NCBI RefSeq assembly: GCF_019104765.1
Contig: NZ_JAHRXJ010000004.1
Coordinates: 62,001-126,000 of the forward strand
DNA length: 64,000 bases
Direction of reading: 5' to 3'
DNA from: Synechococcus sp. HK05
Lineage (GTDB): Bacteria > Cyanobacteriota > Cyanobacteriia > PCC-6307 > Cyanobiaceae
Shown here: piece after piece, positions 1 to 64,000 of the stretch
How the letters are laid out: each line of letters begins with the position of its first letter
How positions within the stretch are numbered: position 1 is the stretch's first letter
Translations under genes and position numbers: made by a program
The notes under the pieces: generated by a model
What the model saw: the letters and a program-made list of their open reading frames with translations, nothing else
Databases searched by the model: none
Told to the model about the DNA's origin: nothing

Positions 1-21
1 CGTTGCCTGAATGCTGTGGCC

Positions 22-693
22 TCAGCCTACGAAGTTCGTCTGGCCAAGGCCATAGAGCCGTTGTTCCGCGTCACCGAAGCCAGGCAGGATGCGGCCATCG
101 CCATCGAGCTCCGCATCGATGCAGGCGGTGTAGATGGTGAGGTCTTCGTAGCGCTCGCCCAATTGCTTGAGTCCCGGGCTGGCCGCCAGCGCCGTGATCA
201 CCCGCAAGCGTTGGCCGCCCACACCGCGCTGATCGAGCTGCTCGAGCACCCGCAACACACTGTCGCCCCGTGCCACCTGCGGCGCGAACACCAACACGCC
301 GGCCCGCGCCGGGATCACGTCAGGCAGGGTGTTGCACCAGAGGGCTGCTGGCGCTGAGCCATCGCCATAGCTCACGCCCACATGGGCCACAGCTGCACTG
401 GGCACCACCGGGCGGGCTCCTTCCCAGAGCGTGAGCCCGCCGCGCAGCATCGGGACCGCCAACATCGGCACCGCGCTATCCACCACCGTGCCTTCGGTTG
501 TCGCCAGTGGCGTTTGCACCTGCACGCGTTGGTAGGGGATCCAATCGCGCATCGCCTCGTAGGTGAGCCACCGGCCCAGTTCCGCCATGGCGGTGTTGAA
601 GAGCGCCTGCGGGGTTTGCTGATCGCGCAGCAGGGTGAGCCAGTGGCCGATCAGGGGATGGGGCGGAACCACCACTCGCAGGGTCTTGCTCAT
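22..693 (-). CDS. upp: Uracil phosphoribosyltransferase
   Basis: A 223-residue protein of the UPRTase family, which makes UMP from uracil and PRPP in the cytosolic pyrimidine salvage pathway. It begins MSKTLRVVVPPHPLIGHWL, a typical UPRTase N-terminus. It carries the PRPP-site-like stretch RAGVLVFAPQVARGDSVLRVLEQL and ends with an ITALAASPGLKQL strand-loop and YGLGQTNFVG. The frame stays open upstream, but the ATG at 693 matches the family start. It is divergent from the pentapeptide-repeat gene. The PRPP loop is less canonical than in E. coli Upp (APQVARGD where DPMLATGG is usual), as often seen in cyanobacterial homologues, so substrate range is inferred. Confidence 0.85.
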   Translation of the reverse strand: MSKTLRVVVPPHPLIGHWLTLLRDQQTPQALFNTAMAELGRWLTYEAMRDWIPYQRVQVQTPLATTEGTVVDSAVPMLAVPMLRGGLTLWEGARPVVPSAAVAHVGVSYGDGSAPAALWCNTLPDVIPARAGVLVFAPQVARGDSVLRVLEQLDQRGVGGQRLRVITALAASPGLKQLGERYEDLTIYTACIDAELDGDGRILPGFGDAEQRLYGLGQTNFVG

Positions 694-748
694 CGATCGC
701 GCTGCGGCGGTTGCCTGCAATAACTTGGCTGCCCAACGTAGTGCTGCC

Positions 749-1261
749 GTGCTGCCGCTCCCTCGCTTCCTGGCTACTGCGCTGCGGGCGGCCTTGGTGT
801 TGTTGCTCCCGTTGGTGCTGTGGTGCCAGAGCGCCGCGGCCATCACGGCTCCTGAATTGCGCGGGCAGCGCAGCCTGCAAGACCTCCAGCCCGACATGCA
901 TGGCCGCAACCTGCAGCAGCAGGAGTTCCTCAAGGCCAATCTCGAAGGCTTTGATTTCAGCGAGAGCGACCTGCGCGGTGCCGTGTTCAACACCGCCAAC
1001 CTTCAAGGGTCCAATCTGCGTGCCGCCGATCTGGAAGACGCGGTGGCCTTCGCCAGCCGCTTCGACAACGCGGATCTCAGCGATGCGGTGCTGCGCAACG
1101 CCATGTTGATGAACAGCAAATTTGCCGGCGCGGTGATCAATGGGGCCGATTTCACCGATGCGGTGCTCGATCTGCCCCAGCAAAAGGCGCTCTGCGAGCG
1201 GGCCAGCGGCACCAATGCCCGCACCGGTGTGAGCACCCGCGACAGCCTCAACTGCCGCTGA
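749..1261 (+). CDS. Exported pentapeptide-repeat protein, probably thylakoid lumen
   Basis: A 170-residue protein if started at the GTG at 749. A hydrophobic signal-like segment (ALVLLLPLVLW ending near QSAAA) is followed by repeats of the A(N/D)LxG type, such as ANLEGFDFSESDLRGAVFN and ANLQGSNLRAADLEDAV. These form right-handed quadrilateral beta-helices. The C-terminus has two cysteines (ALCERASG and SLNCR), like lumenal pentapeptide proteins that cap the helix with a disulfide. An ATG at 635 would extend the gene over the divergent upp start and add a non-signal-like stretch, so the GTG (or a TTG at 725) is preferred. The molecular role is unknown. Confidence 0.8.
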   Translation: MLPLPRFLATALRAALVLLLPLVLWCQSAAAITAPELRGQRSLQDLQPDMHGRNLQQQEFLKANLEGFDFSESDLRGAVFNTANLQGSNLRAADLEDAVAFASRFDNADLSDAVLRNAMLMNSKFAGAVINGADFTDAVLDLPQQKALCERASGTNARTGVSTRDSLNCR

Positions 1262-1289
1262 GCTTCCAGCGAACACACCCATTACATTG

Positions 1290-1416
1290 ATGGCGTCGGT
1301 TCTTCGGGGGATCAGCCCGAAGAGGAAACGGGGAAAGACCGGTGCGAATCCGGCGCTGTCCCGCAGCTGTGATCGAACCGGCTCCTGGGCCTGGTTCGCA
1401 GTCAGAACGCCCGCCG
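1290..1416 (+). promoter_or_regulatory. Cobalamin (B12) riboswitch
   Basis: The leader upstream of hupE has the conserved blocks of the cobalamin aptamer in order: GGGGAAAGACCGGTGCGAATCC at about 1330-1351, then GCTGTCCCGCAGCTGTGA (B12-box core), then GCAGTCAGAACGCCCGCC near 1398-1415 closing P1. A short CCTGA/TCAGG hairpin at 1434-1449 lies just before the ATG at 1457 and could be the expression platform, probably acting on translation. Exact ends are estimated by eye. It predicts repression of hupE and the CobW gene when cobalamin is plentiful. Confidence 0.9.
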
Positions 1417-1456
1417 GTTCTTCCTCCCTCAACCCTGACGCGGATCAGGCTCAGAC

Positions 1457-2047
1457 ATGTTTCAGCGCTTGATGCCGGTTGCCGGCGCCCTGGCTTTGCT
1501 GGTGGCCGGCCCCGCCCTGGCCCACCACCCGATGGAGGCCATGCACCTGGTGCCGAACGCCTTCACCGGGTTGATCAGCGGTTTGGCTCATCCCCTGCTG
1601 GGCCCCGATCACCTGCTGTTTCTGGTGGCGCTCGCCCTGGTGGGTCTGCAACGCTCCGGCCGCTGGATGCTCACCTTGCTCGCCGTGGGGCTCAGCGGTA
1701 GTGCCCTGGGCCTCATCTGGCCAGGCCTGCCTGGCGCTGAGCTGTTGGTGTCGCTCACCCTGGTGGTGGAAGGGTTGGTGGTGCTGGGGCGCCTGCCCCA
1801 GGCCCTGCTGCTCCCCGCCTTCGCCCTGCATGGCTACGTGCTCAGCGGTTCGGTGATCGGTTGGGAGGCCACGCCCATCGCCACCTATCTGCTGGGCTTG
1901 TTGCTGAGCCAGGGCGCCGTGTTGCTGGTGGCGCTGCTCAGCCTGCGCGGCCTTGCCCAACAGCTCCACGGGCAGACCCGCACCCTGTTGGCGGGTGCAC
2001 TGATCGGCATCGGTGCCGCCTTCAGCTGGACGGCCCTGGTCGCCTGA
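1457..2047 (+). CDS. hupE: HupE/UreJ-family transporter, probable cobalt importer
   Basis: A 196-residue membrane protein. An N-terminal signal-like segment ends near LAGPALAHHP, which would leave an exposed His pair at the mature N-terminus, a metal-binding feature of HupE. The family signature AHPLLGPDHLLFLVALALVG follows, and about six hydrophobic helices can be seen. HupE/UreJ proteins are secondary nickel or cobalt permeases. The cobalamin riboswitch directly upstream points to cobalt, the metal of the corrin ring. The stop codon lies one base before the ATG of the CobW-family gene, so the two are cotranscribed and probably translationally coupled. Metal specificity is inferred from context. 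Confidence 0.88.
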   Translation: MFQRLMPVAGALALLVAGPALAHHPMEAMHLVPNAFTGLISGLAHPLLGPDHLLFLVALALVGLQRSGRWMLTLLAVGLSGSALGLIWPGLPGAELLVSLTLVVEGLVVLGRLPQALLLPAFALHGYVLSGSVIGWEATPIATYLLGLLLSQGAVLLVALLSLRGLAQQLHGQTRTLLAGALIGIGAAFSWTALVA

Positions 2048-2048
2048 G

Positions 2049-3116
2049 ATGGCTGCAACCAATCAACGCCTGCCGGTCACCGTGGTGACCGGCTTTCTTG
2101 GCGCCGGTAAATCCACGTTGTTGCGGCAGCTGTTGCTCACCAGCGGCCTGCGCCTGGCGGTGCTCGTGAATGAATTCGGCGAGGTGGGGATCGATGGTGA
2201 TCTGATCCGCAGCTGCGGCTTCTGCCCGGAGGAGGAGCTCGATGGCCGCGTGGTGGAGCTGGCCAACGGTTGCCTGTGCTGCACCGTGCAGGATGAATTC
2301 CTGCCCACGATGCAAGTGCTGCTGCAGCGGGCCGATCAGCTCGACGGCATCGTGGTGGAAACCAGCGGCCTCGCCTTGCCCGTTCCCCTGGTGCAGGCCT
2401 TCGGTTGGCCCGAGATCCGCACCCGCACCCGCGTCAGCGGGGTCATCACGGTGGTGGATGGTGAGGCCCTCGCTGCCGGCAGCGTGGTGGGCGATCCCAG
2501 CGCCCTGGAGGCCCAGCGCTTGGCTGATCACAACCTCGATCACCTGAGCACGATTGAGCAGCTCTTTCACGATCAGCTCGATGCGGCCGACCTGGTGCTG
2601 CTGAGCCGCGCCGATCGCCTGCAGCCCGATCAAATCGCCGCGCTCACCACCCAGATCGCGGCCAAGGCGCGCCCCGGTGTGTCGGTGCTGCCGATGCAAC
2701 GCGGCGAGGTGCCGGCGGCGCTGCTGTTGGGCCTGGAGCGCGACGCGCACGCGGACCACGAACCGCATGACCACGACCACGAGCACGACCACGACGACCA
2801 TCACCACGCGCATCACGACCACAGCCACGTGGCGATGCAATCGGCCGTGGTGCGCCTCGATGGCCCCTTCGAGCGCTCCCTGCTCGAGCAGGCGCTCCAG
2901 GCGCAGATCCGCGTGCAGCAGCTCTTGCGGTTGAAGGGCCGCGCCTGGTTGCCTGGAAAACGTCATCCGCTGCAGATTCAGGCCGTGGGTCCACGGCTGG
3001 AGTGCTGGTTTGACAGCCAGGCGCCGGCAGAACGGCCCGACACCGACGGGCTCGAGCTGGTGGCCTTGGGCCTGGCGGTGGATGGTGCGGCCCTGGAGCA
3101 GGCGCTTTTGGCTTAA
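2049..3116 (+). CDS. cobW: CobW-family G3E GTPase with His-rich loop
   Basis: A 355-residue G3E P-loop GTPase. Walker A is GFLGAGKST (residues 15-23). The metal-binding CLCC motif, preceded by NG, is at about 75-78. The switch/Walker B region contains GIVVETSGLA, and a CobW C-terminal domain follows residue 265. A run of about 28 residues made almost entirely of His and Asp (about 233-260) sits between the domains and is a likely metal-storage or handover loop. G3E proteins deliver Co, Zn or Ni to target enzymes. Cotranscription with hupE under a B12 riboswitch argues for cobalt, possibly supplied to CobN. The ATG at 2049 follows the hupE stop. The TAA stop shares bases with the convergent gene. 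Confidence 0.9.
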   Translation: MAATNQRLPVTVVTGFLGAGKSTLLRQLLLTSGLRLAVLVNEFGEVGIDGDLIRSCGFCPEEELDGRVVELANGCLCCTVQDEFLPTMQVLLQRADQLDGIVVETSGLALPVPLVQAFGWPEIRTRTRVSGVITVVDGEALAAGSVVGDPSALEAQRLADHNLDHLSTIEQLFHDQLDAADLVLLSRADRLQPDQIAALTTQIAAKARPGVSVLPMQRGEVPAALLLGLERDAHADHEPHDHDHEHDHDDHHHAHHDHSHVAMQSAVVRLDGPFERSLLEQALQAQIRVQQLLRLKGRAWLPGKRHPLQIQAVGPRLECWFDSQAPAERPDTDGLELVALGLAVDGAALEQALLA

Positions 3117-3463
3117 TCCAGGGGGAAATCCCCCTTGGTGCACACACCGTCCCAGCAGAGGGCCCGCTGGGCGGTCCACATCGGCTGCACGGTTCTGGTG
3201 GCACCGGCTGGATCACGCAGGGTGATCTCACCGCGGCCATTGCTGCGGAACACGAGGGTTTGAGAGCCCACCTGCAGCCACCAGTGCTCACCCACCTGCT
3301 CGATCGTGAGCGTGCAGGGTTGCCAGGGGCCCTGCGCGAGCTGGCATTCCACCGGCAGGCTGATCTTGGGTTCGGCGTGGGCCGCGAGCGCCAGGCCGGG
3401 CAGCATCAAGCCTGCGGCCAGCCAGCCAAGGCAGGAGTGCTGGGTTGGGCGGCGATGCAGCAC
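3113..3463 (-). CDS. Small exported protein of unknown function
   Basis: A 116-residue protein from the GTG at 3463. A signal-peptide-like segment (GWLAAGLMLPGLALAAHAEP) precedes a mature part of about 85 residues. The mature part has two cysteines near the start (VECQLAQGPWQPCTL) and two near the end (RALCWDGVC), which suggests two disulfides in the periplasm. An alternative in-frame start at 3541 would add 26 residues upstream of the signal segment. It is convergent with the cobW-family gene, sharing stop-codon bases, and divergent from purS. I do not recognise the family. Confidence 0.65.
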   Translation of the reverse strand: MLHRRPTQHSCLGWLAAGLMLPGLALAAHAEPKISLPVECQLAQGPWQPCTLTIEQVGEHWWLQVGSQTLVFRSNGRGEITLRDPAGATRTVQPMWTAQRALCWDGVCTKGDFPLD

Positions 3464-3557
3464 GGGCCGACCAGGCGAGACATACCTCCACCGTGACCAT
3501 GCACAAGGGGGTGTGGCAGCCGGCCTGCCAAGATTTAACAATCCTCGTGGAGCTCAG

Positions 3558-3827
3558 GTGCCGCTCTTCTCCGCTCGCGTGTTGGTGTCCCTCAGGCCGT
3601 CGGTGCTCGATCCCGCCGGGGAGGCCACCCGAGCTGCGGCAGCACGTTTGGGTGTGGATGGGGTGAGCAAGCTGCGCATCGGCAAGGCCGTGGAGGTGGA
3701 ACTGGAGGCGCCAGACGCTCAAACCGCGCGCGCCCAGCTGGAGTTGCTCAGCGATCGGCTGCTGGCCAATCCGGTGATCGAGAACTGGACCCTCGAACTC
3801 AAGGACGACAGCAGCGCAGGAGCCTGA
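3558..3827 (+). CDS. purS: Phosphoribosylformylglycinamidine synthase, PurS subunit
   Basis: An 89-residue small subunit of the FGAM synthase complex (purine biosynthesis step 4). The family pattern [19 protein letters not shown] near the N-terminus, followed by [19 protein letters not shown], is diagnostic. The frame is open far upstream, but the GTG at 3558 places PFSxARVxVSLRP at the usual distance from the start, and a GGAG lies about seven bases upstream. purQ starts three bases after the last base of the stop, so the two subunits are cotranslated. The complex channels ammonia from PurQ to the large PurL subunit, which is not in this window. Confidence 0.92.
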
Positions 3828-3829
3828 CG

Positions 3830-4483
3830 ATGAGCCTCGGTGTTGTGGTGTTCCCCGGTTCGAACTGCGACCGGGATGTGCAATGGGCTGCCGAAGGCTG
3901 CCTGGGCATTCCCACGCGTTTTCTCTGGCATGAGGAACGCGACCTCAGCGGCCTGGATGCAGTGGTGATTCCCGGCGGCTTCAGCTACGGCGATTACCTG
4001 CGCTGCGGAGCCATCGCCCGTTTTGCACCGGTGTTGCAGGAGGTGGCGGCGTTTGCCGAGCGCGGCGGCCGGGTTCTCGGGATCTGCAACGGCTTTCAGG
4101 TGCTCACGGAAATGGGCTTGCTGCCCGGCGCACTCACGCGCAACCAGAAGCTCCATTTCCTTTGTGAGCCCACCGAGCTGCGGGTGGAACCCGGTTCGTG
4201 TGCGTGGCTGCAGGGGTATAGCAGCGGCGAAGTGGTGAACTTCCCGATCGCCCACGGTGAGGGCCGTTATCAGGCTGATGCCGAGCTGCTCCAGCAGCTG
4301 GAGGATGGCGGCCAGGTGGTGCTCCGTTATTGCAGCAATCCGAATGGCTCGGTGGCTGATGTGGCGGGTCTCACCAATGCCAAAGGGAATGTGCTCGGGC
4401 TGATGCCCCATCCGGAGCGGGCCTGCGATCCAGCCACCGGCGGCGTGGATGGGCGGCGCTTGTTGGCCAGCCTGATCGGCTGA
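3830..4483 (+). CDS. purQ: Phosphoribosylformylglycinamidine synthase, glutaminase subunit PurQ
   Basis: A 217-residue class I glutamine amidotransferase. The N-terminus [12 protein letters not shown], the oxyanion stretch [17 protein letters not shown], the nucleophile elbow GICNGFQVL with its catalytic Cys, and the C-terminal His/Glu pair in LMPHPERA are all visible. It hydrolyses glutamine to supply ammonia for conversion of FGAR to FGAM. Length fits the small-type PurQ found with separate PurS and PurL. It follows purS in one operon and is followed eight bases later by the LD-carboxypeptidase gene. Confidence 0.96.
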
Positions 4484-4490
4484 GCCAGCG

Positions 4491-5468
4491 ATGCGGCGCC
4501 GCCAGCTGCTGCAGGCGGGGCTGGCGCTGGCCGGTGGCACCTTTGGAGCGCTCGGGTCACGTTCACGCGCCTCAGGCGTCGCGCAAGTAGGCCAGCTCCC
4601 GCCTGCCCTCAAGCCAGGCAGCCGGATTGCGGCCTTGGCACCGGGCACCTGGCTCGAGCCCGCCGATCCATGGCTGGATCAGCTGAGCCGGCGATGCTCA
4701 GCGCAGGGCTGGGAGCTGGTGCGTCCAGCGGCTCTGCAGCAACGCTGGCGTTGGTTTGCCGGCTCCGATCGGCAGCGCGAGGCGGCTTGGCGTGAGGCTT
4801 GGCTCGATCCTCAGCTGGATGCCCTGTTTTATGTGGGTGCTGGCTGGGGCAGTGCGCGTGTGCTTGAGCAGGGCTGGCGCATTCCGCCGCAGCCGCGCTG
4901 GTGTGTGGGCTTCTCCGATTGCTCGGCCTTGCTGCTGGCCCAGTGGGCAGCCGGCAGCCAAGGGGGGGTTCATGCCTGGTTTGGCGCCGATCCAGCGCCG
5001 TGGCAGCGGCTTGTGGATTTGCTGGAGCACCGCCCGGTGGCCCCGCTGCAGGGCACGGGCGTGCAGGGGGGGCTCGCCGTAGGACCGTTGGTGGTGACCA
5101 ACCTCACCATTGCCACCAGCCTGATCGGCACGCCTTGGTTGCCGCCACTGAAGGGGGCGATCGTTGTGTTGGAAGACACGGGCGAGGCGCCGTATCGGAT
5201 TGATCGCCAGCTCACCCAATGGCGCACCAGCGGCTTGCTGGATGGCGTGGCAGGGATCGGTCTCGGCCGATTCAGCTGGGCGGAAGACGACGTGCTCCCT
5301 GGCGATTTCTCGATGGAGGAGATCCTGCTGGAGCGGCTGGTGCCCCTGGGGGTGCCGCTGGTGCGGGATCTTCCGGTCGGTCATGGCCGCCCAAACTTGG
5401 CCTTACCCATCGGTCAGCTGGCGGAGCTGGATGGGCGTTCCGGCCAGCTGCGGCTGCGGCGCACCTGA
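4491..5468 (+). CDS. LD-carboxypeptidase, peptidase family S66
   Basis: A 325-residue protein of the S66 (LdcA/MccF) family. The N-terminus MRRRQLLQAGLALAGG resembles a twin-arginine or Sec signal, so the enzyme is probably periplasmic. The nucleophile region is VGFSDCSALL (Ser in GFSD) and the acid/base residues fall in LEDTGEAPYRID and PVGHGRPN, both family hallmarks. Members remove the terminal D-Ala from murein tetrapeptides during peptidoglycan recycling; some MccF types cleave peptide-nucleotides instead. It is probably the last gene of the purS-purQ transcript, since a strong hairpin follows. Which substrate it uses cannot be told from sequence. Confidence 0.85.
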   Translation: MRRRQLLQAGLALAGGTFGALGSRSRASGVAQVGQLPPALKPGSRIAALAPGTWLEPADPWLDQLSRRCSAQGWELVRPAALQQRWRWFAGSDRQREAAWREAWLDPQLDALFYVGAGWGSARVLEQGWRIPPQPRWCVGFSDCSALLLAQWAAGSQGGVHAWFGADPAPWQRLVDLLEHRPVAPLQGTGVQGGLAVGPLVVTNLTIATSLIGTPWLPPLKGAIVVLEDTGEAPYRIDRQLTQWRTSGLLDGVAGIGLGRFSWAEDDVLPGDFSMEEILLERLVPLGVPLVRDLPVGHGRPNLALPIGQLAELDGRSGQLRLRRT

Positions 5469-5477
5469 TCCACCCAC

Positions 5478-5506
5478 AAAAAAGGGGCCCCGTAGGGCCC
5501 CTGAGC
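5478..5506. terminator. Bidirectional intrinsic terminator
   Basis: A perfect hairpin (AGGGGCCC, loop CGTA, GGGCCCCT) lies between the convergent LD-carboxypeptidase and peroxiredoxin genes. The A-run (AAAAAA) on its left flank gives a U-tract for minus-strand transcripts. On the plus strand the stem is strong but lacks a good U-run. Confidence 0.8.
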
Positions 5507-5524
5507 CAATCGACTGACCTAAAC

Positions 5525-6115
5525 TCAGTTGACGGCGGCGAAGAACTCCTTGCTCTTCACGGGGTCGGGGTTCATGGTCTTCTCGCCGGGGGTCCAGTTG
5601 GCGGGGCACACCTCGTCGGGGTTGTTGCGGATGTGCTGGAAGGCCTGCAGCAAACGCAGGGTTTCATCAACGCTGCGGCCCACGGGCAGGTTGTTGATGG
5701 TGCTCTGCATGATCACACCATCGGGATCGATGATGAACAGACCACGCAGGGCCACACCGGCCTCCTCGTCGAGCACCTCGTAGGCGCGGGCGATGTCCTT
5801 CTTCAGGTCGGCCACCAGGGGGTAGGCGATGTCGCCGATGCCGCCGTTCTTACGGTCGGTCTGGATCCAGGCCAGGTGGGAGAACTGGCTGTCCACCGAC
5901 ACGCCCAGCACTTCACAGTTGCGGCTGGAGAACTCGCTGTAGCGATCGGAGAAGGCGGTGATCTCCGTGGGGCACACGAAGGTGAAGTCGAGGGGGTAGA
6001 AGAACAGCACCACGTACTTGCCGCGGTAGGAGGAGAGGGTCACCTCCTTGAATTCCTGATCCACCACAGCGGTGGCGGTGAAATCGGGAGCCTGCAGACC
6101 GACGAGCCTGGACAT
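5525..6115 (-). CDS. 2-Cys peroxiredoxin (AhpC/TSA family)
   Basis: A 196-residue typical 2-Cys peroxiredoxin that reduces H2O2 and organic peroxides, usually with electrons from thioredoxin. The peroxidatic Cys48 is in [13 protein letters not shown] and the resolving Cys170 is in [11 protein letters not shown]. The [13 protein letters not shown] segment matches the GGLG motif of peroxide-sensitive 2-Cys enzymes, but no C-terminal YF is present: the chain ends KEFFAAVN. Peroxiredoxins protect the photosynthetic apparatus in cyanobacteria. It is transcribed toward the terminator at 5478 and is divergent from the small gene at 6268. Confidence 0.95.
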
Positions 6116-6267
6116 AGGTACGCAAGAGTGTGGTTGGGACGCGGGAAGGACCGCTCGAGGAAACCCGTAAGCGGATCGACTTCCAGTTGTCGCTGTGACA
6201 AGTTATCACGCTTTCTGGCGTGACTGGGGCCGCCTAGGCTCGTCCTACGAACCGCACCATCCCCTAG

Positions 6268-6582
6268 ATGAGCTGGGATCCCACGTTGTTGCGCAAATAC
6301 AGCAGCACCAACCACTACAAACTGCTCAATCAAGTGCGCAGCGACCTGAAGGAGCAGCCGATCACCCGCTCGAGTGGCGCGTCGTCGCGTCGAGGTGGCG
6401 GCAGCGCTGCCTCCAGCAGCCAAGACGGGGGGAGCGATCGGGGCCGTGATCGTGACCGCGACCGGGATCGTGGAGGGGCCCGTCGCCGTTCGGCCCCCGT
6501 GCCGGCGCCGGTGCCGGTCACCCCCGCCAACAGCTTTGACCCGATCGTCACCGTGCCGGTGTTGATCGAGCCGTTTGAGTAG
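6268..6582 (+). CDS. Small basic protein with Arg-Asp repeat
   Basis: A 104-residue protein. The first 35 residues (MSWDPTLLRKYSSTNHYKLLNQ...) resemble a conserved N-terminus of small cyanobacterial proteins. A Ser/Gly-rich linker follows, then a charged tract of alternating Arg and Asp (about residues 58-68), a proline-rich APVPAPVPVTP stretch and a short hydrophobic end. The middle is probably disordered. There is no signal or membrane segment. RD-repeat tracts occur in RNA-binding proteins, but that is only an analogy here. It is divergent from the peroxiredoxin gene across about 150 bases. Confidence 0.75.
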   Translation: MSWDPTLLRKYSSTNHYKLLNQVRSDLKEQPITRSSGASSRRGGGSAASSSQDGGSDRGRDRDRDRDRGGARRRSAPVPAPVPVTPANSFDPIVTVPVLIEPFE

Positions 6583-6603
6583 AGCGCTCAGGTCACAGAC
6601 CCC

Positions 6604-6882
6604 TCAGGCCACGCTCACACCGCGCCAGAAGGCGATGCGTCCCTTGATCTCCGCGGCGGCGGATTTGGGTTCGGGGTAAAACCAGGCCGCGTTGCTGTTC
6701 ACGGCGCCGTTCACCAACACGTCGTAGTAGTGGGCCTCGCCTTTCCAGCCGCAGGTGCTGCGGTGATCGGAGGGCTTGAAGTGCTCCATCACCAGGCTTT
6801 CAGCGGGGAAGTAGGCGTTGCCCTCCACCGTCACGATGTCCTCGCTGCTGGCGATCACCACTCCGTTCCAGCTGGCTTGCAT
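6604..6882 (-). CDS. DUF427 domain protein
   Basis: A 92-residue single-domain protein of the DUF427 family. The hallmark sequence is TCGWKGEAHYYDV (residues about 43-55), followed by NAAWFYPEPKSAAAEIKGRIAFW. The N-terminal half carries the typical ASSEDIVTVEGNAYFP strand pattern. These small beta-tent proteins are cytosolic and of unknown biochemical function. It is convergent with the RD-repeat gene, 21 bases away, and precedes a secreted protein gene on the same strand. Confidence 0.88.
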   Translation of the reverse strand: MQASWNGVVIASSEDIVTVEGNAYFPAESLVMEHFKPSDHRSTCGWKGEAHYYDVLVNGAVNSNAAWFYPEPKSAAAEIKGRIAFWRGVSVA

Positions 6883-6914
6883 GGCCGACCCGCAAAGGCC
6901 ACATCATGCAGCTC

Positions 6915-7340
6915 TCAAGGCCGCCGTTGGTTGTCAAGGCGGTAGGAGCCAGTGCGCAGTCCCGCCGGGCCCTGATCGCTGAAGCGCAATCTCAACTCCG
7001 TGAGGGCCGTGATTCCTTCCCCGCTGGCGGCTCGTGTGAGGTTCAGGGCGGCGGGGTAGCTCATGGTTTGCCCTTCCACACAGCTGGGGCCGCCTTTGTA
7101 GATGCAGCTATTCACCACCAGGTTTCCCTGGCCTTTGGCGCCGTTGGCATCCCAGCGGCTCCAGCGGATCTCGCTCACCATGATGCCGCCGTCGGCGCAG
7201 GAGATCTGAATCGAACTCGGGCGGCTGACGCCTTGGCCAGCGCAATCGATCAGCACCGGTTGCGAGGGGTTGGCGAGTGCCTTGGGTGCTAAAGCGAGTG
7301 CGGCAACAGTGCCGAGCAGAACAACATGCCGGGGGACCAT
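6915..7340 (-). CDS. Small exported Cys-containing protein
   Basis: A 141-residue protein with a clear signal peptide (MVPRHVVLLGTVAALALAPKALA). The mature part, about 118 residues, begins NPSQPVLIDCAGQG and has four cysteines (LIDCAG, ISCADGG, NSCIYKG, PSCVEG). The motif SCADGGIMVSEIRWSRWDANGAKGQG resembles small secreted proteins of unknown function found in many bacteria. Two disulfides are likely. It has its own upstream region and may be cotranscribed with the DUF427 gene 32 bases downstream. Confidence 0.72.
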   Translation of the reverse strand: MVPRHVVLLGTVAALALAPKALANPSQPVLIDCAGQGVSRPSSIQISCADGGIMVSEIRWSRWDANGAKGQGNLVVNSCIYKGGPSCVEGQTMSYPAALNLTRAASGEGITALTELRLRFSDQGPAGLRTGSYRLDNQRRP

Positions 7341-7511
7341 GGATGGGATGCGGCTGGGCCCAGCATGGCGCCGAAGGGAAGTCGTGGCACGACACAGCTG
7401 AGACGCAGTCTGAACTGGACGTCTTGACGGTCTGCCCGGCGCTGTGAGCTGATGGTGTCGGTACCCGTGCTGTGGACCTCAACCTTGCGCGCCCCTTCCC
7501 CTGCAGCTCCA

Positions 7512-7688
7512 ATGGATCAGGCGGAATGGACCGTGGTGCGCCTGCCATCGGCCTTGGATCTGGCGCGCTCCGGAGAGCGCAAGCGGCCCTGGCTCACGCG
7601 CTCCGAAGAGCAGGCCAAGCAGCAGGCACGCCTCGAGCGGGTGCGGCGCGAAAACGGCATCCCCTCTCCCGACGACTGGATGTGGTGA
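7512..7688 (+). CDS. Small charged hypothetical protein
   Basis: A 58-residue protein from the ATG at 7512 (MDQAEWTVVRLPSALDLARSG). The frame is open back to 7452, but the upstream part is of low-complexity Pro/Ala type and unlikely to be translated. The centre is a basic helical stretch (RKRPWLTRSEEQAKQQARLERVRRENG) and the end is PSPDDWMW. It is cytosolic and unrecognised. The composition is protein-like, with a strong helix and a tryptophan-rich end, and it is followed by a secreted-protein gene on the same strand. Confidence 0.55.
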   Translation: MDQAEWTVVRLPSALDLARSGERKRPWLTRSEEQAKQQARLERVRRENGIPSPDDWMW

Positions 7689-7743
7689 ACGCGTTCTGCG
7701 TTCCCGTGGCAGCAGACAATGGGAGCCCAATGGCTTAACCCCC

Positions 7744-8049
7744 ATGCGTCGCCTGTTGTCGGCCCTGGCCCTGATCGGTGCCTCCAGCCTTGGTCCGGCT
7801 CTGGCCCAGGGCACCCCCCCGCCCGAGGTGATCGCCCAGCAGCAGCAACTGCAGAGCTTGCTCGACGACGCCATCGTGGCGATCGAAGCCAATAACGAGC
7901 CCCAGGCCTGCTCCCTGCGCAGTCAGGCCCTGAACATCCTCAGCGCCAATCTCCAAGCCTTTGAAGCGGTGTTCCCCGCCAACGATTGGAGCGATCTACA
8001 GACGTCGCTGCAAGGAAGCGTGGCCCACTGCGCCGCCAAGGGCTACTGA
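7744..8049 (+). CDS. Small exported helical protein
   Basis: A 101-residue protein with a signal peptide (MRRLLSALALIGASSLGPALAQG). The mature part is about 79 residues and mostly helical (VIAQQQQLQSLLDDAIVAIEANNE), with two cysteines, one in the middle (QACSLRSQ) and one near the end (HCAAKGY), which could form a single disulfide. It is probably periplasmic or lumenal. I do not recognise the family. It is convergent with the desaturase gene, 14 bases away. Confidence 0.7.
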   Translation: MRRLLSALALIGASSLGPALAQGTPPPEVIAQQQQLQSLLDDAIVAIEANNEPQACSLRSQALNILSANLQAFEAVFPANDWSDLQTSLQGSVAHCAAKGY

Positions 8050-8063
8050 CCCCAGCTCTGTTC

Positions 8064-9206
8064 TTAGTAGTAGTAAGCGCCGTCGCTGGGGTTCTGGCGC
8101 ACGGCACCGCAACGGGTGGCGACCCGCCAAAGGGCTTGGTGAATGGGCGTGGGGTCGTAGCGCACCAACTCGGGATAGTGCTGCTTGAGCAGGGTGGTGC
8201 CGCGCCAGGCGTTGTAGTGCGGAATCCTGGAATTCACGTGATGGCACACGTGTGTGGAGCCAATGCCGTGGTGCAGCAGGTTGAGCAGGGTGCCGTAGGG
8301 CCGGTCCACCGTTTGCAAGGCTCCTTTGGCCCAGGTCCATTCCGCAGAGCTGTAGTGAGGGATCGCCACATCGGTGTGCTGGAGCCAGGTGTAGATCACC
8401 AGCCAGGCGTTCACCACCAGATAGGGCAAGCCATACACACACAGCACCCTGGCTGGTGAGGTCATCACAGCCGCCGATGCCAGGGCGATGAGCATCAGCA
8501 CCAGGCCGATGTTGGAGCGCACCATCCAGCGGCGAAAGCTGCGGGGAAACAGTGGCTTCACGCCCTGTTGGAAGCTGGGCCCGTTCCAGAAATGAGAGGT
8601 GGGGCGGCCATAGTCCTCCCCGCCGGTGGCACCAGCGAACAGATACAGGGGCCAACCCAAAAGCAGGTGAATCGTGATGCTGAACCAGCCGAACAGGCTG
8701 ATGCCCATCTGCTGCCGCAGGCGTTCCGTGGCTCGACCGGACACGGAATTGTGGCGTGGCGGTACGTGGGTTTCTCCGCCCTCGAGGTGGTTGCAGTGGG
8801 CATGGTGCACCGCATGGCTGCGGGCCCAGCTGTAGTAGGGCACCAGCAGCACACTGTGCAGCACAAACCCCACTGCGGCCTCGATGCGGCGGTTGGGATG
8901 GAAGGCGTTGTGGCCGCATTCATGGGCCAACACCCAGCAACCCATCGCCACGGTTCCTGTCACCAGCGCGTAGATCAGCCATAACGGTGTCGCGGCCCAG
9001 CTGAGTGGAAGCTGGGTGCCCGTGGCGTAGGCCAACGCTGAGAGACCCACCGATAAGGCGAGGCTGCCCCAGGCCTTCCATGGATCCAAGCGGGTGAGCT
9101 CGGCTGGAAGGCAAGCCAGCAGCTCAGTTTTCGTGGGGTACCGCAAAGCGGTTTTGGGAGCGGCAACGCTCAGGGAGCGCGCTTCGAGCACAACAGGAGG
9201 CGTCAA
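8064..9206 (-). CDS. Membrane fatty acid desaturase (DesA-like)
   Basis: A 380-residue di-iron membrane desaturase that introduces double bases-pair-like unsaturation (C=C bonds) into membrane lipid acyl chains. All three His boxes are present: HECGH (residues 95-99), HAVHH (131-135, followed by HCNH) and HVCHH near residue 330. Several hydrophobic segments (for example around 50-90 and 225-260) give the usual four-helix topology. The spacing fits the Delta-12/omega-3 class of cyanobacteria, but regiospecificity is not certain. The chosen start is a TTG at 9206 with AGGAG about five bases upstream; a GTG at 9191 is the alternative. The protein ends in three tyrosines. Confidence 0.88.
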   Translation of the reverse strand: MTPPVVLEARSLSVAAPKTALRYPTKTELLACLPAELTRLDPWKAWGSLALSVGLSALAYATGTQLPLSWAATPLWLIYALVTGTVAMGCWVLAHECGHNAFHPNRRIEAAVGFVLHSVLLVPYYSWARSHAVHHAHCNHLEGGETHVPPRHNSVSGRATERLRQQMGISLFGWFSITIHLLLGWPLYLFAGATGGEDYGRPTSHFWNGPSFQQGVKPLFPRSFRRWMVRSNIGLVLMLIALASAAVMTSPARVLCVYGLPYLVVNAWLVIYTWLQHTDVAIPHYSSAEWTWAKGALQTVDRPYGTLLNLLHHGIGSTHVCHHVNSRIPHYNAWRGTTLLKQHYPELVRYDPTPIHQALWRVATRCGAVRQNPSDGAYYY

Positions 9207-9660
9207 CCGCGCTCCTGCACCAAGGAAGCCATGAACCGCTCTTTATCTTTCCTTAAGACTCTATGGGAGTGGGGCTCAACACCGCCGGTCAAGGGGCTTT
9301 CAGCGCCGGATCCGCCTCTGATCGCGATTGCTTGCGCCTGGCCGGTGACCGATCAGCAGGCCTGAAGAACGAATCTGCCCACACCCGCAACCCTCTTTTC
9401 CACAGCTTTTCCACAGCCGTCTCTCGAGAGACTCCTGTGGCTGACGGAGCACTCCGGCCGAGAATGGGAAAACGGTTCTCCCCTTGACATCCACGCGCTG
9501 GAGCATGAAGGGCGCCTCAAATGCATGGATCCACCCAGGCACATCCACTGCGGCGCTGTGGATCTCGATTTTCGATCCCTGCGATCCTGTCTGGGCTGCG
9601 GACTTTGACGCTTGGCGCCCCGCCGTGCGCTGATGGTGCGGTCAGAGCGAGCGAGGTGCG
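9207..9660. other. 454-base region without a recognised gene
   Basis: This stretch lies between the desaturase start and the DUF2811 gene. It holds two tandem TTTTCCACA motifs (9396-9415), a perfect palindrome GTCTCTCGAGAGAC (about 9419-9432), and TTGACA at about 9483. Open frames here have no protein-like features. It probably holds divergent promoters. Confidence 0.5.
9396..9415 (+). promoter_or_regulatory. Two tandem DnaA-box-like motifs
   Basis: TTTTCCACA occurs at 9396-9404 and again at 9407-9415, 11 bases apart, about one helical turn. TTTTCCACA is the DnaA-box form reported for cyanobacterial origins. No dnaA, dnaN or further boxes are visible nearby, so this is more likely a DnaA-titration or regulatory site, or chance, than an origin. 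Confidence 0.35.
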
Positions 9661-9894
9661 ATGCAGGCGATTCCCGACCACATGCCGGAACACGTGAGTG
9701 TGGAAAACCAGTTCCCGGCGGATCTCTTCGAATCCATGGTCGGGTTCATCGAGCAGCACCCTCAGTGGGATCAATACCGCTTGATGCAATCAGCCTTGGC
9801 CGGCTTCCTGTTTCAGCAGGGCTGCCAGGACAAGCCGGTTGTGCGCCACTACCTCGACGGGCTGTTTCGCAAACCCGAGGTTGCCCCGCGTTAA
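9661..9894 (+). CDS. DUF2811 family small protein
   Basis: A 77-residue protein of a small cyanobacterial family. The diagnostic layout is an N-terminal acidic and helical part (VSVENQFPADLFESMVGFIEQHP), a central helix (RLMQSALAGFLFQQG) and the C-terminal signature VRHYLDGLFRK. A second member with the same layout (ELYLDGLFG) is encoded at 60086-60319. No signal or membrane segment is present and the function is unknown. Its TAA stop shares three bases with the stop of the convergent gene. Confidence 0.8.
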   Translation: MQAIPDHMPEHVSVENQFPADLFESMVGFIEQHPQWDQYRLMQSALAGFLFQQGCQDKPVVRHYLDGLFRKPEVAPR

Positions 9895-10139
9895 GCGGTG
9901 AGGGGCTTCGGTGGACGCACCGTGCGCCATTCACCGGAGCGTGTGCACATGTCGACGCCGATGGCCGCTTGGGCGGCAGAGGCCTGGGAGGCCAGCCAAG
10001 CCGCTGCATCGTTCAGGGCATCCTCCAGGGAGTCGTAAATGGCATCGAGCTGGGGATGAGCTTCGAAGCTGGCGTTGATCAGGCGGTAGCGCTTAGCGAT
10101 GGGCTGCCCGAGCGGCGCGAGTGGGGCTTGGGATGACAT
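9891..10139 (-). CDS. Small hypothetical protein
   Basis: An 82-residue protein from the ATG at 10139 (MSSQAPLAPLGQPIAKRYRL). An in-frame ATG at 10247 would add 36 residues that do not look like the rest. The body has an alpha/beta pattern: YRLINASFEAHPQLDAIYDSLEDALNDAAAWL, then IGVDMCTRSGEWRTVRPPKPL. Similar short proteins occur in marine picocyanobacteria without an assigned function. It is cytosolic and convergent with the DUF2811 gene. Confidence 0.65.
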   Translation of the reverse strand: MSSQAPLAPLGQPIAKRYRLINASFEAHPQLDAIYDSLEDALNDAAAWLASQASAAQAAIGVDMCTRSGEWRTVRPPKPLTA

Positions 10140-10285
10140 CTCCAGACCTGCTGCACTCGGCAAACCCTCGCTGATTCGTCTGGCTGGCATCTGTGTCGTG
10201 AGGCACGCCAACACGAATCCGTTGGTCGTCATGGTGACCATGGGCAACGGGCTGATCCGTTTGAGTGCAGCAAACGACCCTCACC

Positions 10286-11983
10286 ATGGTGCTGCTCCCC
10301 ACTCTCAAGGCACCCAGGCACACGGCATTGCGAGGCCTGGCGCTGCTGCGGCAACCCGCTCTCAACAAGGGCACGGGCTTTAGCGCCGAGGAGCGCCGCA
10401 TCTTCGACTTGGAGGGCTGGCTTCCGGCTCAACATGAAACCCTGGCTCAGCAGGTGGAGCGTTGTTGGCAGGCGTTTCAGGCCATCGCCCAGCCGTTGGA
10501 GCGATTCGCCTATGTCGATGGGCTACGCCATAGCAACTGGGTGCTGTTTTACGCCTTTTTGAAGGAGCACCTCGAGGCCGTTCTGCCTGTGGTGTACACC
10601 CCCACGGTTGGGGCGGTGATTCAACGCTTCAGCCAGAACTATCGAACACCCCAGAACGGCCTGTTTCTGAATGCTGCTCAGGCAGGGCGTGTGGAGGCGG
10701 TGTTGCGTGCTGCCAGCCATAGCGCGATTTGCTTGGTGTTGGTGACAGACGCGGAAGGGATTCTTGGCATTGGCGATCAAGGCGTTGGCGGCATTCACAT
10801 CTGCCAGGGCAAGCTTGCGGTGTACACACTCTGCGCAGGGCTTGATCCCGACAGCGTGTTGCCGGTGGTTCTCGATGTGGGAACCAACAGGCAGAGCCTG
10901 CTCAACGACCCGCTCTATCCAGGTCTGCGGCAACCGCGCCTTCAAGGAGCGGCTTACGACGCGTTTGTGGACGAATTTGTGGCTGCGGTGTCGGACGTCT
11001 TCCCAGGCGCCTGCCTTCACTGGGAAGATTTCGGCCGCAGCACCGCGAAAACGATCCTGGATCGCTACCGCGACACTCTTCCCAGCTTCAACGACGACAT
11101 CCAAGGCACCAGTGGTGTGGCCAGTGCAGCCGTGCTGGCTGCCTGCCAGGGCCTTGGTCAACGCTTGCAGGATCAACGGATCGTGATCTTTGGGGCGGGC
11201 ACGGCTGGCTGCGGCATCGCCGATGGCCTGCTGCGTCTGCTGCAGTCGGAGGGGTTAACCGCGACTGAGGCACGGCAGCGCATCTGGGCCGTTGATCGAA
11301 CGGGTTTGGTGACCCATGCCACCACCGGGGTGAGCCCAGCGGCCCTTGAGCTTGCGCGTGATCCACGTGAGCTGGTGGATTGGCCACGAAACCCTGATGG
11401 CGTGGTGGATCTGCAGACCGTGGTCGATACCGTGAAGCCCACCGTGCTGATCGGAACGTCGACCGTGGCCGGAGCCTTCAGCCAGGCTGTGGTTCACAGC
11501 ATGCAAAGCGCTTGCGAGCGCCCGATCATTCTGCCGCTCTCCAACCCAACGCACCTGGCGGAGGCCGCACCTGCCGATCTTTGGCGCTGGACCGATGGCC
11601 GTGCGCTGGTGGCAACAGGCAGCCCGTTCCCACCTGTGGACGGACGGGTGGTGGGCCAGTGCAACAACTGCTTTCTGTTCCCGGGGTTGGGATTTGCAGC
11701 TGTGGCCGTCGGCGTGACGCGCATCACCGACGCAATGATTGATGCCGGATTGCATGCTTTGGCGCGGGAGATTCCGGCCAGCCGCCAGCCCGCAGAGTCG
11801 TTGATGCCAGCCCTGGCGGAGGCGCCGCGCATCGGCCGCGTGGTTGCGGAAGCGATTGCCATGGAGGCTGTGGCAGCGGGTCTCGCCCGGTTTGCCCGCA
11901 CACCCGACGAGGCGATCCACTGCCTCGATGCCGCTGAATGGAGCCCGATCTACCAGCCATTGGTGCCATCTGTATCCGCATGA
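10286..11983 (+). CDS. maeA: NAD(P)-dependent malic enzyme
   Basis: A 565-residue malic enzyme that oxidatively decarboxylates malate to pyruvate and CO2. It aligns by eye along its length with E. coli MaeA. Landmarks are LNKGTGFSAEERR, PVVYTPTVGA (substrate Tyr), VVTDAEGILGIGDQGVGG, GKLAVYTLCAG with the catalytic Lys, HWEDFGRS (metal ligands), FNDDIQGTSGV, the Rossmann motif IFGAGTAGCGIA, PLSNPTHLAEA and ATGSPFPPV. A GTG at 10265 is an alternative start. Coenzyme preference cannot be assigned from motifs alone. It is not in an obvious operon. Confidence 0.95.
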   Translation: MVLLPTLKAPRHTALRGLALLRQPALNKGTGFSAEERRIFDLEGWLPAQHETLAQQVERCWQAFQAIAQPLERFAYVDGLRHSNWVLFYAFLKEHLEAVLPVVYTPTVGAVIQRFSQNYRTPQNGLFLNAAQAGRVEAVLRAASHSAICLVLVTDAEGILGIGDQGVGGIHICQGKLAVYTLCAGLDPDSVLPVVLDVGTNRQSLLNDPLYPGLRQPRLQGAAYDAFVDEFVAAVSDVFPGACLHWEDFGRSTAKTILDRYRDTLPSFNDDIQGTSGVASAAVLAACQGLGQRLQDQRIVIFGAGTAGCGIADGLLRLLQSEGLTATEARQRIWAVDRTGLVTHATTGVSPAALELARDPRELVDWPRNPDGVVDLQTVVDTVKPTVLIGTSTVAGAFSQAVVHSMQSACERPIILPLSNPTHLAEAAPADLWRWTDGRALVATGSPFPPVDGRVVGQCNNCFLFPGLGFAAVAVGVTRITDAMIDAGLHALAREIPASRQPAESLMPALAEAPRIGRVVAEAIAMEAVAAGLARFARTPDEAIHCLDAAEWSPIYQPLVPSVSA

Positions 11984-12115
11984 ACGACACCTGCGGCCAG
12001 CCGGGTGGATGATTCTGCTGTAGCAACTGCTACCAGACGTTCACCCCGCATCCGCGGGGCGCAGTTCGATCCAGGCCATGGAACGGGGACCTGGGCTTAC
12101 CTGTGGATCACCATC

Positions 12116-12217
12116 ATGACCCTCACCTATCGCGGCCAGAAGTACGAGCAGAACAAGCAAGCTGCTCCCCAACAGCACCCGGTTCTCCTCTACCGCGGCG
12201 TGACCTACAAGAAGTGA
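12116..12217 (+). CDS. DUF4278 mini-protein
   Basis: A 33-residue peptide, MTLTYRGQKYEQNKQ... ending LLYRGVTYKK. The two copies of the (T/L)YRGxxY motif define DUF4278, a very short cyanobacterial family of unknown function. The frame is open upstream to 12005, but the ATG at 12116 places the motif at its usual N-terminal position. A strong intrinsic terminator follows within 30 bases, supporting a short transcript of its own. Confidence 0.75.
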   Translation: MTLTYRGQKYEQNKQAAPQQHPVLLYRGVTYKK

Positions 12218-12244
12218 TCAGTCCGAGCGCTTGATCGCGTTCCT

Positions 12245-12270
12245 AAGCCCCGCCTCGGCGGGGCTTTTTC
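12245..12270 (+). terminator. Intrinsic terminator after the DUF4278 gene
   Basis: The stem AGCCCCGCC, loop TCG and arm GCGGGGCT are followed by a run of five T (TTTTTC). It is a textbook rho-independent terminator for plus-strand transcription. Confidence 0.9.
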
Positions 12271-12296
12271 ATGCCGAGCGGCTCGGCGGTGAGGCG

Positions 12297-12470
12297 TTAG
12301 ATCGCCTGGGACTTCACCCATTCGGTGGCGGCCCTCTGGGTGTGCCAGGCCTGGAGCAGTTGCTTTGCCAGAGCCTTCAGTTGCTCGGGATCGGCTGTGG
12401 CATCAATCGCCCTTGAGAAGCGTTCCACCTCAAATTGTTGGCCCACGCTGAGTTCTTGTGTGCTCGACAC
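12297..12470 (-). CDS. NblA/Ycf18-like small protein, copy 1
   Basis: A 57-residue protein from the GTG at 12470. Its core ELSVGQQFEVERFSRAID matches by eye the N-terminal helix of NblA (LSVEQQFDLQKYRQQV in S. elongatus), and PEQLKALAKQLLQAW fits the second helix. NblA forms helix-turn-helix dimers that bridge phycobilisomes to the Clp protease during nutrient starvation. A paralogue of almost the same length lies at 12967-13143. The in-frame TTG at 12557 would add 29 residues not found in the paralogue, so the shorter start is preferred. The phycobilisome role is inferred. Confidence 0.6.
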   Translation of the reverse strand: MSSTQELSVGQQFEVERFSRAIDATADPEQLKALAKQLLQAWHTQRAATEWVKSQAI

Positions 12471-12605
12471 GATGAGATCAGTGAAGATGCTGCCAACACT
12501 ATGGGCGTGATTTTGATTCTTCGTAGCGACAACTACGCTTGCCCCCGATATGAGCAAATCAACAGCAACAACAACTGATCGAATCAGATCAGCTCATGAA
12601 TTGGA

Positions 12606-12788
12606 TCAGAAACTGTGATCGTGCTCCGCTGACGTGTTGTGGCGGCTGTGATCGCCCTCACGCTCAAGATCCTGGAGCAGCATCACCAGTGCCATCCCCA
12701 TCAAGGCAAGGGCAGTCCCAGTCTGTTCGCGGCCTGCGAGTTCGAGTGTTCTGGCTGCGGCCAGGTGCTGACTCCAACTCAGGCGCAT
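12606..12788 (-). CDS. Possible small membrane protein
   Basis: A 60-residue frame from the ATG at 12788 (MRLSWSQHLAAARTLELAG). A hydrophobic segment, TGTALALMGMALVMLLQDLE, could be one membrane helix, and the His-rich end HSRHNTSAEHDHSF is charged. It lies between the two NblA-like genes. No Shine-Dalgarno is seen and a frame on the other strand is also open, so this remains a candidate only. Confidence 0.35.
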   Translation of the reverse strand: MRLSWSQHLAAARTLELAGREQTGTALALMGMALVMLLQDLEREGDHSRHNTSAEHDHSF

Positions 12789-12966
12789 GATCAACGGATC
12801 GCAGAGTTCAGTCCTAGCGGATGGTGTGGATGGGCGAGAGCCAGCGGCAGTTGTGTCACAAACGGTCACGGTTCTGTGCTGCTGACAGAGCGCGGATTTG
12901 GTAGCCAAGGTCACGTTGGAGAGCCTGTAACGCCATAGGTTTCAGCTGTCCCATCGCATCCATCCG

Positions 12967-13143
12967 ATGGCCCCAATCGAGCTCACCATGGCGCAAACCT
13001 TTGAGGTTGAGCGGCTCAAGCGGGATATTGATGCGCAAAACGACCCTGCAGCCCTGCGTGCCCTGGCGAAGGACCTACTCAAGGCCTGGTTCAGTGAGAA
13101 AGCCAGCACCAACCAAGCGATCCAAGAGCAGCTGAAGGCCTAA
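12967..13143 (+). CDS. NblA/Ycf18-like small protein, copy 2
   Basis: A 58-residue protein starting MAPIELTMAQTFEVERLKRD. It shares with copy 1 the pattern EL(S/T)xxQxFEVERxxRxIDAxxDPxxLxALAKxLLxAW, and its IEL start resembles NblA N-termini. Two amphipathic helices are predicted by eye. It is too short to be found by many gene callers. It is convergent with the DUF3721 protein gene, and the two stops overlap at 13140-13143. A role in phycobilisome turnover is an inference from the resemblance to NblA. Confidence 0.6.
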   Translation: MAPIELTMAQTFEVERLKRDIDAQNDPAALRALAKDLLKAWFSEKASTNQAIQEQLKA

Positions 13144-13550
13144 CGACTTCCCTGATGGAACTGGTGGGTGGCTGGATGCTCTGAGCAGGGCATCCACAGG
13201 TCGCCCATCGCATGCACGCCTTCGCAGCCGAGGGCGCGTGCTTTCTCCAGGGCCATCTGTTGGCTGGGGTAAGTCAGCAGCTGTTCCTGGACAGCGCTGC
13301 TGCTGGGGTGCACATGCCCGCTGCCTGGGCTGAACGACCAAACGCCCATGGCGTTGAGGCCCGCCACCACCACGCCCATGCCGACGACACACGCGCTCAC
13401 CACGCCCATTCCCACCACGCCCAGGCTGAACACGCCCATGGGCACCACACCAATACTCACCACTCCCATCGGCACCACGCCAATCGACACAAGTCCCAGC
13501 GGAGCGATACCAACAGCCACCAGTTTTGGTGGCTTTTCGCAGTTCGTCAT
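13140..13550 (-). CDS. Hydrophobic pentapeptide-repeat protein with C-terminal DUF3721
   Basis: A 136-residue protein from the ATG at 13550. Residues about 14-70 are a strict five-residue repeat with Gly at every fifth position, about eleven copies of the type GVV(P/S)(M/I), for example GVVPMGVVSIGVVPM. This is not the A(N/D)LxG type, and it would make a hydrophobic beta-solenoid or membrane-associated coil. The C-terminal 45 residues have the DUF3721 signature: a helix ALEKARALGCEGVHAMGDLWMPC with its paired cysteines. DUF3721 is a cyanobacterial family of unknown function. It is convergent with the NblA-like copy 2. Confidence 0.75.
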   Translation of the reverse strand: MTNCEKPPKLVAVGIAPLGLVSIGVVPMGVVSIGVVPMGVFSLGVVGMGVVSACVVGMGVVVAGLNAMGVWSFSPGSGHVHPSSSAVQEQLLTYPSQQMALEKARALGCEGVHAMGDLWMPCSEHPATHQFHQGSR

Positions 13551-13645
13551 GCTGGTGTTTGTTGGCTTGGCGGCCATGAGAGGCCGTACCTTAAGCAAAC
13601 TCTCCAGCGCACAGCAGCTGGAGGAGGCTTGGCGTCACCGGATCG

Positions 13646-15061
13646 TCACACAATCGCCTCGGTGGTCTTGGTGGGCCAGCTGAGTGGATCGAGGCGTAGA
13701 TGGGCGTGGTCATCGGCGCTGAAGCGAGGTTGCACGCCAGCGAGTCGTTGTTGCTCATAGTCGTTCAACACCCGCAGGCCCAGCGGCATCAGCAGCACCA
13801 GAGCCACGAGGTTCACCAATGCGAGAAGCCCCATGGTGAGATCGGCAAACCCGAACACGGTGGCGAGATCTTGATTGGCTCCCCAGATGATCAACACGAG
13901 GGTGGTGAGCCGCAACGTATTGAAGAGCGTTTGGTTGGAATCACTGAAATAATTCAGTGCGTTTTCACCGAGGTAATAATTGTAGATGATTGAGGTGAAC
14001 GCAAAGAGAACCAGCGCCACGGTGATGAAGGCTTGCCCCCACCAGCCGAGGGTATAGCCCAGTGCTTGTTGTGTGAGGGTGACCCCCATGCTGTTTGCAC
14101 CGGGTTGATAGAGCGGGGTGACGAGGATCAGGAAAGCCGTGCAGCTACAGAGCACGATCGTGTCGATGAACACGCTGAAGGCTTGAATGATTCCCTGCTC
14201 AACCGGATGCTTCACATAGGCCACGGCTGCAACGTTGGGAGCACTGCCTAGCCCTGCTTCGTTGGAGAACAGGCCTCGCTTCACGCCAAACACCACCGCA
14301 GCGCCGATCCCACCACCAATGGCTGGCCTCAGGCCAAAGGCACTGCTGAAGATCTCTGCCAGCACTCTGGGGATCTCAGTGGCATTCATCGCCAGCACCA
14401 CCAACGCCAACAGGAAGTAGCCGATGGCCATGAAGGGCACCACAACTTCGGCCACCTCTGCGATACGTTTCACGCCCCCGAAGATGATCACACCCAGGAT
14501 CACCATCAGCACGGCGCCGCTGATGGCTTCTGGAATGCCAAAGGTGTCGGCCACAGCGGTGGCCACCGTGAACGACTGAAGTGCATTAAAACCAAGGCCA
14601 AAGGTGGCCAACAGCAAGACGGAGAACAGCACACCCATCCACCGCAGGCCAATCCCCCGTTCGATGTAATAAGCGGGCCCGCCGCGGTAGCTGCCATCCC
14701 CCTCGGCTGTTTTGAACACCTGGGCAATGGTGCATTCAAAAAAGCTTGTGGCCATCCCGATCAGGCCGGTGATCCACATCCAGAACACAGCTCCAGGGCC
14801 TCCAAGGCTGATCGCGACCGCAACCCCCGCGATGTTGCCGGCACCAACACGCCCAGCCACGCTGAGCACCAAGGCCTGAAAGGAGCTGAGGTGGTTCCCC
14901 TCTTGTTGAAAGGCGCTGCCGAGCAGGCCAAACATCGCTCCGAAATAGCGCAACTGAACCCAGCGGGTGCGGGCACTGAGCAGCAGCCCGATCGCTAACA
15001 GGGCCACGATCAGCACCCGCCCCCAGAGCAGTTCGTTCAGAGCCTGCACGGTGCGCCTCAT
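13646..15061 (-). CDS. Sodium:alanine/glycine symporter (AGCS family)
   Basis: A 471-residue membrane transporter of the alanine or glycine:cation symporter family, with about eleven hydrophobic segments. Diagnostic stretches are SVAGRVGAGNIAGVAVAISLGGPGAVFWMW (residues about 63-92), GSYRGGPAYYIERG, KRGLFSNEAGLGSAPNVAA and YYLGENALNYF. It imports alanine or glycine with Na+, probably for organic nitrogen scavenging. The ATG at 15061 is chosen over a GTG at 15076. It is transcribed alone. Confidence 0.93.
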   Translation of the reverse strand: MRRTVQALNELLWGRVLIVALLAIGLLLSARTRWVQLRYFGAMFGLLGSAFQQEGNHLSSFQALVLSVAGRVGAGNIAGVAVAISLGGPGAVFWMWITGLIGMATSFFECTIAQVFKTAEGDGSYRGGPAYYIERGIGLRWMGVLFSVLLLATFGLGFNALQSFTVATAVADTFGIPEAISGAVLMVILGVIIFGGVKRIAEVAEVVVPFMAIGYFLLALVVLAMNATEIPRVLAEIFSSAFGLRPAIGGGIGAAVVFGVKRGLFSNEAGLGSAPNVAAVAYVKHPVEQGIIQAFSVFIDTIVLCSCTAFLILVTPLYQPGANSMGVTLTQQALGYTLGWWGQAFITVALVLFAFTSIIYNYYLGENALNYFSDSNQTLFNTLRLTTLVLIIWGANQDLATVFGFADLTMGLLALVNLVALVLLMPLGLRVLNDYEQQRLAGVQPRFSADDHAHLRLDPLSWPTKTTEAIV

Positions 15062-15076
15062 GCACAACAGCTCCAC

Positions 15077-15399
15077 CCTGACGCGCCGTGACCCGGATGT
15101 CAGTGCTTAAGGGCACTGCTCGTGAGCGCCTGGTAGCGATGTGCGATCAACTTGGCTCGGGTGCAGCGCAACACGATCGAGAGGAGCACCACAGGGAGGC
15201 TCGCGGCCATCGACACGCACCGATCACTCTGCCCATCAGGTTGCGCTCGCCATGGCTGCATGGCGGATGCTGGTGAGCATGTGCGGCGCTTGTGCGTCGT
15301 TAATGGGCTGATCCCAATGCGACGAGGCAGGCCTAGCCGAGCGTTCCTGCACACCGAGGGAGAAGAACTGGTGGAGGCCGCCGTCGCTTGATGAACGCG
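15077..15399. other. 323-base region with only a doubtful small frame
   Basis: This region lies between the symporter start and the RRM gene. The only frame with a protein-like sequence is a 43-residue plus-strand one at 15260-15391 (MADAGEHVRRLCVVNGLIP, then a basic RRGRPSR segment). It ends nine bases before the RRM stop. No promoter, RNA gene or repeat was seen with confidence. Confidence 0.4.
15260..15391 (+). CDS. Possible 43-residue basic protein
   Basis: It starts MADAGEHVRRLCVVNGLIPM and ends EGEELVEAAVA, with a basic MRRGRPSR core and an acidic helical end. The sequence is protein-like but I recognise no family, and no Shine-Dalgarno is visible. It is convergent with the RRM gene. 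Confidence 0.25.
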   Translation: MADAGEHVRRLCVVNGLIPMRRGRPSRAFLHTEGEELVEAAVA

Positions 15400-15678
15400 T
15401 TACCAACGGTTTCCGCCGCCACCACCTGAACCACCGCTGCGGGGTTCGGCCATGTTGACCCGGATCATCCGGCCCATCCACTCAACGTTCTGAAGGTCGT
15501 CGATGGCCTTCTGCTCATCAGCGGTGTTGGACATCTCCACGAAGGCGAAACCACGCTTACGACCAGTGTCGCGATCGAGCGGCAGACTGCACTTGCGCAC
15601 GGCGCCGTACTCGGCGAAAAGGCTCTGAAGGTCCTCCACTTCTGCATCGAAGGAAAGGTTGCCGACGTAAATTGTCAT
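15400..15678 (-). CDS. rbp: RRM-type RNA-binding protein (cyanobacterial Rbp)
   Basis: A 92-residue protein with one RNA recognition motif and a glycine-rich tail (SGGSGGGGGNRW). RNP2 is IYVGNL (residues 3-8) and RNP1 is KRGFAFVEM (about 41-49). Cyanobacterial Rbp proteins are abundant, often cold-induced, and some direct photosynthetic mRNAs to the thylakoid surface. The long untranslated region upstream (15679 onward) is usual for these genes and may carry cold regulation. The glycine-rich tail is of the type found in cold-induced members. Confidence 0.95.
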   Translation of the reverse strand: MTIYVGNLSFDAEVEDLQSLFAEYGAVRKCSLPLDRDTGRKRGFAFVEMSNTADEQKAIDDLQNVEWMGRMIRVNMAEPRSGGSGGGGGNRW

Positions 15679-16077
15679 GAATGCCTTAAAGGTATGAAGC
15701 CGATTCGTTGAAGGCCCTGAAGAAAGTTGCTGGCCGGGTGGAGAAATCTTGTGAACACGCCGCCTGGAGTCGAAACCTGCTGAAGAGTGATCGTTGAATC
15801 AGTTTCACCCTACTGCAGAGCACTGATAATTTTCATCCAAGAAGGAAAAACACTGTCCAGATTCGACCGATGCTCTGTTGACAACGCCTGGTGCTGCTGC
15901 ACGAGCGCATGCCGAGCCCATACCGCGCCGCTGGCGACATGAAGGCTTGAGCGACCCAGGCAAGCTCTCATTGCAAGGTGCCGACTCAGCGCAGGGCTTC
16001 GTCGTCGCCCGCAAACGATCGCTCATGGCTCGCCTTGATGGCAGCTGTGGACTTCCCGAAACCCTGTCCCAGACAGC
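15679..16077. other. Non-coding stretch: rbp leader and spacer
   Basis: About 400 bases between the rbp start and the tRNA terminator. It presumably holds the rbp promoter and a long 5' untranslated region. Small open frames here have no protein-like features. I see no RNA gene that I can name. Confidence 0.5.
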
Positions 16078-16100
16078 AAAAAGCCCCGCCGAAGCAGGGC
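16078..16100 (-). terminator. Intrinsic terminator of tRNA-Met
   Basis: Read on the minus strand: GCCCTGC, loop TTCG, GCGGGGC, then TTTTT. One G-U pair is needed. It lies about 20 bases after the tRNA 3' end. Confidence 0.85.
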
Positions 16101-16121
16101 ACAGAGCTGTTCAGCTCAAAG

Positions 16122-16195
16122 TGGCTCGGGGGAGACTTGAACTCCCGACCTTGGGGTTATGAATCCCACGCTCTAACCAGCTGAGCTACCGAGCC
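16122..16195 (-). tRNA. tRNA-Met (anticodon CAU)
   Basis: A 74-nt cloverleaf. The acceptor stem is GGCTCGG/CCGAGCC, with a D arm containing AGCTGGTTA, an anticodon loop TTCATAA (CAU) and a T arm GGGAG-TTCAAGT-CTCCC. The D-arm and acceptor sequences fit an elongator methionine tRNA better than the initiator, because the first acceptor base pair is formed. A CAU anticodon could also be the lysidine-modified tRNA-Ile, but the stems do not look like that class. CCA is not encoded. Confidence 0.9.
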
Positions 16196-16249
16196 GCGGT
16201 GATTTGATTGTAGAGGATCGTGGGGCTGGAACCCTGTGGGGCCAGGGCT

Positions 16250-17293
16250 TCAGGCCCGGGCCGGCAGGAATTGCAGGGGGTTCACAGCTCCGCGGCCAGC
16301 AGGCAGGATCTCGAAGTGCAGGTGGGGGCCTGTGCTGCGGCCTGTGCTGCCCATCTGCGAGATCACGGTGCCTTGCGGCACCACCTGACCCACGCGCACC
16401 AGGATGCGGCTGTTGTGGGCGTAACGGCTGCGGGACCCATCGGCGTGGCGAAGTTCCACCAGATAGCCGTAGCCACCATCGTCCCAACCAGCCACGATCA
16501 CCTCGCCGGAGCGGGCGGCCAGGATCGGGGTGCCCACGTTGTTGGCCACATCGATGCCCTTGTGCATCCGACCCCAACGCCAGCCGTAGCCAGAGGTGAA
16601 GATGCCTTTGGTGGGCCAAATCCAGGCGGTGTCGCCGAACTCTGCGGCGGGATTGCCGCCGAAGCCGAAGTCAGGCTGATCCGGCCAGCTCAAACCACCG
16701 GAGGCAGTGGGCTTGAGGCCAAGGATCATGCGGCTGCGCCCCGGTGTGGAGTTGGCCACACGGATCGGCGTACCAGCCACGAGCTTGGCCGCCTGCAAGC
16801 CAGGGTTGAGACGCAGCACCTCGCTGATGCTCAGGTTGTAACGGTTGGCGATCTTCGCGAGGCTGTCACCGAGCCTGATGCGCGCGGGCTCTTGAGGCTC
16901 AGGCGGTGCGGCGAGCGGCGGGGTACGGCGCAACTCGCTGGTGTCGATCGCGGCGAGTTGCTTGGCCTGCTTGCTGCTTTGGCTGGGGAGAACCAGCCAG
17001 TCGCCGCTGCTGAAGGAATGGTCTTCGTTGACGTCGTTGAGCTTGGCGAGCTTGCTCTCGTCTTGAGCAAGCTTGGCGGCCAGTTCTTCAATGCTGATCG
17101 CGCTGCGCACCTTCACCCAAAGGCGATCAGAACTGGGAAGGGCGGCGAGAAGCTGCTCAGTGGCAGGAGCAGTGGAGAGGGGAGGGGAATATTGCGGACG
17201 CGAATCAGCGATCGAGGGGCCGACCATGGTGCCGACGGCGCCGATCGCGCTCGTACTCGCCAGTGTCGTGAATAAGAATTGATAAGGCTTCAT
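16250..17293 (-). CDS. LysM/M23 family murein peptidase
   Basis: A 347-residue exported protein from the ATG at 17293, with a signal-like start (MKPYQFLFTTLASTSAIGAVG). Two LysM-like modules follow: one around residues 60-105 (ISIEELAAKLAQDESKLAKLN) and one around 140-190 (IRLGDSLAKIANRYNLSISE). The C-terminal M23 domain has the Zn ligands in MHKGIDVANNVGTP (the usual HxGxD form), and GPHLHFEILPAGRGAVNP with the HxH pair. It is a lysostaphin-like endopeptidase or an EnvC/NlpD-type amidase activator acting on peptidoglycan. With both HKGID and HLHFE present, it is probably catalytically active. Confidence 0.9.
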   Translation of the reverse strand: MKPYQFLFTTLASTSAIGAVGTMVGPSIADSRPQYSPPLSTAPATEQLLAALPSSDRLWVKVRSAISIEELAAKLAQDESKLAKLNDVNEDHSFSSGDWLVLPSQSSKQAKQLAAIDTSELRRTPPLAAPPEPQEPARIRLGDSLAKIANRYNLSISEVLRLNPGLQAAKLVAGTPIRVANSTPGRSRMILGLKPTASGGLSWPDQPDFGFGGNPAAEFGDTAWIWPTKGIFTSGYGWRWGRMHKGIDVANNVGTPILAARSGEVIVAGWDDGGYGYLVELRHADGSRSRYAHNSRILVRVGQVVPQGTVISQMGSTGRSTGPHLHFEILPAGRGAVNPLQFLPARA

Positions 17294-17426
17294 GCAGTTT
17301 TGGCCAGAGGTCAAAGCCCAACGGAGAAGCCAACATCCGCGAGCCGCGCCGAGAGTAACGGCTTGAACACACCAGCGCAAGTCGTCGTGGTCACTCTTTT
17401 GGTTGACCAAACGAAAAAAGCCTGTG

Positions 17427-17897
17427 CTAGCCGGCGATCTGCCGCAGGGCCTCGAACAGCACCACGCCTGCGGCGGTCGCCAGGTTGAGACTGCGCACGC
17501 CGCCGCCGTGCTCCACGGCCCCCGCCATCGGGATCATGAGGCAGGCATCGGCCTCAGCCACCACCTCGGCAGGGAGCCCGCTGGTTTCCTGGCCAAACAG
17601 CAGCCAGTCGTCGGGTTGATACCGGAGCTCGGTGTAGGGCTGGCTGCCGTGGCGGCTCAGGGCAAGCAGGCGCCCCCCTCGGCGTTGTTGCTCCAGGCGA
17701 AATGCGCCCCAATCGGCGTGGCGATGCAGGTCCACCCAGGGCCAATAGTCCAAACCGGCGCGCTTGAGGGTGCGATCGCTGATCTCAAATCCCAGCGGCT
17801 CCACCAGATGCAGTTCCGTGCAGGTGGCCGCACAGGTGCGCGCCACGTTGCCGGTGTTGGGCGGAATCTCCGGTTGAAACAGCACCAGGCGTGGCAT
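17427..17897 (-). CDS. trmL: tRNA (cytidine/uridine-34 2'-O)-methyltransferase TrmL
   Basis: A 156-residue SPOUT-class methyltransferase that 2'-O-methylates the wobble base of tRNA-Leu. Family motifs are LVLFQPEIPPNTGNVARTCAAT at the N-terminus, LVEPLGFEISDRTLKRAGLDYW, LLFGQETSGLP and the trefoil-knot motif VRSLNLATAAGVVLFEALRQ. The ATG at 17897 gives the normal length; the open frame extends further upstream inside cobU. The gene starts two bases after the cobU stop and is the last of the pxcA-cobU-trmL run. Confidence 0.95.
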   Translation of the reverse strand: MPRLVLFQPEIPPNTGNVARTCAATCTELHLVEPLGFEISDRTLKRAGLDYWPWVDLHRHADWGAFRLEQQRRGGRLLALSRHGSQPYTELRYQPDDWLLFGQETSGLPAEVVAEADACLMIPMAGAVEHGGGVRSLNLATAAGVVLFEALRQIAG

Positions 17898-17899
17898 GG

Positions 17900-18487
17900 T
17901 CAGACCGCAGGAACGGGAACGCCCAGGGCGGTGAGGTTGAGCGCCCGGCCGGCCACCACCAGCCAGGCTGTGTGGCAGCTGGCCATCAGCTGCTGCTGCA
18001 GCGCCCCGAGGCGGTCGCGGAACAGTCCACCGATCGCCGTGGGTGGCACCACCCCCCAACCGGTTTCCTCCACCACCAGCAGCACCGGCGCCTGCTGTGC
18101 AGCCAGTGCAATCTGCAACTGCCCGCAGCGGCGGCGCCAGAGCTCGGCATCCTCCTCCAGGTGCCAGGCCAGCCAGGTGCCGAGGGAATCGATCAACAGC
18201 AGCCGCGGCGGGCCTGTTTCTCTGGCCGTCCCCGCTGCCCGCTCCTCCAGGTGTTCCACCAGGTCGGCGCCCACCTCCGCCACCTGCCAGCTGCCGGGCC
18301 GGCGCACCTGATGCCGCCGCACCCGCTCGGCCCAGGCTGGATCGGCAGCGGCCGCCTGCCCCGTCGCCAGATACGCCACCGGGCCAGCCCAGGTCTGAGC
18401 GAGATGCTCAGCCCAGCCGCTCTTCCCGCCCCGGCTGGGCCCACTGATCAAAATCAGGCCGCGATCAGGCAGCGGCTCAACCACCAT
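17900..18487 (-). CDS. cobU: Adenosylcobinamide kinase / adenosylcobinamide-phosphate guanylyltransferase
   Basis: A 195-residue bifunctional CobU/CobP enzyme that phosphorylates adenosylcobinamide and then adds GMP during nucleotide-loop assembly of cobalamin. The P-loop is ILISGPSRGGKSGWAEHLA (residues about 12-29). RRHQVRRPGSWQVAE, LLLIDSLGTWLAWHLEE and LVVEETGWGVVPPT are CobU landmarks, as is RDRLGALQQQL. The start overlaps the end of pxcA by 11 bases and the stop is two bases before trmL, so the three genes are cotranscribed. No riboswitch is visible upstream, unlike hupE. Confidence 0.94.
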   Translation of the reverse strand: MVVEPLPDRGLILISGPSRGGKSGWAEHLAQTWAGPVAYLATGQAAAADPAWAERVRRHQVRRPGSWQVAEVGADLVEHLEERAAGTARETGPPRLLLIDSLGTWLAWHLEEDAELWRRRCGQLQIALAAQQAPVLLVVEETGWGVVPPTAIGGLFRDRLGALQQQLMASCHTAWLVVAGRALNLTALGVPVPAV

Positions 18488-19616
18488 CCATGCCCCGCAG
18501 GGTCGCCACCGCGGAGGGAGACACGCGGTTGAGGTAGCGGAAGATCCAGTACTTGAAGATCGTGGCCAGCACCACCGGGAAGGTGGCGATGAACAGGAGG
18601 ATGAAGTTCTCCTCCGCCGGCAGCCCCAGGTGGTGGGCGATGCCATCCAGGAGCACCGTCCAGCCCTCCGGGCTATGGAAGCCCACGAAGATGTCGGTGA
18701 ACAGAATGATCGCGAAGGCTTTGGCGCTGTCGCTCAGGCCGTAAACAGCCTCATCGAGGAAGCCGCGCAGCACCTGGAGATCGCGGCGGCCGAGTACACA
18801 CACCAGCGCGAAGCCCACCAGTGCAGCCAGGTCGGCCAGCACATTCTTGGTGGCTTCCAGGCTTTCTTGGTCAGCATCGTCCTTGAGTTGGTTGGCGCGC
18901 GCCATCAGCGCTGTTTGGATCTGTTCGGGTGTGGGAGGCGTTTTGCCTTCCAGCAGTGCCTCAAACTCCAGCTCCTGCTGGTAGATCCGCAGCTTGTTCA
19001 CCGCCTTTTCCTGGAGGTGCGGTTTCGTGTAGTTGAGGAATGGGATCTCCGGGGCATAGCGATCCAGCAGCGGTGAGATCACCAGCGTGCGGGAGGTCTG
19101 CTGCACGATCAGTGGCACCAGGATCATCAGCAGGAAGATCCGCAGCGACACGAGGGTGGAACTGCGCCGGCGCCGGAAGCCTTCGAGCAGCGCGGTTTCC
19201 GCTTCAGGGTCGAGCTGGCGGCGCACGCCATCAAACACCCCCAAGAGGCTGCGGGGCAGCAGTTCTGGAGTGCGCGAGAGGCTGGGGGTGCCGCTGCGGC
19301 GCTGGTAGCGCGAGGTGACCGATTGGATCAGCTGGAGCTGCCTGAGTTCCTGGCTATCGAACTCGCCGCGGTGGTTCACCAGGGTTGGCAGCGTGTCCTG
19401 GCAGACCTCCAGGGCTGCCCGGAAGCGGCGCAACATCTGTGCCTGAGCCTGCTTGGGAATGCTGAGCTTGAGGTCCGGCCGCACAGGGCGGTCGTGGTAG
19501 TACTCGAGCTCAAGGCTCTGAATCAACAAAGCCGCCTCATAGGCGCGCTCCAGATTCAGGCTCAGGTCGCTATTGCTGGCGCGATCAAACGCGCCCATCC
19601 AGTCGGTCAACCCCAT
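18477..19616 (-). CDS. pxcA: Proton extrusion protein PxcA (CemA family)
   Basis: A 379-residue member of the PxcA/CemA family, needed for light-induced Na+-dependent proton extrusion in cyanobacteria and present in the chloroplast envelope. The C-terminal half has four hydrophobic segments, including LRIFLLMILVPLIVQQTSR, ALVGFALVCVLGR, FAIILFTDIFVGFHSPEGW and FILLFIATFPVVLATIFKYWIFRYLNR. FVGFHSPEGWT and FKYWIFRYLNRVSPSAVATLRGM are the family signatures. The N-terminal third is soluble. It begins the pxcA-cobU-trmL run, eight bases after the TPM gene on the same strand. Confidence 0.95.
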   Translation of the reverse strand: MGLTDWMGAFDRASNSDLSLNLERAYEAALLIQSLELEYYHDRPVRPDLKLSIPKQAQAQMLRRFRAALEVCQDTLPTLVNHRGEFDSQELRQLQLIQSVTSRYQRRSGTPSLSRTPELLPRSLLGVFDGVRRQLDPEAETALLEGFRRRRSSTLVSLRIFLLMILVPLIVQQTSRTLVISPLLDRYAPEIPFLNYTKPHLQEKAVNKLRIYQQELEFEALLEGKTPPTPEQIQTALMARANQLKDDADQESLEATKNVLADLAALVGFALVCVLGRRDLQVLRGFLDEAVYGLSDSAKAFAIILFTDIFVGFHSPEGWTVLLDGIAHHLGLPAEENFILLFIATFPVVLATIFKYWIFRYLNRVSPSAVATLRGMDGG

Positions 19617-19623
19617 GGCTGGT

Positions 19624-20331
19624 TCAGCGGGAGAAGACCCACCAGGTGATCATCGGCACCAGTGTGCCGACAACCAGCAACACGACAACCCACAGGAAGG
19701 CGTTGCTCGATTGGGTTTCTTCACGGGTGGGGATATTGGTTTCGATCGGCATGCGCTCCGCCAGCTGCGGCGGGCCCGGATCTTCGCCGCCGTTGAGCAC
19801 CACACCGAGGCGATCCAGGGCGTCAAGGCTGGCCTGGCGATAGCGGGCTCCTTCCCGCAGGGGCAGCCCCATGGTGCTGATCGCTGTGCTCGAGAGCAGA
19901 TCATTGGGTAGCTGTCCTTCCAGATCCGCAGACGCCACCACCGCCGCGCTGTTGTTCTGCGATTCGATCAACAACAGCAACAGCGAGCGATTCGGTTCAT
20001 CGGCGCTCCAGCTCTGCAGGAGCTGCTCGCCCAGGGCATCAAGGCTGAGGCCGTAGTCGAGGCGCCGCAACGTCACCAATCGTGCGTCGATGCGATCACC
20101 GCCAAACTCCTGCAGGCGCCGATCCAGTTCGGCATCGGCGGAGCGGCTGAGCAGATCGGCCTGATCGAGCACGTGGCTGGCCGGTGGCTGGGCCGGAAAC
20201 TGAGCCAGGCCGGTGGCCCAGGCAGCGCCTGGCCAGGCCAGGGCTGCGAACAGCAGCGCAGCACTCAACAGTGCTGCCGACAGACGCGCGCGAATCAGAG
20301 GCCCCACGGATGCAGTCGGATGGATCGCCAC
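19624..20331 (-). CDS. TPM-domain thylakoid protein, Psb32-like
   Basis: A 235-residue protein from a GTG. A signal peptide (ALLSAALLFAALAWPGAAWA) leads into a TPM domain (VLDQADLLSRSADAELDRRLQEF, then a LVTLRRLDYGLSLDALGEQLLQSW strand-helix) and a single C-terminal membrane helix (AFLWVVVLLVVGTLVPMITWWVF). This layout matches cyanobacterial Psb32, which protects photosystem II and speeds its repair, and the TLP18.3 acid phosphatases of plants. It would sit in the thylakoid with the TPM domain in the lumen. It is next to pxcA on the same strand. Confidence 0.85.
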   Translation of the reverse strand: MAIHPTASVGPLIRARLSAALLSAALLFAALAWPGAAWATGLAQFPAQPPASHVLDQADLLSRSADAELDRRLQEFGGDRIDARLVTLRRLDYGLSLDALGEQLLQSWSADEPNRSLLLLLIESQNNSAAVVASADLEGQLPNDLLSSTAISTMGLPLREGARYRQASLDALDRLGVVLNGGEDPGPPQLAERMPIETNIPTREETQSSNAFLWVVVLLVVGTLVPMITWWVFSR

Positions 20332-20340
20332 AGTCTGCCG

Positions 20341-20781
20341 TCAGCTCGCCAGGCTGTCGCGGTTCAACACAGCCACCACCTCCACAATCTGGGCGGCCCG
20401 GGCGGGATCGAGGGTCAGGGCCTGGCTCAGGCTCGCAAGAAAGCTCTGTTCCTCACTGGATTCCACGTGATCGGCCTGGGTGAGGGCCGCCGCCACCGCC
20501 AGCGCTGTTTCCGCCGCTTGGTTGTCCAACAGCGGCGCCGCCTGGCGCACCAGCTCCGGCCAACCGTTGTCGCGCAACAGCTGCAGCAAGCGATCTAGCA
20601 AGTCGCCCATCGCCGCATCGCTCCAGTCGCGGTAAGGATGACGAAACTCCAACTGCTGCCGCAGGCTGCGGGCCTCAAGGCTGGCGAGCTCGCCGTCGCA
20701 GGCAACAGCGGCCAGGGCCACGGCCGCAAAGGCCTCTGCTGCGCTGCTGATCGTCGAACCGGTGGGCTGAGCCATGGCCAT
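20341..20781 (-). CDS. TerB-like (tellurite resistance) domain protein
   Basis: A 146-residue all-helical protein from the ATG at 20781 (or the next in-frame ATG at 20775). The sequence AAEAFAAVALAAVACDGELASLEARSLRQQL is typical of the TerB/DjlA N-terminal fold, and HVESSEEQSFLASLSQALTLDPARAAQIVEVV repeats the pattern. The acidic positions (CDGE and ESSEE) match metal-binding sites in TerB. The family is widespread in picocyanobacteria with no known substrate. It is cytosolic, divergent from the CCB2/4-like gene and nine bases upstream of the Psb32-like gene. Confidence 0.75.
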   Translation of the reverse strand: MAMAQPTGSTISSAAEAFAAVALAAVACDGELASLEARSLRQQLEFRHPYRDWSDAAMGDLLDRLLQLLRDNGWPELVRQAAPLLDNQAAETALAVAAALTQADHVESSEEQSFLASLSQALTLDPARAAQIVEVVAVLNRDSLAS

Positions 20782-20878
20782 ACGGGCAGAACAGACACGC
20801 TCTGCATTGCAGCGCGGATTTCGCGCTGTGCCAGCAGCTTGTGAGAGGGTCGGGGCGTTGGTTGCCAGCGTTGCTGCG

Positions 20879-21541
20879 ATGGGCCTCGCCGCTCGCCTCT
20901 GCCTCAGTGCCGGTGTGGCCGGCTTGGTTTTGTGCGTGGCCAATCAGGTCACGGCGCCTGCGCTCACACCTGCCCTGGAGCGAGCTGGCGTGCTGGCCAG
21001 TTTGTTGGCGGTGGGGTTGATGTTGGTGTCGATCCTGTGGACCCGTGCCGTTCCCGTGGCACCCGAGCGGGTGGATCTGCAGGGGGAGCAGGGGTTGCGG
21101 CTGACGGAGGCGTTGCCGGAAGTGTTGCGCCAGGAGCTGGCCTGGGGCAGCCAGATGCTGCTCACCGCCACGCCCGCGGCCAGTGTGTTGTTGCACTGGC
21201 AAGGCCAAACCCTGCTGCAACGAGGCGTGCTGGGGCCCGGTGGATTTGAACCTGGCGTGATCACCGAGCGGGCCTGGAGCACCGGCAAGGCCATCGGCCT
21301 GGTGAACCTGAAGCTCTACCCCGGCCGCGCTGAATTTCAGGCGCTGCCAGAAGGAATCCCCGCCCTGATCGTGCAGCCGATCGGTGAGGCCGGTGTGTTG
21401 CTGGTGGCGGGATGGTCGCCGCGCTGCTTCAGCCGCAGTGATGAGGCCTGGGTGGAGGGCTGGAGCCTCAAGCTCAGAACTGCACTGCAGGAGTGGAGCG
21501 CGGCTTCGGCTTCGCCCCCTTCTGCTGAGGCGGCAGGGTGA
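20879..21541 (+). CDS. CCB2/CCB4-like cofactor assembly protein (complex C subunit B)
   Basis: A 220-residue protein from the ATG at 20879. The N-terminus has two close hydrophobic segments (LCLSAGVAGLVLCVANQV and VLASLLAVGLMLVSILW) separated by a short loop, then a soluble domain of about 150 residues. It matches the cyanobacterial CCB2/CCB4 family, which attaches heme cn to cytochrome b6 of the b6f complex. Diagnostic pieces are SQMLLTATPAASVLLHWQG and GKAIGLVNLKLYPGR. The last 68 bases overlap the end of the convergent lptC. The frame is open to an ATG at 20774, but that would overlap the TerB-like gene. Confidence 0.75.
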   Translation: MGLAARLCLSAGVAGLVLCVANQVTAPALTPALERAGVLASLLAVGLMLVSILWTRAVPVAPERVDLQGEQGLRLTEALPEVLRQELAWGSQMLLTATPAASVLLHWQGQTLLQRGVLGPGGFEPGVITERAWSTGKAIGLVNLKLYPGRAEFQALPEGIPALIVQPIGEAGVLLVAGWSPRCFSRSDEAWVEGWSLKLRTALQEWSAASASPPSAEAAG

Positions 21542-22643
21542 ATTGGGAGTTCACCTTGGCGCCAGGTGAGCTGAACACGGCTGTGCCGTCTTTGCCGATC
21601 GAGCCGCGCAGTTCGCTGGAGCGGGTGATCTGCTTGTAGGTGTTGCGCTGCAGCACCACATCCCCCTGAGCCTGGAAGCGTCCGGTGGGCCAGTTCCACT
21701 GGCAGCGCTGAGCCGTGAGCTGTTCACCGGGCTGGCGCAGGTTGCACCCCGCCGGGATGAACACGGTGCTGGTGGCGAGGTTCACCTGGAACTGATCGCC
21801 TTCCCCCTGCAGTTTGTTGAAGGCGCCCTGGAAGGGCTGATCGCTGCTGAGCTGTTGAGCGTTGATCAACCAGCGCGTTTGCTGGGCATTGAGCCAGCCC
21901 TTGCGCTTGGGATCGCGCACTTGAACGGGCGCCATCAAATCCACGTAGCCCTCGCGCAGATTGCCCTTGAGGGAGGTGGCGGTGAGGTTGAGCTGGCCAT
22001 CCTTGTCGCTGCGAAGGCCGCGCACCTGCTGCGGCGCTTGGAGATCCCCCTGCTCGGGGCGCCAATCCACCAAGGCGGTTTGCACCCGCAACGGCGCTGG
22101 TTTGTTGGCGCCGGCGGCCTTGGCGGCTTTGCCATCCCATTGCTCGAGCACCGGCTGGCCCCGCAGCTCGATCAGGTCGCGATCGAGGTAGTAGGTGGCG
22201 AGCTGGGCGCTGATGCGGGAGCGGCGATCGAGCGCCACCGGCTGGCGATCGATGAGCATCAATTCGCGGGAGGGAATCCAGCGAGCCTGCTGGCCCGTGA
22301 TGCGCACCGGGTTGGGGCCCAGCAGGGTGATCAACACATCGCCCTCGAGCTGGATGGCCTGGCCATCGCCAATCACCGTGCCGCTGCGAGCACTCACGGT
22401 GATGTTGGGCTTGCCGCGCTTGTAGATCGTGCCGCGCGGTTGCCGGGTTTGGGCCACCTGGCGGGTGATGTCGTAGCGCGCTTCGGGGCTGCGCAGATCC
22501 CAGGCGGGCCGGCCTTTGGAATCCTGCTGTTCAAGATCGAGCGCCTTGAACACAAAGGGCTCCGCCGGCGGTGGCGCCTTCGGTTTGCTGCCGGCGCAGC
22601 CGCCGAGCAGCAACGCGATGCCTACCCCTGCGAGACGTTTCAC
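21474..22643 (-). CDS. lptC: LPS export periplasmic protein LptC (lipoprotein form)
   Basis: A 389-residue protein that bridges the inner-membrane LptBFG complex to LptA in lipopolysaccharide export. The N-terminus MKRLAGVGIALLLGGCAG has a lipobox (LGGC), so it is probably anchored by a lipid rather than a helix. The body is a long run of OstA/LptC-type beta strands (for example ITVSARSGTVIGDGQAIQLEGDVLITL and QLNLTATSLKGNL), about twice the E. coli length, as usual in cyanobacteria. It lies ten bases after metG on the same strand. Its C-terminal codons overlap the convergent CCB gene. Confidence 0.88.
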   Translation of the reverse strand: MKRLAGVGIALLLGGCAGSKPKAPPPAEPFVFKALDLEQQDSKGRPAWDLRSPEARYDITRQVAQTRQPRGTIYKRGKPNITVSARSGTVIGDGQAIQLEGDVLITLLGPNPVRITGQQARWIPSRELMLIDRQPVALDRRSRISAQLATYYLDRDLIELRGQPVLEQWDGKAAKAAGANKPAPLRVQTALVDWRPEQGDLQAPQQVRGLRSDKDGQLNLTATSLKGNLREGYVDLMAPVQVRDPKRKGWLNAQQTRWLINAQQLSSDQPFQGAFNKLQGEGDQFQVNLATSTVFIPAGCNLRQPGEQLTAQRCQWNWPTGRFQAQGDVVLQRNTYKQITRSSELRGSIGKDGTAVFSSPGAKVNSQFTLPPQQKGAKPKPRSTPAVQF

Positions 22644-22653
22644 AGGACTCAGC

Positions 22654-24222
22654 TCACAAAGGGGCGTCGAGCTCGAGCCGGGCCATCACGGGCGACGGCT
22701 CTGGCAAGGGGGCGCCACTCTGCAGGCCGCCCCACTCCAAGTGCTGCACCCAGCTGCTCTCAGCGGCTGCGCCAGCGCTGGAATCCGGCACGCTCTGGCC
22801 GAGCTGGAGAAGCATGCGCCCACTGAGATCCGGCAAAAGGGGCGCTAAGAGCATGGCGGTGATGCGCGCGGCTTCGAGCACGGCATAGAGATCATCCGCC
22901 ACCTGATCACGGGTGCCCTCCTGCTTCATGCGGCTCCAGGGGGCCTGCTCATTGAGGAAGCCGTTGGCGGCAATCGCCAGCTGCAGGGCTGCTTCGGCGG
23001 CGCTGCGGAAGTCGAGCTGCTCCAGGCCCTCGAGCACGACGCTGCGAGCCCCCGCGGCCGCCTGGGCCAGGGGGTGATCGGCACCCGTGGCGCTTGTGGC
23101 TGGCGGCACGCATTCCTCAAACCAACGCCGCGCCATCGAGCTGGTGCGGTTGAGCATGTTGCCGATGGTGTTGGCCAGATCGTTGTTCACCAGATCGGTG
23201 AAGCGCTGCTGCTGAAAGTCGCCGTCGTCGCCGAAGGGGATATCGCGCAGCAGATACCAGCGCACGGCATCGCGGCCGCAGCGCTCGAGCAGCTCGGCCG
23301 GATCGAGCACATTGCCCAGGGATTTGCCCATCTTCTGGCCCTCGCGGGTGAGGAAGCCATGGCCGAACACCTTGGCGGGAAGGGGCAACCCGGCTGAGAG
23401 CAACATCGCCGGCCAATACACGGCGTGGAAGCGCAGGATGTCTTTGCCGATTACATGCACCGAGGCGGGCCAGCCGCGGCTGAGGGCGGTCTCGAGATCG
23501 GGGGCGTCGCCCTCTTCCAGCAGTGCGGTGATGTAGCCGAGCAGCGCGTCGAACCACACATAAAAAGTGTGGCCTTCATGGCCAGGCACCGGGATCCCCC
23601 AGGGCAGGTTCACGCGCGAAATCGAGAAGTCGCGAAGGCCCTGCTTCACGAAGTTCTCCACCTCCTTGCGCCGGCTGGCGGGCTGGATAAAGCCTGGCTG
23701 GGCGATCAGCGCCTCGATCTGCTCCTGATAACGCGAGAGCCGGAAAAAGAGATTGAGCTCATCGCGCCACTCCAGCGGCCGCTTGTGGGTGGGGCACTCG
23801 GGGGCTTGGGCGTCGTGGGGATCGTCTTTGAATTCCTCACAGGCCACGCAATACCAGCCCTGCTGGCGGCCTTCCACGATGTCGCCATTCGCTTCCACCC
23901 GGGCAAAGAACTGCTCCACGATCTGGCGATGCCGCGGATCGGTGGTGCGGATCAGGCGGTTGTTACTGATCTGCCAGCGCTCCCACAGCTCCTTGTATTG
24001 CGCGCTCACGCCATCGCAATGGGCCTGGGGGCTGAGGCCAGCGGCCTCGGCGGTGCGTTGGATCTTTTGGCCGTGCTCGTCGCAGCCGGTGATGAACAGC
24101 ACCCGCTCCCCCTTCAGCCGCTGAAACCGCGCCAATGCATCACAGGCCAGCGTGGTGTAGGCGCTGCCCAGGTGCGGCTTGTCGTTGACGTAGTAGAGCG
24201 GGGTGGTGAGGGTGTAAGTCAT
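22654..24222 (-). CDS. metG: Methionyl-tRNA synthetase
   Basis: A 522-residue class I synthetase. The HIGH-equivalent HLGSAY is in YVNDKPHLGSAYTTL (residues about 11-25) and the KMSKS-equivalent is GQKMGKSLGNVLDP, with Gly in the third position. A Cys knuckle region, WYCVACEEFKDD, and the DEHGQK motif follow the catalytic pattern. No C-terminal tRNA-binding (EMAP) domain is present; the protein ends shortly after the anticodon-binding helices. The ATG at 24222 is preferred to the in-frame one at 24258. It is upstream of lptC and divergent from the FAD oxidoreductase. Confidence 0.96.
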   Translation of the reverse strand: MTYTLTTPLYYVNDKPHLGSAYTTLACDALARFQRLKGERVLFITGCDEHGQKIQRTAEAAGLSPQAHCDGVSAQYKELWERWQISNNRLIRTTDPRHRQIVEQFFARVEANGDIVEGRQQGWYCVACEEFKDDPHDAQAPECPTHKRPLEWRDELNLFFRLSRYQEQIEALIAQPGFIQPASRRKEVENFVKQGLRDFSISRVNLPWGIPVPGHEGHTFYVWFDALLGYITALLEEGDAPDLETALSRGWPASVHVIGKDILRFHAVYWPAMLLSAGLPLPAKVFGHGFLTREGQKMGKSLGNVLDPAELLERCGRDAVRWYLLRDIPFGDDGDFQQQRFTDLVNNDLANTIGNMLNRTSSMARRWFEECVPPATSATGADHPLAQAAAGARSVVLEGLEQLDFRSAAEAALQLAIAANGFLNEQAPWSRMKQEGTRDQVADDLYAVLEAARITAMLLAPLLPDLSGRMLLQLGQSVPDSSAGAAAESSWVQHLEWGGLQSGAPLPEPSPVMARLELDAPL

Positions 24223-24300
24223 CGGGCGGATCCTACGGAGCGGGGCCCGCGCGTTCACGGTTCTCCTGCGAGGCTCATAGCGCTTTGCAAACCACTCTCC

Positions 24301-26106
24301 ATGACCCCATCGATCGACACGGTGGACGTGCTCGTGTGGGGGGGCGGCACCGGCGGTGCGGCAGCGGCGATTCAGGCAGCCCGAGGCGGTGCCACCACGC
24401 TTCTTCTCACGCCCGGAAGCTGGTTAGGGGGAATGGTGAGTGCCGCCGGGGTGTGCTGCCCCGATGGCAATGAGCTCACCCCCTGGCAAACAGGCCTCTG
24501 GGGCGCCTTTCTGCGGGAACTGGAGCGGCGCGAACCTGAAGGGCTCGATCACAACTGGGTGAGTTGCTTCGGGTACCGGCCCACCACCGCCGAGGCGATC
24601 CTGCAGGACTGGGTGCGCGCCGAGCCAAAACTGCTGTGGTGGCCCTGTTGCCAGCTCCTGGCGGTGGAGCGGGAGGGTTCTCTGATCACTGCGGTGCGCG
24701 TTGAGGTCGCGGGCGAGCAGCGGCGCGTGCGCTGTGAGGTGGTGATCGACGGCAGCGACAGAGGCGATCTTCTACCGCTGGCGGAGGCTCCGTTCCGCCT
24801 GGGCTGGGAGCCCCAGGAACAATGGGGTGAACCGAGTGCCCCCAGCCAGGAGCGGCTCAACACGGAGGCCTTCTTCCGCGAGCAGCCCGTGCAGTCGCCC
24901 ACCTGGGTGGTGATGGGGCAGCTGCAGGGCGATCGGCTGCTAGCGGATCCGGCCAGCGGCATTGATGCGGAAGGTCACCCACGACTACCGGCGCCATTTG
25001 AAGAGGCCTGCCAGACCTTCGGACTCGAGCGAACCATCACCTACGGCCGCCTGCCCGGAGGTTTGGTGATGCTCAATTGGCCCTTGCAGGGTAACGATTG
25101 GCATTGGGGCCTGGAGCGGGCCTTCTGCGGTGATTCCAGGCAGGAAGCTGAGCTCTATACGGAGATGCAGGCACACAGCCTGCGCTTTGCAGAGGCTCTG
25201 AACGAAGCCACTGGTGGCTGGCTCACGCTGGGGCATGCCTTCCCACCAGAAGCGGGCAGTCCAACTCCCTGGCTTGCGGCGATGCCCTATTGGCGGGAGG
25301 GGCGCCGCATAGTGGGTCGCACCACGGTGATTGAACAGGATTTGCTGCCGATGGGCGAAGGCGCATCGATCGCCCACCTACCCATGAATGCAGAAGGTGA
25401 ACTGGATTCGATCGCTGTGGGTAACTATGCCAACGATCACCACTACCCCGGACCCGACTGGCCGTTGGCATCAAAAAGTTGCCGATGGGGCGGTCGCTGG
25501 ACAGGAACTCCCTTCGCCATTCCCTATGGAGCCTTGGTGAGTGGTGAGGTCCAGAACCTGCTCGCTGCTGATAAAGCCTTCAGCACGAGCCACATGGCCA
25601 ATGGTGCCACCCGCCTGCAGCCGTTGATCCTGAATGTGGGTCAGGCTGCAGGGATCGCAGCAGCACTGGCGGTCGAACAGCAACGTCAGCCTTCAGACGT
25701 GCCTGTACGCGTCATTCAGGAACGACTGATTAACGATCAAAAAGCCCCCTCAGCAGTCGTGCCGCTCTGGCAAACACCCTGGCATGACCCGACATGGGCC
25801 GGTCTGCAACAACAGGCGCTCACAAATGTGAAGGCGGCGCAAATGGCTGAGTGCAGCCCGAGATCAGCTCCGCCAATAGCCAGGGGACCGGACACCGTCG
25901 GAATCATCTCTCCAGATGCAGACGGTGGCTATCAATTCACAGAGGCTTGTGGCGCCCTCTGGCAACTGATTACCTTGGAACCAGATGTGAATCAACAGCT
26001 TAAGTTGATCACCAGTCAGTTACCTGCTCGCGTACGAGGATTCAAGAACACAGCGGGAGGCTGGATCCGCGCGGAAAAGTTGTGGCCTCAGGCACAAGAT
26101 CTGTGA
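24301..26106 (+). CDS. FAD-dependent oxidoreductase (FAD_oxidored family)
   Basis: A 601-residue flavoprotein. The Rossmann motif is DVLVWGGGTGGAAAAIQAARGG (residues about 9-30), followed by LLLTPGSWLGGMVSAAGVCCPDG, which closely matches the FAD_oxidored group of putative glycan- or xanthan-related oxidoreductases. The C-terminal FAD site is visible at NLLAADKAFSTSHMANGATRLQP and LNVGQAAGIAAALAV. The substrate is unknown. It has no signal peptide and starts about 78 bases from metG, divergently. Codon and base use drift toward AT in the last 400 bases, at the edge of the AT-rich island. Confidence 0.8.
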   Translation: MTPSIDTVDVLVWGGGTGGAAAAIQAARGGATTLLLTPGSWLGGMVSAAGVCCPDGNELTPWQTGLWGAFLRELERREPEGLDHNWVSCFGYRPTTAEAILQDWVRAEPKLLWWPCCQLLAVEREGSLITAVRVEVAGEQRRVRCEVVIDGSDRGDLLPLAEAPFRLGWEPQEQWGEPSAPSQERLNTEAFFREQPVQSPTWVVMGQLQGDRLLADPASGIDAEGHPRLPAPFEEACQTFGLERTITYGRLPGGLVMLNWPLQGNDWHWGLERAFCGDSRQEAELYTEMQAHSLRFAEALNEATGGWLTLGHAFPPEAGSPTPWLAAMPYWREGRRIVGRTTVIEQDLLPMGEGASIAHLPMNAEGELDSIAVGNYANDHHYPGPDWPLASKSCRWGGRWTGTPFAIPYGALVSGEVQNLLAADKAFSTSHMANGATRLQPLILNVGQAAGIAAALAVEQQRQPSDVPVRVIQERLINDQKAPSAVVPLWQTPWHDPTWAGLQQQALTNVKAAQMAECSPRSAPPIARGPDTVGIISPDADGGYQFTEACGALWQLITLEPDVNQQLKLITSQLPARVRGFKNTAGGWIRAEKLWPQAQDL

Positions 26107-26122
26107 GCAGGCGTGCACAATG

Positions 26123-26145
26123 AGCACCCAGAACCGATGGGTGCT
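26123..26145. terminator. Hairpin between convergent genes
   Basis: A perfect 8-bp stem (AGCACCCA, loop GAACCGA, TGGGTGCT) lies between the oxidoreductase stop and the Nif11-like stop. No U-run follows, so termination is plausible but not certain. Confidence 0.45.
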
Positions 26146-26160
26146 GACTCAAAGAGTTGA

Positions 26161-26475
26161 TTAGTAGTAGTAGCCGATAGGCTTCTGACCACTGACATTC
26201 ATCTGGATACGCGACATCGCCCGTCGAGCAACAAATGCATTGTTCATCTCGTAAGACCAGAAATGATCCAGCTCATGACATTGAGCGCTCACGAGATCAG
26301 AGAGATCAATGTCAAAGCCAGCACGTTTTGCGACATCAATCACTCTGAAATGATCAACGTCCAATGGTGTATGAGCGTCACCCCAGCTTTCAAGTGAGCA
26401 TTCGGCCAGCTGCGACGAGACGTCAGCATTAGCGCGAGCGTGTGCAATAAAATCACGAACGGATGAGATGCTCAT
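26161..26475 (-). CDS. Nif11-like domain protein with Tyr-rich tail
   Basis: A 104-residue protein. The N-terminal helix VRDFIAHARANADVSSQLAEC and the later RVIDVAKRAGFDIDLSDLVSAQ form the Nif11 pattern (PF07862), split by an insert of about 25 residues. Nif11-type domains serve as leader peptides of ribosomal natural products in cyanobacteria, or stand alone near nitrogenase genes. The remaining part (HELDHFWSYEMNNAFVARRAMSR) is helical, and the end is GQKPIGYYY with no cysteines, so a lanthipeptide core is unlikely. It sits 36 bases from the sulfatase stop on the same strand. Function unknown. Confidence 0.65.
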   Translation of the reverse strand: MSISSVRDFIAHARANADVSSQLAECSLESWGDAHTPLDVDHFRVIDVAKRAGFDIDLSDLVSAQCHELDHFWSYEMNNAFVARRAMSRIQMNVSGQKPIGYYY

Positions 26476-26511
26476 GGCCTGAAAGCTGTGGTGGACAACT
26501 GGAAGCGGAGA

Positions 26512-28944
26512 CTACATCAGATCAGGAAAGGTGCTACCTAAGCCATAGGCATCTGCTCCACTTTGGATCAATAGGTCATTCGCATTGTCCCGTTGCAGCG
26601 CGTTACCGCCCATACCGATCGTAGCGAGGTCCTCACCACCAATGAAATCGGTACCGGTCCACGAGATCCGGATTTGGGATTGAAAATCCGTGATGTACGA
26701 CGGTAGTCCTTTCTCGTAGCGATAGACAGGCCCGTTGGTGCCCTTAATACCTTCGTCAAAAGTAACCCAGTTTCCGGAATTGTTGAGGTACTGGAGACGA
26801 TAGGTCTGGTTGGCACGGGTTGTAAATGCAATTTCAAGATCGTTTGTGTTGCCACCATCGATCGAAGGGATCAAATGGCTGATTGGAATACCTTCATTGT
26901 CATTCACAATCTCAGGAGCGGCGATGCTGAATCTCGATTTGGCAGGTTGTAAGCGTTTATCAATAGCCTTATCGAGCATCTTGCTCATTTTCTGATAAGC
27001 TTTCTGCTGCTTTGGAGTCGCAATTGGCTGATTGCGTTGCTCTTCAGCCCACGGAGACAGATTGACGAGCTCGAGCGGAGCGGGGTCAAATTTTGAGTTG
27101 TAACCCTTTACTTTTGTTAGCTGGAGTGAATCAATGACTTTGAGAGGATCTCCAGACGTCAGAAAGTCGGAGCTGAGAAGAACCCGTTCACCCGTGATGG
27201 GATCAACCCCACTGTAGACATCCGTTGTCTGCTGCTTGCTGGGCTTGTAGTAATCGCCCCCGTTCTTGCGACGATCGTAGAATTCTTCCTGATAGAGCTT
27301 AGAGTTATCAGGATCAGTTGCGTTATAATAACGAGTAAGTTTAAAGTCTTTATTCTGTATCATCACAATGCGATTGGGCTGCGGATAAAAGCCCGCTTGC
27401 CCATTGGCGAGGAATTCTTCTGTGGTGAGTCGCTTATAGGGGAAGGCAGTGTTCGCATCAACGAAAGAGGGAACCCATGGATTGGCTGGATCACCCAATG
27501 TATAGATATCGTCAAAGGTAAAGAGCGTATATTTCTGAGCGTCGGCCTTTTTACCATTGAGAACGTCCGAGTAATCAACACCCATCAGGCCTTGATCCTT
27601 GGCCTTTGAGTCAAGCCCAAGATAGCCCGCCAGGGTCGGCAGAAAGTCGACGTGGGAGACCAAGGCGTCTGACTTTTTCCCTTTTGGAATGTCTGGACCA
27701 TACCAAAGGAGGGGTACATCAACAGCTTCCTGATATGCAACATTGGCCTTTTGCCTAGTACCTCCATGGGCGAGGCCCATTTCGCCATGATCAGAGGTCT
27801 TGACGATTACTGTGTTGTCAAGGAAACCGTTAGCTTCTAGCGCTTGAATGACCTGATACTGCTGCTCGTCAGCGCGCTGAATCAGATTCAGATAGAAGTT
27901 GATGTAAGCGAGCTGTTTATTGGGAGAGTCAGTGGGAGGAAAGTAGCTATTAATGCCCTGCAGATTCTCAATCTGTAAATGTGGCTTGAGGTTGTAATCC
28001 TTAGGAACCTTGCCATCTGGGGTATAGGGGAGAAGGTTTTCGTCCATTCCTGGCAGGAACCCACTTGGACCAAGCAGATCCTTCAGATCATATCCAAATG
28101 TCTCACTCCACAGTAAAGCTTCATCCGGAATAGGGAATGCATCCAGATCGATATTTGTACCATCAGTGGTGGGAATATTTAGGGTTGAAAGATCTGCATT
28201 CTCATCAATGCCCAATATATCCCGCATCTCCTGCGTTGAGTAGAGACTGGGATAGATCAACAGGTCGTGAGGATTAACCAGTGAAACAACGAGAGCAAAT
28301 GGCTTATCTGAACCAGAGGCTGAGCGACCATTGATGTAGCGAACAGCTTGGTCGGTAAACCCTTGATCGTAGCCTTCGGGATAATCCTCAGGATTAGGTT
28401 GCCCAGGATGTGCCACTGGGCCGCCGTAGCGGTAGGGAACTGATCCGGCATCAGGTCCCTCCCACTCCGTAAACCCATATTGGGTCATATCCACATAAAC
28501 TTCTTGATCATCACTTGGGTCTTCAGTACCCATCGTACGTAGCAGGCCCTTGCTAGCGTGCCACTTGCCCTTGTAGACGACATCATAATCATCGGAGAGT
28601 AAATCCCCGATGGTAAACAGGTCTGGACTTAATTGAGTCTCGTCTCGAATAAATGGGTTATTGGTGATCGTTAATAGTTTATCGACACCGTGTTGAGCTG
28701 GATACAATCCCGTAAAGAAGGATGCCCGTGACGACGAACACATGTTCGTGTTCGCAAAAGCATTTGTAAAACTGAGGCCATTTTGCTCAAGAAACTTACG
28801 CGTTGGTAAATTGTCTTGCGCCCACTCCTTCGGCATCCACAAATCAGTAGGGCGTTCTTGGTCAGTGATAAAGATCACAACATTCGGACGCTGCGTGCTC
28901 GACTCTGTTGTGGTTGCTTGCTGCTTAGCCTTTACGCGTGACAT
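26512..28944 (-). CDS. Sulfatase-family hydrolase with long C-terminal extension
   Basis: An 810-residue alkaline-phosphatase-superfamily sulfatase. The N-terminal PNVVIFITDQERPTD gives the first metal Asp. The active-site segment is MCSSSRASFFTGLYPAQHG (Cys69), a C-S-S-S-R variant of the CxPxR sulfatase signature. YKGKWHASKGLL, IVKTSDHGEMGLAHGG (metal DH) and HVDFLPTLAGYLGL complete the family. About 250 further residues follow the catalytic part, with a beta-rich module near the end (TYRLQYLNNSGNWVTFDEG) and a Gly/Asp-rich terminus, which could serve surface attachment or secretion. No signal peptide is seen. The start is the ATG at 28944; a TTG at 28989 is also open. Confidence 0.85.
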   Translation of the reverse strand: MSRVKAKQQATTTESSTQRPNVVIFITDQERPTDLWMPKEWAQDNLPTRKFLEQNGLSFTNAFANTNMCSSSRASFFTGLYPAQHGVDKLLTITNNPFIRDETQLSPDLFTIGDLLSDDYDVVYKGKWHASKGLLRTMGTEDPSDDQEVYVDMTQYGFTEWEGPDAGSVPYRYGGPVAHPGQPNPEDYPEGYDQGFTDQAVRYINGRSASGSDKPFALVVSLVNPHDLLIYPSLYSTQEMRDILGIDENADLSTLNIPTTDGTNIDLDAFPIPDEALLWSETFGYDLKDLLGPSGFLPGMDENLLPYTPDGKVPKDYNLKPHLQIENLQGINSYFPPTDSPNKQLAYINFYLNLIQRADEQQYQVIQALEANGFLDNTVIVKTSDHGEMGLAHGGTRQKANVAYQEAVDVPLLWYGPDIPKGKKSDALVSHVDFLPTLAGYLGLDSKAKDQGLMGVDYSDVLNGKKADAQKYTLFTFDDIYTLGDPANPWVPSFVDANTAFPYKRLTTEEFLANGQAGFYPQPNRIVMIQNKDFKLTRYYNATDPDNSKLYQEEFYDRRKNGGDYYKPSKQQTTDVYSGVDPITGERVLLSSDFLTSGDPLKVIDSLQLTKVKGYNSKFDPAPLELVNLSPWAEEQRNQPIATPKQQKAYQKMSKMLDKAIDKRLQPAKSRFSIAAPEIVNDNEGIPISHLIPSIDGGNTNDLEIAFTTRANQTYRLQYLNNSGNWVTFDEGIKGTNGPVYRYEKGLPSYITDFQSQIRISWTGTDFIGGEDLATIGMGGNALQRDNANDLLIQSGADAYGLGSTFPDLM

Positions 28945-29309
28945 GGGAGGAAGCCTCTGAATGAATGGCTGTGTCAATGAGAATTTCAAACGACAGGGCT
29001 TCGTGATCTGACGCCCTAATCGGTACTGCCGAACGAATTTCTAAAGCAAAGACATCAATAGATGGGTGATACAGAGACAAGATTGAAACAGGTTCAATTG
29101 AACCCTAAACACGATTGAAACTATGCGGTACATACATTTGTAGGGGGTGGCTTCTCTGACATAGGAGTCGCTAATGATGAGCTTAACGTGCGCCGTTATG
29201 GGGCTGCTGCCTGTCAGTCTTCATCTACAATTGAACGACGTTCACATTGCTCGTCTTGAGGGTGATGAGCAGAGACGAATCACCAATCGCAGTCAACCGC
29301 TTCACCACG
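28945..29309. other. 365-base regulatory region, divergent promoters
   Basis: This region lies between the sulfatase start and the secreted-protein gene at 29310. It contains a perfect 14-base palindrome, GGTTCAATTGAACC (29091-29104), flanked by two GATTGAAAC copies (29081-29089 and 29113-29121). I see no gene in it. Confidence 0.5.
29081..29121. promoter_or_regulatory. Palindrome flanked by direct repeats, possible operator
   Basis: GATTGAAAC, then GGTTCAATTGAACC (perfect palindrome), then GATTGAAAC, with 32 bases between repeat starts. The arrangement lies between two divergent genes, as expected for an operator bound by a dimeric regulator. The binding protein is not known. Confidence 0.4.
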
Positions 29310-30062
29310 ATGCGATCAGCACGCAGGCTAAACCTGATAACAACGATATTGTTGATTCAGTCCCTTATTCCTCTGGGAGCGACCGCTGAGCCGGAACTGC
29401 GTCTAGAGCCATCACCATTCTATGCAGATGGACAGGTGATACCCAAGAGAACTGCAATTGTGGGCCGCGTTCTCCTTGATATCGTATTGGATCCAGAACG
29501 AAAGTATGGGATGCCGGTTACTTTGCTCTCCGCAATACCGATTTATGATTCTAATGGCGACGTTGCGATGCCAGCTGGATCTATTATTACTGCAATGATC
29601 GAGAAAAGAGATGGGGGGGACTACATCACAGTCGACAAAATTGTGTACCACGGCCTCAATATTGATCTGGATACAGAAGGACGACTCATGCCTGCCCAAA
29701 TCAGACCTGAGGACTATGGACAGTACATTGAACAACCCAAATCACGTATCAGTACAGCCTTCGAAGCGGGGCAGGATTCCTTGTTGATACCAACACTGCT
29801 AGGGCTCGCTGTTGCTAATAGCTATTCCTACGACAAAGATGGTTATAGGACAGATCAACAAAGCATTACTCCCCTTATATTAGGAATTGTAGGTGTTGAC
29901 TTCGGGCTCAAACTTCTTGGTGCCCTAATGGACAAACCTGCAAAGATGCTTCCACCTCTTGTAGAGATACCTCAGGATTCTCTGATAGTTTTTACGGTTG
30001 CAAGGGACATTGCTCTGCCCCAGAGCGACGCTCCAGAAACTGTCCTTGAGATTGACCAGTGA
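29310..30062 (+). CDS. Exported protein of unknown function
   Basis: A 250-residue protein from the ATG at 29310, with a signal peptide (LNLITTILLIQSLIPLGATAEP). The mature N-terminal half is beta-rich (VIPKRTAIVGRVLLDIVLD, then MPAGSIITAMIEKRDGGDYITVDKIVYHG), with the IPxGS-like pattern of envelope beta-domain proteins such as VirB10/TrbI C-termini, though this resemblance is weak. A hydrophobic stretch around LLIPTLLGLAVANSYSY and LILGIVGVDFGLKLLGAL may be membrane-associated. It is convergent with the DsbA-like gene, four bases apart. Start codons at 29174 and 29247 are less likely. Confidence 0.6.
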   Translation: MRSARRLNLITTILLIQSLIPLGATAEPELRLEPSPFYADGQVIPKRTAIVGRVLLDIVLDPERKYGMPVTLLSAIPIYDSNGDVAMPAGSIITAMIEKRDGGDYITVDKIVYHGLNIDLDTEGRLMPAQIRPEDYGQYIEQPKSRISTAFEAGQDSLLIPTLLGLAVANSYSYDKDGYRTDQQSITPLILGIVGVDFGLKLLGALMDKPAKMLPPLVEIPQDSLIVFTVARDIALPQSDAPETVLEIDQ

Positions 30063-30066
30063 TCAA

Positions 30067-30825
30067 CTACAAACGACTCCTCAGGGATTCGGCATTCACG
30101 GCTCCAGAGAAGACCTCGCCATTCATGACGAAAAATGGGGTTCCAGAGATCCCAAGGGCATTGCCGAGTTCCATGTCGGACTTAATTGATGCTAATGCTG
30201 CCTCACTCTTACGATCACGATTAAATCGTTCCAAATCAAGCTTTAGCTCCTTGGCGGCCGTTATCAAGAGTGCATCGTTGATCTCGGATTGGTTCGCATA
30301 GAGGATATCGTGATACGGCCAAAAGGCGCTTTGCTGTTGCGCCGCCCAAGCTGCAGCAGCGGCATTCATCGCTTCGGGATGGATAGAAACGATGGGATAA
30401 TTCTTGTATACTAGCGCCACATCCGGAGTGCTTGCAATAAACTTACTCAACACGCCGCTTACCTGGGCGCAGAATGGACATTGGAAATCTGCAAACACAT
30501 ATAAATAAGTCTTTGCAGAACGGCTGCCAAAGATAGGAGAGGCAGAAACATAACGAGAAGAATCAGTCTTCATCGCATTAGCCAGCTTCTGAACTTTCAG
30601 CTCACTTTCTTGTTTCTTCCGTTCTTGATAGAGCTCGACTGAGCGAATCAGTGCATCAGGATGACGCATGATTACGTCAATTACTTGCTGATCAAAGCCT
30701 TGTGTTGGTTTTAATGGCTTCGTCTGAGCATATGAAGCAAATGGGTACACCGCGAGCGACGCACCCCAAAGAAAGCACGATGAGACCCGAAGCAAAAGGT
30801 TCATGTTGCAGACTCGAGTCATCAT
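30067..30825 (-). CDS. DsbA-like thiol:disulfide oxidoreductase
   Basis: A 252-residue exported thioredoxin-fold protein. A signal segment (VSSCFLWGASLAVYPFASYAQ) is followed by a helical region and a DsbA/thioredoxin_4 domain. The active site CPFC is at residues 116-119 (FADFQCPFCAQVSGVLSKF). The cis-Pro loop is SGTPFFVMNG near residue 227, and a helical insertion contains AWAAQQQSAFWPYHDILYANQ. CPFC motifs usually act as oxidants or isomerases in the periplasm. The neighbour on the same strand encodes a Cys-rich exported protein, a likely client. A start at residue 8 (30804) is also possible. Confidence 0.88.
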   Translation of the reverse strand: MMTRVCNMNLLLRVSSCFLWGASLAVYPFASYAQTKPLKPTQGFDQQVIDVIMRHPDALIRSVELYQERKKQESELKVQKLANAMKTDSSRYVSASPIFGSRSAKTYLYVFADFQCPFCAQVSGVLSKFIASTPDVALVYKNYPIVSIHPEAMNAAAAAWAAQQQSAFWPYHDILYANQSEINDALLITAAKELKLDLERFNRDRKSEAALASIKSDMELGNALGISGTPFFVMNGEVFSGAVNAESLRSRL

Positions 30826-30855
30826 CGTTGCTGTTTGGATGTTAAAGAGACAAGT

Positions 30856-31569
30856 TCAGGGACGTTCGCAGATCTTGGATCCGCTTGTTGTCTTGAAAAC
30901 CTTATCGTAGTAGGCATTCATGCCGAGAGTGGTTGCAGGAGGCCCCCCAGCGCCGATGTAGAGGCTTGCACCGTCTTTCGTGACTGCTTTTTCACTTCCT
31001 TTGCCGCAGATCTTGTCGTAGGCGGAACGACTTGTCGGGCACTGGGCAGGTCCAGTCACATGATAGCCCTTTGCAACAGTGATGGGGCATGAGCAGATGA
31101 TTTCATTGCTTGCAAGACGACCAAGTCCTGGGAACTCATTACCCGTGGTGTTGGTGAAACAAATACCACCGTTGCACTGTGCATAAGCTCCACTGCTCGT
31201 ACAGGAGTAAAGAGCATTCTCATCAGGGCTCGGAGGGCTGTAGGTGCTGACCAGAAAACTTCCGTTGCCTGGAGCGTTGCCGATTTTATTGACTGTCTCG
31301 GCATTCCCACCCTTGTAAGGATGCTTCAAAGCGAGACTATTTCCATCCTTTAAGGCACATCGAGCATAAGTAATACCATCAAAATTGAATGTTACTGCAC
31401 CAGCGCACAGCGCATACTTCTGATTTCTTAGTGGTATGAGCGGGAAATTCTTCAGGACCTCGTTGGCTTTCCTGTTGGGCGAAGTAGCCTGAGCATGGGA
31501 AGCGGGCTGCACCGTGGCAGCTAATGCAAGGCCGGCGATAGAGGCCAGAAGGACCTTCGGCAGACGCAT
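30856..31569 (-). CDS. Cysteine-rich exported protein
   Basis: A 237-residue protein from the ATG at 31569 with a clear signal peptide (LLASIAGLALAATVQPASHAQA). The mature chain has ten cysteines spread over the sequence (YALCAG, YARCAL, LYSCTS, YAQCNG, GICFTN, IICSCP with two, PAQCPT, DKICGK, SKICERP), enough for five disulfides. Motifs such as YSCTSSGAYAQCNGGICFTNT are reminiscent of small secreted plant- or fungus-like proteins, but I recognise no family. It lies 30 bases upstream of the DsbA-like gene in the same direction, so the two probably form an operon. Confidence 0.75.
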   Translation of the reverse strand: MRLPKVLLASIAGLALAATVQPASHAQATSPNRKANEVLKNFPLIPLRNQKYALCAGAVTFNFDGITYARCALKDGNSLALKHPYKGGNAETVNKIGNAPGNGSFLVSTYSPPSPDENALYSCTSSGAYAQCNGGICFTNTTGNEFPGLGRLASNEIICSCPITVAKGYHVTGPAQCPTSRSAYDKICGKGSEKAVTKDGASLYIGAGGPPATTLGMNAYYDKVFKTTSGSKICERP

Positions 31570-31658
31570 GGTGGAACTTGATGGATGTTGATTGGCGACC
31601 GGTGCCGCAAACTCCCAACAGCGCAATGTCTCAATGGAGAACGCGAGCGAGAGCTGGC

Positions 31659-32285
31659 TTACTGGGTCAATCTATTGTTGGATTTACAGCGCCTTTGCGG
31701 TACCTCCTTTCGTAGGGGTTCGGCCCAGTGATGATTCGTTCTAATCAGCCGCCTGAGTCGCTTGCCGCTCAGCCATGCCAGCATCAGCAATGCTGATGCT
31801 GCAACAGCTGTCATCACTGTGGTTAGTGCCGAGAGGTGCCCCTCCACAGCGTCAGCGCCCAGGGCACCAACATGGACCATCAGGCTAAATCGAAGCACCA
31901 GGGTGGTCGATGCCAGAGCGTAGGGCTGCCAGTCTGTTGAGGAGAGGGCGCAACAGGCACTCACCACTGTCATCGGCAGTGGTGCAAGACGCAGCAGCAC
32001 CAGGACTGGAAAGGTGATGGATTGTTGAGACAATCCAAGCAGCCATCGGGCCCGATTGCGTTGTTCCAACCGACTCATCAGCCACTCACGACACCATGTT
32101 CGACAGAGGTGCCAATTGATCGCCAGGCCGATGGCTTGGGCCAGAATCACGATGGCTGTGCCGCGTAGGCCACCAAAAAGAGCTCCAGCTGCGACCACTG
32201 CAGCACCCATCGGCAGACCCATGCTCACTCCACCAGCTAGTAGGAGTGCATAGGTGAAGGCGCTTGTCTGGGAAAGTTCAGGCAA
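31659..32285 (-). CDS. VTT (TVP38/TMEM64, DedA-like) membrane protein
   Basis: A 208-residue membrane protein with about five hydrophobic segments. The VTT-family core is seen in VVAAGALFGGLRGTAIVILAQAIGLAINWHLCR, followed by the amphipathic VLVLLRLAPLPMTVVSACCALSSTDWQPYALAST, where the RLxPxP motif is typical of SNARE-associated/DedA proteins. Family members are scramblases or lipid transporters; the role here is unknown. The only early start is a TTG at 32285, inside the end of the upstream regulator gene (overlap of 8 bases), which suggests translational coupling. Confidence 0.8.
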   Translation of the reverse strand: MPELSQTSAFTYALLLAGGVSMGLPMGAAVVAAGALFGGLRGTAIVILAQAIGLAINWHLCRTWCREWLMSRLEQRNRARWLLGLSQQSITFPVLVLLRLAPLPMTVVSACCALSSTDWQPYALASTTLVLRFSLMVHVGALGADAVEGHLSALTTVMTAVAASALLMLAWLSGKRLRRLIRTNHHWAEPLRKEVPQRRCKSNNRLTQ

Positions 32286-33009
32286 CGTCTAGCTTTCCAC
32301 TGTTGTAATCAAGTAAACCGGCTTCTAACGCTCGCCGTACGACCTGGGTTCGAGTATTTGCGTCTAGTTTTGTCATCAGTGACTTCACGTAGTCGCGTAC
32401 TGTTGTGTCAGCGACGCCGAGGCGCGCACCGATCTGGCGATTGGTTAGGCCATCGGCAAGCTCCCTCAATGTATCGAGCTCACGATTTGTCAAGCGAATT
32501 ACATTGGCAGCCTTCTGCTGATTTAGTGCAGCAATGACCGCGGGATCGATAAATTTCGTGCCTCTCTGCAAGGCGTGAAGACTATCGATCAAGGCACCAG
32601 TTCCAAAGCTATGGGTATGGATGACTGCGTCTACATTCTCTAGAGGGTAGTACTTGTCCCGAATCCAGTTCAGATCGTCTACTAGCAGCACGATCAATGG
32701 TTGCGGCTCCAGCTGTCTCAATCGCTCAACCAAATCCTTCCCATGATCTACAGCAATGGAATCGACCATCATCAGGAGGCAGCGACGTGTCTGTGATTTC
32801 AGGAGGTCATAAACTTCGTCTGCATCGATGCATGTGCCGAGCACGCGCTGATCACCCATGGCCAAGGTGCTCCTTGCCATCATGTGCGCTTCAAGCCAGG
32901 AACCGGATGCACCAACCAATGGCCAATGCTCTAGAAGTCCATTCACCGTCGCCGTTCGTTGCCTGAACTCAGCATCGCTTGGATGAAAACGCGGTCCTTT
33001 AGCGCACAC
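32278..33009 (-). CDS. LuxR-type transcriptional regulator
   Basis: A 243-residue regulator with a C-terminal LuxR/GerE helix-turn-helix (residues about 175-235: LTNRELDTLRELADGLTNRQIGARLGVADTTVRDYVKSLMTKLDA). The N-terminal 150 residues look like a receiver-type alpha/beta domain (CLLMMVDSIAV, LIVLLVDDLNW, VDAVIHTHSFG) but lack the usual phospho-acceptor Asp pattern, so regulation may be phosphorylation-independent. It begins at a GTG at 33009. A 10-base inverted repeat spans the start. It is cotranscribed with the VTT protein. Confidence 0.8.
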   Translation of the reverse strand: MCAKGPRFHPSDAEFRQRTATVNGLLEHWPLVGASGSWLEAHMMARSTLAMGDQRVLGTCIDADEVYDLLKSQTRRCLLMMVDSIAVDHGKDLVERLRQLEPQPLIVLLVDDLNWIRDKYYPLENVDAVIHTHSFGTGALIDSLHALQRGTKFIDPAVIAALNQQKAANVIRLTNRELDTLRELADGLTNRQIGARLGVADTTVRDYVKSLMTKLDANTRTQVVRRALEAGLLDYNSGKLDVA

Positions 33010-33076
33010 GCACCGGCTGGGAACTACGAGCTAATCACACTAGCCGCTTGCTTAGTTGGGAACCTTGTGCGTGTGC
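33004..33076. promoter_or_regulatory. Inverted repeat at the regulator gene start
   Basis: GCACACGCAC (33004-33013) and its exact reverse complement GTGCGTGTGC (33067-33076) are 53 bases apart and include the GTG start. They could be two half-sites for autoregulation, or a leader hairpin. Confidence 0.4.
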
Positions 33077-33246
33077 ATGATCGATATGATCCAGCATCTG
33101 AGGCTTATGCATGCATCTTGATACCGTGATGATGCCAAGTCGTCATTAATAGCGGTCTCAGAGCTTTTTGCTCGATCATTGAGCCCGAATTGTAAGCGCT
33201 TTAACAGCTTTCTTTGTGTGGGTGAGTGGTGTCGTGTTTGGTGGGA

Positions 33247-35256
33247 TCAGCTGGCTGACGCCACCAGCCTCAGCTGATCCCGCAGCGAATCCACCTGATG
33301 CACCCGCAGCAGCAGCGCTTCGCCGGGCTGGGCGTTCTGAGGGCATTCGGCCGCCAGGTCCAGGGCCAGATCATCAATGCGCACCAGGCCGAGCCGGTCC
33401 TGGGGCCGCAGCCAGCGCAGGAAATCAGCGCGCCATTGGCTGCTCTTGTGGGTTTCGAACCACACTTGCTGCCAGTGGCGCTGGTCTTCGCGGGAGATGC
33501 CGATGCCCTCGCGCACTGCTCCATCGAAACCGCTGAGCAGCTCCTGCAGCGCGTCCTCACTGAGGGGGCTGCCACCGCTCAGCTGAGCCTGGATCTGGCG
33601 TTGCACCACCAGATCGCCGTAGCGGCGGATCGGGGAGGTGGCCTGGGCGTAGGCCGGCAGGCCCAGGCTGAAATGCGGAGCAGCCTGAGTGCCCATCAGG
33701 CCCCGGCTCAGGCAGCGCTTGATCGCGGCAAAGCGCACCGCTCCATCCGGCAGGGCATCGAGCTCCGCCTGCGGGGGCAGTTCAGCCGGCAGCTGGCTGC
33801 GGTAGGGCAGCGCCACCCCATGTTCCACGCCGAAGCGGGCTGCAAGCGCACCCGCCAGGATCATGGCCTCGGCCACCATCGCCCGAGACGGGCTCGGTTC
33901 GCTGATCTCCAGCACCGGTTCACCATCACGGCTGCGGATGCGACCTTCGGGCAGATCCATCAGCAAGGCGCCCTGGCGCACCCGCCACTGGCGGCGCCGA
34001 TCGAGCAGCTGATCAAGATCGGCCAGATCGGGCTCCTCCGGCGGGGCCAGATCAATCAGATCATCGGCATCGCTGTAACTCAGCCGGAAGGTGGGTTTCA
34101 CCCAGCTGCGCACGATGCCGTAATCGGCGATGTCGCCTTCGACATCGAGATCCACCCAGGTGCTCCAGGCGGCACTGCGCACACCGGCCCGCAGGCTGAA
34201 GGGGCCGGTGGTGAGCTCCAGCGGGAACATGGGCAGATTGCCGCTGGCCAAATAGAGGCTGCTGCCGCGCCGGCGGGCTTCCAGATCCAGGGGCGACTCC
34301 GGCTCCACCAGACGGCCTGGATCCGCTACGTGGATCCACAGCCGCAAGCCGCCATCTGGGCGGCGCTCCAGCGCCAGGCCGTCGTCGATGTCGCGGGTGT
34401 CGTCGTCGTCAATCGTGACGCAGCGTTGGCCGGTGAGATCGAGCCGCTCCGCATCGCCGGGGAGCTCCTGCTCGTTCAGCGCCAACAGGCGCTCGGCTTC
34501 AGCCTCCAGCTCAGCGCTGAAGCCCAGGCTCCAGGTGGTGCCCCCCATCGACACGAGATGGTGCCGGTCCCACTGGCCCAGGTCCACCAGCAGATGGCGC
34601 AGATCGCCGCGGTCGTGGCCCAGGTGCAGTGCACTGAGGCTCTGGCGCAGCAGGGGGTCGAGCTGCTCGAGCTCCACATGGCTGGCCGCCAGCTGCTTCA
34701 GGGCCTCCAGCCGGCGTTGCTGCTCAGCTGGCAGCGCTTCAGCCTGGACAGGCTGGCGGGCGCGCAGCAGCTGAATCCATTCCTGCTCGCGCTGCTCGGC
34801 CAGCTGTTTGACACGCCGCTCGCGTCGCAGCGGTTTCAGTTCAGCGGCGCTGCGCGCTTGGATCTCCCCCTGCTTGAAGCGAAACCACTGCTGCGGGCCC
34901 ACCAGCTCCAGCCAGCACACCGCCAGCTGCGCTGGATCGGTGCCACCGCACACGAGATCAGCAAAGTCGGCGAGCGCAACCGTCTCATCCGATTCCAGGA
35001 GCAGGAGCCAGGCTGCGCCCCAGGCGCGACGGCTGAGAGCAGCTCGCGCGAGTGATTCGGCCGTGAGATTCCAAGGCGAAGCCCCCAACCGCTGCGGTGC
35101 GTCGGCACCGGTGGACAGGGGGCAAATGAGCTCCAGCTGACGCTGGGGCAACACGGATTGTTTGGCATCGAAGCCAATCCTCAGGCGAGCTTTGCTGCCT
35201 TGGATCGCTTCGACAACCGCGAGCTGGGCTCCGCGAGACTCCTGCACACCGACCAA
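33247..35256 (-). CDS. rnb: RNase II/RNase R family exoribonuclease
   Basis: A 669-residue 3'-5' exoribonuclease. The RNB catalytic domain shows CVTIDDDDTRDIDDGLAL (metal-binding Asp cluster, residues about 280-297), WIHVADPGRLVEPESPLDLEARRRGSSLYL, PLELTTGPFSLRAGVRSAAWSTWVDLD and PAYAQATSPIRRYGDLVVQRQI. A C-terminal S1-like part is short. The N-terminal region is weakly conserved. No ATG is available after the in-frame stop, so translation must start at the TTG at 35256 or another rare codon slightly upstream. It follows rpsR by 34 bases, in one transcript with rpmG and rpsR. Confidence 0.93.
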   Translation of the reverse strand: MVGVQESRGAQLAVVEAIQGSKARLRIGFDAKQSVLPQRQLELICPLSTGADAPQRLGASPWNLTAESLARAALSRRAWGAAWLLLLESDETVALADFADLVCGGTDPAQLAVCWLELVGPQQWFRFKQGEIQARSAAELKPLRRERRVKQLAEQREQEWIQLLRARQPVQAEALPAEQQRRLEALKQLAASHVELEQLDPLLRQSLSALHLGHDRGDLRHLLVDLGQWDRHHLVSMGGTTWSLGFSAELEAEAERLLALNEQELPGDAERLDLTGQRCVTIDDDDTRDIDDGLALERRPDGGLRLWIHVADPGRLVEPESPLDLEARRRGSSLYLASGNLPMFPLELTTGPFSLRAGVRSAAWSTWVDLDVEGDIADYGIVRSWVKPTFRLSYSDADDLIDLAPPEEPDLADLDQLLDRRRQWRVRQGALLMDLPEGRIRSRDGEPVLEISEPSPSRAMVAEAMILAGALAARFGVEHGVALPYRSQLPAELPPQAELDALPDGAVRFAAIKRCLSRGLMGTQAAPHFSLGLPAYAQATSPIRRYGDLVVQRQIQAQLSGGSPLSEDALQELLSGFDGAVREGIGISREDQRHWQQVWFETHKSSQWRADFLRWLRPQDRLGLVRIDDLALDLAAECPQNAQPGEALLLRVHQVDSLRDQLRLVASAS

Positions 35257-35290
35257 ATCGCCGGGATGGAACGCCGCGGATGCCAGGTGA

Positions 35291-35512
35291 TCAGCCCTCG
35301 GGATTCACGAAGGGCAGCAGGGCCACGATGCGGGCGCGCTTCACAGCATTGGTGAGGTCGCGTTGCTGCTTGGCGGTGAGGCCCGTCAGACGGCGGGGCA
35401 GGATTTTGCCGCGCTCGGTGATGAACTTCTTGAGCAGATCGACATCCTTGTAGTCGATCGGATCGCCGGGCTTAATCGGCGAAAGGCGTTTCTTGAAGAA
35501 GGAACTAGCCAT
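35291..35512 (-). CDS. rpsR: 30S ribosomal protein S18
   Basis: A 73-residue S18 of the small subunit platform. It has the family core [51 protein letters not shown]. The N-terminus [18 protein letters not shown] is of cyanobacterial and chloroplast type. It lies 65 bases after rpmG and just before rnb on the same strand, an order common in cyanobacteria. Confidence 0.98.
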
Positions 35513-35577
35513 GGCTGAACGGAGAAGAGAAAAGGCAGAAGGCGCTGACTACACAGCAGACGTGGAAGCCGACGAGA

Positions 35578-35772
35578 TCACTTGATCTCTTTGTGGACCG
35601 TCGACTGGTTGCAGTGCGGGCAGAACTTCTTCAGTTCGATCCGTTCAGTGGTGTTGCGGCGGTTCTTCTGGGTGGTGTAACGGGACACACCAGGAGACCG
35701 CTTGGCGGGGTTGGACCGGCATTCGGTGCACTCGAGAGTGATCACGATCCGGACGCCCTTGTTCTTAGCCAT
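35578..35772 (-). CDS. rpmG: 50S ribosomal protein L33
   Basis: A 64-residue L33. The sequence [22 protein letters not shown] has the first zinc-binding Cys pair (CTEC), and [15 protein letters not shown] has the second (CPHC), so this is the Zn-binding C+ form. It heads the rpmG-rpsR-rnb transcript and is divergent from pheT. Confidence 0.98.
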
Positions 35773-35889
35773 AAAGGACGTTGCCTCGCTTGGGCGATGC
35801 GTGTTGAACAGCGATCAACCATACCGTGTCGCCTGACCTCTCCCTGTAGGCCAGGTCTTTAGAGTCGGCCGATTGCGAACGGTTCTGAC

Positions 35890-38352
35890 ATGCGGGTCTC
35901 GCTCCAATGGCTGCGGGAGCTGGTGGCCTGTGATCTGCCCACCGATGAGCTGGCGGAGCGCCTCTCGGTGGCCGGCTTCGAAGTGGAGGAGATTGAGGAT
36001 CTCGCTGCCCGTGCCGCCGGTGTGGTGGTGGGCCATGTGCAGAGCCGCGAGCAGCATCCCAACGCCGACAAGTTGAGCGTTTGCACGGTGGCGATCGGCG
36101 CCGCCGAACCGCTGCAGATCGTGTGCGGTGCCAAAAACGTACGCGCCGGCATTCATGTGGCGGTGGCCACGGTGGGTTCGTATCTACCGTCGGTGGATCT
36201 CACGATCAAACCAGCCGAACTGCGCGGCGTGGCCAGCAGCGGCATGATCTGCTCCCTCTCCGAGCTCGGCCAGGCCGACAGCTCCGATGGGATCGTGATC
36301 CTCGATGAGGCCCTGGAGAGCGTGCCGGCCCTGGGCACCCCCGTGGGCCCCCTGTTCGGGCTGGACGACCAGGTGCTCGAACTGGCGATCACCGCCAACC
36401 GGCCCGATGGCCTCTCGATGCAGGGCATCGCCCGGGAAGTGGCGGCCCTCAGCGGCGCTTCGCTCACCCTGCCCGCCGCCGCCCCTGCCGTGGCGGCCCA
36501 ACCGCTGCCGGTGGATGCAGGCGTGAAGGAGCGGATCGAAGCCGGTGGTCTGTTCAGCCTCACGGCCCTCAATGGCATCACGGTGGCGCCCTCGCCCCAG
36601 TGGCTGCAGAACCGCCTCGAGCGCGCCGGCCTGCGTCCCATCAACAACGTGGTCGACATCACCAATCTGGTGATGCTCGAGTTCGGCCAACCCCTGCATG
36701 CGTTTGATGCCGCCAAGCTGGCGGCCCTCAGCGGTGGCCAGGCCGATCCGGCCCGCCTGGATCTGCGCAGGGGCCGCTCCGGCGAGGCGTTTAAGGCCCT
36801 CGATGGCAGTGAGCACAGCCTTAGCGAGGAAGCCTGGGTGGTGAGCTACGCCGATCAGGCCGTTGCCCTGGCCGGTGTGATCGGTGGCGACAACAGCTGT
36901 GTGGACGACACCACCACCAGCATCTGGCTGGAGGCGGCGATGTTTGCCCCGCAAACCGTGCGCCGCAGTGCCCGCAGCGTGGGCCTGCGCACCGATGCCA
37001 GCAGCCGTTTTGAGAAGGGTTTGCCGCGGGAGGTGACCCTAACCGCCGCCGATCGGGCCGTGAAGCTGCTCCAGGAGCTCTGCGGCGCCCAGCTGGATGG
37101 TCGCTGGTGCCACGAACGCCAGGAAGCGCCCCGCCCGGCCCTAAATCTGCGCAGCGATGCGCTGCACAACCTGCTCGGGCCCGTGGTGGATGCGGAGGGC
37201 AACGAGAGCGACCTGCCTGATGCCGAGATCGAGCAGATCCTCACCGCCCTCGGCTGCAGCCTCAGCCCGGACGACGAGGGCTGGCAGGTGCAGGTGCCCC
37301 CCTCCCGCGCCATGGACCTCCAGCGCGAGGTGGACCTGATCGAGGAAGTGGCCCGCCTGGTGGGCTACGACCGCTTTGCCAGCCACCTGCCCGACCCGAT
37401 CGAGCCCGGCGGCCTCAGCGACGAGCAGCAGGCCGAGCGCCGTCTGCGCCGGATGCTCGCAGCCGCGGGTCTTCAGGAAACCTGCAGCCTCTCCCTCGGC
37501 CCTGCCGCTTCCGAACGACCCGGCGCGGATCCGGCCAAGCGTGTGGCTTTAGCCAACCCCCTGCTGGCCGATTACAGCCACCTGCGCGACAGCCTGGTGG
37601 ATGAACTGCTGGCAGCTGCCCAACGCAACCTGCAGGCCGGCCGCAGCGGCTTCTGGGCCTTCGAGCTGGGCAATGTGTTTGATGCATCCGCCAACGACGG
37701 CGGGCAACGCCTGCAGCTGGCCGGCGTGATCTGCGGCGCCCGCCAGGCGGAGCTGTGGAGCAGCAGCGGTAAGCCACAAGCCCTCGATTATTTCCAGGCC
37801 CGCGGTGTGCTGCAGCAGGCCCTCGAGAGCCTGAAGCTGCCCGTGGAGGACCGGCGCCTCAGTGATGAGCCGCTGCTGCATCCCGGCCGCGCCGCTCAGG
37901 TGGTGGTGGAAGGCCGCCCCACCGGCTGGTTCGGCCAGGTGCACCCGGAACTGGCGGAGCGCTATGACCTGCCCGCCGCCACCTATCTGTTCCAGCTGGA
38001 GGTGCCCCAGCTGCTCAGCGCCGCCACCCGCCGCAACCGCTGGCAGCCGGCCTTCGCCCCCTTCGCCACCGTGCCCGCCTCCGAGCGCGACCTGGCCCTG
38101 GTGGTGCCCAGCAGCACCGCCAGCGGCCAGTTGCTGCAGGCGATCCGCAAGGCCGGCAAGCCACTGCTCGAGCAGGCCGAACTGGTGGACCGCTACGAAG
38201 GCGAACAGGTGGCCGCCGGCAGCTGCAGCCAGGCCTTCCGCCTGCGCTACCGGGATGCCAAGCGCACCCTCACCGATGCGGATGTGGATGCCGCCCACGC
38301 CAAGATCCGCGCCGCCCTGGAGAAGCAGTTCGGCGCCCAGCTGCGGGCCTGA
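35890..38352 (+). CDS. pheT: Phenylalanyl-tRNA synthetase beta subunit
   Basis: An 820-residue beta chain of the alpha2beta2 synthetase. Domains in order: N-terminal anticodon-like/OB fold (EEIEDLAARAAGVVVGHVQSREQHPNADKLSVCTV, residues about 33-67), the B3/B4 editing region (TALNGITVAPSPQWLQNRLERAGLRPINNVVDITNLVMLEFGQPLHAFDA), the B5 helical domain (ASSRFEKGLP; LNLRSDALHNLLG; PSRAMDLQREVDLIEEVARLVGYD), and the C-terminal ferredoxin-fold anticodon-binding domain (FATVPASERDLALVVP). Length is typical. It is divergent from rpmG. Confidence 0.98.
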   Translation: MRVSLQWLRELVACDLPTDELAERLSVAGFEVEEIEDLAARAAGVVVGHVQSREQHPNADKLSVCTVAIGAAEPLQIVCGAKNVRAGIHVAVATVGSYLPSVDLTIKPAELRGVASSGMICSLSELGQADSSDGIVILDEALESVPALGTPVGPLFGLDDQVLELAITANRPDGLSMQGIAREVAALSGASLTLPAAAPAVAAQPLPVDAGVKERIEAGGLFSLTALNGITVAPSPQWLQNRLERAGLRPINNVVDITNLVMLEFGQPLHAFDAAKLAALSGGQADPARLDLRRGRSGEAFKALDGSEHSLSEEAWVVSYADQAVALAGVIGGDNSCVDDTTTSIWLEAAMFAPQTVRRSARSVGLRTDASSRFEKGLPREVTLTAADRAVKLLQELCGAQLDGRWCHERQEAPRPALNLRSDALHNLLGPVVDAEGNESDLPDAEIEQILTALGCSLSPDDEGWQVQVPPSRAMDLQREVDLIEEVARLVGYDRFASHLPDPIEPGGLSDEQQAERRLRRMLAAAGLQETCSLSLGPAASERPGADPAKRVALANPLLADYSHLRDSLVDELLAAAQRNLQAGRSGFWAFELGNVFDASANDGGQRLQLAGVICGARQAELWSSSGKPQALDYFQARGVLQQALESLKLPVEDRRLSDEPLLHPGRAAQVVVEGRPTGWFGQVHPELAERYDLPAATYLFQLEVPQLLSAATRRNRWQPAFAPFATVPASERDLALVVPSSTASGQLLQAIRKAGKPLLEQAELVDRYEGEQVAAGSCSQAFRLRYRDAKRTLTDADVDAAHAKIRAALEKQFGAQLRA

Positions 38353-38363
38353 GCGGGCTGCTT

Positions 38364-39728
38364 TTACTCGCGCTCGAGTAGGGCCACGCACTCCACGTGG
38401 CTCGTCTGGGGGAAGAAATCCACCGGATGCACAGGCCGCAGCCGGTAACCGGCTTCGCTGGTGAGGCGGCCCAGGTCACGCGCGAGGGTGGCGGGGTTGC
38501 AGCTGATGTAGGCCAGGCGCCGCGGCGGTGCCTGGAGAATCGCCTCCATCACCTCGGGCGTGAGGCCCTTACGCGGTGGGTCCACGAGCAGGGATTCAGC
38601 CCAGGTGAGGTGTTCGGCCAGCGAGGCCGCTACATCCGCCTGCTCAAAGCGGGCGCGGGGCAGCTGGTTGCGCTCGGCATTGGCGCGCGCCTGCTCCACC
38701 GAGCCCGGATGCAGCTCCAGCCCGAGCACATCCAGCCCGGCCGCCGCCAACGGCAGTGAAAAGGTGCCGATGCCGCTGTAGGCCTCCAGCACCTGGCTCT
38801 GCGGAGGTTCACTGAAGAAGGCCGTGAGCAATGGCACCACCCGCTCGGCCTGGGCGGTGTTCACCTGAAAGAAGGTGTCGGCGGCAATGCGCAGTTCCTG
38901 GCCGGCAAAGCGCTCCAGCAGCCAGGAGCGTCCCGCCACCTGGTGGGTATCAGGGCCGAGCACCACATTGCTGGCTTTGGGCTGGATGTTGAGATTCACC
39001 CCCACCACCTCCGGCCAGCGCTGCATCCATTCGTTGGCGAGCGCTTCCAGCCCAGGCAGGTTGTTGTGGCTGCTCACCAGCGTGATCAACACCTCACCGC
39101 TGTGATGCCCCACCCGCAGGGCCAAGTGGCGCAGGCCGCCACCGCTGCTCAGGTTCACATCCACCGGCCAGCGCGTGGTTTCCAGATCGGCTTTGAGCGC
39201 CGCGATCAGCCCATCGATGCGTGGATCGAGCACCGGGCAGCGGTTCATGTTCACGATCTTGTGGCTGCCGCGCCGGTAATACCCAGCCCGCAACTGGCCC
39301 TCCGGCGTGCGCTCCAACGGGATCAAGGCGCGGTTGCGATAGCCCAGGGGGCTGGCGGCACTGAAGATCGGCAACACCTCCACCTGGAGCTGACCGAGCC
39401 GCTGCAGCGCCTGGCGCACCAGATCGGTTTTGAGCTCCGCCTGGGCAGTGTCGTCGCAGTGCTGCAGCGAGCAGCCGCCGCAGCGGTCCGTGAGGATGCA
39501 GGCGGGCTTGCGCCGCTCCGCTGCCGGCTCCTCCACGCCCACCAGCTCGGCTTCCAGGTGGCGCTTGGCCTGCCGCCGCAGCCGCGCCACCACGCGCTCA
39601 CCAGGCAGGGCACCGGGCACGAACACCACCAACTCGTTCCAGCGGCCCACCCCCTGCCCCTCATGGCCGAGCCCATCGATGCTCAGCTCAAACGTCTGGC
39701 CCAGCTTCAAGGCGGTTGCCGTGGGCAT
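38364..39728 (-). CDS. rlmD: 23S rRNA (uracil-C5) methyltransferase, RlmD/RumA family
   Basis: A 454-residue rRNA methyltransferase. The N-terminal TRAM domain (LSIDGLGHEGQGVGRWNELVVFVPGALPGE) precedes an Fe-S cysteine motif: CILTDRCGGCSLQHCD has three Cys, and a fourth is in NRCPVLDPRIDG. The SAM-binding and catalytic core is seen in ADTFFQVNTAQAE, EAYSGIGTFSLPLAAAG, LLVDPPRKGLTPEV and AYISCNPATLARDL, the last with the nucleophilic Cys. Such enzymes modify U1939 or U747; which one is not decided here. It is convergent with pheT, eleven bases apart. Confidence 0.94.
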   Translation of the reverse strand: MPTATALKLGQTFELSIDGLGHEGQGVGRWNELVVFVPGALPGERVVARLRRQAKRHLEAELVGVEEPAAERRKPACILTDRCGGCSLQHCDDTAQAELKTDLVRQALQRLGQLQVEVLPIFSAASPLGYRNRALIPLERTPEGQLRAGYYRRGSHKIVNMNRCPVLDPRIDGLIAALKADLETTRWPVDVNLSSGGGLRHLALRVGHHSGEVLITLVSSHNNLPGLEALANEWMQRWPEVVGVNLNIQPKASNVVLGPDTHQVAGRSWLLERFAGQELRIAADTFFQVNTAQAERVVPLLTAFFSEPPQSQVLEAYSGIGTFSLPLAAAGLDVLGLELHPGSVEQARANAERNQLPRARFEQADVAASLAEHLTWAESLLVDPPRKGLTPEVMEAILQAPPRRLAYISCNPATLARDLGRLTSEAGYRLRPVHPVDFFPQTSHVECVALLERE

Positions 39729-39839
39729 GGTTATTCCCTTTCCTGATCACTCGACCCTATCGGTGCGTAAACACCTGGCCCTCAAAGCCGAGATCAGGTC
39801 TTCAGTCTCGATAAGATCGCGAGGCACCAGGTGGTTTCG

Positions 39840-40334
39840 ATGAGCGTCGTACGCGATCTGATCCTGCAGGCCGACGATCAACTGCGCTATCCCACCGGCG
39901 GTGAGCTCCGTTCGATGGTGGAGTTCCTCTCCACTGGCGCCAGCCGCATGTCTGTGGTGAAGGCGCTCACCGAGAACGAGAAAAAAATCGTCGACGAAGC
40001 CGCCAAGCAGCTGTTCAGCCGCAAGCCCGAGTATGTGGCCCCCGGCGGAAATGCCTACGGACAAAAGCAACGCGCCCAGTGCCTGCGTGATTTCGGCTGG
40101 TACCTGCGCCTGGTCACCTACGGCGTCCTGGCCGGCAGCACCGAGATGATCCAGAAGATCGGTCTCGAAGGCGCCCGCGAGATGTACAACAGCCTCGGCG
40201 TCCCCATGCCCGGCATGGTGGAGTCGATGCGCTGCCTCAAGGAAGCGTCTCTGGTTCTGCTCAACAACGACGATGCAGCCCTCGCTGCTCCTTACTTCGA
40301 CTTCCTGATCCAGGGGATGCAGACACCCTGCTGA
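39840..40334 (+). CDS. apcD: Allophycocyanin alpha-B subunit (ApcD), phycobilisome terminal emitter
   Basis: A 164-residue phycobiliprotein. The chromophore cysteine is Cys81 in [26 protein letters not shown]. The sequence [26 protein letters not shown] matches ApcD rather than ApcA/ApcB, including [20 protein letters not shown]. ApcD is a low-copy core subunit that passes energy mainly to photosystem I. An in-frame GTG at 39831 is an alternative start, but MSVV is the family start. It has its own terminator (40377-40407), so it is monocistronic. Its presence shows the organism assembles phycobilisomes. Confidence 0.95.
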
Positions 40335-40376
40335 TCGCAGGGTTTGGTCGGCCAGCCCAATTTGGTGTTTGCGCTC

Positions 40377-40407
40377 AGCCGGCAGCCACGACTGCCGGCT
40401 TTTTTGT
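40377..40407 (+). terminator. Intrinsic terminator of apcD
   Basis: A perfect stem AGCCGGCAG, loop CCACGA, CTGCCGGCT, then TTTTTTG. The U-run is on the plus strand, 40 bases after the apcD stop. Confidence 0.95.
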
Positions 40408-41409
40408 AACTGAACGCCCATCAAGCGGCGCTGCCTGTTCCCTTGACCGAAATCGACGAGTCTCAGCGAGATAGTACCGGGCGCACACTGGGTCCAAGCC
40501 TGTGTCTTATACCGGACATCCGTTGATCTTCAGATTTGCACAGTTGCGCAGATCAATGCACCGGCTCGGCTGCACACAAAACACGGCGGAAGGAAGAGGC
40601 CTGGATTCATGACCCACTCAATCCGCAGGAGCCAGGGCGACACAGACTTATCCACCAGTCCTTAGTTCACTGCACTACTAGACTCGTGCTGGGTCTAGTC
40701 CAGTTCCCCTGAGATAGGCCAAGGGTTTCTTCTGCTCGATGCCAGTCTTTCCTGGTGTGGAGTGGGTGAGAGGCGCCCCGAAACCCAACCAGCGCCAGAG
40801 GGCGTATCTGGTATTGACATCCACGCTGACCCTCGCGTTGCGACTGCCCGAAAACGCGATGCAGGGAGTTTTCCAATGGCGTACCTGTGTATACAGCAGG
40901 TGCGCAGACGCAGGAGTCAAGTCCGGCGAATGGTTTTGGCTTGGTCCAGGACCACTGGACACGGGTGTACGGGCGATGGACAGCGAACGCTTTGAATCCG
41001 GCGATGGCCGCTGGAGGGCTGTGGATGATCTCCTTGCAAGCGCTCAGGTCGTTTCGAACAAATCAACAAGCCTTGGATGGCAAGAACGAGCAATGGTTGA
41101 CTGCGCTCGTGCAGCTAGAAATCACGAAAATCTGAGAAGTGAACAGAATGCGGCTTTGTCGATCGATCGCACGTCCTGTGACCAGTGTCTCATTTGTCAT
41201 GCATAGGGCCCATGACGGGACTAGCCGCGAACTCCGAATACGACTCGCGAGACCGTGTCGAGGCGACTGCCCACGAGGGCAGTGCAACAGAACAGCGCCG
41301 TCCCAGGGAATGGCTGATCAAGTCGACGACTGACCGGGAGCCGAGGCTGTCTCAATAGTCTCAGTCGAAAACAAAGTCTGGACCCAAAGCAAGACTTGCC
41401 TGGGATAGG
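40408..41409. other. About 1 kb nearly without genes
   Basis: This is the longest gene-poor stretch in the window. It contains a 7-bp-stem hairpin (ACTAGAC/GTCTAGT, 40677-40699), a TTATCCACC near-DnaA box at about 40649, a TTGACA at about 40814, and two imperfectly repeated CCTGRGATAGGC blocks near 40708 and 41399. One plus-strand frame (40887-41135) looks protein-like. No IS or phage gene is recognised; a decayed gene or an untranslated RNA is possible. Confidence 0.45.
40887..41135 (+). CDS. Possible small helical protein
   Basis: An 82-residue frame from a GTG. The part from about residue 18 (FGLVQDHWTRVYGRWTANALN) through NPAMAAGGLWMISLQALRSF and ALDGKNEQWLTALVQLE has an amphipathic helical pattern, reminiscent of phasin-like proteins. 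No start with a Shine-Dalgarno is seen, and an overlapping frame at 40739-41206 is longer but less protein-like. It could be a degraded gene. Confidence 0.3.
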   Translation: MYTAGAQTQESSPANGFGLVQDHWTRVYGRWTANALNPAMAAGGLWMISLQALRSFRTNQQALDGKNEQWLTALVQLEITKI

Positions 41410-42489
41410 CTATGCGGCCTGCCGGTAGCGCTCCTTGAGGAACTGATACGCCTCGTTCAAGCGACGCATCGCATCGGCGGAACCCCCTGCATCGGGGTGG
41501 TGGCTCTGGGCCTGTTCTCGATAGGCCTCGCGAATCTCCTTAAGCGTGTATGGCCGATCCGCGATGGTGGGTAGTTGCAGCAGGCGCAGGGCGCCATGCA
41601 CGGTCATCGATTGGTCGATGGCATCAAACGACGTGCGCCGTTTCTGTCGGCTGCGTTGTCGTTGCACGAACCGCGTGATCAAGGTGGGGACCCGCATCGC
41701 CAGGCTGTTGGCCCCGAAGGGGTCCTCCAAGATGCCGGCGGCGGTGATCACCCGGTCAAGACTTGGATCTCCCGCCAGCCAGCCGGGGGCAAACGACATC
41801 AACACCTGCTGTGCCAGGCCCCAGCTGAAGGGGCGACCATCGCTGTGGTCCGACTGGGGCCAGATGTCTCGAGCCAGCCAAGTGAGCGCTGCATCCTGCG
41901 CGGCTTCGCTGGGGGGTGTTCCGTAGATCTCCAGCCAATGCTGTTGCGCGCGTTGGAGCGCCTCGGCTAATGCGTCGGATGGGATCAGGGCCAGGGCGTT
42001 CGCGCGGTCGTCGCTACTTGGGGTGGCCTGTTCAGCCAGGCTGCGCTTCACCGCCTGGGCTTGCCTACGCACAAATCCGGGCAACTGAATCCCAGCAACA
42101 GCTCCGCTCGTCGACTGCGTTGCGGCATCAGCTGTCTTAGGCGCGACGCGACACTGGTCTTGTGCTGGGACAAGTGCTGATCCAATGAGAACAATGGCCG
42201 TGTTCTCGTCGAGCTCGCCAGGTCTGGTCGAGACCATCGCGCCCTCGCCCGCCTCAGCTGCCGGCAGGCCCGCGTCATCACCGGATGTGGGACGTGGCTC
42301 CGGATCGCTCGTCTCATCGCCTGGAGACGAGCGATCATCGAGGTCTGGAACCAGCTCGCGGAGCAACTGTTCCACGATGAGTCCGCGGCTGCGGAAGCCC
42401 ATCTGAGACTTCAATCCATCGATCCAGCCCAGCAGATCAGCGCTGAGTTCCAGGGTGATGCGCCGTTTGTCGGATCCGCTCTCCCCCAC
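41410..42489 (-). CDS. Ribbon-helix-helix/J-domain fusion protein
   Basis: A 359-residue protein from a GTG. Residues about 8-48 (RRITLELSADLLGWIDGLKSQMGFRSRGLIVEQLLREL) have the strand-helix-helix pattern of RHH (CopG/MetJ-like) DNA-binding domains. A long acidic and Pro/Ser-rich linker follows, then a helical middle domain (ALAEALQRAQQHWLEIYG...). The C-terminal 55 residues are a J domain (YTLKEIREAYREQAQSHHPDAGGSADAMRRLNEAYQFLKERY) with the HPD motif that stimulates DnaK ATPase. A protein joining an RHH domain to a J domain would link DNA binding or dimerization with Hsp70. It is 25 bases downstream of the DUF3370 gene on the same strand. Confidence 0.75.
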   Translation of the reverse strand: MGESGSDKRRITLELSADLLGWIDGLKSQMGFRSRGLIVEQLLRELVPDLDDRSSPGDETSDPEPRPTSGDDAGLPAAEAGEGAMVSTRPGELDENTAIVLIGSALVPAQDQCRVAPKTADAATQSTSGAVAGIQLPGFVRRQAQAVKRSLAEQATPSSDDRANALALIPSDALAEALQRAQQHWLEIYGTPPSEAAQDAALTWLARDIWPQSDHSDGRPFSWGLAQQVLMSFAPGWLAGDPSLDRVITAAGILEDPFGANSLAMRVPTLITRFVQRQRSRQKRRTSFDAIDQSMTVHGALRLLQLPTIADRPYTLKEIREAYREQAQSHHPDAGGSADAMRRLNEAYQFLKERYRQAA

Positions 42490-42514
42490 GCCCAGGTGCT
42501 GATGCTCCCTGAGG

Positions 42515-44119
42515 TTATCGGCCCATCAGGGAATTCATCAGCTGCTGTTGTGCCTGCACCGCTTGTTGGTAGCGCTCCATCAGGCTCTGGCTCATCCGGG
42601 TCGGTGTGATCACCGCAGGGGGCAGCCCCTGCATGCTCGGTACGGGCGGCAGTGGCTGCATCCATCCGGGGGTCGCCACCACAGCAGGGGCCTGAGGCTT
42701 TGGCTTCGAGGCTGCGACCCGGGGCTTCGGCTTCGCCGGAGCAGGAGCTGGGGCGTTGGCAACAGCTGGGGCGGCGGGCGCGGCGGGTGCGCTCGGTGCA
42801 GGCTTGGGCTTGGTGGCCTGCGCGGCGGCCAGGACCTGCTCCCGCTGGCGAAGCTGCGCGAGCTGCTGGTCGGGCACCACGCTGAGCAGGTGCCCGGGTG
42901 TGGCGTCAGCCGGATACACCAGGCTCACCTTCACAGGGTTGTTTTGGCCCGGCTTGAGATTCAGCGAGGCAATCGGCAGGCTCTGACCGGAGCGCATGCC
43001 CACATGAACCTCGCGGTAGCCCTCATCGGTTTCGATGCCAATTGAGCCACGGAAGGCGGTGAATTGCTTTCCATTGGGGGTGGGATGACTGAAGACCAAT
43101 TGATGTGGACCCGAACCTTGCAGGTTCAGCTGCACATCGAAGAGAACGCCATAGGTGCCCACGTTGTCGAGCGATGAATCGATCATCCGTACCGCCAACT
43201 GGTTCACCTGAACTTCACGCGTGCCAAAGTGGTGCCGATTAGTGCTTGTTAGTGGGACGTGCAAAGAGCCTTGACTGAGGTCATGGCTGAGGCTGGCGGT
43301 GTATGTATCGCCCAGGGCCACGCCTCCCACCCGCGAAAACACAATGCCCTCCTGGATCTGGCGAATCCGGCTCAGATAGATGCGGCCGGGCGCGAGGCGT
43401 TTGCTGTCGAGCACTGCCAGGATGTCGGCATCACTTTGGGGATCACGGGCGGCGACCACGGCCATCTGGAAAGGCCCATCACTGCGGCCCCGCAGCAATC
43501 CGTTGGCGATGCCCAGAGCCGGTAGGGCTGTGCTGAACAACACAATGCGGCTGTTGGGCGGGATCGTGATCTCGTCCTCGAGTTTCCGGTCGAGCTGACC
43601 GCGCAGCATCTGCACAGCGGTGGCGTCACCAGGGCCAGTGTTCCAGGGGCGCGGGCCGAGGGGCTTCACCCCCATCAGGTTGTTGGCGAGGTAAGGCGCC
43701 TCGAAGCTGTTGCGCACCGCCCCTTTCTTGAAGCGGATGTGCACCGGGCGCGAGCCCGGGTTGATCAGGATCGTGGCCAGGGTGAGTTCACCGCGGCGGC
43801 CATTGGCGCCACGCACACGGCTGCGATCAGCCGGATCGTATTTGTGGTGAACGTGCAGGCCGAACTCACCGTTGAAGGTGTAGGTGGCGTTGGCCAGTGG
43901 CTGGTTGGTCTCGGCTGCAATCGCTGAGCCAGGGCGGGTGTCCACCAGGATCCCGGGGCCGAGCACCTCTTCGGGTTGGTTGGAGTGCAGCACCGGCACG
44001 TTGTTAAACGTGCCGCCCAAGGGGCGAGCCGATTGCCCGGCCATCAGCGCCACATAGGCCTGAGACGGAACGGGCGCCACGATCACGCTGCCGAGCAGCG
44101 CCAGAAACAACACCTTCAT
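42515..44119 (-). CDS. DUF3370 exported protein
   Basis: A 534-residue protein from the ATG at 44119, with a signal peptide (VLFLALLGSVIVAPVPSQAYVALM). The N-terminal 400 residues are a DUF3370 domain, found mostly in cyanobacteria, with NVPVLHSNQPEEVLGPGILVDTRPG, GEFGLHVHHKYDPADRS and TILINPGSRPVHIRFKKGAV. The C-terminal 130 residues are a long Ala/Pro/Lys-rich linker (APSAPAAPAAPAV..., PKPKPRVAASKPKP) and a Gln-rich end, suggesting a wall-spanning or surface tether. It is probably periplasmic or on the surface, with function unknown. Confidence 0.85.
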   Translation of the reverse strand: MKVLFLALLGSVIVAPVPSQAYVALMAGQSARPLGGTFNNVPVLHSNQPEEVLGPGILVDTRPGSAIAAETNQPLANATYTFNGEFGLHVHHKYDPADRSRVRGANGRRGELTLATILINPGSRPVHIRFKKGAVRNSFEAPYLANNLMGVKPLGPRPWNTGPGDATAVQMLRGQLDRKLEDEITIPPNSRIVLFSTALPALGIANGLLRGRSDGPFQMAVVAARDPQSDADILAVLDSKRLAPGRIYLSRIRQIQEGIVFSRVGGVALGDTYTASLSHDLSQGSLHVPLTSTNRHHFGTREVQVNQLAVRMIDSSLDNVGTYGVLFDVQLNLQGSGPHQLVFSHPTPNGKQFTAFRGSIGIETDEGYREVHVGMRSGQSLPIASLNLKPGQNNPVKVSLVYPADATPGHLLSVVPDQQLAQLRQREQVLAAAQATKPKPAPSAPAAPAAPAVANAPAPAPAKPKPRVAASKPKPQAPAVVATPGWMQPLPPVPSMQGLPPAVITPTRMSQSLMERYQQAVQAQQQLMNSLMGR

Positions 44120-44325
44120 CGGAGCTCTGGGTCCCACTGCTCTCACCCTGCGATCAGAACAGCCAGAGGTGGCCGTGGGTTCCGAATTGCTTTAGCTCTG
44201 TCGGCATGAAAATCAGTCAAAGCAAGAGGTTCTGGCCTCTTAACGGAGGCGATCCAGGCCCGTCGATCCATTCCCGCGGTCGGCCCCTGTCGACCGCTAG
44301 AACAACAACTGCTCCTTATTTTCCC

Positions 44326-44508
44326 ATGTTCCCGCCATTCTTTGGCTGCGGAGACAGCACCAACCCCCAGCAGTGCCGCCGCCGTCATCAGGAGCGCAAG
44401 CTCCACACCCTCACCTTCTGGCGGGATGGGCTGGAGCGTCAGCTGGCGGCGATCAACGCCGCGATCAGCACCCTTGAGCGCCAGATGCAGGACTCAGCTG
44501 ACGCCTGA
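44326..44508 (+). CDS. Small coiled-coil protein
   Basis: A 60-residue protein from the ATG at 44326 (MFPPFFGCGDSTNPQQCRRRHQERKLH...). A basic motif and two cysteines are followed by an amphipathic helix (FWRDGLERQLAAINAAISTLERQM) likely to form a coiled coil. The frame is open to 44206, but the extra part is not protein-like. The last 44 bases overlap the end of the convergent sigma-factor gene. Function unknown. Confidence 0.6.
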   Translation: MFPPFFGCGDSTNPQQCRRRHQERKLHTLTFWRDGLERQLAAINAAISTLERQMQDSADA

Positions 44509-45130
44509 GCTCCGCCAGGGCCTGATGCAGCAACCGGTGCACGGTGGCCGCGCTGATGCCAAGCCTTTCAGCCACCGCGCGCAGGGTCTGGCCTTCCAGC
44601 ACCACCGCTTCCACCACTTGCTTCTGGCGGCGCTCCAGCCGTCCCAGGGCAGCGAGCGCGTCCTGCGGTTCAATCCCAGACTCTGATCCCTGGTGTTGCG
44701 GCATGGGCTGATCAGCCAGAGCATCGCGGGCAGCGGCCTGTGTGGCCTGCAGACGCCAGGGCGGCAACAGCTGCACCATTTGCCAAGAGCGCAGGCTGTC
44801 CAGTTCAGCCGTCCGAGTGCCCTGGCGGTTGAGTTGATAGGCGCGTTCGTGCAGCCGGCGCGAGAGCCGCAGCAATGGCGCGACATCCCGCAGGTAATGC
44901 AGCACAGCCCCGCGGATATGGGGTCGTGCAAACGCCGCAAACGGCACCGCACTCTGGCTGTCGTAACGCTCAGCTGCACGGATGAGCCCCAAGGCACCCA
45001 CTTGTTGCAGGTCATCGCGGCGCTCCGCCGTGCAGGCCGCGTAGTGGTTGGCCACACGGCGCACCAGAAACAGGTGCTCAGCGACCCGCCGGTTGCGCGT
45101 GCGGATCGGATCTGCTGGATGGCGTGCCAT
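44465..45130 (-). CDS. Sigma-70 family RNA polymerase sigma factor (group 3 type)
   Basis: A 221-residue sigma factor with regions 2 and 4 but no long region 1. Region 2 is RRVAEHLFLVRRVANHYAACTAERRDDLQQVGALGLIRAAERYD, with the promoter-melting FAAFARPHIRGAVLHYLRD. Region 4 HTH is QKQVVEAVVLEGQTLRAVAERLGISAATVHRLLHQALAELRRQL. The architecture is that of SigF-like group 3 factors in cyanobacteria, involved in stress or surface structures. It lies 75 bases after the apa gene on the same strand. Confidence 0.9.
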   Translation of the reverse strand: MARHPADPIRTRNRRVAEHLFLVRRVANHYAACTAERRDDLQQVGALGLIRAAERYDSQSAVPFAAFARPHIRGAVLHYLRDVAPLLRLSRRLHERAYQLNRQGTRTAELDSLRSWQMVQLLPPWRLQATQAAARDALADQPMPQHQGSESGIEPQDALAALGRLERRQKQVVEAVVLEGQTLRAVAERLGISAATVHRLLHQALAELRRQLSPASGAQGC

Positions 45131-45205
45131 GGCCTAGGTGATTGGGCTCTTTCAGCCAAATGGCGGGCATCGAGCCCGCGCATCCGGGAAACCACGCAAC
45201 CTGCA

Positions 45206-46033
45206 TCAACGCCCGGCCACCGCCTGGAGCAGCGCCAGGGGACCATGCTGTTGCAGCCAGGCTGTGTCGGACTCTGGCGTGATCAACAAACAGCCGGCGA
45301 ACCCCAGGGCATTGATGCTCATGCCAGCCCAATGCTCCCGAGTGCGCACCACGGTCATGAACCAGGCGGGCTCCAGGATCAGGTTGTAGGGCTGCTGGGG
45401 CTGGGGGTGCAGATCCGGCGCCCCCAGCCCCAAGTCCCGTTGGTGACGCTGGTAAAGCTCCTCCAATTCCGCTGCCGCCTGGGCGGTGCCGCTGTGGAGG
45501 CGTGGGCTCAGCCGGTAGAGCCAGGGCCATGGGTCGCGGCTGCCCCGCAGTTGCTGCGCGCAGGCAGCGGCCAACGGACAACTGGGCTCGGCGGGCTCAC
45601 GCGGCAACAACTGGAGATGCCGATGCGGTTGGCTGGCCCCGGCGGCGGCGCAGCTATTGAAAAACCACAGGCCCGGGGTGTCAGCCTCCACCGCTGCCAG
45701 AGCCTGCCAATCCGCCGCTGAGAGCCAGCCCGATTGCGGCTGCCAGCGCTGAGGGATGAGCAGCACATGGCCCCGCTGCACGGGGAACTTGTTGAGAATC
45801 AGCACGTGCTCGTCGCTGAGGCAGCTCACCTCCAGCTCCGGATCCCAGGGGAGAAAGGGATTGGGCTTGGGCCCTGCACTGCGCAGATGTTTCGGTGTGT
45901 CGCAGAGCAGTCGCCGCAGCACAAAGGGCTCGCAACCGCCCAGTGGCACCACTTCGGTCTGGAGGGGCACGAGCGCCCCGCTGCGCTCTGCCTGGCGTGA
46001 GCGCTCCAGAGCTGCCTCCAGAAACCGCCCCAT
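45206..46033 (-). CDS. apa: ATP adenylyltransferase (Ap4A phosphorylase)
   Basis: A 275-residue enzyme that splits diadenosine tetraphosphate into ATP and ADP with phosphate. The catalytic HIT-like motif is QPHRHLQLLP (residues 135-144). The N-terminal part has the family KPNPFLPWDPELEV and VLILNKFPVQRGHVLLIP stretches, and the C-terminal ATP_transf region has PYNLILEPAWFMTVVRTREH with LGFAGCLL. The ATG overlaps the upstream stop by one base (TGATG), so it is translationally coupled to the SpoIID-like gene. Confidence 0.93.
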   Translation of the reverse strand: MGRFLEAALERSRQAERSGALVPLQTEVVPLGGCEPFVLRRLLCDTPKHLRSAGPKPNPFLPWDPELEVSCLSDEHVLILNKFPVQRGHVLLIPQRWQPQSGWLSAADWQALAAVEADTPGLWFFNSCAAAGASQPHRHLQLLPREPAEPSCPLAAACAQQLRGSRDPWPWLYRLSPRLHSGTAQAAAELEELYQRHQRDLGLGAPDLHPQPQQPYNLILEPAWFMTVVRTREHWAGMSINALGFAGCLLITPESDTAWLQQHGPLALLQAVAGR

Positions 46034-46992
46034 CAGCCCGCGCCCTGACGCAGCCGTGCCAGGGATGCGCCCCGGTAGTAGTGGCCGAGGATCTGGTTAT
46101 AGAGCTGGCCGTTGCTCGCCAGCTCCTGGGCCCCGTGCTGGCTCATCGAGGCCCCCAGGTGGCCATGGGCCTCGAGGCTGATCGCACCGGTGGCGGCGTA
46201 GAGGCTCTCCACGATGCCGCCTTGATAACTGAGGATCAGTCCGCGGGTATCGGCCGCCGCTTGGCGCGTGCGTGCGTGGCTGCTGGCGAGGCCGCGATAG
46301 GCCTGCCAGCGGGTGGTGTTGCCCAGGTGCCAATGGCGACTCGCCGGGCGCGCCATGTGGGCCAAGGCGTAGGAGCGGGCGGCCACGGCCTGGGCCTTGA
46401 GCGCTTCCAGGTTCCAGGAGCTGGGCATCTCCGCCCCCACCACCGAAGCCACATAGGCCTCAAGGGGCAGGTGGTTCACCGCCAGGAAACCGCCGGGATC
46501 GCGCAGCAACCGCAAGCGCCCGTCGTAGGCCTGGCCATTCACCTGCACCGCGTGGCCGCCACTGGTTTCCAGCCAGAGCTCCGCTGGCAGGGGCTCGGCG
46601 CTCTGCAAGCCCGTGGTTTCGCTGGCAGAGCCCTGGCGCAGCACGCGACCATCGGCCGCGCGCAACCACCAGGGCCCCGTCGCTGAAAGCTGCAGCTGTT
46701 GGGCGTCACGCACCACCGCCACGCGGATCTCGAGCTCGAGGGGTGTGCCCTCGGCGGGTTCAGCCAACGCCAGGCTGCCCGCCTCTCGGCCCATCCGCTC
46801 CGCCGCCACACCTTGCACATCGTCGCGGGCGGAGGCCTTCGGAACAGCGTGGGGAGGCGGGCTCGCCAACATCGCTTCCAGCAGGGGGCCATTCACCCCT
46901 GAACTGCTCGGCAGCACTGCCTGGGCCCAGAAACCCAGGCCCATGGCACCAAGGCCCACGGGGGCGCCCACGAGCCAGCGGCGCCAGTTCAC
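46033..46992 (-). CDS. SpoIID/LytB-domain protein
   Basis: A 319-residue protein if it starts at the GTG at 46992. This start overlaps the phzF stop by four bases (GTGA). The N-terminus would then be a signal/anchor (WRRWLVGAPVGLGAMGLGFWAQAVLP). The SpoIID domain follows: NHLPLEAYVASVVGAEMPSSWNLEALKAQAVAARSYALAH, then YQGGIVESLYAATGA and GHLGASMSQHGAQELASNG. SpoIID proteins are lytic transglycosylases or amidase enhancers acting on peptidoglycan. An ATG at 47061 would extend it into phzF by 73 bases. It is in an overlapping operon. Confidence 0.85.
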   Translation of the reverse strand: MNWRRWLVGAPVGLGAMGLGFWAQAVLPSSSGVNGPLLEAMLASPPPHAVPKASARDDVQGVAAERMGREAGSLALAEPAEGTPLELEIRVAVVRDAQQLQLSATGPWWLRAADGRVLRQGSASETTGLQSAEPLPAELWLETSGGHAVQVNGQAYDGRLRLLRDPGGFLAVNHLPLEAYVASVVGAEMPSSWNLEALKAQAVAARSYALAHMARPASRHWHLGNTTRWQAYRGLASSHARTRQAAADTRGLILSYQGGIVESLYAATGAISLEAHGHLGASMSQHGAQELASNGQLYNQILGHYYRGASLARLRQGAG

Positions 46993-47870
46993 AGCCGCAC
47001 GGCCTGCCGCCAGTCGTCCGGATCGCAGCCAGCGCCGGAGCTGTTGATCTGTCCGTCCCATAGGAGCTGAGCGGAGCCTGTCAACCGAACCCAACCAGGG
47101 CCGGCGGCCTCGCACAGCATTCCACCATGGCGCTCCGAGGCTTGCCAGCCGCGCACCTGGTTTCGTTGCAGCTGCTCCATCCACCAGGGGGCCACCAGGG
47201 CATGGGCTGAACCCGTGACCGGGTCTTCCTCAATGCCGAGCCCCGGGGCAAAAAAGCGCAGCTGGTAATCGCATGCCCCCCCCATCAGCTCAGGGCCTCG
47301 GCCATCAAGCGCTTGCATCAGCACCAAACCCATCCGGTCTTGCCCCTGCAGTTGCGCTGAAGGGCAAGGCAGCGAGGCCAACGGTGCGGCGGCCTCCAGT
47401 AACGCCACGCGATACCCCAGGGAGGAGCCCCAATAGCGCTCGATACGCTGACCGAGCAGGGCCTCCAGCTCCTTGGGAACGGCCAAGGGCTCGATCCCAG
47501 CGCTGGGGAGCTGCAGGTGAGCAGCACCAGGCCGTTCCCCATCGAGTCCCACCTGCAGCCCGCCACTGCGGCTGGCCAGGGAAAGCGTTTCACCGGGTTG
47601 CAGGCAACCCCAGTGGGCCAGGGCCAGGGTGGCCGCCAGGGTGGCGTGGCCGCAGAGGGGCACCTCGCAGCTGGGTGTGAACCAGCGCAGCCGCCAGGGC
47701 CCACCAGGCTCACGCTGCAGAAAGGCGGTTTCCGACTGCTTGAAGCTGCCCGCCAGCCGTTGCATCCAGCTGGCGCTGGCCGGTTCCTCCAGCCAGACCA
47801 CCGCAGCACCGTTGCCCTGCAACGGTTGATCGGTGAACGCTTCCAGCAGGAGGGCAGGGCGGGTGTTCAT
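46989..47870 (-). CDS. PhzF-family isomerase
   Basis: A 293-residue protein of the PhzF/diaminopimelate-epimerase fold. The N-terminus LLLEAFTDQPLQGNGAAVVWLEE is typical (usually VDVFTDxPFxGNP). SFKQSETAFL provides the catalytic Glu, and CGHATLAATLALAH and GIEEDPVTGSAHALVAPWW are family signatures. Members isomerize small acids or are orphan enzymes; the specific substrate is unknown. It starts at the last base of the gpsA stop and ends by overlapping the SpoIID gene, so it is in the gpsA-phzF-spoIID-apa run. Confidence 0.9.
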   Translation of the reverse strand: MNTRPALLLEAFTDQPLQGNGAAVVWLEEPASASWMQRLAGSFKQSETAFLQREPGGPWRLRWFTPSCEVPLCGHATLAATLALAHWGCLQPGETLSLASRSGGLQVGLDGERPGAAHLQLPSAGIEPLAVPKELEALLGQRIERYWGSSLGYRVALLEAAAPLASLPCPSAQLQGQDRMGLVLMQALDGRGPELMGGACDYQLRFFAPGLGIEEDPVTGSAHALVAPWWMEQLQRNQVRGWQASERHGGMLCEAAGPGWVRLTGSAQLLWDGQINSSGAGCDPDDWRQAVRL

Positions 47871-48796
47871 CAGGCGAATACCAACTCTTCAGGGCGCAGG
47901 CCGCGCCCCATCAGGCGGCGCACGGCGGCTTCCGGCTCCAGCGTTCCCGCCATCAAGGCCCCCACCTGCTCGCAGATCGGTAGGTGCCAGCCATGGCACT
48001 TGGCCAGGGCCAGCACAGCGCGCGCCGTCTGGGCCCCCTCCACCGTGGCGCCCACCCGGGCAAGGGCCGCATCGCGGTCAAGCCCTCCCGCCAGGGCCAG
48101 GCCGAAGCGGTAGTTGCGGCTCAAGCTGCTGTTGGCGGTGGCCAGCAGATCGCCAAGCCCCGCCAGGCCGTACAGGCTCGGGGCCTCACCGCCCAGTTCC
48201 TGAATCACCAGCCCCATCTCCACCAGGCCTCGGCACAGCAGCGAGGCCTTGGCATTGGCCCCGAGCGCCAGGCCATCGCAAACCCCAGCCGCGATCGCCA
48301 TCACGTTCTTGAGGGCCCCGGCCACTTCGGTGCCCACCGGATCGCCATTGGTATATAGCCGCAGGCGATCCGAGCTGAGGGCCTGCTGCAGCTGCTCCGC
48401 CAGGGCCTGATCGTGGCTGGCGAGCACGCTGGCGGCTGGTAGGCCAGCGGCCAGTTCAGTGGCCAGGTTGGGGCCACTGAGCACCACCAGGGGGACATCC
48501 GGAATCTGTTGCTGCCACAACTGGCTTGGGGTGCAGTGCTGATCGAGATCGATGCCCTTGCTGCAGCTCAGCAAGGGCACACCGGCTGGCCAATGGGGGC
48601 CCAGCCGAGCAGCCAGCTCCCGCACCCCCTGCAGCGCCGTGGCCATCACCACCAGCTCCGCATTGGCCAGAAGCCTGACCGGATCACCGCCCTCGCGGCG
48701 GCTCCAGCCCATCACCTGGTGGCCCTGTTCCTGGAACAGGCCCGCCAGGGTGGAGCCCCAGGCCCCCAGACCGATCACCGCGATGCGCAGGCTCAT
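47870..48796 (-). CDS. gpsA: Glycerol-3-phosphate dehydrogenase [NAD(P)+]
   Basis: A 308-residue enzyme that reduces dihydroxyacetone phosphate to sn-glycerol 3-phosphate for membrane lipid synthesis. The NAD-binding motif is IAVIGLGAWGSTLAGLFQEQGH (G-x-GxWG). LLSCSKGID, VVLSGPNLATELA and the catalytic Lys in VAGALKNVMAIAAGVCDGLALGANAKASLLCRG are all present, as is GLAGLGDLLATANSSLSRNYRFG. Length is slightly short, but all motifs are intact. It follows the DUF2237 gene by seven bases. Confidence 0.97.
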   Translation of the reverse strand: MSLRIAVIGLGAWGSTLAGLFQEQGHQVMGWSRREGGDPVRLLANAELVVMATALQGVRELAARLGPHWPAGVPLLSCSKGIDLDQHCTPSQLWQQQIPDVPLVVLSGPNLATELAAGLPAASVLASHDQALAEQLQQALSSDRLRLYTNGDPVGTEVAGALKNVMAIAAGVCDGLALGANAKASLLCRGLVEMGLVIQELGGEAPSLYGLAGLGDLLATANSSLSRNYRFGLALAGGLDRDAALARVGATVEGAQTARAVLALAKCHGWHLPICEQVGALMAGTLEPEAAVRRLMGRGLRPEELVFA

Positions 48797-48803
48797 CGCG
48801 CCA

Positions 48804-49187
48804 TCATGCGGCAGGGCTGGCGTGCTCCTGCAGCAGCTCGAGCGGAATCACCTCAAGGGCGCTCTGTTCACAGGCGTCCAGGCGCACGGGCGGTGCCATG
48901 CCGTCGTCGTAGGCCTCCAGCCACCGGCCGGCGCAGACGCACCAATGATCCCCAGGCTTCAGCCCTGGGAAGCCGTACTGGGGCATGGGGGTGCTGAGGT
49001 CGTTGCCCTGGGCTCGGGTGTACGAGAGAAAGCGCTCATCCACCACGCAGCAGACGGTGTGGCGGCCCAGATCGGCGCCATCGGTGCGGCAGAAGCCATC
49101 GCGATACCAACCGGTCATGGGCTGGCAGCCGCACAGCACCAATGGTTGCCCCAGCACGTTCAGGGCCGCTGAATCAGGGGTGGACAC
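48804..49187 (-). CDS. DUF2237 family protein
   Basis: A 127-residue protein from the GTG at 49187. The frame is open to 49238. The DUF2237 signature is LNVLGQPLVLCGCQPMTGWYRDGFCRTDGADLGRHTVCCVV near the start, then FLSYTRAQGNDLSTPMPQYGFPGLKPGDHWCVCAGRWLEA. Several conserved Cys and His residues suggest metal binding. It is cytosolic with unknown function. It heads the gpsA-phzF-spoIID-apa run by strand and spacing. Confidence 0.88.
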   Translation of the reverse strand: MSTPDSAALNVLGQPLVLCGCQPMTGWYRDGFCRTDGADLGRHTVCCVVDERFLSYTRAQGNDLSTPMPQYGFPGLKPGDHWCVCAGRWLEAYDDGMAPPVRLDACEQSALEVIPLELLQEHASPAA

Positions 49188-49305
49188 AGGGTTGAACAAC
49201 GCTCTGGTGCGCCGCAGTCTGACGACGGAGTGGCACAAATCGCGATCAGACAGTTGACGGACCCTGGGGGGCAGGCGTTAAAGGTCATTCAGCAGACCCC
49301 CCTAC

Positions 49306-49533
49306 ATGAGCTGGGACTTCACCGAAGACGGCGCCTTCCTGGCCCTGTGCGATGCCTTCAAGGAGAGCGGCGAGAGCTCGGCAATCGAGTTTCTGGCCAA
49401 TGGTGAAGGTGCCTTCCACTTCCAGGAGCTCGCTCAGAACGCCGCTGGTGAAGGGATTGATCTCTCCGACTCCACCGATCTCGAGGAGTTTCAGGCCCAG
49501 GTGATCGAAACGTTGGAAGACCTCTGCAGCTGA
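49306..49533 (+). CDS. Small acidic conserved protein
   Basis: A 75-residue acidic protein, MSWDFTEDGAFLALCDAFKESGESSAIEFLANGEG..., with two helices and a short FHFQELAQNAAGEG stretch. It resembles small proteins conserved in marine picocyanobacteria with unknown function. It stands between convergent and divergent neighbours, with a hairpin after it at 49546-49566. Confidence 0.75.
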   Translation: MSWDFTEDGAFLALCDAFKESGESSAIEFLANGEGAFHFQELAQNAAGEGIDLSDSTDLEEFQAQVIETLEDLCS

Positions 49534-49545
49534 GGCCCTACGGCG

Positions 49546-49566
49546 TGGGGATGGGTCTGATCCCCA
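49546..49566. terminator. Hairpin between convergent genes
   Basis: A 7-bp stem TGGGGAT/ATCCCCA with loop GGGTCTG lies between the genes ending at 49533 and 49589. There is no U-run, so it is a weak terminator candidate. Confidence 0.4.
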
Positions 49567-49588
49567 TCCGCCGCAGGGGTGCTTCTGA

Positions 49589-49864
49589 TCAGGCGCCGTA
49601 AAAAAAGGCGACTTCCTTGTCCTTCAAACCCTCCCAGCCCGCGGCCTTGAGGCGCGCATCGAGGGTTTGCTGGTCGAAATGCTTGGAACCGGTTTTCACG
49701 ATGCGGTTGCGCATCGACTTCTTCACGCCGCTGCGGGCGCGCTGGCTCTCCAGATCCATCACCTCGTTGTAGAGGCTGAGCATCTCTGCGGGGATGGCGG
49801 TGCCATCGAGATCGAGGCCTGCGGCGATCGCGTCGTCGACGCCGCCGGGTCCGGCAATAGCCAT
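49589..49864 (-). CDS. Small conserved hypothetical protein
   Basis: A 91-residue protein. The core VMDLESQRARSGVKKSMRNRIVKTGSKHFDQQTLDARLKAAGWEGLKDKEVAFFYGA is basic then mixed, with a predicted helix-turn-helix-like layout; the N-terminus is acidic (GGVDDAIAAGLDLDG). Similar proteins occur in picocyanobacteria without a known function. It lies 57 bases downstream of metH on the same strand. Confidence 0.75.
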   Translation of the reverse strand: MAIAGPGGVDDAIAAGLDLDGTAIPAEMLSLYNEVMDLESQRARSGVKKSMRNRIVKTGSKHFDQQTLDARLKAAGWEGLKDKEVAFFYGA

Positions 49865-49921
49865 GCAGGGGAAGGAATTAGGGCCTGCCGACCCTAGATC
49901 CGTCCCCTGGCAGAACGGTTC

Positions 49922-52900
49922 TCAGGCGGAGAAGTAACGCGCCTGGCTGTGCAGAGCCACGAGGGCCGTGGTGCTCTGCTCGGGCTCGAGCTGATCGCTC
50001 TCATCCATCGACAGACCAATGCGGTCGGTGTGCAGCCAGTCCAGCTGCTGGCGTGAATCGGCCACGTTGGGGCAGGCGGGGTAGCCGAAGGAATAGCGGC
50101 TGCCGCGGTAGCGCTGGGCGAGCACGTCGCGCAGGGGCATGTCGGACGGATCGGCGAAGCCCAGCTCACTGCGGATGCGGGCATGCACCCACTCCGCCAG
50201 GGCTTCAGCCATCTGCACGCCCAGGCCGTGGAAATAGAGGTAGTCGCTGTACTGATCGCCCTTGAACAGCTCCTGGGCGAAGGCCGTGGCCTTCTCGCCC
50301 ATGGTCACCGCCTGCATCGGCAGCACATCGCTGGGCTGGCCATCGGCGAGATCCTGATAGAAATCGGCGATGCAGTAGCGGTTGCCGGAGCGTTGGCGCG
50401 GCAGGGCGAAACGACCCAGCTCACGGTTGCGGTCTTCTGGGTCGAACACCACCACGCTGTTGCCCTCGCGGCCGCAGGGGAAGTAGCCGTAGGCCACCCG
50501 CGGCGTGAGCAGCTGCTCCTCAAGGCAGCGCGAGATCCACTGCTGCAGCACCGGCTCGGCCTTCTCGGCGAGCATCGCCTCATACTCCTCACGCGATTGG
50601 CCCTGGGCCTTGCGCAGCTGCCACTGGCCGGCAAAGAGGGCGTTGCGATCGAGGTAGGCGAACACCTGATCGAGAGGGATGTCGGCTTCGCTGAGCACTT
50701 GGCTGCCCCAGAAGGGAGGCGTGAGCGCAGGTTCGGCGGGAACCGCCTCGGAGCGGTGGTCGTTGGGTTCGGCGGGAGCTGGGGCGGCCGATTCGTTGGC
50801 GGCAACGGCCTCGGGAGCTGTTCCGGCGGCATCACCGGTCGGTTCACCCCCAGCCTCGGCCTCCACGGCCGACTCGAGCCCCAGGCCCTCGGGAGCGCCG
50901 GCGAGGAAGCCACGCCCGTTGTCCCACTGCTCAGCATCACGGGCCGCCACGTAGGCATCCATGAAGCGCAGGTCGGCGAAGGCATCGCGGCCGTAGATCA
51001 CCTGGCCCTGGTACACCTCGCGGCAGTCCTTGTTCACGAAGCGCGGGGTGAGCGCCGCACCGCCGAGGATCACCGGCACGTCGATGCCCGCCTCATTGAA
51101 GGCCGCCAGGTTGTCCTTCATGAAGGCGGTCGACTTCACCAGCAGACCGCTCATGGCGATGCAGTCGGCCTGGTGCTTGTGCTGGGCCTCGATGATCGCC
51201 TCCACCGGCTGCTTGATGCCGAGGTTGATCACCTCGTAGCCGTTGTTGGTGAGGATGATGTCGACCAGGTTTTTGCCGATGTCGTGCACATCGCCCTTCA
51301 CGGTGGCGATCAGGAACTTGGCCTTGGCGGAGCTCTCGCCTTCCACCTTGTCCATCAACGGCTCGAGGAAGGCCACGGCCGATTTCATCGTTTCGGCGCT
51401 CTGCAGCACGAAGGGCAGCTGCATCTGGCCGGAGCCGAACAGCTCACCCACCACCTTCATGCCATCGAGCAGGAAGGTATTGATGATCTCCAGGGGCTTG
51501 TAGCGCTCCAGCGCGATCTTGAGCGCGTCTTCCAGACCGATGCGCTCGCCATCAATGATGTGCTGCTTGAGCCGCTCCTCAATCGGCAGATCGCTGAGCT
51601 GCGGACCTGAGGCGCGCGCCTCTTTCGCGCTCACCCCCTCGAACAGCTTGGTGAGTTCGGTGAGCGGGTCGTAGATGCACACGCCGTTGTCGAAACGGCG
51701 GTTGTCGTTGATCAGATCACGGCACACCTGCTGGTGTTCCTCGCTGATCTTCACCAGCGGCAGGATCTTGGCCGGGCTCACGATCGCCGCATCCATGCCG
51801 GCTTCGCAGCAGTCGTGCAGGAACACGGAATTGAGCACGATCCGCGCCGCCGGCGACAGACCAAAGCTCACGTTGCTCACCCCGAGCACCACATGCACTC
51901 CGGGCAGGTTCTGGCGGATCATCCTGATCGCCTCCACCGTGGCCAGGCCATTCTCGCGGTCTTCCTCGATGCCGGTGGAGATGGGTAGAGCGAGGGGGTC
52001 GTAGAAGATCTCGTGGGCTGGGATGCCGTATTCGAGGGCATCGCGATAGGCGCGCTGGGCGATCGCAAACTTGCGCTCCGCCGTGCGGGCCATGCCCTCC
52101 TCATCGATGGTGCCCACCACCACACCGGCGCCGTAATCGCGTGCCAGCTCCAGCACCTTGAAGAAGCGTTCGTCGCCGTCTTCGTAGTTGGTGGAGTTGA
52201 GGATGCACTTGCCACCGGCCATCTTCAGGCCGGCCTCCATCTTCTGCCACTCGGTGGAATCGAGCATCAGCGGCAGGTTCACGTTGGTCACCAGCCGGCT
52301 CACCAGCTCGCGCATGTCGCGCTCGCCGTCGCGCCCCACGTAGTCGACATTCACGTCGAGCACGTGCGCGTTTTCCTTCACCTGACCGCGGGCCACGGCC
52401 ACCAGGCCATCCCAGTCTTCAACGGCGAGCAGATCGCGCACCTTTTTGCTGCCGCTGGCATTGAGGCGCTCGCCAATGATCAGGAAGGAGTTGTCCTGCA
52501 GGTAGGGCGTGGTGCCGTAGAGCGAGGCGGCCGCCGGCTCGTAGGTGAGAGCCGGGCGCGGATCGTCGGCCCTCTGGCGCAGCTCGGGTGTGCGCACGTG
52601 GCGCGTGGCGGGCTTGAGCTCCGCCGCCAGTTCCGCAAGGGCGCCGATGTGGGCGGGGGTGGTGCCGCAGCAGCCACCGATCACCTGAACGCCGAGATCT
52701 TCCACGAAGTGCATCAACTGCATCTTCATCTCCACCGGCGTGAGCCGGTAGTGGGCCACGCCGCCAATGTTTTCGGGGAGGCCGGCGTTGGGGATGCAGC
52801 TCACCACGAAGGGGCTGTGCCCGCTCAGATAGCGCACGTGCTCCTTCATCTGCTCCGGGCCGGTGGCGCAGTTGAGCCCGAGCACATCGATCGGGAACGG

Positions 52901-53563
52901 CTCAAGGATCGCCACCACCGCGGCGATGTCAGAGCCCACCAGCATCGTGCCGGTGGTTTCCATCGTCACGCTCACCATCAAGGGCCGGCGCTGGCCGGTT
53001 TTGGCGAAGGCCTGCTCGATCCCCTGCAGGGCTGCCTTGATCTGCAGCACGTCTTGGCAGGTTTCGACGATGAACAGATCCACATCGCCGGCGATCAGGC
53101 CCTCGGCCTGCTCGGCGAAGGCATCGCGCAGTTCATCGAAGCCGATGTGGCCCAGGGTGGGCAGCTTGGTGGTGGGGCCCATGGAGCCGGCTACAAAGCG
53201 CGGCTTCTCCGGGGTGCTGTAGGCATCGGCCATCTCGCGGGCCAGCTCGGCCGCGCGCTTGTTGAGCGCGAAGGCCTGGTCCTGCAGGTCGTATTCCGCC
53301 AGCACGGTTGAGGCCGCCCCGAACGTGTCGGTTTCGATCACATCGCAGCCCACCTCGAGAAACTGCCGGTGCACCGCCTGCACCGCATCGGGGCGGGTGA
53401 ACACGAGGTTCTCGTTGCAGCCTTCAAGGGCGGCGCCACCGAAATCCTCGGCGGTGAGATCCATCTGCTGCAGCGAGGTACCCGTGGCGCCGTCGAACAC
53501 CAGCACCGGATGCTCCGGGCTGTGCAGACGCTCGAGAAAACCGATCCGTTGGGTGGCCAGCAT
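49922..53563 (-). CDS. metH: Cobalamin-dependent methionine synthase
   Basis: A 1213-residue modular enzyme that methylates homocysteine using methyl-cobalamin and 5-methyl-THF. Modules in order: homocysteine-binding barrel ([12 protein letters not shown] at residues about 25-37, Zn ligands in [14 protein letters not shown]), pterin-binding barrel ([18 protein letters not shown]), cap and B12-binding domain ([24 protein letters not shown] with the DxHxxG cobalt ligand), an acidic Ala/Pro-rich linker, and the SAM-binding reactivation domain ([29 protein letters not shown]). The ATG at 53563 overlaps the ilvE stop by one base. Confidence 0.97.
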
Positions 53564-54480
53564 CAACCGTTCAATCGCACGCGGGTGACCCAGTGATCGA
53601 AGGCGGGATCGCGGCCCTCGGTGATCGCCGTGATGCGATCGCGGATCGCGTTCATCACGGGACGCTCACTGCTCAGGTCGGTGTTCTCCACCCGGCGCAC
53701 CGGCGTGACCTTGGCGGCGGTGCCGCTGAGGAACACCTCATCGGCGATAAACAGCTCGCTCTTGTCCACCGGGCGCTCCAGGGTGGGAATGCCCATGGTC
53801 TTAGCGAGTTCGAGCACGCTGGCGCGGGTGATGCCCTCGAGGATGTCTTGGTCCACGCCGGGGGTGATCAGCACGCCATCGCGCACGATGAACAGGTTCA
53901 TGCCGCTGGCCTCGCTCACCTTGCCGCGGCTGTTGAGCAGCAGGGCTTCATCGAAGCCGCTCTTTACCGCTTCGGTTTTGGCCAGGGAGCTGGTGATGTA
54001 GGCGCCGCTGATCTTGCCGCGCAGGGGCAGGGAGCGGTCTTCCTGGCGGGTCCAGGAGCTGATGCGGCAGCTCACGCCCTCTGGGGAGAGGTAGTCGCCG
54101 AGCTCGAGGCCGTAGATCAGAAAGTCGGTCTCGATGTTGTGCAGGCGCGGGGCGATGCCCAGGTCGCTGGTGTACACAAACGGGCGCAGGTACACCGGGC
54201 AGGTGGGCTTGTTGGCCTGCAGAAACTGGTGGATGGCGCTGTGAATCGTGTCTTCGCTGAGCTCGGTGAGCAGCAGCCGCGCACTTTGGCTGAGCCGGCG
54301 GGCGTGGCGATCGGCCCGGAACAGCAGGATCTCGTTGGGATCCGATGGGTTGGGTAGGGCACGCATGCCACCAAAGGCGCCCGTGCCGTAGTGCAGCGCG
54401 TGGGTCGCCACCGAGAGCGTGGCCTCAGCAAAGGGAACGCACTTGCCACCGAACCAGGCGTAGGGCAGGAACTGATGCAT
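53563..54480 (-). CDS. ilvE: Branched-chain amino acid aminotransferase
   Basis: A 305-residue class IV aminotransferase for the last step of Val, Leu and Ile synthesis. [16 protein letters not shown] at the start, [64 protein letters not shown] (PLP Lys in GAYI-x-SLAK and the EASGMN motif) and [19 protein letters not shown] identify it. It is cotranscribed with metH (overlap of one base) and divergent from cobN with 92 bases between. Confidence 0.95.
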
Positions 54481-54572
54481 GGAGTCGGTGGGGCGGGGCG
54501 GCCACTGCTGCCAGTGATCTTCTCATCGGCGGGGGTCGGGGTGTGGGCCGAGGGCGCCGTCAGGATGGTGCG

Positions 54573-57500
54573 ATGCATCGCCTCGCCGCCGTTCCCGGCA
54601 GCAGCAGCCCGGCCGACGGGGTGCTGTTCATCGAGCAACCCGCCGCCAGTGCCGTGTTGCTCACCAGTGCCGACACCGACCTCAGCGCCCTGGCCGCCCT
54701 ACTCACGCATGAGCCTCAGCCCCTCGGCCCCGGGCGCAGCCTCGGCGGACTCAACCTGGCGGCACTGCAGCACCCGGCGGTGCTCGACCACTACCTGCGC
54801 ACCAGCCTGGAGGAGACGCAGCTGGTGATTGTGCGCCTGCTGGGCGGGCGCGGTCACTGGAGCTACGGCCTCGAGCAACTGCGCGCCTGGGCCACAGCCC
54901 GCCTGGATCGCCAACTGCTGGTGCTGGCGGGGACCGCTGAAGAGGAGGAGGCGCTGCTCGAGCTGGGCACGGCCCCAGCAGACCTGGCCCGCGCCTGCGG
55001 CCGCTGCCTGCGCGAGGGCGGCGAGGCCAACTGGCAGGCGGTGCTCCGCAGCCTCACGGCTCTGCTCGATGGCGTGGAGCCGGCGCTGCCGGCGCTGCAG
55101 GCGCTCGCCGATCCCCAGGTGCACGATTGGCGCGATGAGCCAGGCCACCGGGTGGGTGTGGTGCTCTACCGTGCACTGCTCCAGGCCGGCGACCTGGCTC
55201 TGGCGGAGGCGTTGCTGGCGGCACTGCGGCAGCAGGGCCTGGCGCCGCGGGCGCTGTGGATCAGCAGCCTGCGGGATCCAGCCGTGCAGCAGGGCGTGCG
55301 CGATCTGTTTGAGCGCGAGCAGGTGCAAACGGTGCTCTGCACCACCTCCTTCGCTTCGGTGCAGTTCAGCGAAGCGGGCCTCGGCGCGCCCCTCTGGGAT
55401 GGCCTGGCCGTGCCTGTGCTGCAACTGCTCTGCAGCACCCAGAGCCGCGAGAGCTGGCAGACGAGCAGCGTGGGCCTCTCGCCCCTGGATCTCACGCTGC
55501 AGATCGCCCTGCCGGAGCTGGATGGACGGATCACCACCCGCGTGGGGGCATTCAAACAAGCGAGCGAAGCCGACCCGCGCCTGGCCACAGCCCTGCTGCA
55601 GTACGACCCGGAACCGGAACGGCTCGCCTGGGTGGCGCAGCTGGCGGCCCGCTGGTGCGCGCTGCGAGGCACACCAGCGCCCGAGCGGCGCCTGGCGCTG
55701 GTGCTGGCCAACTACCCCACCCGCAACAGCCGCCTGGCCAACGGCGTGGGGCTCGATACCCCGGCCAGCGCGGCGGCGATGTTGCACTGGCTGGCCGAAA
55801 GCGGCCACAACCTCGGCAGCGAAGGCCTGCCCGCCGATGGCGATGCCCTGATCCAGCTGCTGTTGGCCGGCCGCAGCAACGACCCCGAGAGCCTGCACCG
55901 CCCAGCCCTCACCCACCTGCCCCTCAGCGCCTACGAAGCCTGGTACGCCCAGCTGCCGGCGGAGGGGCGCGACCGCCTGGAGCAGCGCTGGGGTGCACCG
56001 GCCAACGACCCGGCGCTGGAGCCCGCCGGCTTCCCGATCCAGGCGCTGCGCTTCGGGCAGGTGATCGTGTTGATCCAGCCGGAGCGCGGCTACGACCGCG
56101 ACCCGAGCCTCAGCTACCACTGCCCCGATCTGCCGCCGCCCCACGCCTATCTGGCCCAGTACCTCTGGCTGCGCCAGGAGGCCGGCGTGCAGCTGGTGTG
56201 CCATGTGGGCAAGCACGGCAACCTCGAGTGGCTGCCGGGCAAGGGGCTGGGGCTCTCCGCCAACTGCTTCCCCGAATGGGCGCTGGGGCCGATGCCCCAC
56301 CTCTATCCCTTCATCGTGAACGACCCCGGCGAAGGCTCCCAGGCCAAGCGCCGCGCCCAGGCCGTGATCCTCGATCACCTCACCCCACCGCTAGGACGCG
56401 CCGGCCTGCACGGCGATCTGCGCGAGCTGGAAGCCCTGATCGACGAGTACTGGGAGGCGATGCAGCTGGGCAGCGCCCGCAGTGAAGGGCTGCGAAGCCG
56501 GGTGCTGCAGCGGCTGGCGGAGCTGCAATTGCCCGATCTGCTCAGCGCGGAGGGCGAGGGCGATCCACTCGATGCCGCCGATGGCTACCTCTGCGAACTG
56601 AAGGAGGCGCAGGTGCGCACGGGGCTGCATCGCTTTGGGGCGCTGCCGGATCCAGAGGCCCTGGTGGAACTGCTGGCCTGCTTGGCCCGCCCGCCGCAGG
56701 AGCAGGGCCCGGGCCTCACCCAGGCGATCGCGCGCGATCTCAGGCTGGAACTCGATCCCTGGGCCGAGCCTGAGGAAGCGGCGTTGAGCCCCGAGGATCA
56801 GCGCGCGCTGCAAGCCCTCGGGGTGCTGCACCCCCGGCGCGTGGGCGACGCCGTGGACTGGCTGGAGCACCGGGCCGTGGAGCACTGCACCGCCCTGCTG
56901 GACCAGGCCCAAGGCAAGGGCACAGGGGCCCCACCGGAGGCCGGCGCTCACACTCAGGTCGTACTGCAACGACTGCAAACCGGGCTGGTGCCCAACCTGC
57001 TGCGCTGCGGCCAGGCCGAACAGGAGGCCTTCCTCACGGCCGTGGCCGGCGGACGCATCGCCGCCGGTCCCTCCGGCGCCCCCACCCGCGGACGGCCGGA
57101 TCTACTGCCCACCGGCCGCAATTTCTACAGCGTGGATCTGCGCGGGCTGCCCACCGAGGCCGCCTGGGATCTGGGCCGCCGCAGCGCTGAGCTGCTGCTC
57201 GATCAACACCTGATGCAGGAGGGCGAACCGCTGCAGCAGCTGGCCCTCTCGGTATGGGGCACCAGCACAATGCGCAACGGCGGCGAAGACATCGCCCAGG
57301 CCCTGGCGCTGCTGGGGGTGCGGCCGGTGTGGGATGGCCCCAGCCGGCGGCTGGTGGATCTGGAGCTGATCCCGCTGCGGCAGCTGGGCCGGCCGCGGGT
57401 GGATGTGACCCTGCGCATCTCCGGCCTGTTCCGCGATGCCTTCCCGCAGCTGGTGGCCTGGTTCAACCGGGCCACAGCGCTGGTGGCGGCAGCCGAGGAA

Positions 57501-58295
57501 CCGGCCGAAGACAACCCCCTGGCGGCGGCAGCCCAGAGCGACGGCCACGCCTGGCGCGTGTATGGCTCGGCACCGGGGGCCTACGGCGCCGGTCTGCAGG
57601 GCCTGATCGACAGCGGCGAATGGGAGAGCCGGGCCGATCTAGCAGCGGCCTACCTGAACTGGAGCAGCTGGCGCTACGAGGGCCTCGGCGGCGCCGATGG
57701 CCAGGGGCCCGGCCTGCGCATCGCCGCCGATCGCGCGGGCTTTGAGCAGCGGCTGGCGGGGGTGCAGGTGGTGCTGCACAACCAGGACAACCGCGAGCAC
57801 GATCTGCTCGATTCCGACGACTACTACCAGTTCCAGGGCGGCCTTGCGGCCGCGGTGGAGGCCGTGTCTGGCCAGACGCCACAGCTCTGGTTCGGCGACC
57901 ATTCCCGGCACCAGCGGCCGCGGATGCACCGTGTGGAGCGGGAGCTCGACAAAGTGCTGCGCTCGCGCGTGCTCAACCCCCGCTGGATCGAGGGGATGCA
58001 GCAGCACGGCTACAAGGGCGGCTTCGAAATGGCCGCCAGCCTCGATTACCTGTTTGCCTACGACGCCAGCACCGGCCGGGTGCCCGACTGGAGCTATGGC
58101 GCCATTACTGAGCAGTGGTTAGGTGACTCGGCTGTGTTGGATTTTCTGAAGGGTGCTAACCCCTGGGCTCTGCGCGACATGGCCGAGCGACTGCTGGAAG
58201 CCCACCACCGCGGCCTCTGGGAGGGGGCACAAAAAAACCAGCTGGAGCGGCTGCGCCAGCTGGTGCTTGAAGCGGAAGCGCTGGTGGAGCGCTAA
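54573..58295 (+). CDS. cobN: Cobaltochelatase subunit CobN
   Basis: A 1240-residue CobN/ChlH-type chelatase large subunit that inserts cobalt into hydrogenobyrinate a,c-diamide in aerobic B12 synthesis. Conserved pieces are LALVLANYPTRNSRLANGVGLDTPAS, QLVCHVGKHGNLEWLPGKGLGLS, HLYPFIVNDPGEGSQAKRRAQAVILDHLTPP, WGTSTMRNGGEDIAQAL and NPRWIEGMQQHGYKGGFEMAASLDYLFAYDAS. The ATG at 54573 is favoured over an open extension to 54345, which would overlap ilvE. It is divergent from ilvE-metH. No cobalamin riboswitch was seen in the 92-base spacer. Confidence 0.95.
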   Translation: MHRLAAVPGSSSPADGVLFIEQPAASAVLLTSADTDLSALAALLTHEPQPLGPGRSLGGLNLAALQHPAVLDHYLRTSLEETQLVIVRLLGGRGHWSYGLEQLRAWATARLDRQLLVLAGTAEEEEALLELGTAPADLARACGRCLREGGEANWQAVLRSLTALLDGVEPALPALQALADPQVHDWRDEPGHRVGVVLYRALLQAGDLALAEALLAALRQQGLAPRALWISSLRDPAVQQGVRDLFEREQVQTVLCTTSFASVQFSEAGLGAPLWDGLAVPVLQLLCSTQSRESWQTSSVGLSPLDLTLQIALPELDGRITTRVGAFKQASEADPRLATALLQYDPEPERLAWVAQLAARWCALRGTPAPERRLALVLANYPTRNSRLANGVGLDTPASAAAMLHWLAESGHNLGSEGLPADGDALIQLLLAGRSNDPESLHRPALTHLPLSAYEAWYAQLPAEGRDRLEQRWGAPANDPALEPAGFPIQALRFGQVIVLIQPERGYDRDPSLSYHCPDLPPPHAYLAQYLWLRQEAGVQLVCHVGKHGNLEWLPGKGLGLSANCFPEWALGPMPHLYPFIVNDPGEGSQAKRRAQAVILDHLTPPLGRAGLHGDLRELEALIDEYWEAMQLGSARSEGLRSRVLQRLAELQLPDLLSAEGEGDPLDAADGYLCELKEAQVRTGLHRFGALPDPEALVELLACLARPPQEQGPGLTQAIARDLRLELDPWAEPEEAALSPEDQRALQALGVLHPRRVGDAVDWLEHRAVEHCTALLDQAQGKGTGAPPEAGAHTQVVLQRLQTGLVPNLLRCGQAEQEAFLTAVAGGRIAAGPSGAPTRGRPDLLPTGRNFYSVDLRGLPTEAAWDLGRRSAELLLDQHLMQEGEPLQQLALSVWGTSTMRNGGEDIAQALALLGVRPVWDGPSRRLVDLELIPLRQLGRPRVDVTLRISGLFRDAFPQLVAWFNRATALVAAAEEPAEDNPLAAAAQSDGHAWRVYGSAPGAYGAGLQGLIDSGEWESRADLAAAYLNWSSWRYEGLGGADGQGPGLRIAADRAGFEQRLAGVQVVLHNQDNREHDLLDSDDYYQFQGGLAAAVEAVSGQTPQLWFGDHSRHQRPRMHRVERELDKVLRSRVLNPRWIEGMQQHGYKGGFEMAASLDYLFAYDASTGRVPDWSYGAITEQWLGDSAVLDFLKGANPWALRDMAERLLEAHHRGLWEGAQKNQLERLRQLVLEAEALVER

Positions 58296-58299
58296 GCGA

Positions 58300-58815
58300 T
58301 CAGAGGTCCTTCACCCAACCCTTGAAGGCGCCGATGTCGCCGGGCTTGCTGGCCTGTTGCTGGGTGGCGATCTGAGGCTGGGCCTCTTGGGGGCTTTGCA
58401 GCTTGGGGTTGGCCTGGCCAGGGGTGTTCACGCCCACGGCGGAACCTTTCATGCGCTGGTCGAGCTCCGCTTTGCTCATCTGCTCGGCGAAGGTCTTCTT
58501 CACCGGTTTGGGGATGCCACCGGTGAGATTGATCTCGGCCTGCTTCTCTTCCACACCGCCGAGGCCAGGGGTGGCCATTTCGCGGCGCATCTCCATGGAG
58601 GCCACTTCCTCCACCAGCTCCTTGTCGCCGGGGCTGCTGGCGGTACCGGGGAAGGTGTGGCGGATGGTGTTGGAGCGACGCATGAACGTCACGTCACCCA
58701 TGCTGCTGGAGGCGTCGGCATCGAGGAAGAACGCTTCTTCCTTCTTGGCGGGCTTGGCCTCGCCGCTCACGCTCACCGACTTGTTGCCACCGAGCAGACG
58801 ATCAAACAGGCCCAT
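58300..58815 (-). CDS. Conserved cyanobacterial protein of unknown function
   Basis: A 171-residue protein from the ATG at 58815 (MGLFDRLLGGNKSVSVSG). It is low in hydrophobic content and probably mostly disordered, with short conserved segments: AKKEEAFFLDADASSSMGDVTFMRRSNTIRHTFPG, ELVEEVASMEMRRE and the C-terminal GDIGAFKGWVKDL. This pattern matches conserved picocyanobacterial proteins with no known role. It is convergent with cobN, four bases apart. The frame is open to 58953, but the extra residues are not conserved-looking. Confidence 0.8.
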   Translation of the reverse strand: MGLFDRLLGGNKSVSVSGEAKPAKKEEAFFLDADASSSMGDVTFMRRSNTIRHTFPGTASSPGDKELVEEVASMEMRREMATPGLGGVEEKQAEINLTGGIPKPVKKTFAEQMSKAELDQRMKGSAVGVNTPGQANPKLQSPQEAQPQIATQQQASKPGDIGAFKGWVKDL

Positions 58816-58841
58816 CGGCAGGGATGAATGCTGCGGGAACC

Positions 58842-59492
58842 CTAGCGGCCACTCAGCTCCAAGCCATGGGTATCGGTCCCGCAACTTCGCAGAAGTGCGT
58901 GTTTGTCGAGCAAGCGAGCAATCGCATCGCACACGTGGGGGGTGGGCTGCCACTGGGCCTGCATGGCGTAGTCGTAATAGGCCTCGGCACCATCAAAACC
59001 AAGCGCTGCCGCAGCTGGAATCAAGCGCTGGAAGCTGAGTCGATAACGCCCGGGGTGAGCCAACAGGGCCAGACCGCCCGCATCGTGGATGCGGCGCACC
59101 ACCGTGGCGGCCTGGAGTTCCTCCCCCACCGGCGCCTGGCCTTGCCGGTAGGGCTCCAGGGCTGGATCGCCTGGCGTAAATCCGAGCGCGAGGACGTGCA
59201 CCAGGCAGCTCTCCAGAAGGCAGCTGATCTCCACCCCCGGCCACAGCTTGGGCACAGACGCGCCCTGATCGGCCCGCTGAGCAAACCAGTTGTGCAGAGG
59301 CGTAAAGGCTGTCGTGCTGTGGTGGTCTGTCACCGCCAGATGCTCCAGCCCGAGGCTCAGGGCCTGTGCACCTAGCTGTTCGGGCCGCATGCTGCCATCA
59401 CTGTGAATGGTGTGGCAATGGAAATTGAGCCGGCCGGGACAGCTGTTGGCGTCCACCTGCTCAAGCACCGGTCGCAGGGGGTGGACGTCCAT
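58842..59492 (-). CDS. PHP-domain phosphoesterase
   Basis: A 216-residue member of the PHP family. Metal-binding motifs are FHCHTIHSDGS (residues about 24-34), AVTDHHSTTAF, GVEISC, LLAHPGRYRLSF and SCGTDTHGLELSG, in the order expected for a YciV/TrpH-type phosphatase acting on 3',5'-nucleotides or short oligonucleotides. It is cytosolic. It begins three bases after the hemJ stop, in the uvrC-phr-DUF2811-hemJ-PHP run. Confidence 0.9.
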   Translation of the reverse strand: MDVHPLRPVLEQVDANSCPGRLNFHCHTIHSDGSMRPEQLGAQALSLGLEHLAVTDHHSTTAFTPLHNWFAQRADQGASVPKLWPGVEISCLLESCLVHVLALGFTPGDPALEPYRQGQAPVGEELQAATVVRRIHDAGGLALLAHPGRYRLSFQRLIPAAAALGFDGAEAYYDYAMQAQWQPTPHVCDAIARLLDKHALLRSCGTDTHGLELSGR

Positions 59493-59495
59493 GGT

Positions 59496-60089
59496 TCAGA
59501 CCGCAGCGGCGGCTTCACGCTCAGCCCGCAGCCGGCGCCAACGGGCATAAAACTGAATCGAGGCGGCCATGAACACCACCAGGGCCACGATGAACCAGCT
59601 GGCGGCGCCGGTGGGGAACTGGTTCTTGAACACCACCAGCATCACCACGATCACCAGCAGCAAAGTGGGCAGCTCGTTTAGGGCGCGCAGCTGTTTGGGG
59701 CTCCAGCCACAGGTGCCCGCCTGGAGCTGACCCATCAGCCGGTAACAGAACGCGTGATAAGCCAAGAGGGCTGCCACGAAGGCCAGCTTGGCGTGCATCC
59801 AACCCTGATGCAGCCAGGCGGGATTACTCACCAGCAGGCCCACCGCCATGGAGACCGCCACCACCATCCCTGGGGTGGTGATGATGTTGGCGAGGCGCTT
59901 TTCCATCAAGGCGTACTGGGCCTGAAACGGCTCTCGCAGCGCCGGTTCCAGCTCCTCGGCTTCGCGGTGATAAATGAACAGGCGCACCAGATAAAACAGC
60001 CCCGCAAACCACACCACCACGCCCACGATGTGGAGGGTCTTAAACCAGAGGTAGGCCTCAGGCGGAAGGGCGGCCAGGGGGGCGATCAC
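59496..60089 (-). CDS. hemJ: Protoporphyrinogen IX oxidase HemJ
   Basis: A 197-residue membrane protein of the HemJ family, which oxidizes protoporphyrinogen IX to protoporphyrin IX for heme and chlorophyll. About four to five helices. The conserved residues are in WFKTLHIVGVVVWFAGLFYLVRLFIYHREAE and in HQGWMHAKLAFVAALLAYHAFCYRL (heme-binding His). The C-terminal helix is WFIVALVVFMAASIQF. The start overlaps the DUF2811 stop by four bases (ATGA). Confidence 0.93.
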   Translation of the reverse strand: MIAPLAALPPEAYLWFKTLHIVGVVVWFAGLFYLVRLFIYHREAEELEPALREPFQAQYALMEKRLANIITTPGMVVAVSMAVGLLVSNPAWLHQGWMHAKLAFVAALLAYHAFCYRLMGQLQAGTCGWSPKQLRALNELPTLLLVIVVMLVVFKNQFPTGAASWFIVALVVFMAASIQFYARWRRLRAEREAAAAV

Positions 60090-60319
60090 AGACCGGTGCC
60101 GAACAGGCCATCAAGGTAAAGCTCGCGCACCTCCGGCCGGGCACCGCCCTGCTGCACCAAAAACTGGGCCAGGGCGGTCTGCAACAGCCGGGCAGGATCA
60201 AGCCCAGGGCGCTGCGCCACGTAGCCCTCTACAGCGCGGGCCAGGTCGAGCGGGAGCTCCACATCCAGGGCGTGCACCGTCAGCGAGGTGGCACTAGTGG
60301 TGGTGGAGCCCTGGCTCAT
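60086..60319 (-). CDS. DUF2811 family small protein, second copy
   Basis: A 77-residue protein from the ATG at 60319. The layout is the same as the protein at 9661-9894: an acidic first half, a helix (RLLQTALAQFLVQQG) and the ending VRELYLDGLFGTGL. Sequence identity between the two is limited to this C-terminal signature and the helix. It overlaps hemJ by four bases and lies 48 bases after the photolyase gene. Function unknown. Confidence 0.75.
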   Translation of the reverse strand: MSQGSTTTSATSLTVHALDVELPLDLARAVEGYVAQRPGLDPARLLQTALAQFLVQQGGARPEVRELYLDGLFGTGL

Positions 60320-60367
60320 GAACCTAGATCTGGTGGATGCCAAGGATCCGCTGCAGTCCTGCGCCTG

Positions 60368-61918
60368 TCAAGCAACCGTTGCAACCATTTGGTCACGATG
60401 CTGCTGAGCCGCAGCGCGGATCTGCTCCAGCTCCGCCTCAGGCAGCTTCTCCAATTGCTTCATCACCAGTGCCATGCGCGGATTACGGCGCAGGCTTTCG
60501 GCGTGGCGATCAAGGAAATCCCAATACAGGCTGTTAAACGGGCAGGCCTTGGGGCCAGTGCGCTGCTTCACGTCGTAGCGGCAGCCCTTGCAGTAGGTGC
60601 TCATCCGCTTGATGTAGTTGCCGCTCGCGGCATAGGGCTTGCTGGCCAGGCGGCCGCCATCAGCGAACAGCCCCATGCCGATCACGTTGGTCTGCATCAC
60701 CCAGTCGTGGCCATCGATGAACATCCGGTGGAACCAGGCGGTCAACGCCTGGGGATCGAGGCCCGCGATCAGGCCGTAGTTGGCGAGCACCATCAGCCGC
60801 TGGATGTGGTGGGCATAGCCCGTGTGCCGCAGCTCAGCGAACACCGTGTCGAGGCAGCGCATGCCGCTTCCACCCAGCTGCTCAAACCACACCGGTAGCG
60901 GCAGCGTGGCCTGGAAGTGGTTGAGCCTGGGGTAGTCGCTGCCGAACCAGTGGTAGAGGCCATGGGTGTACTCGCGCCAGCCCAGGATCTGGCGAATCAC
61001 CCCCTCCAGCCCGGCCAAAGGCACCTGTTGCTCGAGTCCCGCCTGCTCCAGGCGCCGCACCACTTCGAGCGGATGCAGCAGACCCAGGTTCAGATACGGG
61101 GAGAGCAAGGCATGCCACAGCGTGGGCTCGCCGCTCACCATCGCGTCTTGATAGGGCCCAAAACCTGCCAGGCGGGTGGCGATGAAGTGCTCGAGCACCG
61201 CCAGGGCCTGGTGGCGCGTCACCGCCCAACCAAAGGGTTCGAGATCCCCCGGCAGAGGCTCCAGCCCTGCATCCTGGCGCTCGCGATCGAACTGCTCCAC
61301 CTTGGCGATCACCGCCTGGGTGATCGCATCGGGTTCAAACCACAGGGGCGCCGGGCCCTGCAAGCCCTTGGGGGGTGCCTTGCGGTTGTCGGCATCGAAG
61401 TTCCATTGCCCGCCGAGCGGTTGCGCCGCTTTGCCCTCGCCCTCCATCAACACCTGGAAGCGGCGGCGGCTCTCCCGATAAAACAACTCCAGGCGCAGCT
61501 GCTTGTAGCCCTGGGCCCAGGCTGCAAAGGCGTCGCGGCTCCACAGAAACGCATTGCTCTCGATCCACTGCAGCGGAATCGGTAACGCCAGGGCTTCGAT
61601 CGCCATTCGAAACCCACGGTCCGCGGGCTCCATCAGTTGAAGCGCCGAGATCCCGTGCTCTGCAACCCAGGCACTCACGGCCGTGCTGAAGCGCTCCGCT
61701 TCCAGGCAATCCACCTGCCAGCCGAGCTCCCGCAGCTCCGCGGCGAAATGGCGCATGGCGCTCCACACCAACACCAGCTTCTGGCGGTGATAAGCGCGCC
61801 GCTCCACCACAGAACGGCTCTCCACGAGCAACACGCGCGCGCTGCTCGGATCACAGCCCGCCAGGGCGGCCTGAGCCGTGTTGAGCTGATCACCCAACAC
61901 CCAGACACCAAGGGTCAT
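60368..61918 (-). CDS. FeS-type photolyase-related protein (PhrB/CryPro group)
   Basis: A 516-residue deoxyribodipyrimidine photolyase-related protein. Many bacterial members are (6-4) photolyases with FAD, a ribolumazine antenna and a 4Fe-4S cluster. The N-terminus [13 protein letters not shown] differs from class I photolyases. The flavin-binding region includes YTHGLYHWFGSDY, HTGYAHHIQRLMVLANYGLI and DGHDWVMQTNVIGMGLFADGG. Cluster cysteines are seen at YCKGCRYD and KACPFN, with MRCLD as a fourth. The ATG overlaps the preceding stop by four bases, coupling it with uvrC. Confidence 0.93.
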   Translation of the reverse strand: MTLGVWVLGDQLNTAQAALAGCDPSSARVLLVESRSVVERRAYHRQKLVLVWSAMRHFAAELRELGWQVDCLEAERFSTAVSAWVAEHGISALQLMEPADRGFRMAIEALALPIPLQWIESNAFLWSRDAFAAWAQGYKQLRLELFYRESRRRFQVLMEGEGKAAQPLGGQWNFDADNRKAPPKGLQGPAPLWFEPDAITQAVIAKVEQFDRERQDAGLEPLPGDLEPFGWAVTRHQALAVLEHFIATRLAGFGPYQDAMVSGEPTLWHALLSPYLNLGLLHPLEVVRRLEQAGLEQQVPLAGLEGVIRQILGWREYTHGLYHWFGSDYPRLNHFQATLPLPVWFEQLGGSGMRCLDTVFAELRHTGYAHHIQRLMVLANYGLIAGLDPQALTAWFHRMFIDGHDWVMQTNVIGMGLFADGGRLASKPYAASGNYIKRMSTYCKGCRYDVKQRTGPKACPFNSLYWDFLDRHAESLRRNPRMALVMKQLEKLPEAELEQIRAAAQQHRDQMVATVA

Positions 61919-62226
61919 GCCGGCGCCTCACCCGCCAGCCGGCAGGCCTTACGGGCCACGGCAGCGGCATAGCCACGCTCCACCAGACCAGCCGCAGGGC
62001 TGAGCCCACCGGTGCGGCAATCCACGGTGAGGCGCTCGCGGTGTCCCTGCTGATCACTCACGCGCATGCGCAGCTGGAAGTGATGCTTGGCGCTGCGCGT
62101 GATCTCATCACCGCAGATCGGGCCAACGCAGAGTCCAGGCGCTGCGGCAGCGGGCAGGGGCCAGCTCCCCAGAGCCAGCAGCAGCAGCAAGGCCACGGCC
62201 CACACGCAGGAGCGGATTCCTTTCAA
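61915..62226 (-). CDS. Small exported Cys protein between uvrC and photolyase
   Basis: A 103-residue protein whose only early start is a TTG at 62226, overlapping the uvrC stop by four bases (TTGA). A signal peptide ([24 protein letters not shown]) is followed by a mature part of about 73 residues with four cysteines ([23 protein letters not shown]). Function unknown. Its stop overlaps the photolyase ATG by four bases. Confidence 0.7.
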
Positions 62227-64000
62227 CCAGCCAGCTCCAGCGCCTGTTCATTCTCCTGCTCCTGCGCATCAGGCAGGTCTTGCGGGTGGAAGTAGTCCCA
62301 CACCACCCGCGCCAAGCCCGGGCCCATGCCGGGTGCGGCAGCCAGGCTCTCCACACTGGCGAGCTGGATCGCGTCGATGGAGCGGAAGTGGGCGAGGAGC
62401 TCCTTGATCCGTTTGGGGCCCAGGCCGGGGATATCCGAGAGGCGGGAGCGCTTCATCCGTTCCCCTCGCTGCTGGCGGTGGAAGCTCACCGCAAAACGGT
62501 GGGCCTCATCGCGCAGACGAAGCAGCAGTTGCACGCCGAGCTGATCCGCTTCGCTCTCCAGCGGCTGCTTAGCCCCTGGCACAAACACCTCTTCGCGCTG
62601 CTTGGCCAGGGAGCACACCACCAGCTCCTCGTCGAGGTTCAGCTCCCGCAGGGCCTCCATCACGGCGGAGAGCTGTCCCTTGCCTCCGTCGATCATCACC
62701 ACATCGGGCCAATCGTTCAGTCCACCGGTATGCAGAGCGGATCCCGCCGCCCGGCGCAACTCCCGTAGATCCGCTCCCTCCGCTTTGGCCTGGGCCCAGC
62801 GACGAAAGCGGCGCCGCATGATCTCGGCCATGGCCATGAAGTCGTCGGAGTGGCCAGCGCGGATCGAACTGCTCTGAATCTTGTATTTGCGGTAGTGCTG
62901 CTTGGCGGGAAGACCATCGATGAACACCACCTGGGACGCCACGGCATCACTGCCTTGGATGTGGCTGATGTCGTAGCCCTCGATCCGCCGGGGTGGGTTG
63001 GGTAAGTCGAGCAATTGAGCCAGATCCTCCGTCGCCAGCAGGTTCTGTTCGCTAGCGCGCCGGGCCCGTTCCAGTTCGTAGCTGGCGTTACGCGTCACCA
63101 GTTCAATCAGGTCTGCTTTCTGAGAACGCTGCGGCACCGCCAGCTTCACTTTGCGCCCCCGCAACTCCGAGAGCCACGCTTCGATCAGTTCTTGTTGCGA
63201 CAACGGCACCTGCAGCAACAGCTCCGGTGGAATTTCCACCGGTTCCACCTGGCTGTAGTGCTCCTCCACCACGGTCTGCAACACGCGGCCAAGGGCTGCT
63301 GCCCGCTCCGGCGACGGTGGCAACTCGCCACCCGCTCCCTCTTCCGCAGCAGGCATGCCGATGGCATCAGCGGTAAAACCGAGGCGTCCCACGAGCTTGC
63401 CGGCGCGCATCTGGAAGAGCTGCACCGCTGCCACCCGCTCATCCGCCGCCAGGGCCAACACATCCCGACTCACGGAGCTGTCGCCCAGGCTCATCTTTTG
63501 ATCAGCGGTGAGGGTGTCAATCCCCTGCAGCTGATCGCGCACCCGCGCGGCGCTCTCGAAATCCAGCCGCTCGGCGTAGCGCTCCATCTGCTCCTGCAAC
63601 AGCTGCAGCAGCTCGTCGTTGCGTCCCTGAAACACCATCGCCACCTGGCGCAGGGTGCGGTGGTAATCCTCCGAGCTGATCTTTTCCTGGCACACGCCTG
63701 GGCAGCGACCGATGTCGTAGTTGAGGCAGGTGCGCTCTTTATGCAAGGGCTGGGGGCGTTGCCGCAGTGGGAACACCCGTTTCACCAAACCGAGCGTGCG
63801 CCGCAGCAGGCCCACATCCACATAGGGCCCGTAGAACCGATCCAGAGGCGAGCGAAACCGCCGCCGCCGCGTAATGAAGATGCGCGGGTAGGCCTCACTC
63901 CAGGTGATGCAGAGATAGGGATATTTCTTGTCATCCTTCAGCAGCACGTTGAAGTGCGGCTGGTGATTTTTGATCAGGTTGGCTTCGAGCGCCAGGGCCT
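62223..64000 (-). CDS. uvrC: Excinuclease ABC subunit C, N-terminus cut by window end
   Basis: The UvrC incision subunit of nucleotide excision repair. The visible part is at least 591 codons and continues beyond 64000. The N-terminal GIY-YIG domain is only partly seen ([31 protein letters not shown]). The UVR motif is [18 protein letters not shown], the C-terminal RNase H-like nuclease region includes [23 protein letters not shown] and [18 protein letters not shown], and two helix-hairpin-helix motifs close the protein ([33 protein letters not shown]). It heads the downstream minus-strand run. Confidence 0.95.

Follow-up and report, generated by a model that had tools for sequence, protein, structure and literature searches.

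Results

A ribbon-helix-helix protein that ends in a J domain

The window, a 64,000-nucleotide stretch of DNA from Synechococcus sp. HK05, carries on its minus strand an open reading frame (41410-42489) with a GTG start. It encodes a protein of 359 aa in which a ribbon-helix-helix (RHH) domain, a linker, a helical middle domain and a J domain follow one another. Profiles, an AlphaFold model, structural alignment and conservation place the RHH domain at residues 8-48 (42346-42468, minus strand), with a strand segment at 10-15 and helices at 17-30 and 35-46. The family alignment reveals a linker motif at residues 94-104 (42178-42210, minus strand; consensus DExxALVLI; mean pairwise identity 0.49), and the alignment and the model reveal a second motif at residues 132-150 (42040-42096, minus strand; consensus GIDLPGFVR, then a helix; mean pairwise identity 0.57). 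The middle domain, supported by profiles, the model and conservation, spans residues 169-285 (41635-41985, minus strand). Pfam, PDB matches and conservation delimit the J domain at residues 294-355 (41425-41610, minus strand), with its HPD at 331-333.

Across 44 aligned rows, mean pairwise identity is 0.48 in the RHH domain, 0.49 in the middle domain and 0.68 in the J domain, as against 0.11-0.17 in the three intervening stretches, a contrast that fits selection acting on all three domains. AlphaFold predicts the RHH and J domains with high confidence; the pTM of the full-length model is 0.46, so the relative placement of the domains is unreliable. The fusion of an RHH domain to a J domain, which a sequence-only reading had proposed, is real: profiles and structure comparison support both domains, and both are conserved across the family.

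The J domain retains the residues expected to face DnaK

Pfam DnaJ matches residues 314-354 of the window protein above its cut-off (E=9.7e-7; 29.2 bits, cut-off 27.8) and also matches all 44 aligned homologues. These matches and the structure identify a J-domain fold with an HPD between helices II and III, and the C-terminal J domain with intact HPD first recognized from the letters is thereby upheld. H331, P332, D333, R320 and A327 are invariant in 44/44 homologues and Y323 is kept in 43, all at what we take to be the equivalents of the DnaJ residues that bind DnaK; position 324 is R or K throughout. The DnaK-facing surface of the domain thus appears intact.

The best PDB sequence match of the J domain is Tim14 (2guz_A, 1e-5) and the best structural match is 2guz_B (Z 9.1, 1.9 A over 64), chain B of the Tim14-Tim16 complex and presumably Tim16. 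The protein shares a J domain with HPD with the class C J-proteins (Tim14/Pam18-like), to which it adds an RHH domain and an unmatched helical domain. In contrast to DnaJ and CbpA (classes A and B), its J domain is C-terminal and its AlphaFold model consists of helices only, with no strands; the NCBIfam models of DnaJ and CbpA match the J region only, far below cut-off.

Potential partners for such a domain are present in the same cyanobacteria. Each of the six genomes searched for HSP70 gave two strong near-full-length matches, other matches being weak and partial. Genome G007 (1.6 Mb) encodes five J proteins above the Pfam cut-off, the RHH-J protein among them. At loci L110 and L075 the same cyanobacteria also encode a second kind of protein, of about 260 residues, with a C-terminal J domain and without RHH.

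The N-terminal domain belongs to the RHH superfamily

On the window protein alone RHH_1 of Pfam scores 15.3 bits (E=0.02), below its cut-off of 20.5, and a single sequence therefore cannot settle RHH membership. Across the family, RHH_1 matches 37 of the 44 aligned homologues at E<=1, the best at 1e-5, and a profile of the RHH segment finds NikR (4.6e-4) and CopG (0.033) among PDB sequences. The modelled domain was aligned by VIA-align with NikR 2cad (Z 5.9, 1.1 A over 42 residues), NikR 2wvd (Z 6.2, 2.3 A over 45 residues) and Arc 1par (Z 5.0, 3.2 A over 46 residues); for this model the Z values would be middling if taken alone. AlphaFold places the two helices after an extended segment, with pLDDT 86-94 in blocks 11-50. 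DSSP assigns no strand to the RHH domain in the monomer model because the partner strand is missing. Profiles and structure together identify the strand-helix-helix fold of the RHH (CopG/MetJ/Arc) superfamily, and the N-terminal RHH pattern proposed earlier has withstood profile search. The segment is also kept across the family rather than being absent from most homologues. Residues 1-60 score 60.1 bits with a profile of family N-termini from which the 11 rows nearest the window were excluded, against a shuffle maximum of 10.7 (1801 of 2000 shuffles obtained a score), which at the level of sequence shows a family signal that is not chance and says nothing on RHH membership.

Alignment to NikR identifies R10, S/T12 and E/D14 as the presumed DNA-facing strand positions; NikR has R, T and T there, residues that we assume to touch DNA. 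Of the 44 homologues, 40 have R at position 10, 40 have S or T at position 12 and 36 have E or D at position 14. At the start of helix B, presumably where RHH proteins contact the DNA backbone, R33 and R35 are each found in 43/44 and G36 in 44/44. Over the 44 rows, the strand positions 10, 12 and 14 have entropies of 0.58, 1.35 and 1.85 bits. Ten other helix positions were judged exposed, by eye from the RHH pattern and without surface computation; nine of them lie at 2.4-2.85 bits and position 41 at 1.72. The conservation of the strand positions would be compatible with an intertwined dimer that binds DNA sequence-specifically through the strand. The third DNA-facing residue is acidic in place of the T of NikR, and the predicted DNA contact may therefore be unusual. 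Thus, the protein resembles NikR and other RHH proteins (MetJ/Arc/CopG) in its strand-helix-helix, in the R and S/T at the first two strand positions and in structure, but its third position is mostly E/D, and in place of the C-terminal nickel domain of NikR it has a linker modelled with low confidence, followed by the helical and J domains. No NikR model occurs among the NCBIfam matches of the window protein.

With the DnaK-facing J surface apparently intact, residues R10, S/T12 and E/D14 make the bringing of DnaK to DNA-bound complexes the likeliest reading, a prediction from conserved positions. RHH domains are also strong dimerisers, and this one might serve as a dimeriser only, with no DNA step and with the middle domain finding an ordinary cytosolic client. 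The acidic third strand position would suit such a role, as would the homologue at L059 from genus g24 (g2, g3, g7, g21 and g24 denote genera in our sample, and the g2 genomes of 1.6-1.7 Mb are probably Prochlorococcus). There R10, D24, R33 and R35 are all changed and the remaining protein is kept, so this homologue appears to have lost most of the presumed DNA-contacting RHH residues; RHH profile scores are weak in both g24 genomes searched. Across the other rows, however, R10, S/T12, R33 and R35 vary less than the remaining positions taken to be exposed. Dimerisation alone does not explain this, and we regard a dimeriser-only role as distinctly unlikely.

A conserved helical domain lies between the RHH and J domains

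Residues 52-131 form the linker, mostly predicted with low confidence by AlphaFold and read as probably disordered. The sequence-only reading had called it acidic and Pro-rich. Its acidity stands (14 D/E vs 5 K/R), and the window protein has 8 Pro in 80 residues, a count that ranges from 2 to 8 in the 11 rows checked. Within the linker, motif 94-104 stands out against its flanks, whose mean pairwise identities over the 44 rows are 0.12 (52-92) and 0.11 (105-131).

The conserved middle domain and the motifs at 94-104 and 132-150 are features beyond those recognized in that first reading. Predicted alone, residues 169-285 give a compact helical domain of ~115 residues (mean pLDDT 91.3, pTM 0.85), in which W185, Y189, W204, W210, F221, W223, W237 and LEDPF at 254-258 are invariant. 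Foldseek returned no PDB match for it at E<=0.001, which does not show that the domain is a new fold; the best VIA-align result is SifA (Z 4.7, 3.3 A over 77), and none of these matches is convincing. The middle domain is the likeliest site for a client or partner.

The gene is near-core in its family

The protein is conserved among small cyanobacteria of oceans and lakes; its named relatives come from Vulcanococcus, Cyanobium, Synechococcus and cyanobacterial MAGs. Some match at E<=0.001 occurs in 382 of 399 genomes of the same order, part of these matches being other J-proteins. At E<=1e-20 a match is found in 246 of the 269 genomes of the order that are >=90% complete and <=5% contaminated (counted by hand with rounded completeness). 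Among the 23 genomes without such a match are all 7 g21 genomes within these quality limits, as well as G193, in which the gene runs off the contig end; the gene is absent from every g21 genome sampled.

Profile search of a phylum-wide sample of 386 genomes detected the full-length architecture in 57 of 58 genomes of its own family and in none of the 328 others. Among the non-family matches listed, similarity covers the J domain and at most the stretch just before it; the best of these relatives, in G610, matches positions 255-347 (E=1.2e-13) in a frame with no RHH. A profile of the middle domain (E<=0.1) likewise matches 26/26 own-family genomes and two of 188 others, weakly (E 0.02 and 0.06) and in frames with stops. 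Within the samples searched, the architecture was thus seen in its own family alone. A pattern scan of genome contigs, the sole coverage of other phyla, returned twelve proteins of the family and a single match limited to the J domain.

The gene is near-core in its family, with losses in places. A decayed copy remains in place in the g2 genome G036 (100% complete, two contigs; L161 5797-7366), with stops in the RHH part; the profile recognises its RHH and J tail but not its middle domain. No remnant is found between the same neighbours in G105, nor in the stretch fetched from G115 (g21) and from G140. The pseudogene and the absences in nearly complete genomes therefore indicate that the gene is useful but dispensable.

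Mobile and viral collections bear on another possible role, as a replication or partition co-factor that would bring DnaK to initiators or to proteins of the origin. DnaJ and DnaK act on plasmid and phage initiators, this role would employ the same anatomy as DNA-anchored recruitment in general, and J structures of the polyomavirus large T antigen are among the PDB sequence matches. But only 15 of 50,697 phage records and 1 of 72,556 plasmids matched, all in the J region only. The J-protein search of viral contigs returned 76 loci, in which 113 HPD-bearing frames on the plus strands gave nothing with the family RHH profile at E<=5; RHH domains of another kind could escape that profile. Furthermore, no replication gene is among the named neighbours. 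We consider a role as a replication or partition co-factor highly improbable.

Gene neighbourhood and upstream region

In the window the RHH-J gene lies 25 bp after a DUF3370 gene, downstream of a sigma factor gene. We compared the window with 29 further loci, some too short for all genes, naming neighbours by Pfam and pheT by sequence reading. The RHH-J cluster is present in 30/30 of these neighbourhoods, Ap4A phosphorylase in 29 and pheT in 28; 21 show DUF3370, 21 the sigma factor and 19 a phycobilisome gene. The conserved neighbourhood makes inheritance look vertical. At L122 and L123 (g2) the gene lies between Ap4A phosphorylase and pheT, and DUF3370, the sigma factor and the phycobilisome gene are absent there. 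The small genome at L125 also keeps the gene, with the sigma factor and DUF3370 missing beside it. L122 and L123 retain the gene without these neighbours; its function therefore seems independent of the adjacent DUF3370 and sigma factor genes.

Five window neighbours are named by Pfam, none of them a toxin, and one small frame has no match. RHH antitoxins are short stand-alone proteins; this protein, at 359 aa and with two further domains, is not of that kind. Between the sigma factor and DUF3370 genes lies a frame (44206-44508, plus strand) whose cluster occurs in 25/30 neighbourhoods and that has no Pfam match at E<=0.01. At the DUF3370 start (about 44119-44146, minus strand) a block containing GG(T/A)CCCA is kept in 10/10 aligned sequences just before the conserved ATG; it may be leader, or coding if DUF3370 begins at an upstream GTG.

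RHH proteins are mostly repressors, and ours could be a classical repressor with its own chaperone handle, which DnaK remodels or titrates so that repressor activity reports free DnaK. HspR-DnaK, HrcA-GroE and sigma32-DnaK/DnaJ are cases of like regulation with separate chains. An RHH and a J domain on one chain, a linker that could let the J domain reach its own dimer, and a position 25 bp behind DUF3370 and downstream of the sigma factor, a possible operon to regulate, all accord with this proposal. It is opposed by L122, L123 and L125, which lack the sigma factor and DUF3370 beside the gene, and by the conserved middle domain, for which a self-directed handle has no need. The search for an operator likewise speaks against it. 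An upstream block common to g3 and g7 was scanned in five genomes with <=3 mismatches, the reversed pattern serving as control, and gave block vs reversed totals of 8/6 in G002, 8/6 in G008, 6/0 in G019, 10/10 in G049 and 11/5 in G070. We judged the block above its control in two of the five genomes only. Exact copies occur once each in G002, G008 and G019, upstream of the own gene, the other matches having 1-3 mismatches. The scan established no operator, and none was recognised in the aligned leaders of 11 g2 loci or in those of DUF3370 (ten sequences). We therefore rate the repressor with a chaperone handle as unlikely. The other suggestion of the sequence-only reading, regulation of a transcription factor's own turnover, likewise stands as no more than a rival.

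RHH paralogues without a J domain

Short frames (54-167 residues) with the same kind of RHH occur outside the J protein in 17 of 71 own-family genomes, one or more in each; the count was made by hand and leaves out a match in a 439-residue frame of G160. The own genome of the window encodes such a paralogue of 90 aa (L002 1483-1752, minus strand) that passes RHH_1 with 24.0 bits and, over 42 residues, shares 67% identity with the RHH of the window protein. The own-genome paralogue on contig C4, near 7440-7622, lies near a DUF932 gene, and its setting may be mobile or an island. Compared with 44 RHH segments, the paralogues of G000, G045 and G049 best match RHH-J proteins of their own genus, and those of G039, G022, G043 and G056 best match RHH-J proteins of other genera. 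These mixed best matches do not show co-evolution of the paralogues with the RHH of their own lineage.

Discussion

We propose, and give the reading an even chance, that this J-protein is anchored to DNA and directs DnaK to a protein located at its DNA site or close by. It is supported by both folds, the intact HPD, three conserved domains in a conserved place, and DnaK and J-proteins in the same genomes. Against it weigh the acidic third strand position, the changed RHH residues at L059 with the weak RHH scores in g24, the operator search, which established none, and the decay or absence of the gene in some nearly complete genomes. In the proposed mechanism, the RHH domains would pair into a dimer whose two-stranded sheet enters the major groove at chosen sites, as expected from the RHH family. 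The middle and J domains would be tethered to this dimer by a flexible acidic linker. By analogy with other J domains, this one, with its intact HPD and helix II residues, would dock on DnaK and bring about ATP hydrolysis; DnaK, triggered by a DNA-anchored J domain, would as a consequence grip a protein close to the DNA site. Binding of the client or partner, for which a transcription or replication protein is the likeliest candidate, probably falls to the middle domain together with the GIDLPGFV and ALVLI motifs. Anchoring and capture combined, the protein would thereby aim chaperone remodelling at nucleoprotein complexes. Somewhat less than an even chance attaches to a bolder version, in which the protein is a dedicated, sequence-specific DNA-bound Hsp70 recruiter, the J-less RHH paralogues of some genomes tune it as competitors or mixed-dimer partners, and the middle domain is a new kind of client receptor.

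J-proteins usually direct Hsp70 to unfolded, aggregated or membrane-crossing proteins. CbpA is a J-protein that binds curved DNA and is DnaJ-like, with G/F and beta-sandwich domains. In CbpA a single bacterial polypeptide carries a J domain and associates with DNA, as predicted here; in contrast, our protein has a dedicated RHH fold. DNAJC2/ZRF1 and the polyomavirus large T antigen carry a J domain and a DNA or chromatin module in one protein, the J domain preceding the module. They are alike in the fusion itself but are non-bacterial and use other DNA-binding folds (SANT in DNAJC2/ZRF1), and here the J domain follows the RHH. The combination of a J domain with a DNA or chromatin module is thus already known in eukaryotes and in the viral T antigen; the bacterial RHH-J family seems undescribed. 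The claim that no characterised example exists agrees with the open-access literature, in which we found no description of an RHH-J protein; that literature leaves out most subscription papers and does not establish absence in print. Within the main text of one review (PMC8215388), the terms 'DNA-binding' and 'cyanobacteri' do not occur.

The finding draws attention to a domain that is uncharacterised and to a gene that is near-core in the family. If the proposal is true, it would provide a bacterial counterpart to the chromatin-linked J-proteins of eukaryotes, and would open the idea that chaperones act at DNA to direct tests in abundant small-genome phototrophs. Together our data suggest that picocyanobacteria may direct a machine for protein remodelling to selected sites on their DNA.
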